Source: Candidatus Sulfotelmatobacter sp. (lineage in GTDB: Bacteria > Acidobacteriota > Terriglobia > Terriglobales > Acidobacteriaceae). From it: a DNA stretch of 42,330 nt. The notes beneath the pieces were generated by a model. It was not told the DNA's origin. It saw only the letters and a program-made list of their open reading frames with translations, and searched no databases. Location: contig JAICJP010000003.1 in the NCBI GenBank assembly GCA_025928375.1, forward strand, positions 1 through 42,330. The letters are read 5' to 3'. This document shows positions 1-42,330 of the stretch, in pieces. Positions within the stretch are counted from its first letter, which is position 1, and every line of letters starts with the position of its first letter. A program made the translations under genes and the position numbers.

Positions 1-441
1 ACCCTATTTGGGACTATTGAACCCGCGGAAGCACCGCTGATTGAGGCCGCCGCCCGCAAGAAGAATGGGTGGCTGCCGCTTCTGACTGTTCTGTTCCTGA
101 TTTCCTATGCCCTGATGACTATGCTGATTGTCGAACAGGGCAATACCATCGAGTCCCAGCGCGCCCTGATCCGTGAACTGTTAACCGACAGCAAAGAACT
201 TTCCGCAGCTAAGGCGAACGCGCATAGGCAAGAAGCGGCGCAAGCGCCCCAAACAGCCAGACCGCAGAAGATCGTACCGCAGAACCCGTCGACCCAGGCA
301 CCAAGCAACAAAACCCCGTCTTCCCAGGCAGGTTCGCAGTTGAGTGTGCAAGACCGGGCAGCACAGCAGAAGCCGTTCCGCATGCCAGCAAAGCCCGCGT
401 CCGATGTTGGAGACAATTCACGGGTGCTGGTCACTATTTAG
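1..441 (+). CDS. C-terminal part of a single-pass membrane protein (5' end outside window)
   Basis: Frame 1 is open from the first base to the TAG ending at 441, so the ORF-track start at 115 is only an internal Met and the gene begins before the window. The visible part has a short charged segment (ARKKNGW), then one hydrophobic helix (LPLLTVLFLISYALMTMLIV). A hydrophilic stretch of about 100 residues follows, rich in Ala, Gln, Pro and Ser, with no recognisable enzyme motif. Positive charges before the helix suggest an inside N-terminus with the Pro/Gln-rich tail outside the membrane. The part just after the helix (QGNTIESQRALIRELL) could form a short coiled coil. The function cannot be assigned from this fragment. 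Confidence 0.75.
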   Translation, partial: TLFGTIEPAEAPLIEAAARKKNGWLPLLTVLFLISYALMTMLIVEQGNTIESQRALIRELLTDSKELSAAKANAHRQEAAQAPQTARPQKIVPQNPSTQAPSNKTPSSQAGSQLSVQDRAAQQKPFRMPAKPASDVGDNSRVLVTI

Positions 442-534
442 TCCAATTAAGCAGGCGAAGACCTGCGGCTTTGCAAGCTTCACCGGTAAGCGTTCTGGCA
501 ACTAAGGTAGGAAGTTAAGACCCAGGTGGAAACA

Positions 535-783
535 ATGAAGCTTCTGACCCTAGCATTGTTGTTGACTCTGCCGTCTGGCTGGTTAGGTCCCAGGAAACCG
601 GTGGCGCAACCCACGAGCCAGTTGTCCAAGCACTCGCGCGGTGGCCGATGGTACTTCGCGGCCAGTGGTCACGCGATTTACTGCTACGGCCCTGTGATGA
701 CAGTTCCACAAGCGAATGGCGATTTGCAGCGGGTGGCGACCTTGTGCCGGGATGGCAGCCCCGTGGTTCCGCTGAAGGACTAG
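535..783 (+). CDS. Small secreted protein, function unknown
   Basis: This is an 82-residue ORF. I start it at ATG 535 rather than the track's GTG 526, because AGGTGG lies about 6 nt upstream of the ATG and the protein then begins directly with a signal-peptide-like MKLLTLALLLTLPSG. The mature part has two Cys residues (IYCYGP and TLCRDG) that could form one disulfide after export, and otherwise no family I recognise. It lies between the membrane-protein tail and pirin, on the same strand, with about 90-100 bp on either side. Signal peptide plus ribosome-binding site make it a credible gene; function is unknown. Confidence 0.55.
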   Translation: MKLLTLALLLTLPSGWLGPRKPVAQPTSQLSKHSRGGRWYFAASGHAIYCYGPVMTVPQANGDLQRVATLCRDGSPVVPLKD

Positions 784-884
784 CAGTAGCCCTGCAACTT
801 GGGTCACCCGCGTCCAAATGGGGTGCCGCTGCATCCAACCCTCCACACGTACAATGTACCGGCTTTGTAGCCTGTGGAGGAGTT

Positions 885-1787
885 ATGTCCATTCGACCCG
901 TCAAGCGGCTTATCAAATCCAAACCCACGCTCGAAGGCGCGGGAGTGCATCTTCGGCGAGCCTTCGGCTTCGGCAACACGGGAGAGTTTGATCCCTTTCT
1001 GCTGCTGGACGACTTCCGCAACGATGTCCCGGAAGATTATTTGGCTGGATTCCCATGGCACCCGCACCGGGGAATTGAGACGGTGACCTATGTGCTTGCC
1101 GGAACCGTGGAGCATGGAGACAGCATGGGCAATCACGGGGCAATCGCGGCCGGTGACGTGCAGTGGATGACTGCCGGCAGTGGCATCATCCATCAGGAGA
1201 TGCCAAAGGGCGACACCACAGGGCGAATGCACGGGTTTCAACTCTGGGCGAATCTGCCGTCCGCCCTCAAGATGACCGCGCCGCGCTATCAGGAAGTGAA
1301 GGCGGGCGACATCCCCGAGGTCACTGACGACGACGGTACGCACGTGCGCATTGTCAGCGGCAGCTTCTGGGGAAAAAAGGGGCCGGTGGACGGGATTGCA
1401 GCAGATCCGATCTATCTTGATGTTTCCGTACCACCGGGCGAGCGAAAGATGCTGCCCGTCGAAACCACCCGTCACGCGTTCGCATACGTGTTCGCGGGTG
1501 ACGGGAAATTCTGCAACGCGTCGGGTCCGCTGGCGGTGCCGACCGAGAGTTTGGGTTGGGCCGACACTCGTCCTCCCGCCGACGCGGAGAATCGCTCTCT
1601 GGTCGTTTTCGATCGCGGGGATGAGGTTTCGGTGCAAGCAGGCGAGGACGGTATCCGCTTTCTGCTCGTCTCCGGCAAGCCCCTGCAAGAACCCGTCGCA
1701 TGGTACGGGCCCATTGTGATGAACACGCAACAAGAGCTGCAGCAGGCCTTCAACGAACTGGAGAAAGGTACGTTCTTGAAGAAATAG
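885..1787 (+). CDS. Pirin family protein (bicupin)
   Basis: This 300-residue protein matches the pirin family, iron-binding bicupins; some members have quercetinase activity and others act as regulators. The metal-binding signature is present in the N-terminal cupin: HPHRGIET with two His, then GIIHQEMP supplying the third His and the Glu. The MTAGSGIIHQE block is typical of pirins. The C-terminal cupin ends in GPIVMNTQQEL, also typical. The ORF track extends back to 648, but that part shows no similarity. ATG 885 is preceded by a strong GGAGGAG and gives the usual start MSIRPVKRL. It is likely cytosolic; the in vivo substrate is not evident. It is followed 61 nt later by mutM. Confidence 0.92.
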   Translation: MSIRPVKRLIKSKPTLEGAGVHLRRAFGFGNTGEFDPFLLLDDFRNDVPEDYLAGFPWHPHRGIETVTYVLAGTVEHGDSMGNHGAIAAGDVQWMTAGSGIIHQEMPKGDTTGRMHGFQLWANLPSALKMTAPRYQEVKAGDIPEVTDDDGTHVRIVSGSFWGKKGPVDGIAADPIYLDVSVPPGERKMLPVETTRHAFAYVFAGDGKFCNASGPLAVPTESLGWADTRPPADAENRSLVVFDRGDEVSVQAGEDGIRFLLVSGKPLQEPVAWYGPIVMNTQQELQQAFNELEKGTFLKK

Positions 1788-1848
1788 CCACGGGCTGTAG
1801 CACTCCGATGCTTGATGCGCATCAGCCTCCGGCACGGTTGAATATCTC

Positions 1849-2739
1849 ATGCCTGAACTCCCCGAAGTTGAAACTATTGCGCGCGGACTGGCCAAGCGGG
1901 TCACGGGAGACGTCATCGAATCCGTGTGGCTGGGGCAGAAGAAAGAGCCGCTGAAATCACCCGCAGCGCAGATCGCGCGAGCGCTGGAGCACAGGAGGAT
2001 CTCCTCCGTGCGGCGCATGGGCAAGCACATCGTTTTCGATCTGCAGCCTGATGATGTTGAGCCCAGGCCGGTGCGGGCGAGCTCAAAGAGCCGGCGGAGG
2101 GTTTCCGAAGCGGCGAAGGCGGGCGTGGGCGCCCGGGCCGCTTCCCACGTCCAATGGATCGTTCACCTGGGGATGACCGGGAGCCTGCGGGTGTGCGAGG
2201 CGCAGACCGAGATTGCCAAACACACGCACGCCATTCTGAAGCTGAGCTCGGGCCGCGAATTGCGGTTCGTGGATCCGCGCCGCTTCGGGCGTCTCAGCGT
2301 GGCCACGGCATTCGATGCCGCTGGCGTCGAACCGCTCGAAGTCGATCTCGACCGCTTCGTTTCGCTCTTCCGCCGGCGCAAAACTCCCATCAAGAGCGCG
2401 CTGCTCAACCAAAAGCTCCTGCGCGGAGTGGGCAACATCTATGCGGATGAGTCGTTATTCCGCGCCGGCATTCGGCCGCGCCGGCGCGCTTCCAGCGTGA
2501 CGAGCGATCAGCTCAAAAAACTGTACGTGGGACTGCAGCAGGTGCTCAGTGAAGCCATTGCACTCGGGGGGTCATCGATTTCGGATTATGTAGATGCCGA
2601 CGGAGAAGAAGGATTCTTCCAGTTGCAGCATCGGGTTTACGGACGCGAGGGCGAGCCCTGCCGCGTCTGCAAAACTCCGATCAAGCGCGTGGTGATTGCC
2701 GGGCGCAGCAGCCATTATTGCCCCACATGCCAGAAGTAA
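1849..2739 (+). CDS. mutM: Formamidopyrimidine-DNA glycosylase (Fpg/MutM)
   Basis: This bifunctional DNA glycosylase/AP lyase excises oxidised purines such as 8-oxoguanine. The N-terminus MPELPEVETI gives the catalytic Pro (after Met removal) and Glu. The conserved Lys is in RRMGKHIVFDL (about residue 59). HLGMTGSL and the helix-two-turn-helix segment (LLRGVGNIYADE) are intact. The C-terminus is a zinc finger with CRVC and CPTC pairs around the DNA-contacting Arg (IAGRSSHYCPTC). At 296 residues it is longer than the usual ~270 because of a Lys/Arg/Ala-rich insert of about 30 residues (roughly 69-100) in the N-terminal domain, just before VHLGMTG. The start is fixed because Pro2 is essential. 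Confidence 0.97.
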   Translation: MPELPEVETIARGLAKRVTGDVIESVWLGQKKEPLKSPAAQIARALEHRRISSVRRMGKHIVFDLQPDDVEPRPVRASSKSRRRVSEAAKAGVGARAASHVQWIVHLGMTGSLRVCEAQTEIAKHTHAILKLSSGRELRFVDPRRFGRLSVATAFDAAGVEPLEVDLDRFVSLFRRRKTPIKSALLNQKLLRGVGNIYADESLFRAGIRPRRRASSVTSDQLKKLYVGLQQVLSEAIALGGSSISDYVDADGEEGFFQLQHRVYGREGEPCRVCKTPIKRVVIAGRSSHYCPTCQK

Positions 2740-2839
2740 GGAGCTGCATTTGATTCTTCATTGACCGCAAAGCAGCAGCAGTTCGATCAACGATCAACCA
2801 TCATCATTCGGCGATTGATTTCTGTTACCCTCATCCGTT

Positions 2840-3859
2840 ATGCCTGACTACTCGATTGGCGTGGACATGGGCGGCACCAACCTGCGGATTGCGGCCATTA
2901 CCACGGAAGGGCAGCTGCTCGAAAAAATTACATTGGGCGTGAAGGTCGCGCTCGGACGCGACTACGTCATCGGCGAAATGTGCGACGCCATCCAGCGCTT
3001 GACCGAGCAGTATCGCGGGACGGGGCGCTTTCTGGGGGCGGGCATCGGGGTGCCCGGCATCATCGACGTGGAAAAGGGCATGATGCGGAAATCGGCCAAC
3101 CTGCCGGGATGGACGGACTATCCGGTGCGCGATGAGATCGAGCGCCGCCTCGGAGCGCGCATCTTTTTGGATAACGATGCGAACGTCGCCGCTCTGGGAG
3201 AAAAGTGGCTGGGCGCCGGGCGCGATGCTGACAACATGGCGATGCTGACATTAGGCACAGGAATCGGCGGCGCCATCGTCCTCGGCGGCAAACTGTTTTA
3301 TGGGATGAGCGGCATGGCGGGAGAGTTCGGTCACGTGACCATCGAGCCCAAGGGAGTGCTTTGCGGCTGCGGGAACCGCGGCTGCGCAGAACGGTACGCG
3401 TCGGCGACTGCAGTGGTGAGGATGGCGCGGGAGGCGATTGAGTCCGGCCAAGCCCCCGAACTGGCGAAAGCTGCGAGTTCGGATCCGGAGTTCAGCGCAA
3501 AATCCGTGTATATTCTGGCCATTCAGGGGAACCCGGACGCGCAGCGCATCTTCGAACGCTTTGGCGAGGTTCTCGGAATTCTGATGGCCGATCTGGTCAA
3601 TGTGCTTGATCTCGACATGTTCGTGATTGGCGGCGGAGTGGTTAGCGCGTGGGACGCCTTCGCACCCAAAATGTTCGCTGAACTGCGTGAGCGATCGCTG
3701 GTGTATGCGGCCAGCGCTCCTGAGGACGCAACGGCAAAGAAAGAAGGCGCGTCGGCGCAGATCGCAAACTACTCGCGCAAGAAGACCATCATCACGCAAG
3801 CGCTGCTGGGAAGCGACGCCGGGCTTTATGGAGCAGCGCGCCTGCCGGATTTGGCCTGA
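2840..3859 (+). CDS. glk: ROK family sugar kinase, probably glucokinase
   Basis: This 339-residue member of the ROK (repressor, ORF, kinase) family lacks the N-terminal helix-turn-helix of ROK repressors, so it is a kinase. The phosphate-binding loop is GVDMGGTNLR near the N-terminus. LDNDANVAALGE (about 110-121) carries the catalytic base Asp. GTGIGGAIV is the second phosphate loop. The ROK zinc site is complete: GHVTIEP with its His, then CGCGNRGC with three Cys. This pattern is typical of glucokinases that phosphorylate glucose to glucose-6-phosphate, although N-acetylmannosamine or other hexose kinases share it. It is convergent with the next gene, with only 3 nt between stops. Confidence 0.88.
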   Translation: MPDYSIGVDMGGTNLRIAAITTEGQLLEKITLGVKVALGRDYVIGEMCDAIQRLTEQYRGTGRFLGAGIGVPGIIDVEKGMMRKSANLPGWTDYPVRDEIERRLGARIFLDNDANVAALGEKWLGAGRDADNMAMLTLGTGIGGAIVLGGKLFYGMSGMAGEFGHVTIEPKGVLCGCGNRGCAERYASATAVVRMAREAIESGQAPELAKAASSDPEFSAKSVYILAIQGNPDAQRIFERFGEVLGILMADLVNVLDLDMFVIGGGVVSAWDAFAPKMFAELRERSLVYAASAPEDATAKKEGASAQIANYSRKKTIITQALLGSDAGLYGAARLPDLA

Positions 3860-3862
3860 GGT

Positions 3863-5224
3863 CTATTTCAGGACCGGCTTGTCGTCGATCCATTCAATTT
3901 GCTCCAGCGTAGCAGGCGCGACTGGCTGCTGGCGCGGGATTCTCAGCACCATCTTGCCGTTGCGAGTGGTGATCTCACCGCCATTGGCCAGCAACACCTT
4001 CAATCCCACCTGCGCTGTGTCTTCGGCGAGGACGTCAATTTCGTAGGAATCGGGAAGCCCGGCCAGCGTCTTATTCCAGTAGGTGTTGTGTAGGGGCTCG
4101 CGGTATTCGGCTGGAATGGCGTGGGCCCCGATCAGTGTTCCAAGAATTCCTGCGGCGTTCGAAGGATTGCAATCGGCATCCTGACCGCCGCGGGTGGCAT
4201 AGTTCATGGTCTTGTACCAGTCGCCTTCGCCATAGAGCAGGCCCATGACCACGTAGCCGCCGTTCAGCTTGGCATCGATGTTGAAGGGCTGCTTGTAGCC
4301 GTCGGGGCAATGATCGACCTCACCCCACTTCGCCTGCAGCAGGTGCCAGGTTTTCAGCCAGTCGTTGGGATTCTCGTCATGCCAGCGGATCACATCGCGA
4401 ATCAACTGCGCGTACAGGCTCTTGGCGGGAATCGCCTTCAGCCCGTTCTCTACCACCTCTCGAATGTTTTTCACGAAAAAGGCTTGGGTATACATCGCCG
4501 AAATGAACATCCCCCCATAGACGCCGTCGCCGTAATTCATGATGTGACCCATGCGTTCGCCGTAGCGGTTCGATACCTGGGGCATGCCCGGGGAGATCAT
4601 TCCGAAGACGTCAGACTCGATCTGAAAATCGATGTCGTCGGCGTGCAGGTTGTATCGCGGGTTACCGGAATCCGGCGGCAGGATGCCCTTGCGAATATTC
4701 TTCAGGCCGGCATCATTGGCATGCCAGACTTGCCGGATTTTGGCGTCCCACTCGTGCGCGACGGTTACAGGATCAACATCGATACCGTAGCGCCGCAGGC
4801 AGTAGAGAAATAGCAGATTGATGTAGATGTCGTCGTTGTCGGGAGCGCCGAAGCTGGGATGTTCCTTTTCGGAGTTGGCGATGAAGTCATGAATGATGAC
4901 GATCTTCTGATCGTCGGCTTCGCGGGTAATGGGTTCCCAGCTTTCCTGGCCGGGCTTATTGGCGGCTCGCGCCCGGTAAGCCTTCATGCGACTGGGCGAG
5001 AGAGGCCAATCGGTGATATCGAATCCGATGGGCGTGTTCTGGTATTGGAATTCCCATGGTTGGCCAAAGGTGACCCCGATCATCTTGCCCATCCACGCAC
5101 CCTGCACTTTGTCGAGGTATGTGTCCCAGGTCAACTCCCGCATGGGGGTGGCATTCTGGGCGTGCGATGTGCAACTAGCAGTCGTCGTGATCACCAGCAA
5201 AAGTAGCGGGACGAGTGGCCTCAT
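3863..5224 (-). CDS. Exported ADP-ribosylglycohydrolase-fold protein
   Basis: This is a 453-residue protein with a signal peptide (MRPLVPLLLLVITTTASC), where TASC resembles a lipobox, so it may be a lipoprotein. The remainder has the all-helical ARH fold signatures: GAWMGKMIGVTFG near the start of the mature part, an acidic block PDNDDIYINLLFL at about 128-140 where ARH enzymes have TDDT, and GGQDADCNPSNAAGILG near the C-terminus where they have DADT. These blocks hold the dimetal ligands in characterised ARHs. The export signal and altered blocks suggest the substrate is not intracellular ADP-ribosyl-arginine; a glycoside is possible. An SD-like GGAG precedes the ATG. It is the last gene of the trpS-to-hisC strand run, 44 nt after hisC. 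Confidence 0.8.
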   Translation of the reverse strand: MRPLVPLLLLVITTTASCTSHAQNATPMRELTWDTYLDKVQGAWMGKMIGVTFGQPWEFQYQNTPIGFDITDWPLSPSRMKAYRARAANKPGQESWEPITREADDQKIVIIHDFIANSEKEHPSFGAPDNDDIYINLLFLYCLRRYGIDVDPVTVAHEWDAKIRQVWHANDAGLKNIRKGILPPDSGNPRYNLHADDIDFQIESDVFGMISPGMPQVSNRYGERMGHIMNYGDGVYGGMFISAMYTQAFFVKNIREVVENGLKAIPAKSLYAQLIRDVIRWHDENPNDWLKTWHLLQAKWGEVDHCPDGYKQPFNIDAKLNGGYVVMGLLYGEGDWYKTMNYATRGGQDADCNPSNAAGILGTLIGAHAIPAEYREPLHNTYWNKTLAGLPDSYEIDVLAEDTAQVGLKVLLANGGEITTRNGKMVLRIPRQQPVAPATLEQIEWIDDKPVLK

Positions 5225-5268
5225 CGGGTCTCCGGCAAAGATAGCATTGGTGATGCGCAGGAAGCCGT

Positions 5269-6411
5269 CTATTGTCCCACAACGCGCGTGTCGGGAGACC
5301 TGCGAGCGATCTCCTGGGCGGCATGCAGGAGGGCATCATTCTGCTGGGGCGTGCCGATGGTGACGCGAATACATCCCGGTGCGCCCCAAGCCTCCAGGGG
5401 CCGCACGCTGATGCCCTGCCCACGAAGGCGAAGGGCAAAGGCGGCCGCCTCTTGACCTACGTTGCAATACAGGAAGTTTGCCCAGGTCGGGACCACATGA
5501 AAGCCCAATTCAGAAAGACCGACGCCCAGACTCTGAGCCTGTTCTGCGTTGTTGGCGAGTGTCTCCAGAACGTGATCTTCATCTGCGGTGGCGGCGAGCG
5601 CGGCAGCTTGCGCGACGGATGAAACTGAAAATGTATTTCGCATCCTTGCACAGTAAGCCATGAGTTCGGCGGGCCCCATGCCGTAACCGATGCGCAGGCC
5701 AGCCAGGCCGTGAACTTTCGAGAATGTCCTGAGCACGACCACATTTTCCGTTCCCCGCAGGTAGTCGAGTGACCGGGAATAGTTCACTTTGCGCTTCTCC
5801 GCAAAATGCGCGGCAAACTCGTAATACGCCTCGTCCAGCACGATGACGACATGGCCGGGGACCTGTGCAATGAACTGGTCGATCGACTCCGCATCGAGCA
5901 TCGTCCCGGTTGGATTGTTCGGATTTGCCAGGAAGATCAGGCGCGTGTGCTCGTTAATCAGGTCCAGGATGGCGGGAAGATTGATGTGGTCGCCACGCAT
6001 GGGCGCTTCGATCAGTTGCGCTCCGCTGGCACGCACTGCCATTCCATAAACGACGAACGAACGCTCGCTGGTAATCGCGTTGAGCCCGGGTCCGAGCAAA
6101 GTCTGGCAGAGTAGCGAGAGCATCTGCGTTGAGCCCGCGCTGATCAGGATCTGTTCGCCGGGAAGCTGGTGAACGTCTGCAAGCTTCCGGCGCAGCGGGA
6201 TGGAGTCGTCGTCGGGATAGAGATTCGAAGTATTCAGGGCGGCTGCTGCCGCTTCCAGAGCGAGCGGTGAAGGGCCAAACGGGTTTTCGTTGGCATCGAG
6301 CCGGATCACGGCAGATCCAACATTCGCCCTATCATCGTTGCGGGATGGGGAGGAAAAAAAGCCCAAGCTCTCGCGCGCGGGCAGTGACATCAGATCAAAG
6401 AATCGGGTCAT
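5269..6411 (-). CDS. hisC: Histidinol-phosphate aminotransferase family (PLP fold type I)
   Basis: This 380-residue class I/II aminotransferase is of the HisC type. The N-terminal LDANENPFGPSP is the HisC substrate-binding signature. ANPNNPTGT and VLDEAYYEF follow in the usual order. RTFSKVHGLAGLRIGYG contains the PLP-binding Lys, and the C-terminal GCIRVTIGTPQQND holds the carboxylate-binding Arg. The reaction is glutamate plus imidazole acetol phosphate to histidinol phosphate. No other his genes are nearby, so it may instead act on aromatic or other amino acids, as several HisC paralogues do. The gene starts 9 nt after the rluB stop, suggesting co-transcription with the upstream run. Confidence 0.85.
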   Translation of the reverse strand: MTRFFDLMSLPARESLGFFSSPSRNDDRANVGSAVIRLDANENPFGPSPLALEAAAAALNTSNLYPDDDSIPLRRKLADVHQLPGEQILISAGSTQMLSLLCQTLLGPGLNAITSERSFVVYGMAVRASGAQLIEAPMRGDHINLPAILDLINEHTRLIFLANPNNPTGTMLDAESIDQFIAQVPGHVVIVLDEAYYEFAAHFAEKRKVNYSRSLDYLRGTENVVVLRTFSKVHGLAGLRIGYGMGPAELMAYCARMRNTFSVSSVAQAAALAATADEDHVLETLANNAEQAQSLGVGLSELGFHVVPTWANFLYCNVGQEAAAFALRLRGQGISVRPLEAWGAPGCIRVTIGTPQQNDALLHAAQEIARRSPDTRVVGQ

Positions 6412-6420
6412 GGGGGCAGC

Positions 6421-7179
6421 TCATCGCAGGGTTTTCCTGTCCGTACCTTTGGTTGCCGATTTCAGGCGCTGCACTTCCTTCAGCGTAAGTTGACGAAATT
6501 CTCCTGGCGGCACATCCAGAGTGAGAGGGCCGTACCGAACCCTTTTAATTTTCTCGACATGGTGGCCAACCGCCTCAAACATGCGCCGGATCTGGCGATT
6601 GCGCCCCTCGATCAGGGTGATTTCGTACCAGGGATTCGCCGCTTCTTTGACCACGCGAACAGCAGCAGGAGCGGTGCGCACGCGCTTGCCGTCGTCGGTT
6701 GCTATGGACAACCCTTTGCGTAATTTCTCCAGGGCTTCTTCGCGGGGAGTGCCGGCGATCTTGACCAGGTAAGTCTTAGCCACGTGGGAAGCCGCCTTCA
6801 TGAGTTGGTTCGCCAGTTCTCCATCGTTGGTGAGGAGCAGTAGACCTTCGCTGGCGTAGTCGAGCCGTCCCACAGGATAGACGCGTCCTCGGATCCCGCG
6901 GAGCAGGTCCATGACTGTAGGCCGTTTCTGGGGATCACTCATCGTGGTGACGTAACCTTTGGGCTTGTTCAGCAGGAAATATGCATGACGTTGTTCGCTG
7001 GGCTGAAGCAGCTTGCCATTGACGCGGATGTGATCAGTTTCCGGATCAGCCTTGCTGCCCAGTTCGGTGACCGTGGTTCCATTGACCTTTACGTGGCCGG
7101 AACTGATCAATTCTTCGGCTTTGCGGCGGGAGGCGACTCCGGCGGCGGCGATGATCTTTTGCAGGCGTTCCGCAGGCAT
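6421..7179 (-). CDS. rluB: RsuA/RluB/RluE family rRNA pseudouridine synthase
   Basis: This 252-residue protein has an N-terminal S4 RNA-binding domain (RLQKIIAAAGVASRRKAEELI, then VKVNG) and a catalytic domain with the catalytic Asp in GRLDYASEGLLLLTNDG. KPKGYVTT and GRNRQIRRMFEAVGH are further family blocks. It isomerises a uridine in rRNA; RluB (23S helix 89 region) is the most likely subclass because scpA-scpB-rluB clusters are common in many bacteria, but RsuA or RluE cannot be excluded from sequence alone. It lies 136 nt downstream of scpB on the same strand. Confidence 0.9.
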   Translation of the reverse strand: MPAERLQKIIAAAGVASRRKAEELISSGHVKVNGTTVTELGSKADPETDHIRVNGKLLQPSEQRHAYFLLNKPKGYVTTMSDPQKRPTVMDLLRGIRGRVYPVGRLDYASEGLLLLTNDGELANQLMKAASHVAKTYLVKIAGTPREEALEKLRKGLSIATDDGKRVRTAPAAVRVVKEAANPWYEITLIEGRNRQIRRMFEAVGHHVEKIKRVRYGPLTLDVPPGEFRQLTLKEVQRLKSATKGTDRKTLR

Positions 7180-7315
7180 GTAGGTAGGATGCTACCACTA
7201 GAATGGACGAAGGAGCTGTGCACCCGCTACTGCATCAGCGACGACTAGGCGGGGCGGATCAAGTTCCGCACCGTTTCAGCGATGCTGGGCCAGATGCAAG
7301 AGCTGGCGGGGCGGC

Positions 7316-8035
7316 TTATCCCGCTTTTTCCGTTTCCTCTACCCTCTGCTCTGGGGCTTCCGAAACCTGCTGGGCCCCGTCCGGCTGGGCGTCGGCGGCT
7401 GCCGGTTGCCCGTTACTGGGCTGCGCTTGCTCAGGTTGTGTCGCGGTCTCGGCTGGCATCAACTCGGACTGAAATGATTCCGCGACCAACTTTTCGAACT
7501 CCTCCATGCTGGGCAATTCATTTACGTCCTTCAGCCCAAATCGCATAAGGAATTCCTTCGTGGTTTTGTACAGAATGGGCCGCCCGATGACCTGCTTACG
7601 GCCCGCGGTGGTGATCAGCTTGCGCTCGAGCAGCGTTCCGATGACGCCGCCGGAATCCACTCCGCGGATGTCATTGATCTCAGGAACGGTTACTGGTTGC
7701 TTGTAAGCAATGACCGCCAAGGTTTCCAGCGCTGGCAGAGAGAGACGGATGGGAGGTTTAAGGCTCTTGGCGAAGGAGCGCACCACTTCGTGCTGCTCGG
7801 GTTTGGTGGACATGCGATACCCGCCCGCGACCTGGCGAATCTCAATGCCGTGGTCTTCGGACCCGTATTGGCCGACAAGCTCTTCCAGGCAGGAGCGCAC
7901 CCGAGATTTAATCTCGCCGTCGGCAGAAATTCCCTCCGCGACGAGCGTGTCTTTGACCAGCGCGGTCATCTGGTCGAGTGTGATCGGAGTCTCGGTCGCG
8001 TAAATGATGGCTTCGAGTTGAGCTTTTAAAGACAT
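7316..8035 (-). CDS. scpB: Segregation and condensation protein B (ScpB)
   Basis: ScpB is the winged-helix partner of ScpA and the SMC ATPase in the bacterial condensin complex. I start at ATG 8035 (MSLKAQLEAIIYATETPI), which matches the family N-terminus; the track start at 8077 adds 14 residues with no family similarity, and neither start has a good SD. LSLPALETLAVIAYKQPVTVPEINDIRGVDSGGVI is the highly conserved second wHTH. The last ~50 residues are a low-complexity Gln/Ala/Pro/Glu tail not found in typical ScpB and probably disordered. It lies 97 nt downstream of scpA. Confidence 0.93.
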   Translation of the reverse strand: MSLKAQLEAIIYATETPITLDQMTALVKDTLVAEGISADGEIKSRVRSCLEELVGQYGSEDHGIEIRQVAGGYRMSTKPEQHEVVRSFAKSLKPPIRLSLPALETLAVIAYKQPVTVPEINDIRGVDSGGVIGTLLERKLITTAGRKQVIGRPILYKTTKEFLMRFGLKDVNELPSMEEFEKLVAESFQSELMPAETATQPEQAQPSNGQPAAADAQPDGAQQVSEAPEQRVEETEKAG

Positions 8036-8053
8036 TGAAGTTAGTTCCGTAGC

Positions 8054-8073
8054 GATAGCCCTTGGGCTGTCCC
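8054..8073. repeat. Short hairpin repeat (GATAGCCC-TT-GGGCTGTC)
   Basis: An 8-bp inverted repeat with a 2-nt loop and one G-T pair lies between scpA and the chosen scpB start. It belongs to a set of similar GGACAGCC-type hairpins seen at 18444, 22236, 33880 and 41603. It would fold in the scpA-scpB transcript just before scpB. It is not followed by a T-tract on the minus strand, so it is not an obvious terminator. Confidence 0.4.
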
Positions 8074-8132
8074 GCAAAGGCGAAGCGGAGCGGACAAAAC
8101 CAGCGGCCGCTGAGTATCAACTCTGCTCCCTG

Positions 8133-9008
8133 CTACCTCCAGTCATCCCTTACCGCCGCTTGCTGGTTCATGACTTCTTCGAAATGCGTGTGCTTGCGGA
8201 CAGCGATCTCGCCGAACAATTTGTCCTGGCGCACCTGAATAGCCTGCAGGCGCACCAGTTCCAGCAGCGCCAGGAACATGCAGACCAGAGCCTGCCTGGA
8301 CTGCACTTTCATCAAAAGCTGCTTCAGTCGGATGGGCCGGTCTTCCAGCGACAAGCGGCGCCGCAGATAATCGATCATTTGACCGACCGTGACGGTTTCC
8401 TCGTCGACGTTCAGGACGGGACGCGTGCGCACCCGCTCGAGCACCTGCTGAAAGGTCTTGACCAGGTCGATGACATCGGCGGCAATTTCTGGCTCCGTGC
8501 CCTCGTCATCCATGAATTCTTTCAGCGACGGATTGGACAGCACGGCGTCTTCAATCTGCTGCTTCTGCAGCAGCATCTGTGCGGCCGACTTGAATTTTTC
8601 GTGCTCCAGCAGGCGGTTGACTAGTTCGCCGCGCGGATCTTCCTGCTCCTCGGGGCCGGCCAGCGGATCGCGAGGCAGCAGCATTTTCGATTTGATGTGA
8701 ATCAGGACGGCCGCCATGTAGATGAATTCCGCGGCGATGTTGACATCGAGGTCGCGAATCTTCTCCACGTATGCCAGGTATTGCGCCGTGATCTTTGCGA
8801 TCGGAATATCGTAGATGTCGATGTCCTGCTTGCGAATGAGATCGAGCAGAAGATCGAGCGGCCCTTCATAAACGTTGTCCACGGCAACTGCGAAAGGAAA
8901 ATCGCTTTCCTCTTTTCTCGAGGAGTCCTTCGCCTTGCCAGCAGGGCTGCTCACGAGAACCGGGGGAAGCGCTTGCGCGTTAGAAACGATTTTTGTTTCT
9001 TCAGTCAT
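8133..9008 (-). CDS. scpA: Segregation and condensation protein A (ScpA kleisin)
   Basis: This 291-residue kleisin bridges SMC head domains and binds ScpB. The signature begins at about residue 44: YEGPLDLLLDLIRKQDIDIYDIPI, followed by AAEFIYMAAVLIHIKSKMLLP, both diagnostic of ScpA. The C-terminal winged helix contains FLALLELVRLQAIQVRQ. The first ~40 residues (EETKIVSNAQALPPVL and following) are a non-conserved leader, so a later start is conceivable, but no better RBS is evident. It follows trpS by 17 nt and precedes scpB, forming a probable operon. Confidence 0.94.
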   Translation of the reverse strand: MTEETKIVSNAQALPPVLVSSPAGKAKDSSRKEESDFPFAVAVDNVYEGPLDLLLDLIRKQDIDIYDIPIAKITAQYLAYVEKIRDLDVNIAAEFIYMAAVLIHIKSKMLLPRDPLAGPEEQEDPRGELVNRLLEHEKFKSAAQMLLQKQQIEDAVLSNPSLKEFMDDEGTEPEIAADVIDLVKTFQQVLERVRTRPVLNVDEETVTVGQMIDYLRRRLSLEDRPIRLKQLLMKVQSRQALVCMFLALLELVRLQAIQVRQDKLFGEIAVRKHTHFEEVMNQQAAVRDDWR

Positions 9009-9025
9009 GGCTGTTCGCCGCGCCG

Positions 9026-10069
9026 TTAGTCAGCTCTTCCCTGTGGTGCCTCATAGTCCAGGGACATGTGCATAGCGGCGCGCACATCCTGCATGGTTTC
9101 GCCGGCGGCCTGGCGCGCGCGCTGGCTCCCCGCCTCAAGGATATCCCAGGCGAGGCGCGGATTCTGCTCAAATTTCTTCCGGCGCTCCTGCATGGGTTTC
9201 AACAGTCGTACTAGCGAGTCGGCCGCCCAACTCTTGCACTCAATGCAGCCGATGCCCGCCGTCCGGCAACCGTCATTCACCTTGGCCATCGTTTCATTGC
9301 TGCTGAAGATTTTGTGCAGATCGCCCACTGGGCAAAGATCCGGATTGCCGGGATCGGAACGCCGCACCCGTGCTGGATCCGTCACCATCGTCTTCAACTT
9401 CTGACGCACGACGGGTTCCGGGTCGGCCAGCATAATAGTGTTGCCGTACGACTTCGACATCTTGCGTCCGTCGGTGCCGGGCAATTTGGCGGCAGGAGTC
9501 AGCAGGCTCTGAGGCTCAGGAAAAACCGGCTTGCCACTGCCGTAAAATGCGTTGAAGCGCCGGGCAATCTCACGGGTCAGCTCGACGTGGGCGACCTGAT
9601 CTTCACCCACGGGAACGCAGTCCGCCTTGTAAACCAGAATGTCGGCTGCCTGCAAGAGCGGATAGCCGAGAAATCCGTAGGTCCCCAGGTCTTTGTCCTT
9701 GATGTTCTCCCGCTGCTCTTTATAGGTGGGCACACGCTCGAGCCACCCCAGAGGCGTGATCATCGAGAAGAGCAAGTGGAGTTCAGCGTGCTCCGGCACA
9801 TGGGATTGGAAAAACAGGACGCACTTTTCCGGATCCAGACCCGCGGCCAGCCAGTCGAAGGCGACCTCGAGAGAATTCTCCTTCACGCGCGAAGTGTCCG
9901 CATAATCGGTGGTGAGCGCGTGCCAATCGACCACGCAGAAGAAGCATTCGTATTGGTCCTGCATTCCGACCCAGTTCTGCAACGCACCGACGAAGTTGCC
10001 GAGGTGCAGCTTCCCAGTCGGGCGCATGCCGCTGAGTACGCGTTTGCGGGTTGTGGCGCCGGGGGTCAT
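9026..10069 (-). CDS. trpS: Tryptophanyl-tRNA synthetase
   Basis: This class I aminoacyl-tRNA synthetase charges tRNA-Trp. The HIGH-type motif is GMRPTGKLHLGNFVGAL close to the N-terminus, and KMSKSYGNTI is the KMSKS loop. VPVGEDQVAHVELTREIARRFN and PLLQAADILVY are typical TrpS blocks. The ORF track goes back to 10210 (394 residues), but family members begin shortly before the HIGH motif, so ATG 10069 (347 residues) is chosen. ATG 10171 is an alternative with no better SD. It is the first gene of the minus-strand run with scpA, scpB, rluB and hisC, and is divergent from the permease. Confidence 0.93.
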   Translation of the reverse strand: MTPGATTRKRVLSGMRPTGKLHLGNFVGALQNWVGMQDQYECFFCVVDWHALTTDYADTSRVKENSLEVAFDWLAAGLDPEKCVLFFQSHVPEHAELHLLFSMITPLGWLERVPTYKEQRENIKDKDLGTYGFLGYPLLQAADILVYKADCVPVGEDQVAHVELTREIARRFNAFYGSGKPVFPEPQSLLTPAAKLPGTDGRKMSKSYGNTIMLADPEPVVRQKLKTMVTDPARVRRSDPGNPDLCPVGDLHKIFSSNETMAKVNDGCRTAGIGCIECKSWAADSLVRLLKPMQERRKKFEQNPRLAWDILEAGSQRARQAAGETMQDVRAAMHMSLDYEAPQGRAD

Positions 10070-10255
10070 TTCTGCGAAAGCCTGACCTTGCGGCAGACGA
10101 TCGCCGATGCAGGGTGACCTGTAGGATTCAGAATCTGGAGTTTCATGCGGGACTGAGTTCGATACTACCATGCAAAAAGCCGGAATTGCCCCGCCAGCGG
10201 TGCAATGCAATGTGCTCCGCCGCCCGGCCAGCCGGCTGTGCCGTGAACGATCCTA

Positions 10256-10261
10256 TATAAT
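10256..10261 (+). promoter_or_regulatory. TATAAT -10 element of permease gene
   Basis: TATAAT lies 25 nt before GTG 10287. No good -35 element stands 16-18 nt upstream, so it may depend on an activator. Transcription from here would begin near 10268, excluding the track start at 10170 and supporting the GTG start. Confidence 0.4.
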
Positions 10262-10286
10262 TCGCGCGCCTCACAAATCCAGTTCC

Positions 10287-11654
10287 GTGCCCACCCTCGC
10301 CCGCAAACTGCGCGCAACCGACTACTTCACGCTGGGATGGGGCACCATGGTGGGCGTGGGTTGGCTGGTCATTATGGATGACTGGCTTACCCGGGGCGGC
10401 GCACTGGGGACGGTGCTCGGGTTTGTGATCGGCGGTGCGTTGTTGTTTCCCATTGGCTGGGTTTACGGCAAGCTGGTCATCGCCATGCCGGACGCTGGCG
10501 GGGAAATTGCCTACACTTCGGCGGTCTTCCCGCGGAGCGTCAGCTTCGCCACCGGCTGGATGATGACCCTCGCGTACTTCATCGTATGTCCCTGGGAAGC
10601 GGTGGCTGTGGGTCGCATCGCGGCTTACATTTTTCCTGCCCTCGATTCTATGCAGTTGTACGCGGTCGGCGGACGCCCGGTATTTCTGCCGCGCCTGATC
10701 GTCAGCCTTTCTCTGACCGCGCTGCTCACTTATCTGAACTATCGTGGGGTGCGGCTGAGCGCGACTTTTCAGAACTGGACGAGCTTCGGCACCCTGGCGC
10801 TATTCGTTATCTTTGTGCTGCTGGGGGTGAGCCGGGGATCTGCTCAGCACTTGGCGCCGCTGTTCACGCACTCGCCGCTGATCTCGATTCTGCTGGTGAT
10901 CCAGATCGTTCCCTATTTCATGACAGGGTTTGAGTCGGTGGGCAAGGCGGCGGAGGAGGCCAACCCGGAATTCCGCGCCGGAACTTTTTTGACCGCGATC
11001 TGGATGGCGATCCTGATTGGCATTCTGTTCTATGCCAGCATTGTTGCGACGGTTGCGTTCGTAGCTCCATGGCGCAGTTTAACGAGCACCCGATTCATGA
11101 CCGCAGTTGCGTTCCAGCAGGCGCTGGGGTCGCGGTGGATTGTGAACATCATTCTGGCGGCAGCCCTGCTATCGCTGTTCAAATGCTTCAATGGAAACTT
11201 CGTTGCCGCCAGCCGCCTGTTCTTCGCGTTGGGGCGGCGTGGGATGATTGCACCGCGGGTGGGCGCAATTCATATCCGGAATCAGACTCCGTCCACGGCA
11301 GTACTGTGCGTGGGCTCGGCGACGGCCATTTGCATGCTTCTGGGGGACGCCATCCTGGTTCCCATCACCGAGGTTGGTTCGGTGGCATCTGCGATCGGGT
11401 GGGCTGCGACCTGCGCGGCCTTTCTGGCAATGACATTCCGCGCCAGTACCCGTAAGGCGTCCAGTAACGCCTCCCTCGCAGGCGGAGCAATCGCCGTTCT
11501 CGGACTTGCCGTCGCCATTGGGCTGGTTCTGATGAAAGTGGTTCCCATCGTCCCCGGGCATTTCACAATCTCTGAGTGGATTGCTCTGGCCATCTGGATT
11601 TTGTTGGGCGCAGCTGCAGCACTCATGAATAGGACGGGAAAGGAATCTGGATGA
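10287..11654 (+). CDS. APC-superfamily amino-acid permease
   Basis: This is a polytopic membrane protein of about 12 hydrophobic helices with APC-superfamily features: an N-terminal GWGTMVGVGWLV segment in the position of the substrate-binding GxG of helix 1, AMPDAGGEIAYTS in helix 2, and QIVPYFMTGFESVGKAAEEANPEFR after helix 6. It probably imports an amino acid or derivative by cation symport. I choose GTG 10287 (455 residues, VPTLARKLRATDYFTLG) over the track's ATG 10170, because a TATAAT at 10256 would start transcription downstream of 10170 and the extra 39 residues look non-coding. Its stop overlaps the next start (ATGA), implying translational coupling with the amidohydrolase. Confidence 0.85.
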   Translation: MPTLARKLRATDYFTLGWGTMVGVGWLVIMDDWLTRGGALGTVLGFVIGGALLFPIGWVYGKLVIAMPDAGGEIAYTSAVFPRSVSFATGWMMTLAYFIVCPWEAVAVGRIAAYIFPALDSMQLYAVGGRPVFLPRLIVSLSLTALLTYLNYRGVRLSATFQNWTSFGTLALFVIFVLLGVSRGSAQHLAPLFTHSPLISILLVIQIVPYFMTGFESVGKAAEEANPEFRAGTFLTAIWMAILIGILFYASIVATVAFVAPWRSLTSTRFMTAVAFQQALGSRWIVNIILAAALLSLFKCFNGNFVAASRLFFALGRRGMIAPRVGAIHIRNQTPSTAVLCVGSATAICMLLGDAILVPITEVGSVASAIGWAATCAAFLAMTFRASTRKASSNASLAGGAIAVLGLAVAIGLVLMKVVPIVPGHFTISEWIALAIWILLGAAAALMNRTGKESG

Positions 11655-13342
11655 TTCAGAAAACAAGAAAAGCGCTGTCACTGGCCTTTATGGCAGTGCT
11701 GGTCGTGGGCTGGGTTCAGGCCCAGACGGAACCAGCTTTTGACCTGGTGATCAGCGATGGCCACATCATGGACGGCACGGGCTCGCCTTGGTATTCCGGT
11801 GACCTTGGCATTCGCGCCGGAAAAATTGCGGCTATTGGCAACCTCTCCCAGGCAGCGCGTAAGCGCACCATCGATGCCGGAGGAAAGGTGGTTGCGCCGG
11901 GGTTCATCGACATGCTCGGCCAGTCCGAGATGACGATCCTGGTCGACCCGCGCCTTCCATCGAAGATCTTCCAGGGAATCACGTCGGAGATCACGGGAGA
12001 AGGGAACTCCATCGCACCGCTCAATGACGCGATCATCCAGTCCGACCGCAAGAGCTACGAGTACTACCACCTTACGCCTGACTGGAAAACGTTCCGGCAA
12101 TATTTCGGCCGGTTGGAAAAACAGGGAATCGGCATCAATCTCGGCAGCTATGTGGGCGCGACGCAAGTCCGGCGGATGGTGCTCGGCGATGAAGACAGGC
12201 AGCCCACTCCAGAGCAACTGGAGCAGATGAAGACTCTGGTGCGCGAAGCCATGAAGGATGGCGCTGTAGGGGTCTCGACCTCGCTCGAGTATGCGCCCGC
12301 GCCTTACGCGAAGACGGCTGAACTCATTGCTCTGGCCGGGGAAGCCGGAAAGTTCGGCGGCATTTACGCTACCCACATGCGCAACGAAAGCGATTCGGTG
12401 CTAGAGGCGATCGATGAGGCGCTGCGCATCGGGCGCGAAGGCCATATTCCGGTCGAGATCTGGCACATCAAAGTTGCCGGGAAGAGTAACTGGGGACGTA
12501 TGCCGGAGGTCGTGGCCAAGATCAACGCGGCTCGCGCTGCGGGAGCCGATGTTTCTGCCGATACCTACGCCTACACCGCCTGGTACAACGATTTCTCGGC
12601 CTTTATTCCGCCCTGGGCCCACGACGGCGGAACCCAGAAGCTAGTGGAACGTCTAAAAGATCCCGCCACCCGAGCGCGCATCCGCAAAGACATGCTGACG
12701 CCATCCCGCGACTGGGACAACGAGTGGCAGGAGATTCCCGGGCCGGAAGCCATCATGATCGGAGCGGTGCAGAATCCCGCTCTGCTTTCCATGCAGGGCA
12801 AGCGCCTCTCCGAAGTCGCCAAGCTGTGGAACAAAGATCCCATCGACGCGCTGTTCGACTTTCTGATTCAGGATCCGAACACGGGTGTGGCCGTGTTTGG
12901 CATGTCTCAGCCGGACGTGACCCTCGCATTGCAACAGCCCTGGGTTTCGATTGACAACGACTCCGAGGGAACTTCTCCCGAGGGGCTTTTGGGCCACGCT
13001 CACCCTCATCCCCGGGCATACGGAACGTTCCCGCGAATTCTCAGTAAGTATGTTCGCGAAGACAAGGCTTTGAGCCTGGAGAACGCGATCCGAAAGTTTA
13101 CCGCCTTGCCGGCACAACGCATGCGGCTTGCGGATCGCGGTGTTCTAAAAACCGGAATGTGGGCCGATGTGGTGGTATTCGATCCTGCGACCGTGCGCGA
13201 CCGCGCTACTTTCGACAATCCCAATCAGCTCTCTGATGGAATGGAATTCGTGCTGGTGAACGGAGTTCCCGCAATCGATCAGGGAAAGATGACCGGGGCG
13301 CTTCCGGGGAAGGTGCTGCGAGGTCCGGCGTATGTGCCTTAA
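11651..13342 (+). CDS. Exported D-aminoacylase-like amidohydrolase
   Basis: This 563-residue amidohydrolase has a signal peptide (ALSLAFMAVLVVGWVQAQ) and the fold order of N-acyl-D-amino-acid deacylases: FDLVISDGHIMDGTG, GGKVVAPGFIDM, YATHMRNES, EIWHIKVAG, and HPRAYGTFPRILSKYVRE near the C-terminus. The two middle His (THMRNE and WHIK) that bind the tight metal are kept. The N-terminal HxH (usually PGFIDVHTH) reads PGFIDMLGQ, and the region of the bridging Cys (usually GNCG) reads GEGN. It therefore belongs to a subfamily with a changed metal site. Its overlap with the permease suggests periplasmic release of amino acids from N-acyl or D-containing peptides, followed by import; the substrate is inference. 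Confidence 0.85.
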   Translation: MIQKTRKALSLAFMAVLVVGWVQAQTEPAFDLVISDGHIMDGTGSPWYSGDLGIRAGKIAAIGNLSQAARKRTIDAGGKVVAPGFIDMLGQSEMTILVDPRLPSKIFQGITSEITGEGNSIAPLNDAIIQSDRKSYEYYHLTPDWKTFRQYFGRLEKQGIGINLGSYVGATQVRRMVLGDEDRQPTPEQLEQMKTLVREAMKDGAVGVSTSLEYAPAPYAKTAELIALAGEAGKFGGIYATHMRNESDSVLEAIDEALRIGREGHIPVEIWHIKVAGKSNWGRMPEVVAKINAARAAGADVSADTYAYTAWYNDFSAFIPPWAHDGGTQKLVERLKDPATRARIRKDMLTPSRDWDNEWQEIPGPEAIMIGAVQNPALLSMQGKRLSEVAKLWNKDPIDALFDFLIQDPNTGVAVFGMSQPDVTLALQQPWVSIDNDSEGTSPEGLLGHAHPHPRAYGTFPRILSKYVREDKALSLENAIRKFTALPAQRMRLADRGVLKTGMWADVVVFDPATVRDRATFDNPNQLSDGMEFVLVNGVPAIDQGKMTGALPGKVLRGPAYVP

Positions 13343-13360
13343 GCGTCGGCCATAGTCAAC

Positions 13361-15892
13361 CTAGGGTTTCAGTTGAGCCTGCTCAGTGCGGCTCAACGGC
13401 GCTACTCTCGGCGCTTCCAGCGTGCCGCCGATACTGTATCCGGTTTGCGGGGGAACATTCGGAATCCGGGTAAGCTTCAAGTCCACCTCGCGCTTGAGGG
13501 AGGCGGTGCCGCTCAAGTCGTAGGTTCCGTCTGGCGAGATCAGGTGGGTATCGGTGATTTCAATCTGACCATCGTGCAGCCGGGCTTGGCCTTTGATATG
13601 GCTCGCCTGGAGCGCTCCGGATCCGTCTCCGATCATGACGTGGGGGAAGAGCGCATCTGTGACATCGACGTGCAGCTTGCCCTCGGCAGAGCTCCAAAAA
13701 TCTGCCGGGCACGAGCCTTTGAGTTCGTAACTTGCGTTGGCTGTGCCCGCGACCCAGCCATCGTTCATGAGGTCGGCAACTGCCCTCAGCGAGATGTCGG
13801 CCAGGTCTCCTGCTCCTGCGCATACCACCGGAGTTTTTAAAAAGTTCACGTTCCAGTCGCCGTGATACTTTCCCTGCAATACGTCCGCAGTGAGCCCTGC
13901 GATGCGCAGCTTGCCATCCTCTACACTGAGATTGGCAGAAACGTGCGCGGCCTCGATTCCATGAATCTGAAAACGGGCTGCAGTCACTCGGCCGCTGGCG
14001 CGCAGAGTGGTCCACCATGCCGGACGTGCTTCGCCGCCCATGGTCAGAACCCGGTACCAGGGACGCTTCCTGGAATTGGGATTCAGCCATTCCTGGACAT
14101 CGCTCAGTGCCGTCTTATTCGTATTCAGGGCGAAGTGCACGGGACAGGCGTCCGGAGTACCGCATCCACGTGGCAGATCCACAGATCCAGTCCAGGCGGT
14201 GCCGGCCGCATTGGCGTTCAAGCGCACCACATGAACGGCGTCAGGCAACAATTGCATTTCCGCGGAAACGATCTCGGCGCGGACTCCGGCGCTTCGCTCT
14301 GGCACATGGACACTGTGCAACTTCACTGTGCCGGTGAGTTGGGGTGAGGCGAAGCCATTGCCGGGCACGGTCCAATTCCCCGCCAGGAGAAGGTCGAGTT
14401 GGGCCGAACCGTCGACATTCGACGCGAGCGCCGGGAGCCCGGCCATGCGGGCGACCCGCAGAGCCTTCGCAATCTCGGTCTCGCCGGTGATGGTAAAGCT
14501 GTAACCCGTGGGGTCCACGGAGCCGCGGAATATTGCGCTGCCGGGATGCGCGCCCCCAACCGCAAATGGCCCAATATCAAGCAGTGGGCCCTTAGAAGGT
14601 CGCGTCCCAGCAGGCCGGCTGGCTTTCGCCTGGAGCGCGGAAGCAGAGGCAACAGCAAAAGGCAGAGTCTCGGGGCCGAACTCGCCCTTGTTGGATGCGG
14701 AACTCAGATGGAAATCGGTAATCTGTCCGGCGCCCTTCAATGCTGGCGGGGATTGTCCATCGCCGGCGAGCGAGAGCTTCCCGTCCAGAATCCCTTCGGC
14801 TGCGAGGTCATCCGGGAGATTCTTCTTGATTCGTTGCGCCAGGCTCACGAGTGCGGCTGCGGGTATGTTGTGGGCAGAGGCGGCGAGAGAATATTGGTGA
14901 CTCCCCGGAAAACCCACGTCTCCTGTCAGGGTGAGAAGTCCGTCGCCGATCGGAGCGCTGCACATCACCTCCTGAAAGTCATGGGTATCAGTGCTGTAGT
15001 CGGCGTCGCAACGTGCTCCCATGCGCAAGGCTTTACCGCTGGTAATGTCGTAGCGGCGAAAGTCATCCAGCGAATAAGTGGCAGCGATGTGCAGCCTGGT
15101 CGGAGTGCCTGTGAGGATGAGGTCCAACAGGATCTCTCCCCGCCACCCTTGATCGTTGCCGCTAATCAATTTCGTGATCTGGCCCAGTTGCGCACGGCTC
15201 CATTCGAGATTGACCTGGAGTGGCATGTCTCGCAAAGCGTCCGCCCGCTGCCAGGTGCCAGTGAGTTGCAGCAGCCCCGTATCGTTCAAATTCATGTCGG
15301 TACGAAAGGGCTGGGCTTTCAGCCGGACGCCCCATGAATTGTCGGATTCCTGCCACAAGGAAAAATCGGCGTTGGTGAGTGCGTAGGCCTTCTTTTCCTG
15401 GCCCCGTTTGAAGTTTATGCGTCCCGATGTGCCCTCGATGTAAGGGAAGGCCGGCCGTGGCCCCAATTTCGCACGGCCCGTGGGCGCTAGCGGGATGCGC
15501 GCCGAGCGTTCCAGTAGCGCCTCCAGATTCCAGTGCCCGCCTTCACCCTGCACCAGATTCAGGCTGGGCTCAGTCAGGTCCATTCGCGCGACCTCCATGC
15601 GCCCACGCAACAGGGAGGTTAGGCGGAGGGCGGCGGTGACCTCGCTGGCTCGGACGATAGGCTCGGCCCCGAACGCGGGATCGTCGTATACCACCAGGTT
15701 TTCCAGATCGAAACCGGGTCGGGGCAAAAGCCGGATGTGCACCGAGCCAATATCCACAGAGCGGCCCACAGCTGCGCTGATGGAACGAATGATGCGGGAC
15801 TTCAACCGTGAGGCACCGGGCCGAATAACGAAAAGGGCTAGCAGAATGGCTGCCAGGACCGCGATGCGTCGCTTAGAGGAGAACGACTTCAC
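13361..15892 (-). CDS. AsmA-like envelope protein
   Basis: This is a large protein (843 residues from GTG 15892) with one N-terminal helix (IAVLAAILLALFVI). It is followed by the AsmA pattern: SAAVGRSVDIGSVHIRLLPRPGFDLENLVVYDDP, then LTEPSLNLVQGEGGHWNLE, and a long beta-rich region with an AsmA_2-like C-terminal part (YDLSGTASLKREVDLKLT). AsmA relatives are inner-membrane-anchored periplasmic proteins linked to outer-membrane lipid or protein homeostasis. The track start at 15931 is a TTG overlapping lepB; GTG 15892 has GAGGGCAGG just upstream and avoids the overlap. It follows the second lepB by 28 nt and is probably the last gene of that operon. Confidence 0.8.
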   Translation of the reverse strand: MKSFSSKRRIAVLAAILLALFVIRPGASRLKSRIIRSISAAVGRSVDIGSVHIRLLPRPGFDLENLVVYDDPAFGAEPIVRASEVTAALRLTSLLRGRMEVARMDLTEPSLNLVQGEGGHWNLEALLERSARIPLAPTGRAKLGPRPAFPYIEGTSGRINFKRGQEKKAYALTNADFSLWQESDNSWGVRLKAQPFRTDMNLNDTGLLQLTGTWQRADALRDMPLQVNLEWSRAQLGQITKLISGNDQGWRGEILLDLILTGTPTRLHIAATYSLDDFRRYDITSGKALRMGARCDADYSTDTHDFQEVMCSAPIGDGLLTLTGDVGFPGSHQYSLAASAHNIPAAALVSLAQRIKKNLPDDLAAEGILDGKLSLAGDGQSPPALKGAGQITDFHLSSASNKGEFGPETLPFAVASASALQAKASRPAGTRPSKGPLLDIGPFAVGGAHPGSAIFRGSVDPTGYSFTITGETEIAKALRVARMAGLPALASNVDGSAQLDLLLAGNWTVPGNGFASPQLTGTVKLHSVHVPERSAGVRAEIVSAEMQLLPDAVHVVRLNANAAGTAWTGSVDLPRGCGTPDACPVHFALNTNKTALSDVQEWLNPNSRKRPWYRVLTMGGEARPAWWTTLRASGRVTAARFQIHGIEAAHVSANLSVEDGKLRIAGLTADVLQGKYHGDWNVNFLKTPVVCAGAGDLADISLRAVADLMNDGWVAGTANASYELKGSCPADFWSSAEGKLHVDVTDALFPHVMIGDGSGALQASHIKGQARLHDGQIEITDTHLISPDGTYDLSGTASLKREVDLKLTRIPNVPPQTGYSIGGTLEAPRVAPLSRTEQAQLKP

Positions 15893-15920
15893 CCTGCCCT
15901 CACCGAAAGTCCGAGGGTCT

Positions 15921-16739
15921 TCATCGCACAAACTGGAGGGTTCGCTTCCAGCGTGTCTTGTCGAAGAAGTGCAACACGACCTGCCCTACGATGAATTCCA
16001 CGCGATCGGCAAAGGTCGTCTTGCGATATTGATCGTCGGGCGTTTCAAAGGACCAGTAAATAAACATTGGCCGCCCAATCACGTTCTGCTTGGGAATGAA
16101 TCCCCAGTAGCGGCTGTCGAGGCTCACGCCCCGGTGGTCGCCCATGGCGAAGTAGTGATCCGGTGGAACGACGATGTCGTCGCCATGGATGTAGGACGGC
16201 AAATCGACGGCCCAGTTCGACCAGACATTGGGGTCATCGCCCGGAGGAACGGAGGGAAAATTGTTGCGATAAGGATCAAGTGTGTCCCGGTCGTGCAAGA
16301 CATAGGGCTCGTCCAGAGCCTGACCGTTGCGGTAGACAACCCCGTCGCGCAAATGAATGTGATCGCCGGGGATCCCGATAATGCGTTTTACGACATACAG
16401 ACCCGGTGTCTCCGGCGACAAGAAAACCACGATGTCGCGAAAGTGGACGTCGCGGTAGGGAAGCAGAGGGCCGATCCAGTTGCTCTTGGGAGCAAACTGA
16501 ATGCGATTGACGAAGACATGGTCACCGATCAGCAGCGTGTCCTCCATCGAACTGGAAGGAATTTCGAACGCCTGTACCACGAATGTGATAATAAACAGGC
16601 CTGTGACCAGGACGGCACAGAGCGAGGCCAGAAACTCGACGGTGGTCTCCTTCGGCCTTTCTTCGGCTGGTTTCTTTTCTAAGCTGCCGTCTCTCTTCGC
16701 CACCGGGGTGCTTTCGACTGTTTTGATTGCTCGGGCCAC
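15921..16739 (-). CDS. lepB: Signal peptidase I, second tandem copy
   Basis: This type I signal peptidase cleaves Sec/Tat signal peptides at the outer face of the inner membrane. An N-terminal cytosolic segment precedes one membrane helix (FLASLCAVLVTGLFIITFVVQAF). The catalytic Ser is in EIPSSSMEDTLL and the general-base Lys in YVVKRIIGIPGD; MGDHRGVSLDSRYWGF is box E. I start at GTG 16739 (272 residues), 5 nt after the upstream lepB stop; the track start 16865 would overlap that gene by over 100 nt with no conserved residues. Compared with its neighbour it has MGDHRG instead of MGDNRD in box E and a longer acidic loop (LHDRDTLDPY), so the two have diverged. Confidence 0.9.
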   Translation of the reverse strand: MARAIKTVESTPVAKRDGSLEKKPAEERPKETTVEFLASLCAVLVTGLFIITFVVQAFEIPSSSMEDTLLIGDHVFVNRIQFAPKSNWIGPLLPYRDVHFRDIVVFLSPETPGLYVVKRIIGIPGDHIHLRDGVVYRNGQALDEPYVLHDRDTLDPYRNNFPSVPPGDDPNVWSNWAVDLPSYIHGDDIVVPPDHYFAMGDHRGVSLDSRYWGFIPKQNVIGRPMFIYWSFETPDDQYRKTTFADRVEFIVGQVVLHFFDKTRWKRTLQFVR

Positions 16740-16744
16740 GTCAT

Positions 16745-17611
16745 TCAGTGTACCAGTCGCAGGGTCCGGTTCCAGCGGGTGTTCTGGAACAGATGAGTCA
16801 ACGCATATGCAAAGCGGTACGCCTTGCCGGATGGAACGTCTTGATCGAGGGTCTTTACCGACCAATAAATCAGCAACGGCTGTCCAATGATATTTTCACG
16901 CGGAACAAATCCCCAGTACCGGCTGTCCTGGCTGTCATCCCGATTGTCGCCCATGACGAAATAGTTGCCTTGGGGAATGATCAATTCGCCATCCTCGACC
17001 AGTTTGCGCATTTCCAGCCACCACTTACCCTCCATGCCGTAGATGATGGGCATATCGGTGCGCGGGAAATTGTCGCGAAACAGGTTGCTGGGCGGCTCCA
17101 GGAAGCGGACGTAAGGCTCAGTCAGGGGTTTTCCGTTGATGTAGACGGTCTTGTTGACCATGCGCAAGCGGTCGCCGGGGACGCCGATCACGCGCTTGAC
17201 GAAATGCTGCTTGGGGTCCACGGGATAATGAAACACGATCACATCTCCGCGAGAGATCTTCTGATAAGGCATGATGTGATCCCCCAAGCCGTGCCCGCCG
17301 TAGCAAAGCTTGTTTACAAGAAGGTAGTCGCCGACCAGGAGAGTGTTTTCCATCGATTCGGAGGGAATCTGGAAAGCCTGCACCACGAAGGTGATGACAA
17401 AAATCGCAATGACGATGGTTCCGATAAGCGACTGCAAGGAGCTAACGATATCGGCGGCAAAGCTGGCATTGGGCTGAGGCTGAGGCGCAGCAGAGGCGGG
17501 CTCCTCGTGCGGCGACTCCTGTGGCGCGAAACCGGGGTCGGCGGTGGCAACGGCGATGGGAGGAGGCCCTGGCTGCCCCGCTGCGACGATGGGTGGGTTG
17601 GGAGAATCCAT
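16745..17611 (-). CDS. lepB: Signal peptidase I, first tandem copy
   Basis: This 288-residue signal peptidase I has a Pro/Ala-rich cytosolic N-terminal tail of about 70 residues and one membrane helix (LIGTIVIAIFVITFVVQAF). Catalytic Ser is in QIPSESMENTLLVGD, catalytic Lys in HFVKRVIGVPGDRL, and box E is the standard MGDNRDDSQDSRYWGF. It starts 5 nt after the rnc stop and its stop lies 5 nt before the second lepB, so rnc-lepB-lepB is one transcript by spacing. Of the two copies this one matches the family consensus better and is the likelier general signal peptidase. Confidence 0.94.
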   Translation of the reverse strand: MDSPNPPIVAAGQPGPPPIAVATADPGFAPQESPHEEPASAAPQPQPNASFAADIVSSLQSLIGTIVIAIFVITFVVQAFQIPSESMENTLLVGDYLLVNKLCYGGHGLGDHIMPYQKISRGDVIVFHYPVDPKQHFVKRVIGVPGDRLRMVNKTVYINGKPLTEPYVRFLEPPSNLFRDNFPRTDMPIIYGMEGKWWLEMRKLVEDGELIIPQGNYFVMGDNRDDSQDSRYWGFVPRENIIGQPLLIYWSVKTLDQDVPSGKAYRFAYALTHLFQNTRWNRTLRLVH

Positions 17612-17616
17612 GAACT

Positions 17617-18417
17617 CTACTTATCTGATGTGTGTGGTACGCGGGCCGCTGCTTTTCCTTCGCCCGATTTCGGTCTCGATGCCAGGAACGTTAGCACCTG
17701 TCGTGCTGCATCCTGCTCCGCGGTCTTCTTGGTTGATCCATTGGCGCGGCCTATAAAACTTCCATCCTTATCTTTTCCGTGTAGACGGGCCTCCACGGTG
17801 AATGTTTTGTTGTGCTCCGGGCCGGCCTCCTCCACCAACACGTAAGCCGGTTGCGGAAGCCCGAGACTCTGTACTGCTTCTTGCAGGGCAGATTTGAAGT
17901 CGGTGATGGGGAGCGTGCCGCCGCCCTGCTCCATGCGCTCCAACTCCGGCGCGATCACATTGCGCAGCACAAATTCGCGGGCTACTTCCAACCCGCCGTC
18001 AAGATAGATAGCCGCCAGGATCGCTTCCAGGGCATCCACCAGCAGTGCCGTTTTGCCACGACCGCCACTCTTTTCCTCTCCCCGTCCTAGCCGCAGGTAG
18101 TGCCCCAATTCCAGCTGTTGTGCTACCTGGATGAGATGCCTTTCACTGACCAGATGTGCCCGCAACTTGGAAAGCTCGCCTTCACGAAACTGGGGAAAAC
18201 GCTGAAACAACTCCTCGCTCGTAACCAGCGCGAGCACGGCATCGCCCAAAAACTCGAGCTGCTCGTTGTCGCGTACTTTATATTTGCTCTCGCCCGCAGA
18301 TTGCGCTTCTTGCTCCCGGGCCTGCGAGCTATGCGTGACCGCCTGCTCAATGACGGCGCGGCGGCGAAAGTGATAGCCCAATCCCAATTCCAAAGCTGTT
18401 ATTTCCCGTTCCTTCAT
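17617..18417 (-). CDS. rnc: Ribonuclease III
   Basis: This 266-residue double-strand-specific endoribonuclease is involved in rRNA maturation and mRNA processing. The catalytic signature NEQLEFLGDAVLAL is complete, with a second acidic cluster at LLVDALEAILAAIYLDGG. The C-terminal dsRNA-binding domain runs from TDFKSALQEAVQSLG to GSTKKTAEQDAARQVL. The ATG is preceded by eight T residues and no Shine-Dalgarno sequence, which is unusual; a hairpin (18444-18465) lies 27 nt upstream. rnc adjacent to lepB is a widespread gene order. Confidence 0.95.
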   Translation of the reverse strand: MKEREITALELGLGYHFRRRAVIEQAVTHSSQAREQEAQSAGESKYKVRDNEQLEFLGDAVLALVTSEELFQRFPQFREGELSKLRAHLVSERHLIQVAQQLELGHYLRLGRGEEKSGGRGKTALLVDALEAILAAIYLDGGLEVAREFVLRNVIAPELERMEQGGGTLPITDFKSALQEAVQSLGLPQPAYVLVEEAGPEHNKTFTVEARLHGKDKDGSFIGRANGSTKKTAEQDAARQVLTFLASRPKSGEGKAAARVPHTSDK

Positions 18418-18443
18418 AAAAAAAACAGTGAAGTTATGCTAGC

Positions 18444-18465
18444 GGACAGCCGTCTCGGCTGTTCC
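18444..18465. repeat. Hairpin between TPR gene and rnc
   Basis: ACAGCCG, TCT loop, CGGCTGT forms a perfect 7-bp stem with partly paired GG/CC flanks. It lies 27 nt upstream of the rnc start on the rnc strand and is one of the GGACAGCC-type repeats. On the minus strand the eight-T run just before the rnc ATG follows about 20 nt after the stem, too far for a standard terminator. Confidence 0.45.
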
Positions 18466-18514
18466 GGCGAGCACAGTTCGCCTGAGAAGCGGAGAGTAGC
18501 GTTTTTGCGGAGAG

Positions 18515-19360
18515 CTAATTTTTCTGTGGTGCCGCACTCTGCCCGGGGGCCGATCCGCTGCTCAGCTTGGTGAGCCGATCCTGCTCCGAAAGCGCCGCTT
18601 TGGCCGCGGGCGAATCTGGCTGGTTCTTTGTGAGATCCACCGCTTGATTAGCGTACTTCAACGCGTCGGGATACTTGCTTTGCATATCGAGCGCGATGGC
18701 CAGCCGCAACACCGCCACCGGGTCTACCTGCTCGGGAAATGCCTCGATCGACTTACGCAGGTTAGTCTCCGCCTCCGCATAATTCTTGGCGTTGGAGGCG
18801 AGCGTGCCCAGAATCGCATACGCCTCGGAGCGGACGAAGCGCTTGAACTGATCGATCTTCTCGGGGGGGAAGCCCGCGGTGGGCACGTCGCTGTCGACGG
18901 TCACCAGAGCGCGCTCCGCATCTTTCTTGGCCTCGGCTATTTTTTGATCGCGGTCCAGGTCGGTATCCCGCGTCTTCTCCGCCAAGACTTGCGAAGCCGT
19001 GACCAGCGCCTCGGGATCATCCGGATCGATCGCCAGCGCCTTCTGCGCCATCTCCAGCATCTTGTCCGCATTCGCCTGATACTTCTGCATGGCTGACTTG
19101 TAGAGCACCACGCGCAATTCGCTATCCGGAAACTTCGCCGAAAAATCCTGCGCCGCTTTTTCCGCGGCGGCCGGATCGGTCAGTTGGATGGCGGTCTTGT
19201 AGGCATCAAACTCCGGCTGAGTCTTAGCCGCCGGGGCTCGCTTGCCCGGCGCTGCTGGTGCTCCCTGAGCGCTTGGGGCACTTTGGCTTGCGGGTTTGTC
19301 CTGCGCCCAGGCGCCCGCGGATATCCCCAGCACTGCGATCACGATCGCTGCTCGCTTCAT
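18515..19360 (-). CDS. Secreted tetratricopeptide-repeat protein
   Basis: This 281-residue protein begins at ATG 19360, preceded by AGGAGAGCT; the track start at 19399 adds 13 residues ahead of a clear signal peptide (MKRAAIVIAVLGISAGAWAQ). A low-complexity Ala/Pro/Gln stretch follows, then helical repeats of TPR type: ADKMLEMAQKALAIDPDDPEAL, AEAETNLRKSIEAFPEQVDPV and YPDALKYANQAVDL. TPRs serve as protein-binding scaffolds; the location is probably periplasmic. It sits between a larger TPR protein and rnc on the same strand. No specific partner can be named. Confidence 0.8.
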   Translation of the reverse strand: MKRAAIVIAVLGISAGAWAQDKPASQSAPSAQGAPAAPGKRAPAAKTQPEFDAYKTAIQLTDPAAAEKAAQDFSAKFPDSELRVVLYKSAMQKYQANADKMLEMAQKALAIDPDDPEALVTASQVLAEKTRDTDLDRDQKIAEAKKDAERALVTVDSDVPTAGFPPEKIDQFKRFVRSEAYAILGTLASNAKNYAEAETNLRKSIEAFPEQVDPVAVLRLAIALDMQSKYPDALKYANQAVDLTKNQPDSPAAKAALSEQDRLTKLSSGSAPGQSAAPQKN

Positions 19361-19451
19361 AGCTCTCCTCGACAACGTCCTGAATTCCGGAAATTGCATT
19401 CTATCGCAGGCAATGGCAGACTCCGCAGCTTTTGCTTCGGTGTAACAACAC

Positions 19452-21005
19452 TTACTGCGGTTTCACCGGAGGTTCGTAAGCCTGTTGCAATCCTCGCTCG
19501 GCTGCGGCCTTGACTTCGGGCAAATCGGCGCCCACGGTCAGAGCGGCGCGATATTCGTTCAACGCCGCGTCGCGCTGCTCTTTCATATCCATGATTCTGC
19601 CCAAATATACATGCGACCAGGCCAGAACTTTGGGGTCCCGGGTGGCTTGGATCGCTTTCTGGAAATTTTCTGCGGCACCCTCCCGGTTTTTGTTCGCCAC
19701 GGCAACCTGTGCCAGGATGAACAGCGCACGTCCCTCATCGCCGATCTTGCGATCCAGTGCCTGTTGCGCGAGTTCCTGTGCTCCCTTGGCATCGCCCGCA
19801 GCCAACCGCTTCTCCGCGGTGACCAGCATTCGCCGGTCTTCCATGCGGGAAAGCTGGACCAGTTCGGGTTCCGAGCTACGCACGAATTGGACTTCGCTGG
19901 CGGCCTTCTCCTGCTGCCTGACGTCGATGGCGCCGACAATGTCGGAGTACGCAGTACGCAATCCCGACGGGTCTTTTTCGAAGTTCAGCAGCGCAGCATA
20001 GAAGTACCTGGTCAGGATATATCCCTGCCTGACCGCATCGTCGACCGCCTGCAGGCGCATAGGCTCGGCCGTTTGCTTGTTTCCCGTCATGCGAATCTCT
20101 ATGGCCCGTACCAGGCATTCGGTGACCAGGAGCCCAATGTCCGTTTTGAAGTTCTCATCCAGCGGCGCACGTTTGACCGATTGCAGCAGCGGATCGAGCC
20201 GTTTGACCGCGCTGAAGTGTTTTTCGGCCATGGGATCGAGCAGGTAGTGAAGATAAGTATGCCGAATTTGGGGCAGTTTCAGCGGGTCCGGCACGCCGGG
20301 GTCGGGAGAAGGAAAAACTACAATGTAATAGTCGTTGCCGTAATTGCGAGCGTTGGTTTCACTGGGGTCGCCGAGGAAATCCAAATAGACGGTGAACGTC
20401 TTGCCCAGGTAGCCGCCCGACTGCAGCCGAAGGTAGATGTCGGTATCAAAGACCATCTTGGCCAGTGGCTCGTGATATCGATTCACCAGCGCGGTGTAGT
20501 TGGCGCGGTGACGTTCCCAGATTTCATGCAGTTGCGCTTTTTCGTAAAAGCGCTCCAGCAAAGCACCAAATCCCACGATGGGCACGGCATCTGGAGGCAG
20601 TTCGTCCTCTTTGACGCGAGGCAGGAAGTGCGGAGGCCCCTGCAGATAAAGGGCTAGGGAGATGAACTGAGAAAGATCATGACGCGGGTCTTTACCGCGG
20701 TGCGCGACATACCAGTCGCACATTGCCTTGAGCGCCCCTTGTGCTTCTTCGGAGTCGCGCAGGTTCCGCTGCACCTCGGCGCGTATGTTGAGACGCTGCG
20801 CATCGGACCCGTTCAAATTCGCGTCGTAGCCACAAGCGTTCATGGCGGTGAGCACCGAGAACAGGGTTTCGCTCGTGTCCAAGGTAATGGGAGTGTTCTG
20901 CGCGGCGCAGAAAGGCGCCAGCAGGCCGAGAAAAGCCACAATGATGCAAGCTCGCAAGCCAGAAACCAGGAAACGACTCAGGAATTCCTCCCGCAGGATG
21001 ACCAC
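19452..21005 (-). CDS. Secreted TPR-containing protein, function unknown
   Basis: This 517-residue protein has an N-terminal signal peptide (LRACIIVAFLGLLAPFCAAQ). The middle part (roughly 50-330) does not match a family I recognise; it contains FLPRVKEDELPPDA and YHEPLAKMVFDTDIYLRLQSGGYLGKTF. The C-terminal ~150 residues are TPR-like: AEKRLAAGDAKGAQELAQQAL, NKNREGAAENFQKAI and AWSHVYLGRIMDMKEQRDAALNEYRAAL. The track start is a GTG without a good SD; a promoter at 21044-21072 fits this start. An in-frame GTG within the signal peptide is less likely. It is the first gene of the rnc/lepB strand run. Confidence 0.75.
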   Translation of the reverse strand: MVILREEFLSRFLVSGLRACIIVAFLGLLAPFCAAQNTPITLDTSETLFSVLTAMNACGYDANLNGSDAQRLNIRAEVQRNLRDSEEAQGALKAMCDWYVAHRGKDPRHDLSQFISLALYLQGPPHFLPRVKEDELPPDAVPIVGFGALLERFYEKAQLHEIWERHRANYTALVNRYHEPLAKMVFDTDIYLRLQSGGYLGKTFTVYLDFLGDPSETNARNYGNDYYIVVFPSPDPGVPDPLKLPQIRHTYLHYLLDPMAEKHFSAVKRLDPLLQSVKRAPLDENFKTDIGLLVTECLVRAIEIRMTGNKQTAEPMRLQAVDDAVRQGYILTRYFYAALLNFEKDPSGLRTAYSDIVGAIDVRQQEKAASEVQFVRSSEPELVQLSRMEDRRMLVTAEKRLAAGDAKGAQELAQQALDRKIGDEGRALFILAQVAVANKNREGAAENFQKAIQATRDPKVLAWSHVYLGRIMDMKEQRDAALNEYRAALTVGADLPEVKAAAERGLQQAYEPPVKPQ

Positions 21006-21043
21006 CCGACCGGCCGATCCAACAATAGGCGGAGAACATTTTA

Positions 21044-21072
21044 AGTTTAAGGGCTTGTGCGCAGAGGGTCAA
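21044..21072 (-). promoter_or_regulatory. Sigma70-type promoter of the TPR/rnc/lepB run
   Basis: On the minus strand TTGACC (-35, 21067-21072) and TAAACT (-10, 21044-21049) are separated by exactly 17 nt. Predicted transcription starts near 21037, about 30 nt before the GTG start of the TPR gene at 21005. Confidence 0.6.
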
Positions 21073-21129
21073 ACTGCGGAGGCCTCAACGCCGCTACCGT
21101 TCGTGATAAATTCTGGCTGACTGGCTTGT

Positions 21130-22224
21130 ATGCCGTTTTCTGATTTCCATGGCAATGGCGAGACCGTGCACCGCTTGCGCGAGATGCTGGCGCGCGATCA
21201 TTTTCCCCATGCCGTAGTCATCGCGGGAAGTCACGGGTGTGGCAAATACACTCTGGCACTGATGCTGGCGCGGGCGATGAACTGCCTGAATCCTCCGCCC
21301 AGCGATGGACTCCCCGACTTCTGCGGTAGATGCGCGAACTGCACGCGCATCGAGCAGGCTTGCGATCTCCAAACTCGCTTTACCGAGGCGGTCGAGGCGC
21401 GCGAGAACCTGCGCGAGACCGACAAGAAAGAAACCCGCATCTTCGTGCAGACGCATCCTGATGTGCTGGTGATTCCACCCGATCCGCCGCAGATGATGGT
21501 CAAGGTGGACCAGGTGCGGCGCGTCATTGAGACCATCTATTACCGCCCGGGGGAGGGCAGCGAACGGGTTTATATCTTCACCGATTCTGCGTTCATGAAA
21601 GAGGCGGCAAACTCGCTGCTTAAAGTGCTGGAGGAGCCTCCGGAATTCGCCACCATTTTTCTGCTGACCGAGAATGCAGGGGAGTTGCTGCCGACGATCC
21701 GTTCGCGCTCCATGGTGTTTACCTTGTGCGCGCTCGCGACGGACGAGATTGAGAAGGATCTGGCGAAGCACCGACCGGAGTGGAAACCGGCGCAAGTGGC
21801 GCTGGTAGCTCGACTGAGCGAGGGAGCGGTGGGTCGCGCGCGCAGCTTCGATCTCGAAGCCTATACTGCCGCGCGCGACCACGCGCTGGCGATTTTGAAA
21901 TCGGCTCTGCGGGGCGGCGATCATACCGAACTGTTCAAGATTACCGAGTCTTACCGTCCTGGCGCTGAAGGGCGGGAGAAAATCGAGGCGCTCATTCGCA
22001 CGCTCTATTCGCTATTGCGCGACCTAGTGTTCATCGAGTCGGGTGCGCCGGAGTTGATCCGGAATACGGACATTGGCTCGGAATTAAAGCGATTAGCCGA
22101 GTCGGCAGATTTTGAGTGGATCACGTCAGCCTCCGACCGATTGGCAGAGGTGGAACGCGGCATGCGCCGGAACCTGCTGCGCTCGTTGTCTCTAGACGCC
22201 TTCGCCGCGGCGCTGGAAAAGTAG
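21130..22224 (+). CDS. holB: DNA polymerase III delta' subunit
   Basis: This 364-residue AAA+ clamp-loader subunit has the delta' pattern: HAVVIAGSHGCGKYTLALMLARAMNC (P-loop), a zinc module CGRCANCTRIEQACD, the Walker-B region FTDSAFMKEAANSLLKVLEEPPEFATIFLLT, and the arginine-finger region PTIRSRSMVFTL, where the usual SRC reads SRS. The protein is part of the replisome clamp loader that places the beta clamp on DNA. It is divergent from the TPR operon and not beside tmk, its common neighbour. The start ATG 21130 gives the expected distance to the P-loop. Confidence 0.9.
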   Translation: MPFSDFHGNGETVHRLREMLARDHFPHAVVIAGSHGCGKYTLALMLARAMNCLNPPPSDGLPDFCGRCANCTRIEQACDLQTRFTEAVEARENLRETDKKETRIFVQTHPDVLVIPPDPPQMMVKVDQVRRVIETIYYRPGEGSERVYIFTDSAFMKEAANSLLKVLEEPPEFATIFLLTENAGELLPTIRSRSMVFTLCALATDEIEKDLAKHRPEWKPAQVALVARLSEGAVGRARSFDLEAYTAARDHALAILKSALRGGDHTELFKITESYRPGAEGREKIEALIRTLYSLLRDLVFIESGAPELIRNTDIGSELKRLAESADFEWITSASDRLAEVERGMRRNLLRSLSLDAFAAALEK

Positions 22225-22235
22225 CGGCAGTAAGA

Positions 22236-22256
22236 GGGACAGCGGCTTCGGTGTCC
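22236..22256. repeat. Hairpin repeat after holB
   Basis: GGACA and TGTCC arms flank a GC-rich loop (GCGGCTTCGG) 12 nt after the holB stop. It belongs to the GGACAGCC-type hairpin set but with a shorter perfect stem. It has no T-tract. Confidence 0.35.
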
Positions 22257-22328
22257 AACCCGGCGGGGTTCAGCAGCGCAAGAAATGCTACCCGAGGTCC
22301 ATAGTATTAAGGCTGCCGGAAGTAACTA

Positions 22329-22345
22329 CCGCCAGTAGCTGGCGG
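22329..22345. repeat. Perfect hairpin in leader of 22378 gene
   Basis: CCGCCAG-TAG-CTGGCGG is a 7-bp perfect stem with a 3-nt loop, 32 nt before the ATG of the L7/L12-tailed membrane protein. It could be a leader RNA hairpin or an operator; no T-tract follows. Confidence 0.45.
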
Positions 22346-22377
22346 CAAGTAAGATCTCCTCGTTCATTGGAACAGCT

Positions 22378-23223
22378 ATGCGCGTGCTGCGCCTTCAAGA
22401 GGTCGAGTTTCGCCGCAACGACCGGGTATTCCGTCACTCGCGTCTGCGCGCCTTGATCGCCTGGCTTGCTGGATTTGCCGGCAGCACGGACTGTTTCTTC
22501 GAGGCATACGCGCACAAATGGACGGTTGGCTACATCTTCGGCGCGCTTCTACTACTTTTCCTGCTTCTGAGTCTCAGGTTCGTGACGGCCCGCTTCCACC
22601 CCTCGAATTGGCTCGTTAGAATGAACGAAACAGGAATTTACGTGCATTATCGTTCTTATCTGAACTACGAGTTATCCCCGGATGATCCTTCGGTCGTATT
22701 CCTGTCGCTCGGGGAGATCGCATCAGCGCGCCTGATCAAAGAGCGGATCGAAACCCCCGATCCGGCAAGCCGCGGCACACAAACCCAATTTTTACATCAT
22801 GTTGAACTTCAGTTGTCCGGCGATACCGCGCCTCTCTCCGACGCGTTACAAGCTGAGCGCGGTGAATCGGCGCCCATGCAAAAGCACTGGTATGGCACCA
22901 GTTCTACTCTTTATCGGGACTATCCCGCCACACTGACCGCGCCCACGTTGCTTCGCATTCATTGGGACGTGGTGCCTCGCGCTGGCAAGTTCCTCGACCT
23001 TCTGCGTCCCTATACGATCATTGCTGAGACAGTTTCGGTGAAGCACGACTTCACGCAAATGAAGTCGCTGAGCCGTGAAGACCAACAGAAGCAACTCGGC
23101 GAACTGGCCGACCGCGGCCAGAACATCACCGCCGTGTACGCCGCGCGCAAGCTCTACGGCGGCAGCCTGGGCGAGGCCAAGCAAATGGTGGATTCCCTTA
23201 CGAAGAACAAGGTGACGCAGTAG
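22378..23223 (+). CDS. Membrane protein with ribosomal L7/L12-like C-terminal motif
   Basis: This 281-residue protein is of unknown function. A basic N-terminus is followed by two hydrophobic segments (ALIAWLAGFAG, and the stronger FGALLLLFLLLSLRF), then a hydrophilic domain with a PH-like look (NWLVRMNETGIYVHYRSYLNY, VVFLSLGEIASARLIKER). The last ~40 residues (LADRGQNITAVYAARKL, then GGSLGEAKQMVDSL) resemble the L7/L12 C-terminal helix-turn-helix, where the family has a pattern like GLKEAKDxV. No strong SD is visible. It follows holB by 153 nt, which includes a perfect hairpin (22329-22345). I can describe but not assign a role. Confidence 0.7.
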   Translation: MRVLRLQEVEFRRNDRVFRHSRLRALIAWLAGFAGSTDCFFEAYAHKWTVGYIFGALLLLFLLLSLRFVTARFHPSNWLVRMNETGIYVHYRSYLNYELSPDDPSVVFLSLGEIASARLIKERIETPDPASRGTQTQFLHHVELQLSGDTAPLSDALQAERGESAPMQKHWYGTSSTLYRDYPATLTAPTLLRIHWDVVPRAGKFLDLLRPYTIIAETVSVKHDFTQMKSLSREDQQKQLGELADRGQNITAVYAARKLYGGSLGEAKQMVDSLTKNKVTQ

Positions 23224-23255
23224 CGTTCTTCATCATCACCCTCATGCATTCTATT

Positions 23256-23280
23256 GAAGTAACCACACGGTGGTTACTTC
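23256..23280. repeat. Perfect 11-bp inverted repeat
   Basis: GAAGTAACCAC-ACG-GTGGTTACTTC has 11-bp perfect arms and a 3-nt centre. It lies 32 nt after the stop of the upstream membrane protein and about 100 nt before the -35 of the lytic transglycosylase promoter. It is not followed by a T-tract on either strand. It could be a Rho-assisted terminator, an mRNA 3' stabiliser or a regulator-binding palindrome. Confidence 0.6.
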
Positions 23281-23376
23281 CGACATTCGCGCCTCCGTCC
23301 ATCGAATGGCCTGATCCACTTGCCTTTCAATTACTTGCCTTGCATTACTCCGCTGGTTCTACACCCTTCGGAGAGA

Positions 23377-23405
23377 TTGTCCCGCCTTTCACCCCCGCCT
23401 ATAAT
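23377..23405 (+). promoter_or_regulatory. Sigma70-type promoter of the lytic transglycosylase gene
   Basis: TTGTCC (23377-23382) and TATAAT (23400-23405) are separated by 17 nt, a near-consensus promoter. Transcription would start near 23412, giving a leader of about 55 nt before ATG 23467. Confidence 0.65.
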
Positions 23406-23466
23406 CGTCCTACTCTGGCTGTTCAATTCTCCGTCAGGTTCCGGGTAGAACTCGGGAGGGCTTGGT

Positions 23467-24372
23467 ATGTCCAGAGCCTTCCAGAAAAGGTCGAAGTATT
23501 TGGAGAGACGCCCGGATATGCGAAAGCGCCTGCAACTCGCACTGATGCTGACGGTCGGAACGACAATCGCGACCTCCTTGCCACTTCCCAACGCCTGGGC
23601 CGCTGAGGCAGACAGCTCCGGCCATGGGATCACCGCCACCGAAGAGCATGGCCGCAAGATCTATGTAGACGAGGACGCTCCAGCGAAGCCGCGGGTCACA
23701 CCGGCTCCGCAGTCCAAGCGCTCTTCACTGGTCTTCTGGAGCAGCAAAGAGAGCCGCTGGAAACCGGTGCCTTCGGCAGGTGCGCCCTCGATGCTGGCCG
23801 CGCGTTCGGCCGCGAAAGAAGTCACTCAGTATTTTGGTCACGACTCGGCTTCATCGGCCAACGCGAAGATCATGGCCGCCAATGCTCGTGGTCATCAGGC
23901 CTCGCCGGACGAGATCGATAACGCGGTGGTGATGGCTGCCGCCCGCCACAATGTGGATGCGAATCTGGTGCGGGCAGTCATCAAAGTGGAGTCAAACTTC
24001 AACGCCAACGCGGTCTCGAATAAGGGAGCGATGGGACTGATGCAGCTCATGCCCAAGACGGCACGCAGCTTGAACGTAAAGAATCCCTTTGATCCTCAGC
24101 AGAACGTCGATGCCGGGGTACGGCACTTGAAGTATTTGCTGCAAAACTACGGCGGCGACGTAAATCTGACGCTCGCGGCTTACAACGCCGGAGAAGGCGC
24201 CGTGGCTCGAAGTGCAGGCATACCGCATTTTGCCGAAACCCAGAATTACGTCCGCAAGATCACCAACCTGTACAACGGGAGATTTGATCTGACCCCATCG
24301 GGCGGATCACGGGAACCCGTGCGGGTGCAACGAGATGCGCGCGGGGTTCTGTACATCAGCAACACGGACTAG
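23467..24372 (+). CDS. Lytic transglycosylase, SLT domain
   Basis: This 301-residue secreted peptidoglycan lytic transglycosylase has a signal peptide (RKRLQLALMLTVGTTIATSLPLPNAWA), a variable linker, and a C-terminal Slt/LtgE-type lysozyme-like domain at about 148-275. Catalytic Glu175 is in VIKVESNFNANAVS, followed by GAMGLMQLMPKTA and AAYNAGEGAV, the three classic SLT motifs. It cleaves the MurNAc-GlcNAc bond to form 1,6-anhydroMurNAc. ATG 23467 has GGGAGG upstream at good spacing; ATG 23518 (MRKRLQ) would give a shorter signal peptide and is a real alternative. A near-consensus promoter at 23377-23405 lies upstream, and a cell-wall amidase follows downstream. Confidence 0.9.
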   Translation: MSRAFQKRSKYLERRPDMRKRLQLALMLTVGTTIATSLPLPNAWAAEADSSGHGITATEEHGRKIYVDEDAPAKPRVTPAPQSKRSSLVFWSSKESRWKPVPSAGAPSMLAARSAAKEVTQYFGHDSASSANAKIMAANARGHQASPDEIDNAVVMAAARHNVDANLVRAVIKVESNFNANAVSNKGAMGLMQLMPKTARSLNVKNPFDPQQNVDAGVRHLKYLLQNYGGDVNLTLAAYNAGEGAVARSAGIPHFAETQNYVRKITNLYNGRFDLTPSGGSREPVRVQRDARGVLYISNTD

Positions 24373-24457
24373 AATCTAAGCATCTGTTTAAGAGTCTCTC
24401 AGGTATCACGGCAGTTCAACTGCAACGACGGATCAGGACAGTAACGGACCGGCGACT

Positions 24458-26734
24458 TTGAACAAAACACTAAGCCAGCGTGGCTTGCGCTGTGGGGCGT
24501 TGCTTCTGTTGATGGCTGTCCCCTTGGTGCCGGCGCACGCCCGCACGCGGCACGGGCATTCTGAAGCCTGGGCCCGCGACCACTATGCCGCGGCCGACCG
24601 TATGCGCGAGGCGCTGAATGGACGTCCTCCCGGAGAGCGCAACCGCCGCGACTACCAGCGCGTTATCAACGCTTATCGCAACATCTACTATGGAGCGCCC
24701 ACTTCCGCTAAAGCGGATCCCAGCGCGGTAGCCGTAGCCGAGACGCTGGTGGAAATGGGCCGCCGCTTTGATGACAACTCCATCCTCAAGAAAGCCATCG
24801 CCCAGTACAAATTCCTCCGCCGCGAATATCCCGGCAGTAAGTACCGCTGCGACGCGCTGTTCACTATAGGCGAAATCTACAAGGATGACCTGAACGATCC
24901 CGAGCAGGCTCGTGCAGTATTCCAGGATTTCCTGAAACGTTATCCGCGCAACCGCCTCGCCGAAGATGCCGAGGAGGCGGTTGCCGAAATCGATCGCCAG
25001 GCTAAAGGCGCAAAAAAGGCCGACCCGAAGAAACAGTCCGCTGACGAAGAATCTGCGGCGCGGGATGAAACTGACCCCGGTGTGAAACCTACGGAAGACA
25101 ACTCGCGGGGTGACGCGAGTTTATTGCCTGGGGTCTCAGGCCATGCTTCCGAATCGCACGCACAACGCGTTGCGCGCGTGACTGCGATTCGCCACTGGTC
25201 TACCCCGGACTACACGCGGGTGGCGATTGATGTTGAAACCAACATCAAGTTCGGATCGCAACGCATCTCGCATCCGGACCGAATCTTCTTTGACCTACGC
25301 GACACGAAACTGGCCTCCACTTTGGTGGGCAAGAGTTTCGATGTGGACGATGGTTTTCTCAAGAAGATTCGGGTGGCTCAGTTCAAGCCGGGGCGCACGC
25401 GGGTCGTACTCGAAGTCGATGACTTGTCCGACTATGATGCTTTTCTGCTGCCGGAACCGTACCGGCTGATCATTGACATTCATGGGAAAAAGAGTCAGAG
25501 CGCCCGCCGGAAGCATTCCCGAGACGCGGAGATGAAAGAGGCTGCCGCCATGACGGCGGACGTCGAGGCGCCCCCCAGAGCGGGTTCGTCGAAAACTGAT
25601 AGCGACCGCGCCGACACGGCAACCGCCGGGGCGAATTCCGACCCGAGCAAATTGGCGGACAGAACGGCTGATGACCTCAAGGAAGACTTGCGCGCAGCCG
25701 CCGGGAAGGCACCCGTCACCACCCAGGATGTGAATGACGAAGCCACAATTCACCCGAAAGACGTTGCCGGCAAGAGCGGACTGCCCGATCTGCCGCGCAA
25801 GGTCAACACCAAGGCCGAGACCCCAGCGCCGACCAAAGTGATCGTAGACAATGATGACGAGGACGACACGACCGCAACGGCGGAGAAGCACAGTCCACTT
25901 GTGGCCCGCACCAAGTCCTCGCGCGCAGCTTCGAATCGCAAGGCCAGAGATTTCGATGCCCGCGAAGCCAAACCTACGGCGGGCGGTGACCGCTCCCTGA
26001 TCCGCGCGTTGGGCCTAAAGATCGGCAAAATCGTGATCGATCCCGGCCACGGAGGTCACGACACGGGAACCATCGGCCCGAACGGCCTGCGAGAGAAGGA
26101 CCTCGTCTTGGAAGTGGGACGTCGCCTGGGTAAGCTACTGGAAGCGCGACTGGGCGCCGAGGTGGTCTACACCCGCAAGGACGACACCTTCATCCCCCTG
26201 GAAACCCGTACCGCGATCGCTAACCAGCAGCGCGCGGATTTATTCATCTCGATTCACGCCAACTCCAGTCATGATCCGAACGCGCGCGGGGTTGAAACTT
26301 ATTATCTGAACTTCACATCCTCGCCGGAGGCACTGGAAGTCGCGGCTCGTGAGAATGCGGTTTCGGAAAAATCGATCTACGAACTGCAGGATCTGGTGAA
26401 GAAGATTGCGCTCAAAGAAAAGATTGAAGAGTCGCGCGAATTTGCAGCGGACATACAGGCTTCGCTGCACAGCGGACTGGCTACCAAGAGTCCGTCGATC
26501 CGCAATCGCGGAGTAAAGAAAGCGCCATTCATCGTCTTGATAGGCGCGAATATGCCCTCGATCCTGGCGGAAATCTCCTTTGTCTCAAACCCCTCTGACG
26601 AACACCGTCTGAAGACCAGCGAGTACCGGCAACGCATCGCAGAGTCCCTCTACCGCGGAATCGCCAAGTACGCCGATGGCCTCAGCGGCGTCAAGATGGC
26701 CAGCAAGATCGACAAAACCACTGGCAATAACTGA
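24458..26734 (+). CDS. N-acetylmuramoyl-L-alanine amidase with TPR-like and AMIN domains
   Basis: This 758-residue protein probably starts at TTG 24458, giving a signal peptide (LRCGALLLLMAVPLVPAHA). The domain order is: a YbgF/TPR-like helical region at about 100-180 (AIAQYKFLRREYPGSKY, ARAVFQDFLKRYPRNRL); an AMIN domain at about 240-345 (YTRVAIDVETNIKFGSQRIS, LIIDIHGK); a low-complexity linker; and Amidase_3 from about 520 (KIVIDPGHGGHDTGTIGP, ISIHANSS, SILAEISFVSNPSDE). The zinc His and Glu positions of AmiC-type enzymes are present. It cleaves the peptide stem from peptidoglycan. Family enzymes usually lack the N-terminal TPR-like part. It lies 85 nt after the lytic transglycosylase, so the two probably act together in wall remodelling. 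Confidence 0.92.
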   Translation: MNKTLSQRGLRCGALLLLMAVPLVPAHARTRHGHSEAWARDHYAAADRMREALNGRPPGERNRRDYQRVINAYRNIYYGAPTSAKADPSAVAVAETLVEMGRRFDDNSILKKAIAQYKFLRREYPGSKYRCDALFTIGEIYKDDLNDPEQARAVFQDFLKRYPRNRLAEDAEEAVAEIDRQAKGAKKADPKKQSADEESAARDETDPGVKPTEDNSRGDASLLPGVSGHASESHAQRVARVTAIRHWSTPDYTRVAIDVETNIKFGSQRISHPDRIFFDLRDTKLASTLVGKSFDVDDGFLKKIRVAQFKPGRTRVVLEVDDLSDYDAFLLPEPYRLIIDIHGKKSQSARRKHSRDAEMKEAAAMTADVEAPPRAGSSKTDSDRADTATAGANSDPSKLADRTADDLKEDLRAAAGKAPVTTQDVNDEATIHPKDVAGKSGLPDLPRKVNTKAETPAPTKVIVDNDDEDDTTATAEKHSPLVARTKSSRAASNRKARDFDAREAKPTAGGDRSLIRALGLKIGKIVIDPGHGGHDTGTIGPNGLREKDLVLEVGRRLGKLLEARLGAEVVYTRKDDTFIPLETRTAIANQQRADLFISIHANSSHDPNARGVETYYLNFTSSPEALEVAARENAVSEKSIYELQDLVKKIALKEKIEESREFAADIQASLHSGLATKSPSIRNRGVKKAPFIVLIGANMPSILAEISFVSNPSDEHRLKTSEYRQRIAESLYRGIAKYADGLSGVKMASKIDKTTGNN

Positions 26735-26752
26735 TCCAACCGATTTGTTGAA

Positions 26753-26851
26753 GTGAAGTGGACTCCGCGTGGATTCAATCGCATCAAGAGGCACAAAAGC
26801 AAACGCGAAAGCCGCAAGCAGCGCAAACTCAAGCGCCAACACCTGCTATAG
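26753..26851 (+). CDS. Candidate 32-residue highly basic peptide
   Basis: This is a short GTG-started ORF, too small for the ORF track, lying 18 nt after the amidase stop and in the same frame as it. About 17 of 32 residues are Lys, Arg or His, including RIKRHKSKR and RKQRKLKRQ. Arg is mostly CGC and Lys is mixed, which suits the GC-rich genome better than the alternative frames. The overall look recalls the tiny basic ribosomal proteins of the bS22/THX or AURKAIP1-like type, but I cannot show homology. There is no Shine-Dalgarno sequence before the GTG. It could instead be a former C-terminal tail of the amidase cut off by a TGA, or chance. Confidence 0.35.
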   Translation: MKWTPRGFNRIKRHKSKRESRKQRKLKRQHLL

Positions 26852-26972
26852 TCGGGTCAAAGATGCCTGTGAAAAGCGCCTCTAAATCTACATGATCTAC
26901 ATGCTTTGCCGGATTTCACAATCGCCAAGGCATGCATAAGGTGAACGCAAGCGTTCCAAGTAGTTCCGATCT

Positions 26973-28667
26973 ATGTCAGACGTCCCTTCTACGGTCCCCA
27001 CCCTTATAGCCTTGAGGCAACTTCTTCGAGGAAGATATCGGAGTCTGTTGCTCGTTGCGGTGGTACTTGCCGCATGCGCCTTTGTGATCACTCGCGGAAT
27101 TCACAACGGGGAATTTAATTTCAATACGGATGAAACCATTCACGCCAGCACGGGCCTGTACTTCGCTGACTTCCTGCGCGACCTGCCGCTGCGTCATCCG
27201 CTGCAGTACACCTTCCGCTACTACGCTCAGTATCCGGCGCTCGGCGTGTTGCACTGGCCACCCATCTTCCACATGTTCGAAGGACTGGCATTCTTGCTTT
27301 TTGGTTCCACGGTGGCGGTCGCTCGCGCAACCATCCTCATGTTCGCGCTGCTGGGGATCTACTTTCTGTTCCGGCTGGTGGAGTACGTAGAGAATCGGCT
27401 GGCGGCAATCATCGCCTCTCTTCTGTTCGCGTTTTTTCCCCTTACTCTCCTGTTCGAAAAAGTTGTAATGCTCGAGATTCCGGCGCTCTCGTTGGCGATA
27501 GGAGCGATCTATTTCTGGATTCGTTACCTGAAGGAAGAACGAAAGGCGGACATTTACCGCTTCGCTTTCTTTGCTTGCGCCGCATTATTGACCAAGCAGA
27601 CGGTGGCGTTTCTGATTCCGGTGTGTGTCCTGGCGGCCGTCCTGACGAAGCGGATGACGCAAATATTCCTGCAGAAGACCACCTGGTATGTGGCGGCCGT
27701 CTGCGGAGTGGTGCTGAGTCCATATTATCTGGCGCTGTCGCATTTCCACGGCGCGGCCTTGGCCAAGAGCGTGGAAGCTACTCATCCGATCACGCTGCTG
27801 CAGCGGGCGACTTTTTATTGGCGCGCTTTACCGGGACAGATCACATGGGTAGTACTGGCACTCAGTGTGCTGGGCATCGTGACGTATTGCGCCCGCAAGG
27901 AATGGGAAAAGCTGGCCTTCGCCATGGCTTGGATCTTAGGTTGTTATGTCACCCTGACGCCGATCGGATTCCAGGCGCCCAGATTCATTATCTACTGGCT
28001 GCCGGCGTGGGCTTGGCTCGCAGCGGTGCCGTTTACTGTGTCGCTGGGGCGGAAAGTCCCTCGAACCCTTCAGACGGCCGCCGCGATTGTGTTGCTGAGC
28101 GCCCAGGTGCTGTGGGCGCTATCGTATGAGCGCCCGAGTGTAACCGGCTATGGCTCTGCGGCGCGCCGCCTGGTGAGCATGGCAAAATCAGGTTACGTCC
28201 TTTTTGACGGACCGCTGCCGGGTAACTTCATTTTTTTTGTGCGGGCATCGGATCCCAGCCGCCGCATTGGTGTCTTGCGTAAAGCGCTCTATGTAACCAT
28301 GCTCATCAAAGACGAAGGAAGTGAGGAGCTAGTGCATGGCTTCGATGGCATCCGCAATGTGCTGGCAGCCGATGGCGTCCGCTACATCGTAGTTGCGGAA
28401 AACACGCCGACATCGTTTCCTGTGCAGCAAACGCTCCGCGACCTGCTTCACAAAGATCATCAGTTCCGCCTCCGGGCGGTTTTCCCGGTCAGGGGCTGTG
28501 ATCCAATACGGCCTGACACATTTCTTGCCATCTACGAGAATCTCGAGGCCGGCGGCGCAGCAGCACCCTACCTGCACGTCAAAATGCTGACCACCCGCCA
28601 GGACCTGGATGTTCCTTTGGGCACGCTAGGGCCGCCTCCGTACTCGTTCAATGTTTCCAGACGGTAG
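26973..28667 (+). CDS. GT39-like membrane glycosyltransferase (GT-C fold)
   Basis: This is a 564-residue polytopic membrane protein. An early helix (LLLVAVVLAACAFVIT) is followed by a periplasmic loop with the acidic pair FNTDETIHASTG, matching the DE motif used by GT-C enzymes of the ArnT/PMT family, then RHPLQYTFRYYAQYP and HWPPIFHMFEGLAF. About ten further helices follow, and a soluble C-terminal domain of about 170 residues (SYERPSVTGYGSAARRLV). Such enzymes transfer sugars from polyprenyl-phosphate donors to lipid or protein at the outer face of the membrane. The acceptor here is unknown. It lies downstream of the cell-wall amidase but is separated by 238 nt. Confidence 0.8.
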   Translation: MSDVPSTVPTLIALRQLLRGRYRSLLLVAVVLAACAFVITRGIHNGEFNFNTDETIHASTGLYFADFLRDLPLRHPLQYTFRYYAQYPALGVLHWPPIFHMFEGLAFLLFGSTVAVARATILMFALLGIYFLFRLVEYVENRLAAIIASLLFAFFPLTLLFEKVVMLEIPALSLAIGAIYFWIRYLKEERKADIYRFAFFACAALLTKQTVAFLIPVCVLAAVLTKRMTQIFLQKTTWYVAAVCGVVLSPYYLALSHFHGAALAKSVEATHPITLLQRATFYWRALPGQITWVVLALSVLGIVTYCARKEWEKLAFAMAWILGCYVTLTPIGFQAPRFIIYWLPAWAWLAAVPFTVSLGRKVPRTLQTAAAIVLLSAQVLWALSYERPSVTGYGSAARRLVSMAKSGYVLFDGPLPGNFIFFVRASDPSRRIGVLRKALYVTMLIKDEGSEELVHGFDGIRNVLAADGVRYIVVAENTPTSFPVQQTLRDLLHKDHQFRLRAVFPVRGCDPIRPDTFLAIYENLEAGGAAAPYLHVKMLTTRQDLDVPLGTLGPPPYSFNVSRR

Positions 28668-28836
28668 ATGTCCGAACTTTTCTATTCCACCCCGAAGGCG
28701 AAACGGTTCCAGACCAGGTTGGAATTAGGGCAGCCGAACGCGCAGCAATCTTGACCGTATTGGGCCTGATACGACTCGGACGAACAACCGCCTGGGTTCT
28801 TACACGTTCCGGGCTTGAAATCTTCTGATCGTCGCG

Positions 28837-28884
28837 AAAAAAATGCCCACTTCAACGTCGCAAAGCGCGAAGTTGAAGTGGGCA
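28837..28884 (-). terminator. Intrinsic terminator of the TonB receptor gene
   Basis: On the minus strand, 13 nt after the receptor stop, TGCCCACTTCAAC and GTTGAAGTGGGCA form a perfect 13-bp stem. The 15-nt loop can pair further through TCGC/GCGA. Seven T residues follow directly. This is a textbook Rho-independent terminator. Confidence 0.85.
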
Positions 28885-28897
28885 CCTTCACTTCGGG

Positions 28898-31800
28898 CTA
28901 GAAGGTATACCGCAGGCTGAACTGCATCGTCCTCGGGACCGCAAAGGTCTCTAGGCTGGTGAATGCTCCTACGTTACTGCTTGTCAGGTCGTTCACGGGC
29001 AGGCCACGGTTGACGTTGTTCAGGGCATTGAAGTTCTGCCAGGCGAACGCCAGTGCCTGGCGTTCCGTGATCTGGAAAGTCTTGCCCAACGACCAGTCCG
29101 CTTCAAAAAATCCCGGGCCGCGCAGGGAATTTCGCCCGGCGTTTCCCTCCCGGAAGGCATACGTTGGATCGCTTAGCACAGTTGCGATCGGAACATAGGC
29201 ACCAGGATTGAAACCCGCTCCCTGTGGGATATTGGCATGCGGATTCCCGGTCTCGAAAGCTTTCAACGGGAAATTGGAATTGAGCGAAGTAGTGGTGCCA
29301 TAGATTGGAGTGAATGAACGTCCGCTGTACGCGGTGGTCATGCCAGTGAACTGCCATCCACCCAGGATGAGACGTTCGGGCCGGTTCATATTAGTGAAGA
29401 ATTTGCGTCCGGGCCCGACGGGAATCTGGAGTACGTGGCCTAGAGAGAAGGCATGGGTGCGATCCCATCCCGATGGCCCGTAGTCGGCGCGGAGGTTGTA
29501 AGGGTTGAACTCGCGCGAATTGTCGCCGTAATTGTTATTGCGCGAATACGTGTATTGGCCGGTTAGAGAATACCAGGCCGACATGCGCTTCTCCGCCGAG
29601 ATCTGCAGGCTGTTGTAGTTCGAACTGAGATCGTTGGCGAAAGCGGTGATGTCCTGGGTGTAGCCAAAGGTCGAGAAATACGGGCGGTTGTTATTGGACA
29701 ATCCAGGGCCTGGAATGGGCGCATTGGCATTATAAAAGTCATACAGATGCCTTGCCTGGTTCCCCACGTACGCTACTTGCAAGCTGAAGTTCTTTCCTAA
29801 CTCGTGCTGAATCGCGACATTGTACATCTCTACGTAGGCGTTCTTGCGGTTCAGAGGGACCCCGGTTGCGCTAACATCCGTGGGAAGCGGAAGCAAACCA
29901 TTGGCAGGAACGGCAGGTGGAGTCGGCAACGGCGGTCCCTGCGACAAAGTGAAGGGCAAAGCAGTGCCAGTCGAGGCCGTGAGTGACTGCGCATAATCGA
30001 CCGGATAATTGTGGCTGATCTGGATGCTGAAGAAGTTGGGGAAGTAACTGCGGCCGTATCCCGCCCGCACCACGGTTTTCGGTGTCAGTTGGTAGGCAAT
30101 GCCGATGCGGGGCGCGAAGTTGTCTTTGCGGGTGTTGATGTTGGTATATCGGTCCACGCCGCCCAAACCTGCCACCATTAGCATTCCCGTTTGCAGATTG
30201 AAGTTGGCGCCATCGCCGCGGTGCGCGTAGGGGGCGGTATACAGTTCCCAGCGCAAGCCGAGCGAGAGCGTCAGCTTGGGAGTAACCCGCCAGCGGTCTT
30301 GCACGAACGCGAATACATCCTGTTCATATTCCTTGGGAATGCCCAGAAACTGGAAACGCTGGAAGGTGCTGGGGATGCCGAGCAGGAAAGATTCAAATGC
30401 GTCGCTGGTCGTGCCATACGGAGTCGCGACGCCGGAGTTAAACCCGAACACACCGCGTTGGCTGAAATCGCTGCTGGACCGATAGTTCACGACCCAGCGG
30501 TAATCACCGCCAAACTTGATCTCGTGCTTGCCGAGTTCTTTTGTAAGAACGGGCGAGAGTTGGTGTAGTTGCTCCAGTTCGTGAAGCGGCGCATTGGTAT
30601 TGACCGTAGTGCCGAACTGAAAACTGCTGGAGGGGAACCCAGCAACCGTGGTACCGCTCAGAGCGCTGCCGTTGAAGATGAAATTCGAGAGGCCGCTGGT
30701 ATTGGCAGTTCCGAGGTTAATCCCGGGAATGCCAACCGTGGTGGCGGTATTCGTCCCGTAGTCCACCGGCAGATTATCGATCTGGTAGCGGAAATAGCTG
30801 TAGCGGAGGTTGAGCAGCCATGAAGGGCCAAAGACGTGGTTCCAATTCACCGCGCCGTTATGATTTTGTCCGTGAGAGTTGCCGGGCCCGTAAAGGTTGG
30901 AGAAGCCGGGTCCGCCAAGAAGCCCGAAGATCGCCGGCGAGTCAATGGTGTCGCGGAACAGGTCGTAGCGAACGAACAAACGATTGTTGGGATTCAGGTT
31001 CCAGTCGACACGGGCATCGTACTGGTCCGAGTTGAATTTCACACTGCCCGTGCCAAGGTAAGTGTTGCTGCCAATATTGGGCAGCGGGATGCCCGCGAGG
31101 AGTTTGGAGGCTACTGGGCTGATGGCGCCGGCCGGAAGAACCGGGCCACCCAGTGCGGTCAGATCGCCGGTACGTTCGGCAGCCGTCGGTACAAATTCCT
31201 GGAAGCCGCCGCCCAGGCGTTCTCGTTGTCCCTGGTAGGTTCCGAAAAAGAATAACTTATCGCGGATGACGCGCCCGCCCACCGAACCTCCAAACTGGTT
31301 GAAGCGCAAGGGCTGCTGGCGAATGCTTTCGGTGTAGGGATCCCGCGCATTGAAGAAGTTATTGCGCAGGACCTCAAACAAGTCGCCGTGGAAATCATTG
31401 CTTCCCGACTTCGTTGTGTAGGAGACAAAAGAGCCCCCAGAGCGTCCGAACTCGGCGTCGTAGTTGCTCGTCGTAACCTTCATCTGGTCGAGGGAGTCGG
31501 GTGGAGGATTCACTACCTGAATGCCCAGGACGGCGTCCATATCATCAGCGCCATCGATCTGACGGTTGGTGAACCCGAACAACAAACCATTGGTGTTATT
31601 GGCCTGCCCGCCCTGGGGGTTCTCCGTACCGGCAATGTCATACGTGTTGCGTACGGTGCCGGGTGCGAGCAGCTCCAATTGCGTAACATTCTGGCTGATG
31701 GTTGGGATGTCGGTCAGCTCGCGGGAAGTCACCGTGGTGCTGATTTCGGCGCGATCCGTGACCAGAACCGGGGCCTGATCGGCAACGACTTGAACCGTCT

Positions 31801-32191
31801 GCGAGGCTTCGCCCAATTGCATCTGGACATTGATTCGCGTCTCCCGGTCTACATCCACCACGATGTTGTTCTGTTGAGTGGGCTGGAATCCGGTCGCAGA
31901 AACGATGACGTTATACGTGCCGTTCGCGAGTTGGGTGCGCGTGAACAGGCCCTCTGCATTGGTGTTAGTGGTAACTGAAGAATTATGTTGAGTGTCGGTG
32001 ATCTTTACCGTGGCGTTCGGAATCACGGCGCCGGTCGGATCGGTTACTTGACCGGTCAGGGTGCCAGAGGTGGCCTGCGACCAGGCAGTTGGGGCAGCGA
32101 ACGAAAGTAAAGCGGCGGTAACGACAAGGGCGGCACACCTCCACGGGCTGACCCGTGGGGCCATTGAAGAGCTATCTACAGCGCGCGTCAT
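28898..32191 (-). CDS. Oar-like TonB-dependent outer-membrane receptor
   Basis: This is a 1097-residue outer-membrane protein. ATG 32191 is preceded by GAGAGG; the track start at 32245 adds 18 residues without support. The signal peptide is ALVVTAALLSFAAPTAWSQ. A carboxypeptidase-regulatory-like domain follows (GTLTGQVTDPTGAVIPNATV, then TYNVIVSATGF), then a plug (LELLAPGTVRN, SGGSFVSYTTKSGSNDFHG) and a long beta-barrel ending in FSLRYTF, the terminal Phe expected for barrel assembly. Such giant receptors are numerous in Acidobacteriota and probably bind large or polymeric substrates. There is no SusD partner or TonB gene here, so the ligand is unknown. A strong intrinsic terminator lies just downstream. 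Confidence 0.93.
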   Translation of the reverse strand: MTRAVDSSSMAPRVSPWRCAALVVTAALLSFAAPTAWSQATSGTLTGQVTDPTGAVIPNATVKITDTQHNSSVTTNTNAEGLFTRTQLANGTYNVIVSATGFQPTQQNNIVVDVDRETRINVQMQLGEASQTVQVVADQAPVLVTDRAEISTTVTSRELTDIPTISQNVTQLELLAPGTVRNTYDIAGTENPQGGQANNTNGLLFGFTNRQIDGADDMDAVLGIQVVNPPPDSLDQMKVTTSNYDAEFGRSGGSFVSYTTKSGSNDFHGDLFEVLRNNFFNARDPYTESIRQQPLRFNQFGGSVGGRVIRDKLFFFGTYQGQRERLGGGFQEFVPTAAERTGDLTALGGPVLPAGAISPVASKLLAGIPLPNIGSNTYLGTGSVKFNSDQYDARVDWNLNPNNRLFVRYDLFRDTIDSPAIFGLLGGPGFSNLYGPGNSHGQNHNGAVNWNHVFGPSWLLNLRYSYFRYQIDNLPVDYGTNTATTVGIPGINLGTANTSGLSNFIFNGSALSGTTVAGFPSSSFQFGTTVNTNAPLHELEQLHQLSPVLTKELGKHEIKFGGDYRWVVNYRSSSDFSQRGVFGFNSGVATPYGTTSDAFESFLLGIPSTFQRFQFLGIPKEYEQDVFAFVQDRWRVTPKLTLSLGLRWELYTAPYAHRGDGANFNLQTGMLMVAGLGGVDRYTNINTRKDNFAPRIGIAYQLTPKTVVRAGYGRSYFPNFFSIQISHNYPVDYAQSLTASTGTALPFTLSQGPPLPTPPAVPANGLLPLPTDVSATGVPLNRKNAYVEMYNVAIQHELGKNFSLQVAYVGNQARHLYDFYNANAPIPGPGLSNNNRPYFSTFGYTQDITAFANDLSSNYNSLQISAEKRMSAWYSLTGQYTYSRNNNYGDNSREFNPYNLRADYGPSGWDRTHAFSLGHVLQIPVGPGRKFFTNMNRPERLILGGWQFTGMTTAYSGRSFTPIYGTTTSLNSNFPLKAFETGNPHANIPQGAGFNPGAYVPIATVLSDPTYAFREGNAGRNSLRGPGFFEADWSLGKTFQITERQALAFAWQNFNALNNVNRGLPVNDLTSSNVGAFTSLETFAVPRTMQFSLRYTF

Positions 32192-32260
32192 GAGTACCTC
32201 TCGGGGGTCTACAACAGGGGAGACCGTAATTTTTCGTGAGTGCAAGGTTAGATGTCAGGT

Positions 32261-32289
32261 AACGTAGTAGGGCTGCCGCCTTAACACAA
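32261..32289 (-). promoter_or_regulatory. Candidate promoter of the TonB receptor gene
   Basis: On the minus strand TTGTGT and TACGTT are 17 nt apart, with a predicted start near 32254 and a leader of about 60 nt before ATG 32191. The -10 is only a moderate match. Confidence 0.35.
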
Positions 32290-32397
32290 AGGACCTAACT
32301 TTTGGATTACGGGAAAACCATGGCAGGGCGTTCCCGAGTGCAGCTCGTATCCTACCGCGCAGGTGCTTGAGGGGCGCACTCCAGGCCCATCACGCCT

Positions 32398-32425
32398 TTG
32401 AGAGTTCCCTCGCTTCCGCTAAGAT
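32398..32425 (+). promoter_or_regulatory. Promoter of mqnC
   Basis: TTGAGA (32398-32403) and TAAGAT (32420-32425) are separated by 16 nt. Transcription would begin near 32432, just upstream of ATG 32451, which argues against the earlier start at 32367. Confidence 0.5.
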
Positions 32426-32450
32426 ATATAGTTCTGTGGAATTCGATCCC

Positions 32451-33497
32451 ATGCCCTTAACAAAACAGCAAGCGCTGGAGATGTTTGAGTCCGACGACCT
32501 GATTGGGATCGGCATGGAAGCCGATGCGGTGCGCCGCAAGCTGCATCCCGAGGGCGTCGTCACCTACATCATTGACCGCAACATCAATTACACCAACTTC
32601 TGCACGGAGTATTGCACTTTCTGCGCCTTTTACCGCCCGCTAAAAGGGCCAGCAGCCAAGGAAGGATACATTCTCGATTTCGACACCATCTACGAGAAGA
32701 TCGGCGAGACGGTGGAACTCGGCGGCACTGGCGTGCTGATGCAGGGCGGTCTGCATCCGGACCTGAAGATCGACTGGCACGAGAAGATGCTGCGCGGGAT
32801 CAAGGAACGGTTCCCCAGGATTCATCTGCATTGCTACTCGGCCTCGGAGATCATCGCGATCGCTGAGTACAGCGCACTCAGCATTCGTGACACCATTTTG
32901 CGATTGCGGGATGCGGGGCTGGATTCGATCCCGGGTGGCGGCGCCGAAATCTTGGATGACGAAGTGCGGTACAAGATCGCGCGGCTGAAGTGCCTGACCG
33001 AAGACTGGATCAACGTGCATCGCACGGCGCATCAGATCGGAATGCGCACCACCGCGACTATGATGTTCGGCGTGGGAGAAAAGTACGAGCATCGCATCAA
33101 TCATTTTCAAAAACTTTATGAGCTGCAGGAAGAAACGGGTGGCTTTACCGCCTTCATCCCCTGGAGTTTTCAGCCGGCAAACACGGCGCTTGGCGGACGG
33201 CATTGGGATGAAGCGACCGCCGTGGAGTATTTGAAAGTGTTGGCGATCTCGCGGATTTATCTTTCCAACTTTCTTAACGTGCAATCCAGTTGGGTCACGC
33301 AGGGATTGAAAGTCTGCCAGATGGGGTTGCGGTTTGGCGGGAATGACGTTGGGTCGGTGATGTTGGAAGAAAATGTGGTGCGTGCCGCGGGCGTGACGAA
33401 TTGCACGACGGAAGAAGAGTTGCGGCGCATCATTCGCGATGCCGGGTTCCGTCCTGCGCAGAGAGACACTTTGTACCGGCAGTATTTTCTAAATTAG
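32451..33497 (+). CDS. mqnC: Cyclic dehypoxanthine futalosine synthase (MqnC)
   Basis: This 348-residue radical SAM enzyme of the futalosine route to menaquinone cyclises dehypoxanthine futalosine. The iron-sulfur motif is CTEYCTFC (Cys51, 55, 58), preceded by RNINYTNF, a pattern shared by MqnC, MqnE and the CofG/CofH enzymes. GILMQGG-type sequence (GVLMQGGLHPDLKIDW), SIPGGGAEIL and MMFGVGEKYEHR identify the family, and FIPWSFQPANT fits MqnC. I use ATG 32451 rather than the track's 32367 because a promoter (TTGAGA-16-TAAGAT) lies between them. No other mqn genes are in the window. The organism therefore probably makes menaquinone by this route. Confidence 0.92.
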   Translation: MPLTKQQALEMFESDDLIGIGMEADAVRRKLHPEGVVTYIIDRNINYTNFCTEYCTFCAFYRPLKGPAAKEGYILDFDTIYEKIGETVELGGTGVLMQGGLHPDLKIDWHEKMLRGIKERFPRIHLHCYSASEIIAIAEYSALSIRDTILRLRDAGLDSIPGGGAEILDDEVRYKIARLKCLTEDWINVHRTAHQIGMRTTATMMFGVGEKYEHRINHFQKLYELQEETGGFTAFIPWSFQPANTALGGRHWDEATAVEYLKVLAISRIYLSNFLNVQSSWVTQGLKVCQMGLRFGGNDVGSVMLEENVVRAAGVTNCTTEEELRRIIRDAGFRPAQRDTLYRQYFLN

Positions 33498-33630
33498 GCA
33501 TTTTCAGCGACCGGAACTGAAGCCGCCGCCGGTCTCATCTTGTAACGTGGTCAAGGCCCGCTCTACGGTCTCCGTTTGCGGCAAGCCAGGGTAGAAGCGC
33601 ACGGGCGGCCTCGATTATGATGATTTTGTT

Positions 33631-33843
33631 ATGGCATTTCCGATCAAAACGTGCGCGGTCTGTGGGGAAGAATTCGAACTGAAGCCGGGGAAACCCGGGT
33701 TTGCGAATCGCTGTCCGGAGTGCAGCGAAGAAGAGGCTGCTAATGCTGGCGGCAACGCGGGCCACGGATGGAAGGGCGACAAAGGAGCCAATGCTGCTCG
33801 CCGGGAAGCGATGCGCAATCTGCTCTATCGCAAGGACAGTTGA
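33631..33843 (+). CDS. Small zinc-ribbon protein
   Basis: This 70-residue protein has two CxxC knuckles (TCAVCGEEF and NRCPECSEE) spaced as in a zinc ribbon, followed by a Gly/Ala/Asn-rich segment and a basic helix (NAARREAMRNLLYRKD). There is no membrane or signal segment, so it is cytosolic. Such small ribbons often bind nucleic acid or ribosomes, but nothing specific is visible. It follows mqnC by 133 nt with its own possible TATGAT-type -10 element just before the start. The conserved Cys pattern makes it a likely real gene. Confidence 0.65.
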   Translation: MAFPIKTCAVCGEEFELKPGKPGFANRCPECSEEEAANAGGNAGHGWKGDKGANAARREAMRNLLYRKDS

Positions 33844-33879
33844 ATAGAACAGAGTTCTCGCCAAAGCTGAGGCTTTCTG

Positions 33880-33915
33880 GGGCCGGGCGGCCCAAGGGGT
33901 CGTCCCTACGTGGTT
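33880..33915. repeat. GC-rich interspersed repeat at the end of the DUF1648-like gene
   Basis: The segment around GGGCGGCCCAAGGGG and TCGTCCCTACGTGG resembles the one at 41603-41648 (GGACAGCCCACGGGGGTGTCCCTACATGG), with about 7 differences over 31 positions by eye. The minus-strand gene stop at 33906 lies inside it. Confidence 0.4.
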
Positions 33916-34409
33916 CTTACCGTTTTCAGGCTGCGGCGCATCCTGCACACCGCATTGCCGATTAGCACGATCAATAGGGAGGCGCCTCCCGCCAGGCCCC
34001 ATGTTTCATTCACATTCCAGCCCAGACCCGAAAGCAAGACCAGTATTTGTGAATACGAGAGAAGTGTGACGATGACGATCATGACGTACAGATAAGAGGG
34101 CTGCGACGAGTTCATCTGCAAGCGCCTGACCGGGATGCGAGGAACTGCAATAAACATCAGTAGGATCCCCATCATCAGCCCGGGTGTGTATAGGAACAGA
34201 GACCATTTGGGGCCGAAAGCGTTGCTGTCACCCTGGAGCGGAACCACACTGGGCAGCTGCGGGTAAAGCAGGAGCGTCGGCAGGGCACTGAGCAGAATTA
34301 GTGCGGCTGCCGTCACATAGTAGCGCCGGAGAATTGGGATTGCACTTACCTGAGTCGGCTCGCCAATCTGCGTTGCAACTTCCGGCGGATGCTCTGTAAA
34401 TTTGAACAT
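33906..34409 (-). CDS. DUF1648-like integral membrane protein
   Basis: This is a 167-residue protein from ATG 34409 (MFKFTEHPPEVATQ); the track start at 34457 is a TTG with an unlikely extension. There are four hydrophobic helices: AAALILLSALPTLLLY, YTPGLMMGILLMFIAV, YVMIVIVTLLSYSQILVLLSG and ASLLIVLIGNAV. Between the first two, YPQLPSVVPLQGDSNAFGPKW resembles the YPxLPxxIPxHxxxxGxPD motif of DUF1648/SdpI-family membrane proteins, with Gln in place of His. SdpI relatives confer immunity to toxic peptides or sense them; that role is only a family hint here. It is divergent from the following secreted protein. Confidence 0.65.
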   Translation of the reverse strand: MFKFTEHPPEVATQIGEPTQVSAIPILRRYYVTAAALILLSALPTLLLYPQLPSVVPLQGDSNAFGPKWSLFLYTPGLMMGILLMFIAVPRIPVRRLQMNSSQPSYLYVMIVIVTLLSYSQILVLLSGLGWNVNETWGLAGGASLLIVLIGNAVCRMRRSLKTVRTT

Positions 34410-34613
34410 TGGGCACAAATACTGAACCCCAGGGACACTACCGTCCACCAATGACAACGCTCAGCCTGCTTTCTGGGGGCATTCGGATTATGTCTGCTGG
34501 ATTTCCGCCTGTCAACGGAACCACAGGACATGGGCGCCTCAGTCTCGATAAAATTGATTGGCGCCAGTAGACTCCTCTTGTATGCCGCTTGCAGACTCTC
34601 GCGACGTTCCCCA

Positions 34614-36302
34614 ATGAACCTGGTCTCCCGATTCTTTTGTATGGCTGTGCTGGGTAGTTGTGCCCTCGCGCAGCAGTTCGGGGTCGTGCCAACGTCCCAG
34701 AAAGCCGCAATCGAAGGGATCGTTACCAAGGATCCCAGCGGGGAACCCGTGAAGAAGGTTCTGGTCGAATTGATTGCTGAGAATCAAAAACAAGGTGGCG
34801 ACTACACCGGGACGACTGGGCCGGACGGTGCCTTTCGCATCGAGAACATCCTGCCCGGGCGTTACCGCTTATTTGCGGAGCGCACAGGGTTTCTGGACAT
34901 CGATAAGCATCACGGCAGGTCGGAAGGGCGAGTCCTCACCCTCCGACCGGGCGAGGACGTTAAGGATCTGCAGATCCGCTTGCAGGCTGCGGCAGTGCTA
35001 CGGGGACGAGTCACCGACGAAGACGGGGACCCGCTGGCCGGGGCTGAGGTCAGCGCACTGCGTCAGACTTTCGTGACCGGGCACAAACACTGGGAGCAGG
35101 TCGGATCGGAGCGCACAAATGATTTGGGCGAGTACCGGATTGCGAATCTGCCCGCCGGAAGCGTCGTCGTTTCGGTGAATCCTCCTCCCGATTTCAAAAA
35201 CCTGATCGAGTCCGCTGGGGCAGCTGGCGAGGGAAAAAATTCGGGCGCGGGGGATAACGCGCCGGCGGCCGCATATCAGGCGACTTACTATCCCGGGACA
35301 CCGGACCGGAGCCAGGCCATGCCCATTCAATTGCATGCTGGCGATGAGTTTCCCGCCAACTTCTCTTTGACGCCTGGTCCGAGCTTGAGCATTCGCGGAC
35401 AGGTGGTCAACCTTCCGCCACGAACCACGGCGACGATCATGCTGCAGTCGCGCGATTTCCGGCTGGTAACCAGCGGGACCGAGATGCACAAGGACGGTAG
35501 CTTCGTCATTCGCGATGTTTCTCCGGGCAGTTACCTGCTTTTGGCTAGCGTCGAGGGATCCGCCGTGCCCATGATCGCGCGGCAAACTCTGGAAGTGGGT
35601 TCGAGCAATGTCGAAGGGTTGCGGCTTTCACCCCAGCCCGGAGCGACCGTGCGGGGACGCTTGCGCCTCGAGAGTTCGGGAAAACGATTTGATCCGGACC
35701 AGGTTTATCTGGTACTGCAGCCGGTAGACGGACAAGATGACGAGGTCGCAATTCCGGGCGCCAGTTTCTCGAATCTAGCGCATGTGGCAGCCGGTGGAGA
35801 GTTCGTATGGAGTGATGTGCCTCCGGGAAACTACTACGTGCAGATTCTGGGGAACGGCAGCGGCGCCAATGAAGACTGGTTTTTGAAAACAGTTCTCTCG
35901 GGGACGCGCGATGTAGGTGAATCGGGAATCGCCGTGAGTGGCGGGACGGTTTTTCTCGACCTGGTGGCTAGCGCGAACGGCGCTGTCGTGGAGGGAGTCG
36001 CGGGCGACTCCAAAGGCCAGCCGGTGGCGAACGCGGTGGTCGTTGCGGTCCCGGAGTCGCGGATGCGCGGGCGCATGGATCAATATCGCCAGACTGTAAG
36101 CGACCAGAATGGCCACTTCAGCTTGCGGGGAATCCGCGGCGGGACTTACACGCTTTTCGCCTGGGAGAGTGTGGATGGGCAAGCCTACTACAATCCGGAA
36201 TTTCTGAAGAGCTGCGAGGACCAGGGACAGGCCTTGCAGCTGAGTGAAGCCGATCGCAAGACGGTGCAGTTAACGGTGATTGCTGCCGGCGATGAGCAGT
36301 AA
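34614..36302 (+). CDS. Secreted protein of carboxypeptidase-regulatory-like (Ig-fold) domains
   Basis: This 562-residue protein begins at ATG 34614 with a signal peptide (MNLVSRFFCMAVLGSCALAQ); the track start at 34530 adds a non-conserved leader. Several beta-sandwich repeats are visible: IEGIVTKDPSGEPVKKVLVEL to PGRYRLFAERTGF, LRGRVTDEDGDPLAGAEVSA to LPAGSVVVSV, IRGQVVNLPPRTTATI to SPGSYLLLASV, and VEGVAGDSKGQPVANAVVVA to RGGTYTLFAWE. These match CarboxypepD_reg-like folds, common in Acidobacteriota as free-standing proteins. No enzyme motif is seen, so a binding or surface structural role is likely. It lies upstream of, but separated by 113 nt from, the PIG-L cluster. Confidence 0.8.
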   Translation: MNLVSRFFCMAVLGSCALAQQFGVVPTSQKAAIEGIVTKDPSGEPVKKVLVELIAENQKQGGDYTGTTGPDGAFRIENILPGRYRLFAERTGFLDIDKHHGRSEGRVLTLRPGEDVKDLQIRLQAAAVLRGRVTDEDGDPLAGAEVSALRQTFVTGHKHWEQVGSERTNDLGEYRIANLPAGSVVVSVNPPPDFKNLIESAGAAGEGKNSGAGDNAPAAAYQATYYPGTPDRSQAMPIQLHAGDEFPANFSLTPGPSLSIRGQVVNLPPRTTATIMLQSRDFRLVTSGTEMHKDGSFVIRDVSPGSYLLLASVEGSAVPMIARQTLEVGSSNVEGLRLSPQPGATVRGRLRLESSGKRFDPDQVYLVLQPVDGQDDEVAIPGASFSNLAHVAAGGEFVWSDVPPGNYYVQILGNGSGANEDWFLKTVLSGTRDVGESGIAVSGGTVFLDLVASANGAVVEGVAGDSKGQPVANAVVVAVPESRMRGRMDQYRQTVSDQNGHFSLRGIRGGTYTLFAWESVDGQAYYNPEFLKSCEDQGQALQLSEADRKTVQLTVIAAGDEQ

Positions 36303-36415
36303 AGAATCAGAAGCCGATTTTGGGGCAGCATCTGTTTTTTTTCCTCGCGCCAGAGTTACAGCGTGTACCGGATGGACTCGGGCCCACCTCACAGCTAGGC
36401 TTGAAGCCATCCGCA

Positions 36416-37237
36416 ATGAAGGCCGCTCACGATCGGTGCAGGGAAGAACTGGAATGTTTTTTTCTCTCGCCCAGGGAGCAAGCAAATAACCCCAGCACTC
36501 TGCTGATTGCGGCTCACCCGGATGACGAAACCATCGGCGCCGGTGCCCTGCTGCGCCGCAGGCCCAACATCAAAATTATTCATGTGACTGACGGCTCACC
36601 GCTGAATGCCGGTGATGCCCTTGCCGCCGGGTTTACAACCCGAGAAGAATATGCGGAGGCGCGCCGGAAAGAGACCGTTCAGGCCCTCGCCCAGGCCGGC
36701 ATTCGTGAGGACGCGATCACGAATCTGCAATTCACGGATCAACAGCTTTCATTCCAGCTGAAGGAAGTAACAGAGAGAGTACTGGCAGTAGTGCGGCAGT
36801 TCCAGCCGGAGGTCGTGCTGACGCAGGCCTATGAGGGCGGTCATCCCGATCATGATTCGGTTGCGTTTGCTTGCCAGATGGCGCGCCGCGCCGCTTCTTT
36901 TTGCTTATGCGAGTTCGCGGGATATCACGCAGGACGTGCCGGAATGGAGATTTACACTTTTCTGCCCCGTGCGCAGCAAACGCAATACGCGTATCGGCTG
37001 AACGCAGGTGAGCGGGAACTTAAAATCCGCATGATCAAAGGCTTTACGACTCAGGAAAGAACTTTGCAACCCTTTGTTCAGCCGGAAGTGGAGACGTTTC
37101 GAATGGCTCCGCAATATGATTTCACGCGTCCACCCCATGAGGGCAAGCTTTGGTATGAGAATTTCAACTGGGGAACCGACGGTGCAACCTGGCGAAAAAT
37201 GGCATCGCAAACTTTGGGCGAAATTCTTCATCCATGA
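36416..37237 (+). CDS. PIG-L (LmbE-like) N-deacetylase
   Basis: This 273-residue zinc-dependent deacetylase belongs to the PIG-L family. AAHPDDETIGAGALL holds the first zinc ligands and catalytic Asp, and EGGHPDHDSVAFA the later His ligands. Family members remove N-acetyl from GlcNAc-linked lipids or glycosides, including MshB (mycothiol) and BshB (bacillithiol). The ATG at 36416 has only a weak SD; the track start 36320 is a TTG with an unlikely Phe-rich leader. The stop lies 4 nt before the glycosyltransferase start, so the two are a translational unit. There is no signal peptide, so it is cytosolic. Confidence 0.88.
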   Translation: MKAAHDRCREELECFFLSPREQANNPSTLLIAAHPDDETIGAGALLRRRPNIKIIHVTDGSPLNAGDALAAGFTTREEYAEARRKETVQALAQAGIREDAITNLQFTDQQLSFQLKEVTERVLAVVRQFQPEVVLTQAYEGGHPDHDSVAFACQMARRAASFCLCEFAGYHAGRAGMEIYTFLPRAQQTQYAYRLNAGERELKIRMIKGFTTQERTLQPFVQPEVETFRMAPQYDFTRPPHEGKLWYENFNWGTDGATWRKMASQTLGEILHP

Positions 37238-37241
37238 CAGA

Positions 37242-38303
37242 GTGAGTTTCACGGTGCTGAGTGTAGCGTTCTGGCTTGCGGGGGTTGGCCCGGAATCGGT
37301 TGGCGGCGCGGAGCAAATTCTTCTCCAAATTGATAAAGGCCTGGTGCGCCGCGGGTACAACTCGCTCGTGATCGCTCGGCCGGAATCAAGAATTTCCGGA
37401 ACGCTGATTCCGACCGTGGCGGTGGACGGGCGCGTGTCCGATAGAGGTTGGCGCCTGGCGCACGACTCGATCCGAAAGGCAATTGCAGAAGCCTTGCGCC
37501 GGTATCCGGTGGACGTCTTGCACCTGCACGGAGTGGATTTCGCCGACTATCTTCCCGCGGAGGATGTGCCGGTACTAGTGACCCTGCACCTCCCGCTGCA
37601 CTGGTACAAGCCAAACGCGCTCACGGCCACCAGGCCCAACACGTTTTTCCATTGTGTTTCCCGTTCCCAGGCTGAGACCTTTCCAAAGACCTTGCCGATG
37701 CTGCCGGCACTCGAGAATGGCGTCTCCTCCGCTTTGTTCCGCCAGCGAGGCATCCGCAAAGGCGACTTCGCGGCGGCATTGGGCAGAATCTGTCCGGAGA
37801 AGGGATTCCACCTCGCATTGGGAGCGTGTAGGCGGGCGCACACGCCCATGCTGCTCGCTGGCACGGTCTATCCGTTTCGTGAACATCAGGCCTACTTTGC
37901 GGAAGAAATTGTGCCGGAACTCGACTCTCAGCGAAGATACATCGGCCCAGTGGCAATGCGGGGAAAGTGTCGTCTGCTCTCCGCCGCGAGTTGTCTCGTG
38001 GTGCCTAGTCTTGCCCCAGAAACCAGCTCGCTGGTTGCCCGGGAAGCGCTGGCCTGCGGCACGCCGGTGGTGGCTTTCGCGAACGGGGCTCTGCCAGAAG
38101 TTGTGCAGGATGGGGAAACGGGATTTCTCGTGCGAGATGCTGATGATCTCCCAGATGCGATACGGGCGTGCCAGTCTCTCGATTCTGAAAAGTGCCGAAC
38201 GGTGGCGCTGCAGCGGTTCTCGCCGGATCGCATGGTCGAAAACTATATCGCTACTTATCGCGGGATTCTGGAGGGCGCGTGCCGGTTGCCGCAGGCGGCC
38301 TGA
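37242..38303 (+). CDS. GT4-family glycosyltransferase
   Basis: This 353-residue GT-B-fold retaining glycosyltransferase begins at GTG 37242 (VSFTVLSVAFWLAGVGPESVGGAEQ), 4 nt after the PIG-L stop; the track start at 37074 lies inside that gene. The N-terminal glycine-rich loop is VGGAEQ. The nucleotide-sugar-binding motif in the C-terminal half is EX7E in PETSSLVAREALACGTPVV, followed by LPEVVQDGETGFLV. The donor is a nucleotide sugar and the acceptor is unknown. It overlaps the downstream GNAT gene by 25 nt. Adjacent PIG-L and GNAT genes suggest its product is an N-acetylated sugar conjugate that is then deacetylated and re-acylated. Confidence 0.87.
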   Translation: MSFTVLSVAFWLAGVGPESVGGAEQILLQIDKGLVRRGYNSLVIARPESRISGTLIPTVAVDGRVSDRGWRLAHDSIRKAIAEALRRYPVDVLHLHGVDFADYLPAEDVPVLVTLHLPLHWYKPNALTATRPNTFFHCVSRSQAETFPKTLPMLPALENGVSSALFRQRGIRKGDFAAALGRICPEKGFHLALGACRRAHTPMLLAGTVYPFREHQAYFAEEIVPELDSQRRYIGPVAMRGKCRLLSAASCLVVPSLAPETSSLVAREALACGTPVVAFANGALPEVVQDGETGFLVRDADDLPDAIRACQSLDSEKCRTVALQRFSPDRMVENYIATYRGILEGACRLPQAA

Positions 38304-39352
38304 ACTTGCAGACAGGGACCGCGGCTCCGGAGCGGACCAATGGGTCCGCGGCTACGCGAGCCCCGTCCATCGACTGCGAATTAGTTGGCTGTTCGCTGCG
38401 GCTGGAGGAACTGGAAGAGGATTGGCGGGAACTGTGGTCGTGGCTTCCCGATGCCACGCCGTTTCAATCTCCTGATTGGCTGCTGCCCTGGTGGAAGCAT
38501 TATGGCGAAGGGCAGTTGTTTTCCTTTGCCCTCTGGGACGGGGCCCGGTTAGTGGGATTGGCGCCGCTTCAGATCTTCCGGTCTGCGGTGGATCCGACGC
38601 GGCGGCTCTTTCTCCTGGGCACCGGGAATTCCGATTATCTCGACGTGCTTTTCCATCCTGCATGGCGCGGGGCGTGCGGCAATGCGCTCATGGCGGAGAT
38701 AGGCAAGCGAAGCGACTGTTGGGATGTGTGCAGCTTCCAGAGGCTTCGTCGCGGGTCGCCTTTGTTGGATGACATTGTCGAGCATGATGCATGGCGCGTC
38801 GAAGAAGGTGAGCAGGTGCCGTGCGTGGCCATTGACCTTCATCATCTGGGGCACGGGTCGGTGATGCTGAGGAGATCGCAAAGTTATGCGCGCAAGCTGC
38901 AGGGAGTTCATCCGTACTCCTTCGAGGAGGCGAGCGCTGCAACTCTGGATGACTTCTCGGATGCGCTGGAGCGTTTGCACCAGCAGCGCTGGCGGGAGGA
39001 GAGCTGTCGCGGGGCGCTGAGCACAGCCCGGGATCGCAGCTTTCATCGCATGGTGGCGCGACAATTTCTAAAGGCAGGGATGCTGATGTTCTACGGCATC
39101 CGCATGGCGCGAAGGTTGATCGCAGTGATTTACGGTTTTCGCGTTCGCGATGCAGTCTATTCGTATCTGAGCGGCTTCGATCTGGAATACGCGCGAAAGA
39201 GTGTGGGAGCGATCACAATTGGACATGCAGTGCAGCGGGCAATCGAGAGTGGGCACCAGGTATTCGATTTTCTGCAAGGCAGGGAAAAATACAAGTACAC
39301 GTGGGGAGCGCGGGACCAGGCGTGTTTTGTGAGAGGGATCGTGAAGGAATAG
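38279..39352 (+). CDS. CelD/BioF2-type GNAT acyltransferase
   Basis: This is a 357-residue protein with the CelD/FemAB-like GNAT architecture. The N-terminal half has TPFQSPDWLLPWWKHYGEGQLF and LVGLAPLQIF; the second half has FHRMVARQFLKAGMLMFYGIRM, IAVIYGFRVRDAVYSYLSGFD and HQVFDFLQGREKYKYTWG, the typical C-terminal block of this family. Members transfer acyl or aminoacyl groups to amines in cell-envelope or exopolysaccharide pathways. I choose GTG 38279, with GGAGG 4-5 nt upstream, inside the end of the glycosyltransferase gene; the track start 38192 has no such site. It is the last gene of the PIG-L/GT4/GNAT cluster. Confidence 0.8.
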   Translation: MPVAAGGLNLQTGTAAPERTNGSAATRAPSIDCELVGCSLRLEELEEDWRELWSWLPDATPFQSPDWLLPWWKHYGEGQLFSFALWDGARLVGLAPLQIFRSAVDPTRRLFLLGTGNSDYLDVLFHPAWRGACGNALMAEIGKRSDCWDVCSFQRLRRGSPLLDDIVEHDAWRVEEGEQVPCVAIDLHHLGHGSVMLRRSQSYARKLQGVHPYSFEEASAATLDDFSDALERLHQQRWREESCRGALSTARDRSFHRMVARQFLKAGMLMFYGIRMARRLIAVIYGFRVRDAVYSYLSGFDLEYARKSVGAITIGHAVQRAIESGHQVFDFLQGREKYKYTWGARDQACFVRGIVKE

Positions 39353-39370
39353 CCTCCTCTCGATCGTCCG

Positions 39371-39406
39371 CTGCAACTCAACCCAACTGTCCTCTTGAGT
39401 GCGCAG
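39371..39406. terminator. Imperfect hairpin between convergent genes
   Basis: CTGC-A-ACTCAA and TTGAGT-GC-GCAG form a 10-bp stem with a small internal loop, between the stops of the GNAT gene and the SDR. There is no T-tract, so it is at best a weak bidirectional terminator. Confidence 0.25.
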
Positions 39407-39415
39407 TGATTCAGG

Positions 39416-40198
39416 CTACCGATGCCGCAGGCGCAGGCTGTCCCAGCTGCCGTCGCCGGACCAGCCGCCATCCACCGACAAGGTATGGCCGTTGACGTAG
39501 CCGCTCAGGCGGTGGTCGGCGAGAAATGCGATAGCTTTGGCAATGTCGTCCGGCGAAGCGAAGCGGGCCATGGGGACGCGGTTGGTGATGTCGGCGTCGC
39601 TGTATCCGCCGCCGGCCTGATCGGCGGCATCCATTTCTGTTTTGACCCATCCCGGGCACACGGCGTTGACGCGTACCCCGCGGCCTCCCCACTCTGACGC
39701 GAGCGTACGTGTGAGGCCAATCAGGCCGTGCTTGGAAGCGTTGTAGGCACTACGATCGGCGATGCCGAGCAACCCAGCGACGGACGCGACATTCACGATG
39801 CTGCCGCTTTTCTGTGAAAGCATCATCGCGCCGAACGCTTTCGCCAGGAGGAAAGGGGCGACCAGGTTTACTTCCAGAACGCGGCGGAAGTCGGCCGCCG
39901 AAACGTTTTCCGCGGGCGAGATGAAACTGATGCCTGCGTTGTTGACGAGCACGTCGGCACGTCCCCAACGATCTGTGACACTCGCTGCAAATTGCGAGAC
40001 GCTCTGCTCGTTGGAAATGTCGCCCGTGAGTTCCAGGACCTCTGCTCCGGAGTTCTGAGCCGCCTGGGCGGTGGCAGCCATGGGCTTCAGGTCCACTAAT
40101 GCGAGCGAGTAGCCCTGCTGGGCGAACAACTCTGCTGTGCGACGTCCGATGCCTTGCGCTGCGCCGGTGATCACGGCGACTTTTTGTGAACTGTGCAT
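39416..40198 (-). CDS. Short-chain dehydrogenase/reductase
   Basis: This 260-residue classical SDR has the NAD(P)-binding TGAAQGIG near the N-terminus, VNNAG(I), catalytic Ser in VNVASVAG, and the YxxxK pair in SAYNASKHG. RVNAVCPGWVKT and the C-terminal GHTLSVDGGWSG are standard. LVDLKP after the second strand, with an acidic residue (VD), favours NAD(H) over NADP(H). The substrate cannot be read from the sequence. ATG 40198 (MHSSQKVAVITG) is chosen; the track start 40258 adds 20 residues ahead of the Rossmann fold. It is convergent with the GNAT gene. Confidence 0.9.
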   Translation of the reverse strand: MHSSQKVAVITGAAQGIGRRTAELFAQQGYSLALVDLKPMAATAQAAQNSGAEVLELTGDISNEQSVSQFAASVTDRWGRADVLVNNAGISFISPAENVSAADFRRVLEVNLVAPFLLAKAFGAMMLSQKSGSIVNVASVAGLLGIADRSAYNASKHGLIGLTRTLASEWGGRGVRVNAVCPGWVKTEMDAADQAGGGYSDADITNRVPMARFASPDDIAKAIAFLADHRLSGYVNGHTLSVDGGWSGDGSWDSLRLRHR

Positions 40199-40428
40199 GA
40201 GCAGAACTCGCCTCCGGTGCGCGATAGTAGCATCCGGCGCGCATGCCTTTCTCTTCATTGCCCTTTATGAGCGAGGCGTAACGCCTGGGCAGCAGTCGCG
40301 CTTTCGATCACATTTGTTTACAGTGTCGCCTAGTGGAACTTGCTTAATATCAATAGGTTAGCTCTGGATCGCCAGGCTTCCACTCAACATCCAATAAGTA
40401 GTGAAAGAGGCAAAAGGAAGGAGAAGTT

Positions 40429-41472
40429 ATGAAGCTGGCAAGATGGAAAATGGCAGCCACGAGCTGTTTCCTGGCTGCGCTTCTGTCTCTGCCCGCGTGG
40501 GGAGCAGACACGGACAGCAGACAGCGTACGGCGATGCCGGGCACCTTGAATTATGTGGAAGGACAGGCCTCGATTCGCAATCAGACGCTGACCTCCGATG
40601 AGGTGGGAACGGCGAATTTGCAGGACGGGCAAGTGCTCGAGACCGGAAATGGAAAGGCGGAGATTCTGCTCACACCCGGGGTGTATCTCAGGGTTGGCAG
40701 CAACAGCGCAGTGAAGATGGTGTCAAACAATCTGACCGACACGCAGGTGGCGTTGCGGCAAGGCGAAGCGATGTTGGAAGTAGATCAGATCTATAAAGAG
40801 AACAACATCCACATCTCGCAGCCCGGAGCCGACACTACGGTTCTAAAAACCGGCCTGTATGACTTCGATGCAACCGAGCAGCAGGTTCGAGTGTTCGACG
40901 GCAAGGCGTTGGTCAACGCAGACGATCGTAAGGTCACCGTAAAGAAGAACCACGAGCTTGCGCTGAACAGCCCGAAGCTGAAAGCGAAGGACTTCGATAA
41001 GAAAGAAGTCACACAGAACAATGACCTGTATCGCTGGAGCAGCTTGCGTTCGGAATACCTGGCCGAAGCGAACGTGGATGCGGCTCAGAGATACTACGGC
41101 AATGCTGGTTTTGCACCGGGATGGTGGGGTGCTGGCTGGTATTGGGATCCCTGGTTCAATGGGTTCACGTTCATTCCAGCAGGTGGATTCTTTTACAACT
41201 CGTTTGGCTGGGGCTTCTACTCGCCGGTGGTGGTCTGGCGTGCGCCGTATTACGGGGGATTCGCCGGATACCGTCACTTCAATAGCAACCGGCCGGTCGC
41301 CGTCGGACGCGGGTTCCACGATCATGCAGTGACCCGTTCTGGCGGCGCTACAGGCGGATTCCGTGGAGCACGCGCCGGCGGCTTTGGCGCAGGCCACGGA
41401 ACGGGCGGTGGATTCCAGGGCGGAGGGTTTCGCGGAGCCGGTGGAGTCCACGGCGGTGGAGCGCACCGGTAA
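40429..41472 (+). CDS. Secreted FecR-domain protein with Gly-rich C-terminus
   Basis: This 347-residue protein has a strong RBS (AAGGAGAAGTT) and signal peptide (MAATSCFLAALLSLPAWGA). A FecR-like beta domain spans about 40-180: GTLNYVEGQASIRNQ, LQDGQVLETGNGKAEILLTPG, LRVGSNSAVKM and VRVFDGKALVN. The middle segment is aromatic (GWWGAGWYWDPWFNGFTFIPAGGFF) and the last 60 residues are Gly/Arg/His-rich (GGFRGARAGGFG, HGGGAHR). There is no membrane anchor and no sigma factor nearby, so it is not a classical FecR sigma regulator; a periplasmic or surface structural role is more likely. An intrinsic terminator lies 19 nt after the stop. Confidence 0.82.
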   Translation: MKLARWKMAATSCFLAALLSLPAWGADTDSRQRTAMPGTLNYVEGQASIRNQTLTSDEVGTANLQDGQVLETGNGKAEILLTPGVYLRVGSNSAVKMVSNNLTDTQVALRQGEAMLEVDQIYKENNIHISQPGADTTVLKTGLYDFDATEQQVRVFDGKALVNADDRKVTVKKNHELALNSPKLKAKDFDKKEVTQNNDLYRWSSLRSEYLAEANVDAAQRYYGNAGFAPGWWGAGWYWDPWFNGFTFIPAGGFFYNSFGWGFYSPVVVWRAPYYGGFAGYRHFNSNRPVAVGRGFHDHAVTRSGGATGGFRGARAGGFGAGHGTGGGFQGGGFRGAGGVHGGGAHR

Positions 41473-41491
41473 CCAATTTAGCTCACGAGAG

Positions 41492-41519
41492 GGCGCGCTA
41501 AGAAGCGCGCCTTTTTTGT
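41492..41519 (+). terminator. Intrinsic terminator of the FecR gene
   Basis: GGCGCGC-TAAGAA-GCGCGCC forms a perfect 7-bp GC stem followed by TTTTTTGTT, 19 nt after the FecR stop. It is a clear Rho-independent terminator. Confidence 0.9.
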
Positions 41520-41574
41520 TGGCTCAGATCTCGGGCCGCATCACATCTCTTCTACTGCCCGACTGGCGCGATAT

Positions 41575-41610
41575 GCAGAATCTGTCGAGCTTGCACCCGA
41601 CTGGACAGCC
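41575..41610 (+). repeat. Direct repeat, left copy, flanking the pseudopilin-like gene
   Basis: The segment starting GCAGAATCTGTCGAGCTTGC matches the one at 42154-42188 (GCAGAAACTGTCGAGCTGC) over about 35 nt with roughly six or seven differences and one 1-nt gap, counted by eye. The two copies bracket the minus-strand gene at 41649-42107. Confidence 0.45.
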
Positions 41611-41642
41611 CACGGGGGTGTCCCTCCACGGGGGTGTCCCTA
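41611..41642 (+). repeat. Tandem duplication of a 16-bp unit
   Basis: CACGGGGGTGTCCCT followed by C then the same 15 nt followed by A: two adjacent 16-bp units differing only at the last base. It sits between the left flanking repeat and the end of the pseudopilin-like gene. Confidence 0.75.
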
Positions 41643-41648
41643 CATGGT

Positions 41649-42107
41649 CTACTTCACTACCGGGGAGTTGGCGTCTGCGGGCTTGCTGTCGTCGCCGCGA
41701 ATCTTTCCGTCCTCGTCGGCGTAGAAGGACCGGTGCTGGGCGTCCATGTTTTTCGGAGTCATAGTCAGGATGTAGCTGTCCTTCTTGCCTTTGAAACCCG
41801 CAGTGTAGTCTCCGCGGTCGGGATTGACCATGCGCTTCGTGAATGAACCGGAGTGGACCAGCTCCGCGAGCGTGGTGGCGTAGTGTCCGTATTGCTTGTT
41901 GAACCGTTTCTGGGCGCGGATGACCACGCGCATGTAGGCGAGCGCCCCGGCTTCGGAGTCAGAGTGCGCAGGGTCTCCTTTGAATTTCGGAGTGTAGGTG
42001 GAGTCCGGACTCTGGCCGGTTACTGGCGCCGTGGATTCTTGAGCGAAGAGTGGGAGCGCGGCGAGCAGGGCGAAAAAAAGTAGGCAACAGAAAGGCTTCG
42101 ATTTCAT
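41649..42107 (-). CDS. Secreted pseudopilin-like protein
   Basis: This is a 152-residue protein starting at ATG 42107 with a signal peptide (MKSKPFCCLLFFALLAALPLFAQ); the track start at 42263 adds 52 unlikely residues. EAGALAYMRVVIRAQKRFNKQYGHYATTLAEL resembles the conserved helix-plus-loop just after the N-terminal helix of type IV pilins and type II secretion pseudopilins (AQxxYxxxxGxYxT). However, the true prepilin cleavage/hydrophobic stalk (GFTLIE) is absent, so it is a soluble secreted relative. The tail (HRSFYADEDGKIRGDDSKPA) matches the usual pilin-like strand ending. Imperfect direct repeats flank the gene. Confidence 0.7.
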   Translation of the reverse strand: MKSKPFCCLLFFALLAALPLFAQESTAPVTGQSPDSTYTPKFKGDPAHSDSEAGALAYMRVVIRAQKRFNKQYGHYATTLAELVHSGSFTKRMVNPDRGDYTAGFKGKKDSYILTMTPKNMDAQHRSFYADEDGKIRGDDSKPADANSPVVK

Positions 42108-42153
42108 GCGAGGGGATTCTCCGAATGGTTTTCCGAATCTTTCGATCTGCGGT

Positions 42154-42188
42154 GCAGAAACTGTCGAGCTGCGCTCGACCAGACAACC
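42154..42188 (+). repeat. Direct repeat, right copy, flanking the pseudopilin-like gene
   Basis: This is the partner of 41575-41610, lying upstream of the gene start at 42107 on the minus strand. Beyond it the window holds about 140 nt in which I see no gene. Confidence 0.4.
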
Positions 42189-42330
42189 AATAGCGAATGT
42201 CCCCACACAAATTAGGGGCTTTGGCTCATGAGTTGCCGCTGAGAACGGGGCTGGCGACCGCACAACTCATGTTACTCCCGTAATTTCCCTTCGGTCACCT
42301 TCTCTTTGCAAGGCGCCGAATTATTACTAT

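Follow-up and report, generated by a model that had tools for sequence, protein, structure and literature searches.

The window analysed here, a 42,330-nucleotide stretch of DNA from Candidatus Sulfotelmatobacter sp., carries a gene for a cell wall amidase that is followed by a short spacer and by genes for a glycosyltransferase and a protein resembling TonB-dependent receptors. A small, strongly basic open reading frame is located in the spacer. The features that matter for the following argument are:

24458..26734, plus strand: N-acetylmuramoyl-L-alanine amidase gene (Pfam: TPR, AMIN, Amidase_3)
26735..26972, no strand: lineage-specific spacer containing the open reading frame, 238 bp, 49% GC, with only short chance matches in relatives
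26735..32370 (bounds approximate), no strand: segment of about 5.6 kb that is missing from the same site in the sister MAG AA151
26753..26851, plus strand: basic 32-codon open reading frame, VKWTPRGFNRIKRHKSKRESRKQRKLKRQHLL, with GTG start and TAG stop; likeliest not a gene
26973-28667, plus strand: PMT_2-type glycosyltransferase gene (Pfam), within the 5.6 kb segment
28898-32245, minus strand: large TonB-dependent-receptor-like gene, within the 5.6 kb segment

Immediately 5' of the TPR-AMIN-Amidase_3 amidase gene lies a lytic transglycosylase (SLT) gene (the pair spans 23467-26734). This SLT-amidase pair is conserved across the genus; the gene 3' of the amidase varies.

The 32-codon frame, which runs from GTG 26753 to TAG 26851, has the same phase as the amidase stop codon (TGA 26732-26734). 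No other stop occurs in this phase between 26735 and 26851, and reading from 26732 gives a stop, SNRFVEVKWTPRGFNRIKRHKSKRESRKQRKLKRQHLL and a second stop. Lys, Arg and His together account for 16 of the 32 residues and for 13 of 20 in the core. The original prediction, which had described a 32-codon basic ORF in amidase phase with about half of its residues being Lys, Arg or His, was therefore exact on this point. CGC is used for five of the seven Arg codons, and GC3 is 0.69 as compared with 0.68 for the long coding sequences of the genome.

The shared phase and the stop-free stretch from 26735 to 26851 speak for the proposed idea that the frame encodes a cationic tail with which the amidase binds the wall, and which is either translated when ribosomes read through the TGA or has been severed by a nonsense change. 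Comparison of amidase C-termini contradicts this idea. The window comes from a MAG of the Acidobacteriota, and the amidase has its relatives in MAGs assigned to Candidatus Sulfotelmatobacter and elsewhere in the Terriglobia. Altogether 39 C-termini, that of the window included, all end within a few residues of the motif GLSGVK.ASK.DK.AGQ, without a basic continuation. Their stop codons vary (TAG, TAA or TGA), and the frames 3' of the stop in the other 38 are mutually unrelated, mostly non-basic and in no case comparably basic. In the closest relative among the genomes compared, MAG AA151 (QHVR01000055.1, here L111), the amidase is 91% identical and ends with TGA at the same place, followed by LTASFQVF.... 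As the C-terminal motif is shared by all 39 amidases, the gene regularly ends at TGA 26732-26734, which is thus neither the product of a nonsense change nor a place of programmed readthrough. We regard an amidase tail as extremely improbable.

In AA151 the amidase gene is directly followed by a gene that we take, from its sequence, to be mqnC, and the DNA corresponding to window position 26735 to about 32370 is missing between the two. By blastn, positions 1785-3825 of L111 correspond to window positions 24685-26725 and positions 3916-6831 to 32381-35293. The 32-codon frame sits at the left edge of the segment of about 5.6 kb that is thereby delimited. The best relatives of the glycosyltransferase encoded in the segment are 44% identical, and a search of 40 relatives for the TonB-dependent-receptor-like gene gave nothing at E <= 1e-150. 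Since the genes of the segment are rare in relatives, the comparison favours its gain in the lineage of the window over its loss in the sister. The spacer lies within this segment and its DNA has no counterpart in 60 relatives, so that the frame is hardly an ancient gene retained throughout the clade; a search of plasmids did not reveal a counterpart either. The spacer and its surroundings, including the segment edge, showed neither repeats nor sigma-70-type promoters. The possibility that the spacer specifies a structured RNA was rejected, as there was no Rfam match and the predicted fold was not unusual (z-score 0.56).

The peptide itself was likewise without recognizable relatives. With tblastn, no match in 60 near genomes, 36 of them from Candidatus Sulfotelmatobacter, had an E value below 0.26 when the self-match was excluded, and in 399 genomes of the class (398 plus that of the window) the best outside match reached E 0.024 per genome, a value to be expected by chance when 399 genomes are searched. 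This best match in the class (L081, 48% identity) is antisense to a different long gene, which by eye resembles kdsB. The weak matches in relatives and in the class were single, scattered over unrelated frames and in many cases interrupted by stops, and were rejected as chance. An orthologue from the same genus, even at only 60% identity, would obviously have stood out in the search. The peptide had no match among phages, plasmids and viral contigs, no meaningful one in Pfam, NCBIfam, PHROGs and PDB, and no convincing one in the DNA upstream of relatives of the glycosyltransferase gene. Its sole family match, to MucB_RseB_C, had an E value of 0.2, lay below the family cut-off and was discarded. 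A lack of frame conservation in related genomes had originally been named as evidence against a gene, and the frame is indeed not conserved, the underlying DNA itself being absent from relatives. Because homologous DNA was found in no genome searched, Ka/Ks is not computable; this absence argues against an old gene.

A tiny ribosomal-type protein had also been proposed, and this proposal is unsupported: a homologue was found neither in the genus nor in the class, family searches gave no meaningful match, and searches with the models for COX24_C and Thx miss the locus. Ribosomal peptides are conserved clade-wide. The frame resembles bS22, a member of the AURKAIP1-COX24 family (PF08213), in its length of about 33 amino acids and its very basic composition; as an analogy, bS22 may be called fair in size and charge. 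In Cutibacterium acnes bS22 has 33 amino acids, and bS22-type ribosomal peptides contain 55-65% positively charged residues (PMC10085706). The frame differs in that the peptide does not match COX24_C (PF08213) at E <= 10 and, unlike bS22 in its clades, is not conserved. Searches with COX24_C returned nothing at E <= 1 in the window's own genome and nothing above the family cut-off in 40 relatives. The likeness to bTHX is confined to being tiny and basic: the peptide has no similarity to the Thx family (PF17070; no match at E <= 10), the own genome contained no match at E <= 1, and nothing in this genome or in 30 relatives pointed to the locus of the frame.

No Shine-Dalgarno pairing that could serve as a ribosome-binding site was found for the 32-codon frame. 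Pairing of the region upstream of GTG 26753 with the anti-Shine-Dalgarno sequence is calculated at +0.3 kcal/mol as against a median of -5.9 kcal/mol for long ORFs, and all 167 of the 167 long ORFs score better. Leaderless translation, or translation independent of a Shine-Dalgarno sequence, may be conceivable.

Codon choice constitutes the main evidence against chance. The synonymous-codon score of the frame is +0.166 bits per codon, which places it at the 99.2nd percentile among 1,736 short ORFs classed as spurious and at the 81st among pieces of true coding sequences, and the score is negative for both other forward frames at the site. The original impression that the codons look genuine, in contrast to those of the other frames, is thus borne out, and we estimate the resulting likelihood ratio at about 10. 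This ratio has to be weighed against the number of spurious short ORFs in a genome, which runs to tens of thousands, and it is further offset by the fact that the frame was singled out for its appearance in the first place. When the spacer was shuffled 1,000 times with its dinucleotides preserved, at least 13 Lys, Arg or His in 20 residues arose only once, so the stretch is locally unusual, which likewise counts against chance. In 252 kb of the genome, one of 1,737 ORFs of 25-60 amino acids consists of basic residues by at least half, namely the 32-codon frame itself; extrapolated from these 252 kb to 4.5 Mb, the rate of about one per 250 kb implies roughly 18 comparably basic short ORFs per genome. 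Equally basic stretches of 20 residues occur about 63 times per Mb when any frame is considered. Genome-wide, the basic composition is therefore not beyond chance. A further point against chance is that the Lys content of the frame is higher than that of typical out-of-frame basic stretches, in which Arg and His prevail.

Coding-like codon choice is also what would be expected of a dead C-terminal remnant, that is the basic tail at the 3' end of a gene that was cut by the rearrangement placing the 5.6 kb segment. A stretch that once was coding would account for genuine-looking codons without a start signal, and it is consistent with this origin that homology with the sister genome breaks at the amidase stop and that the frame, devoid of a Shine-Dalgarno sequence, stays open from 26735, at the segment edge, as far as 26851. 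That edge, however, lacks repeats, and searches of 60 relatives, 398 class genomes, phages and plasmids revealed no intact gene ending in ...KRESRKQRKLKRQHLL, a basic tail of 38 residues being a weak probe for this purpose. On balance, we consider such a remnant unlikely.

The same codon choice, together with the 16 basic residues among 32, would fit a real orphan protein restricted to the species, such as a peptide that binds nucleic acids and whose translation needs no Shine-Dalgarno sequence, and a content of about one half basic residues comes near the 55-65% reported for the bS22-type ribosomal peptides (PMC10085706). Against this stands that the peptide is missing from all other genomes of the genus that were searched as well as from the AA151 locus, while ribosomal peptides are conserved in their clades; furthermore, the locus matches neither COX24_C nor Thx, and a Shine-Dalgarno site is absent. 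We deem an orphan protein quite unlikely, and its more specific form, a small basic protein that arose recently in this species at the margin of a newly acquired 5.6 kb segment and is translated without a Shine-Dalgarno sequence, very doubtful. Translation of the peptide would make this an instance of gene birth, for which the comparison gives nothing in support.

In the absence of both a homologue and a usable ribosome-binding site, a chance frame is the likeliest explanation, rather than a hidden ribosomal protein or an amidase tail. We therefore think that the frame probably arose by chance in the lineage-specific spacer that separates the amidase gene from the glycosyltransferase gene, a possibility that the original prediction had listed third and that best fits the lack of homologues, the lack of a Shine-Dalgarno sequence, the conserved end of the amidase gene, the absence of the segment from the sister genome and the expected number of comparably basic short ORFs. 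It shares with spurious small intergenic ORFs its shortness, the lack of homologues and of a ribosome-binding site, and the location in a fast-changing spacer, but differs in a codon choice that surpasses 99% of the spurious short ORFs in this genome. A purine-rich stretch (AAG, AAA, CGC and GAA triplets) would by accident have been free of stops in the amidase phase, and its translation would then read as rich in Lys and Arg. Translation at a useful level is not expected, and we infer that the frame is not translated. With a chance frame, neither a hidden ribosomal protein nor an amidase tail has to be accounted for at the locus, and the case shows that the margin of a lineage-specific DNA segment can give rise to a basic frame whose codons look convincing.

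A separate observation concerns the region beyond the amidase gene in other genomes. Many relatives (L029, L030, L032-L035, L037, L038, L040 and L042) carry a conserved motif, GGAAACTTTT...TGTGGTCTAATTA, 20-180 bp past the amidase stop and immediately before the next gene. This motif, which is absent from the window, looks like a promoter.
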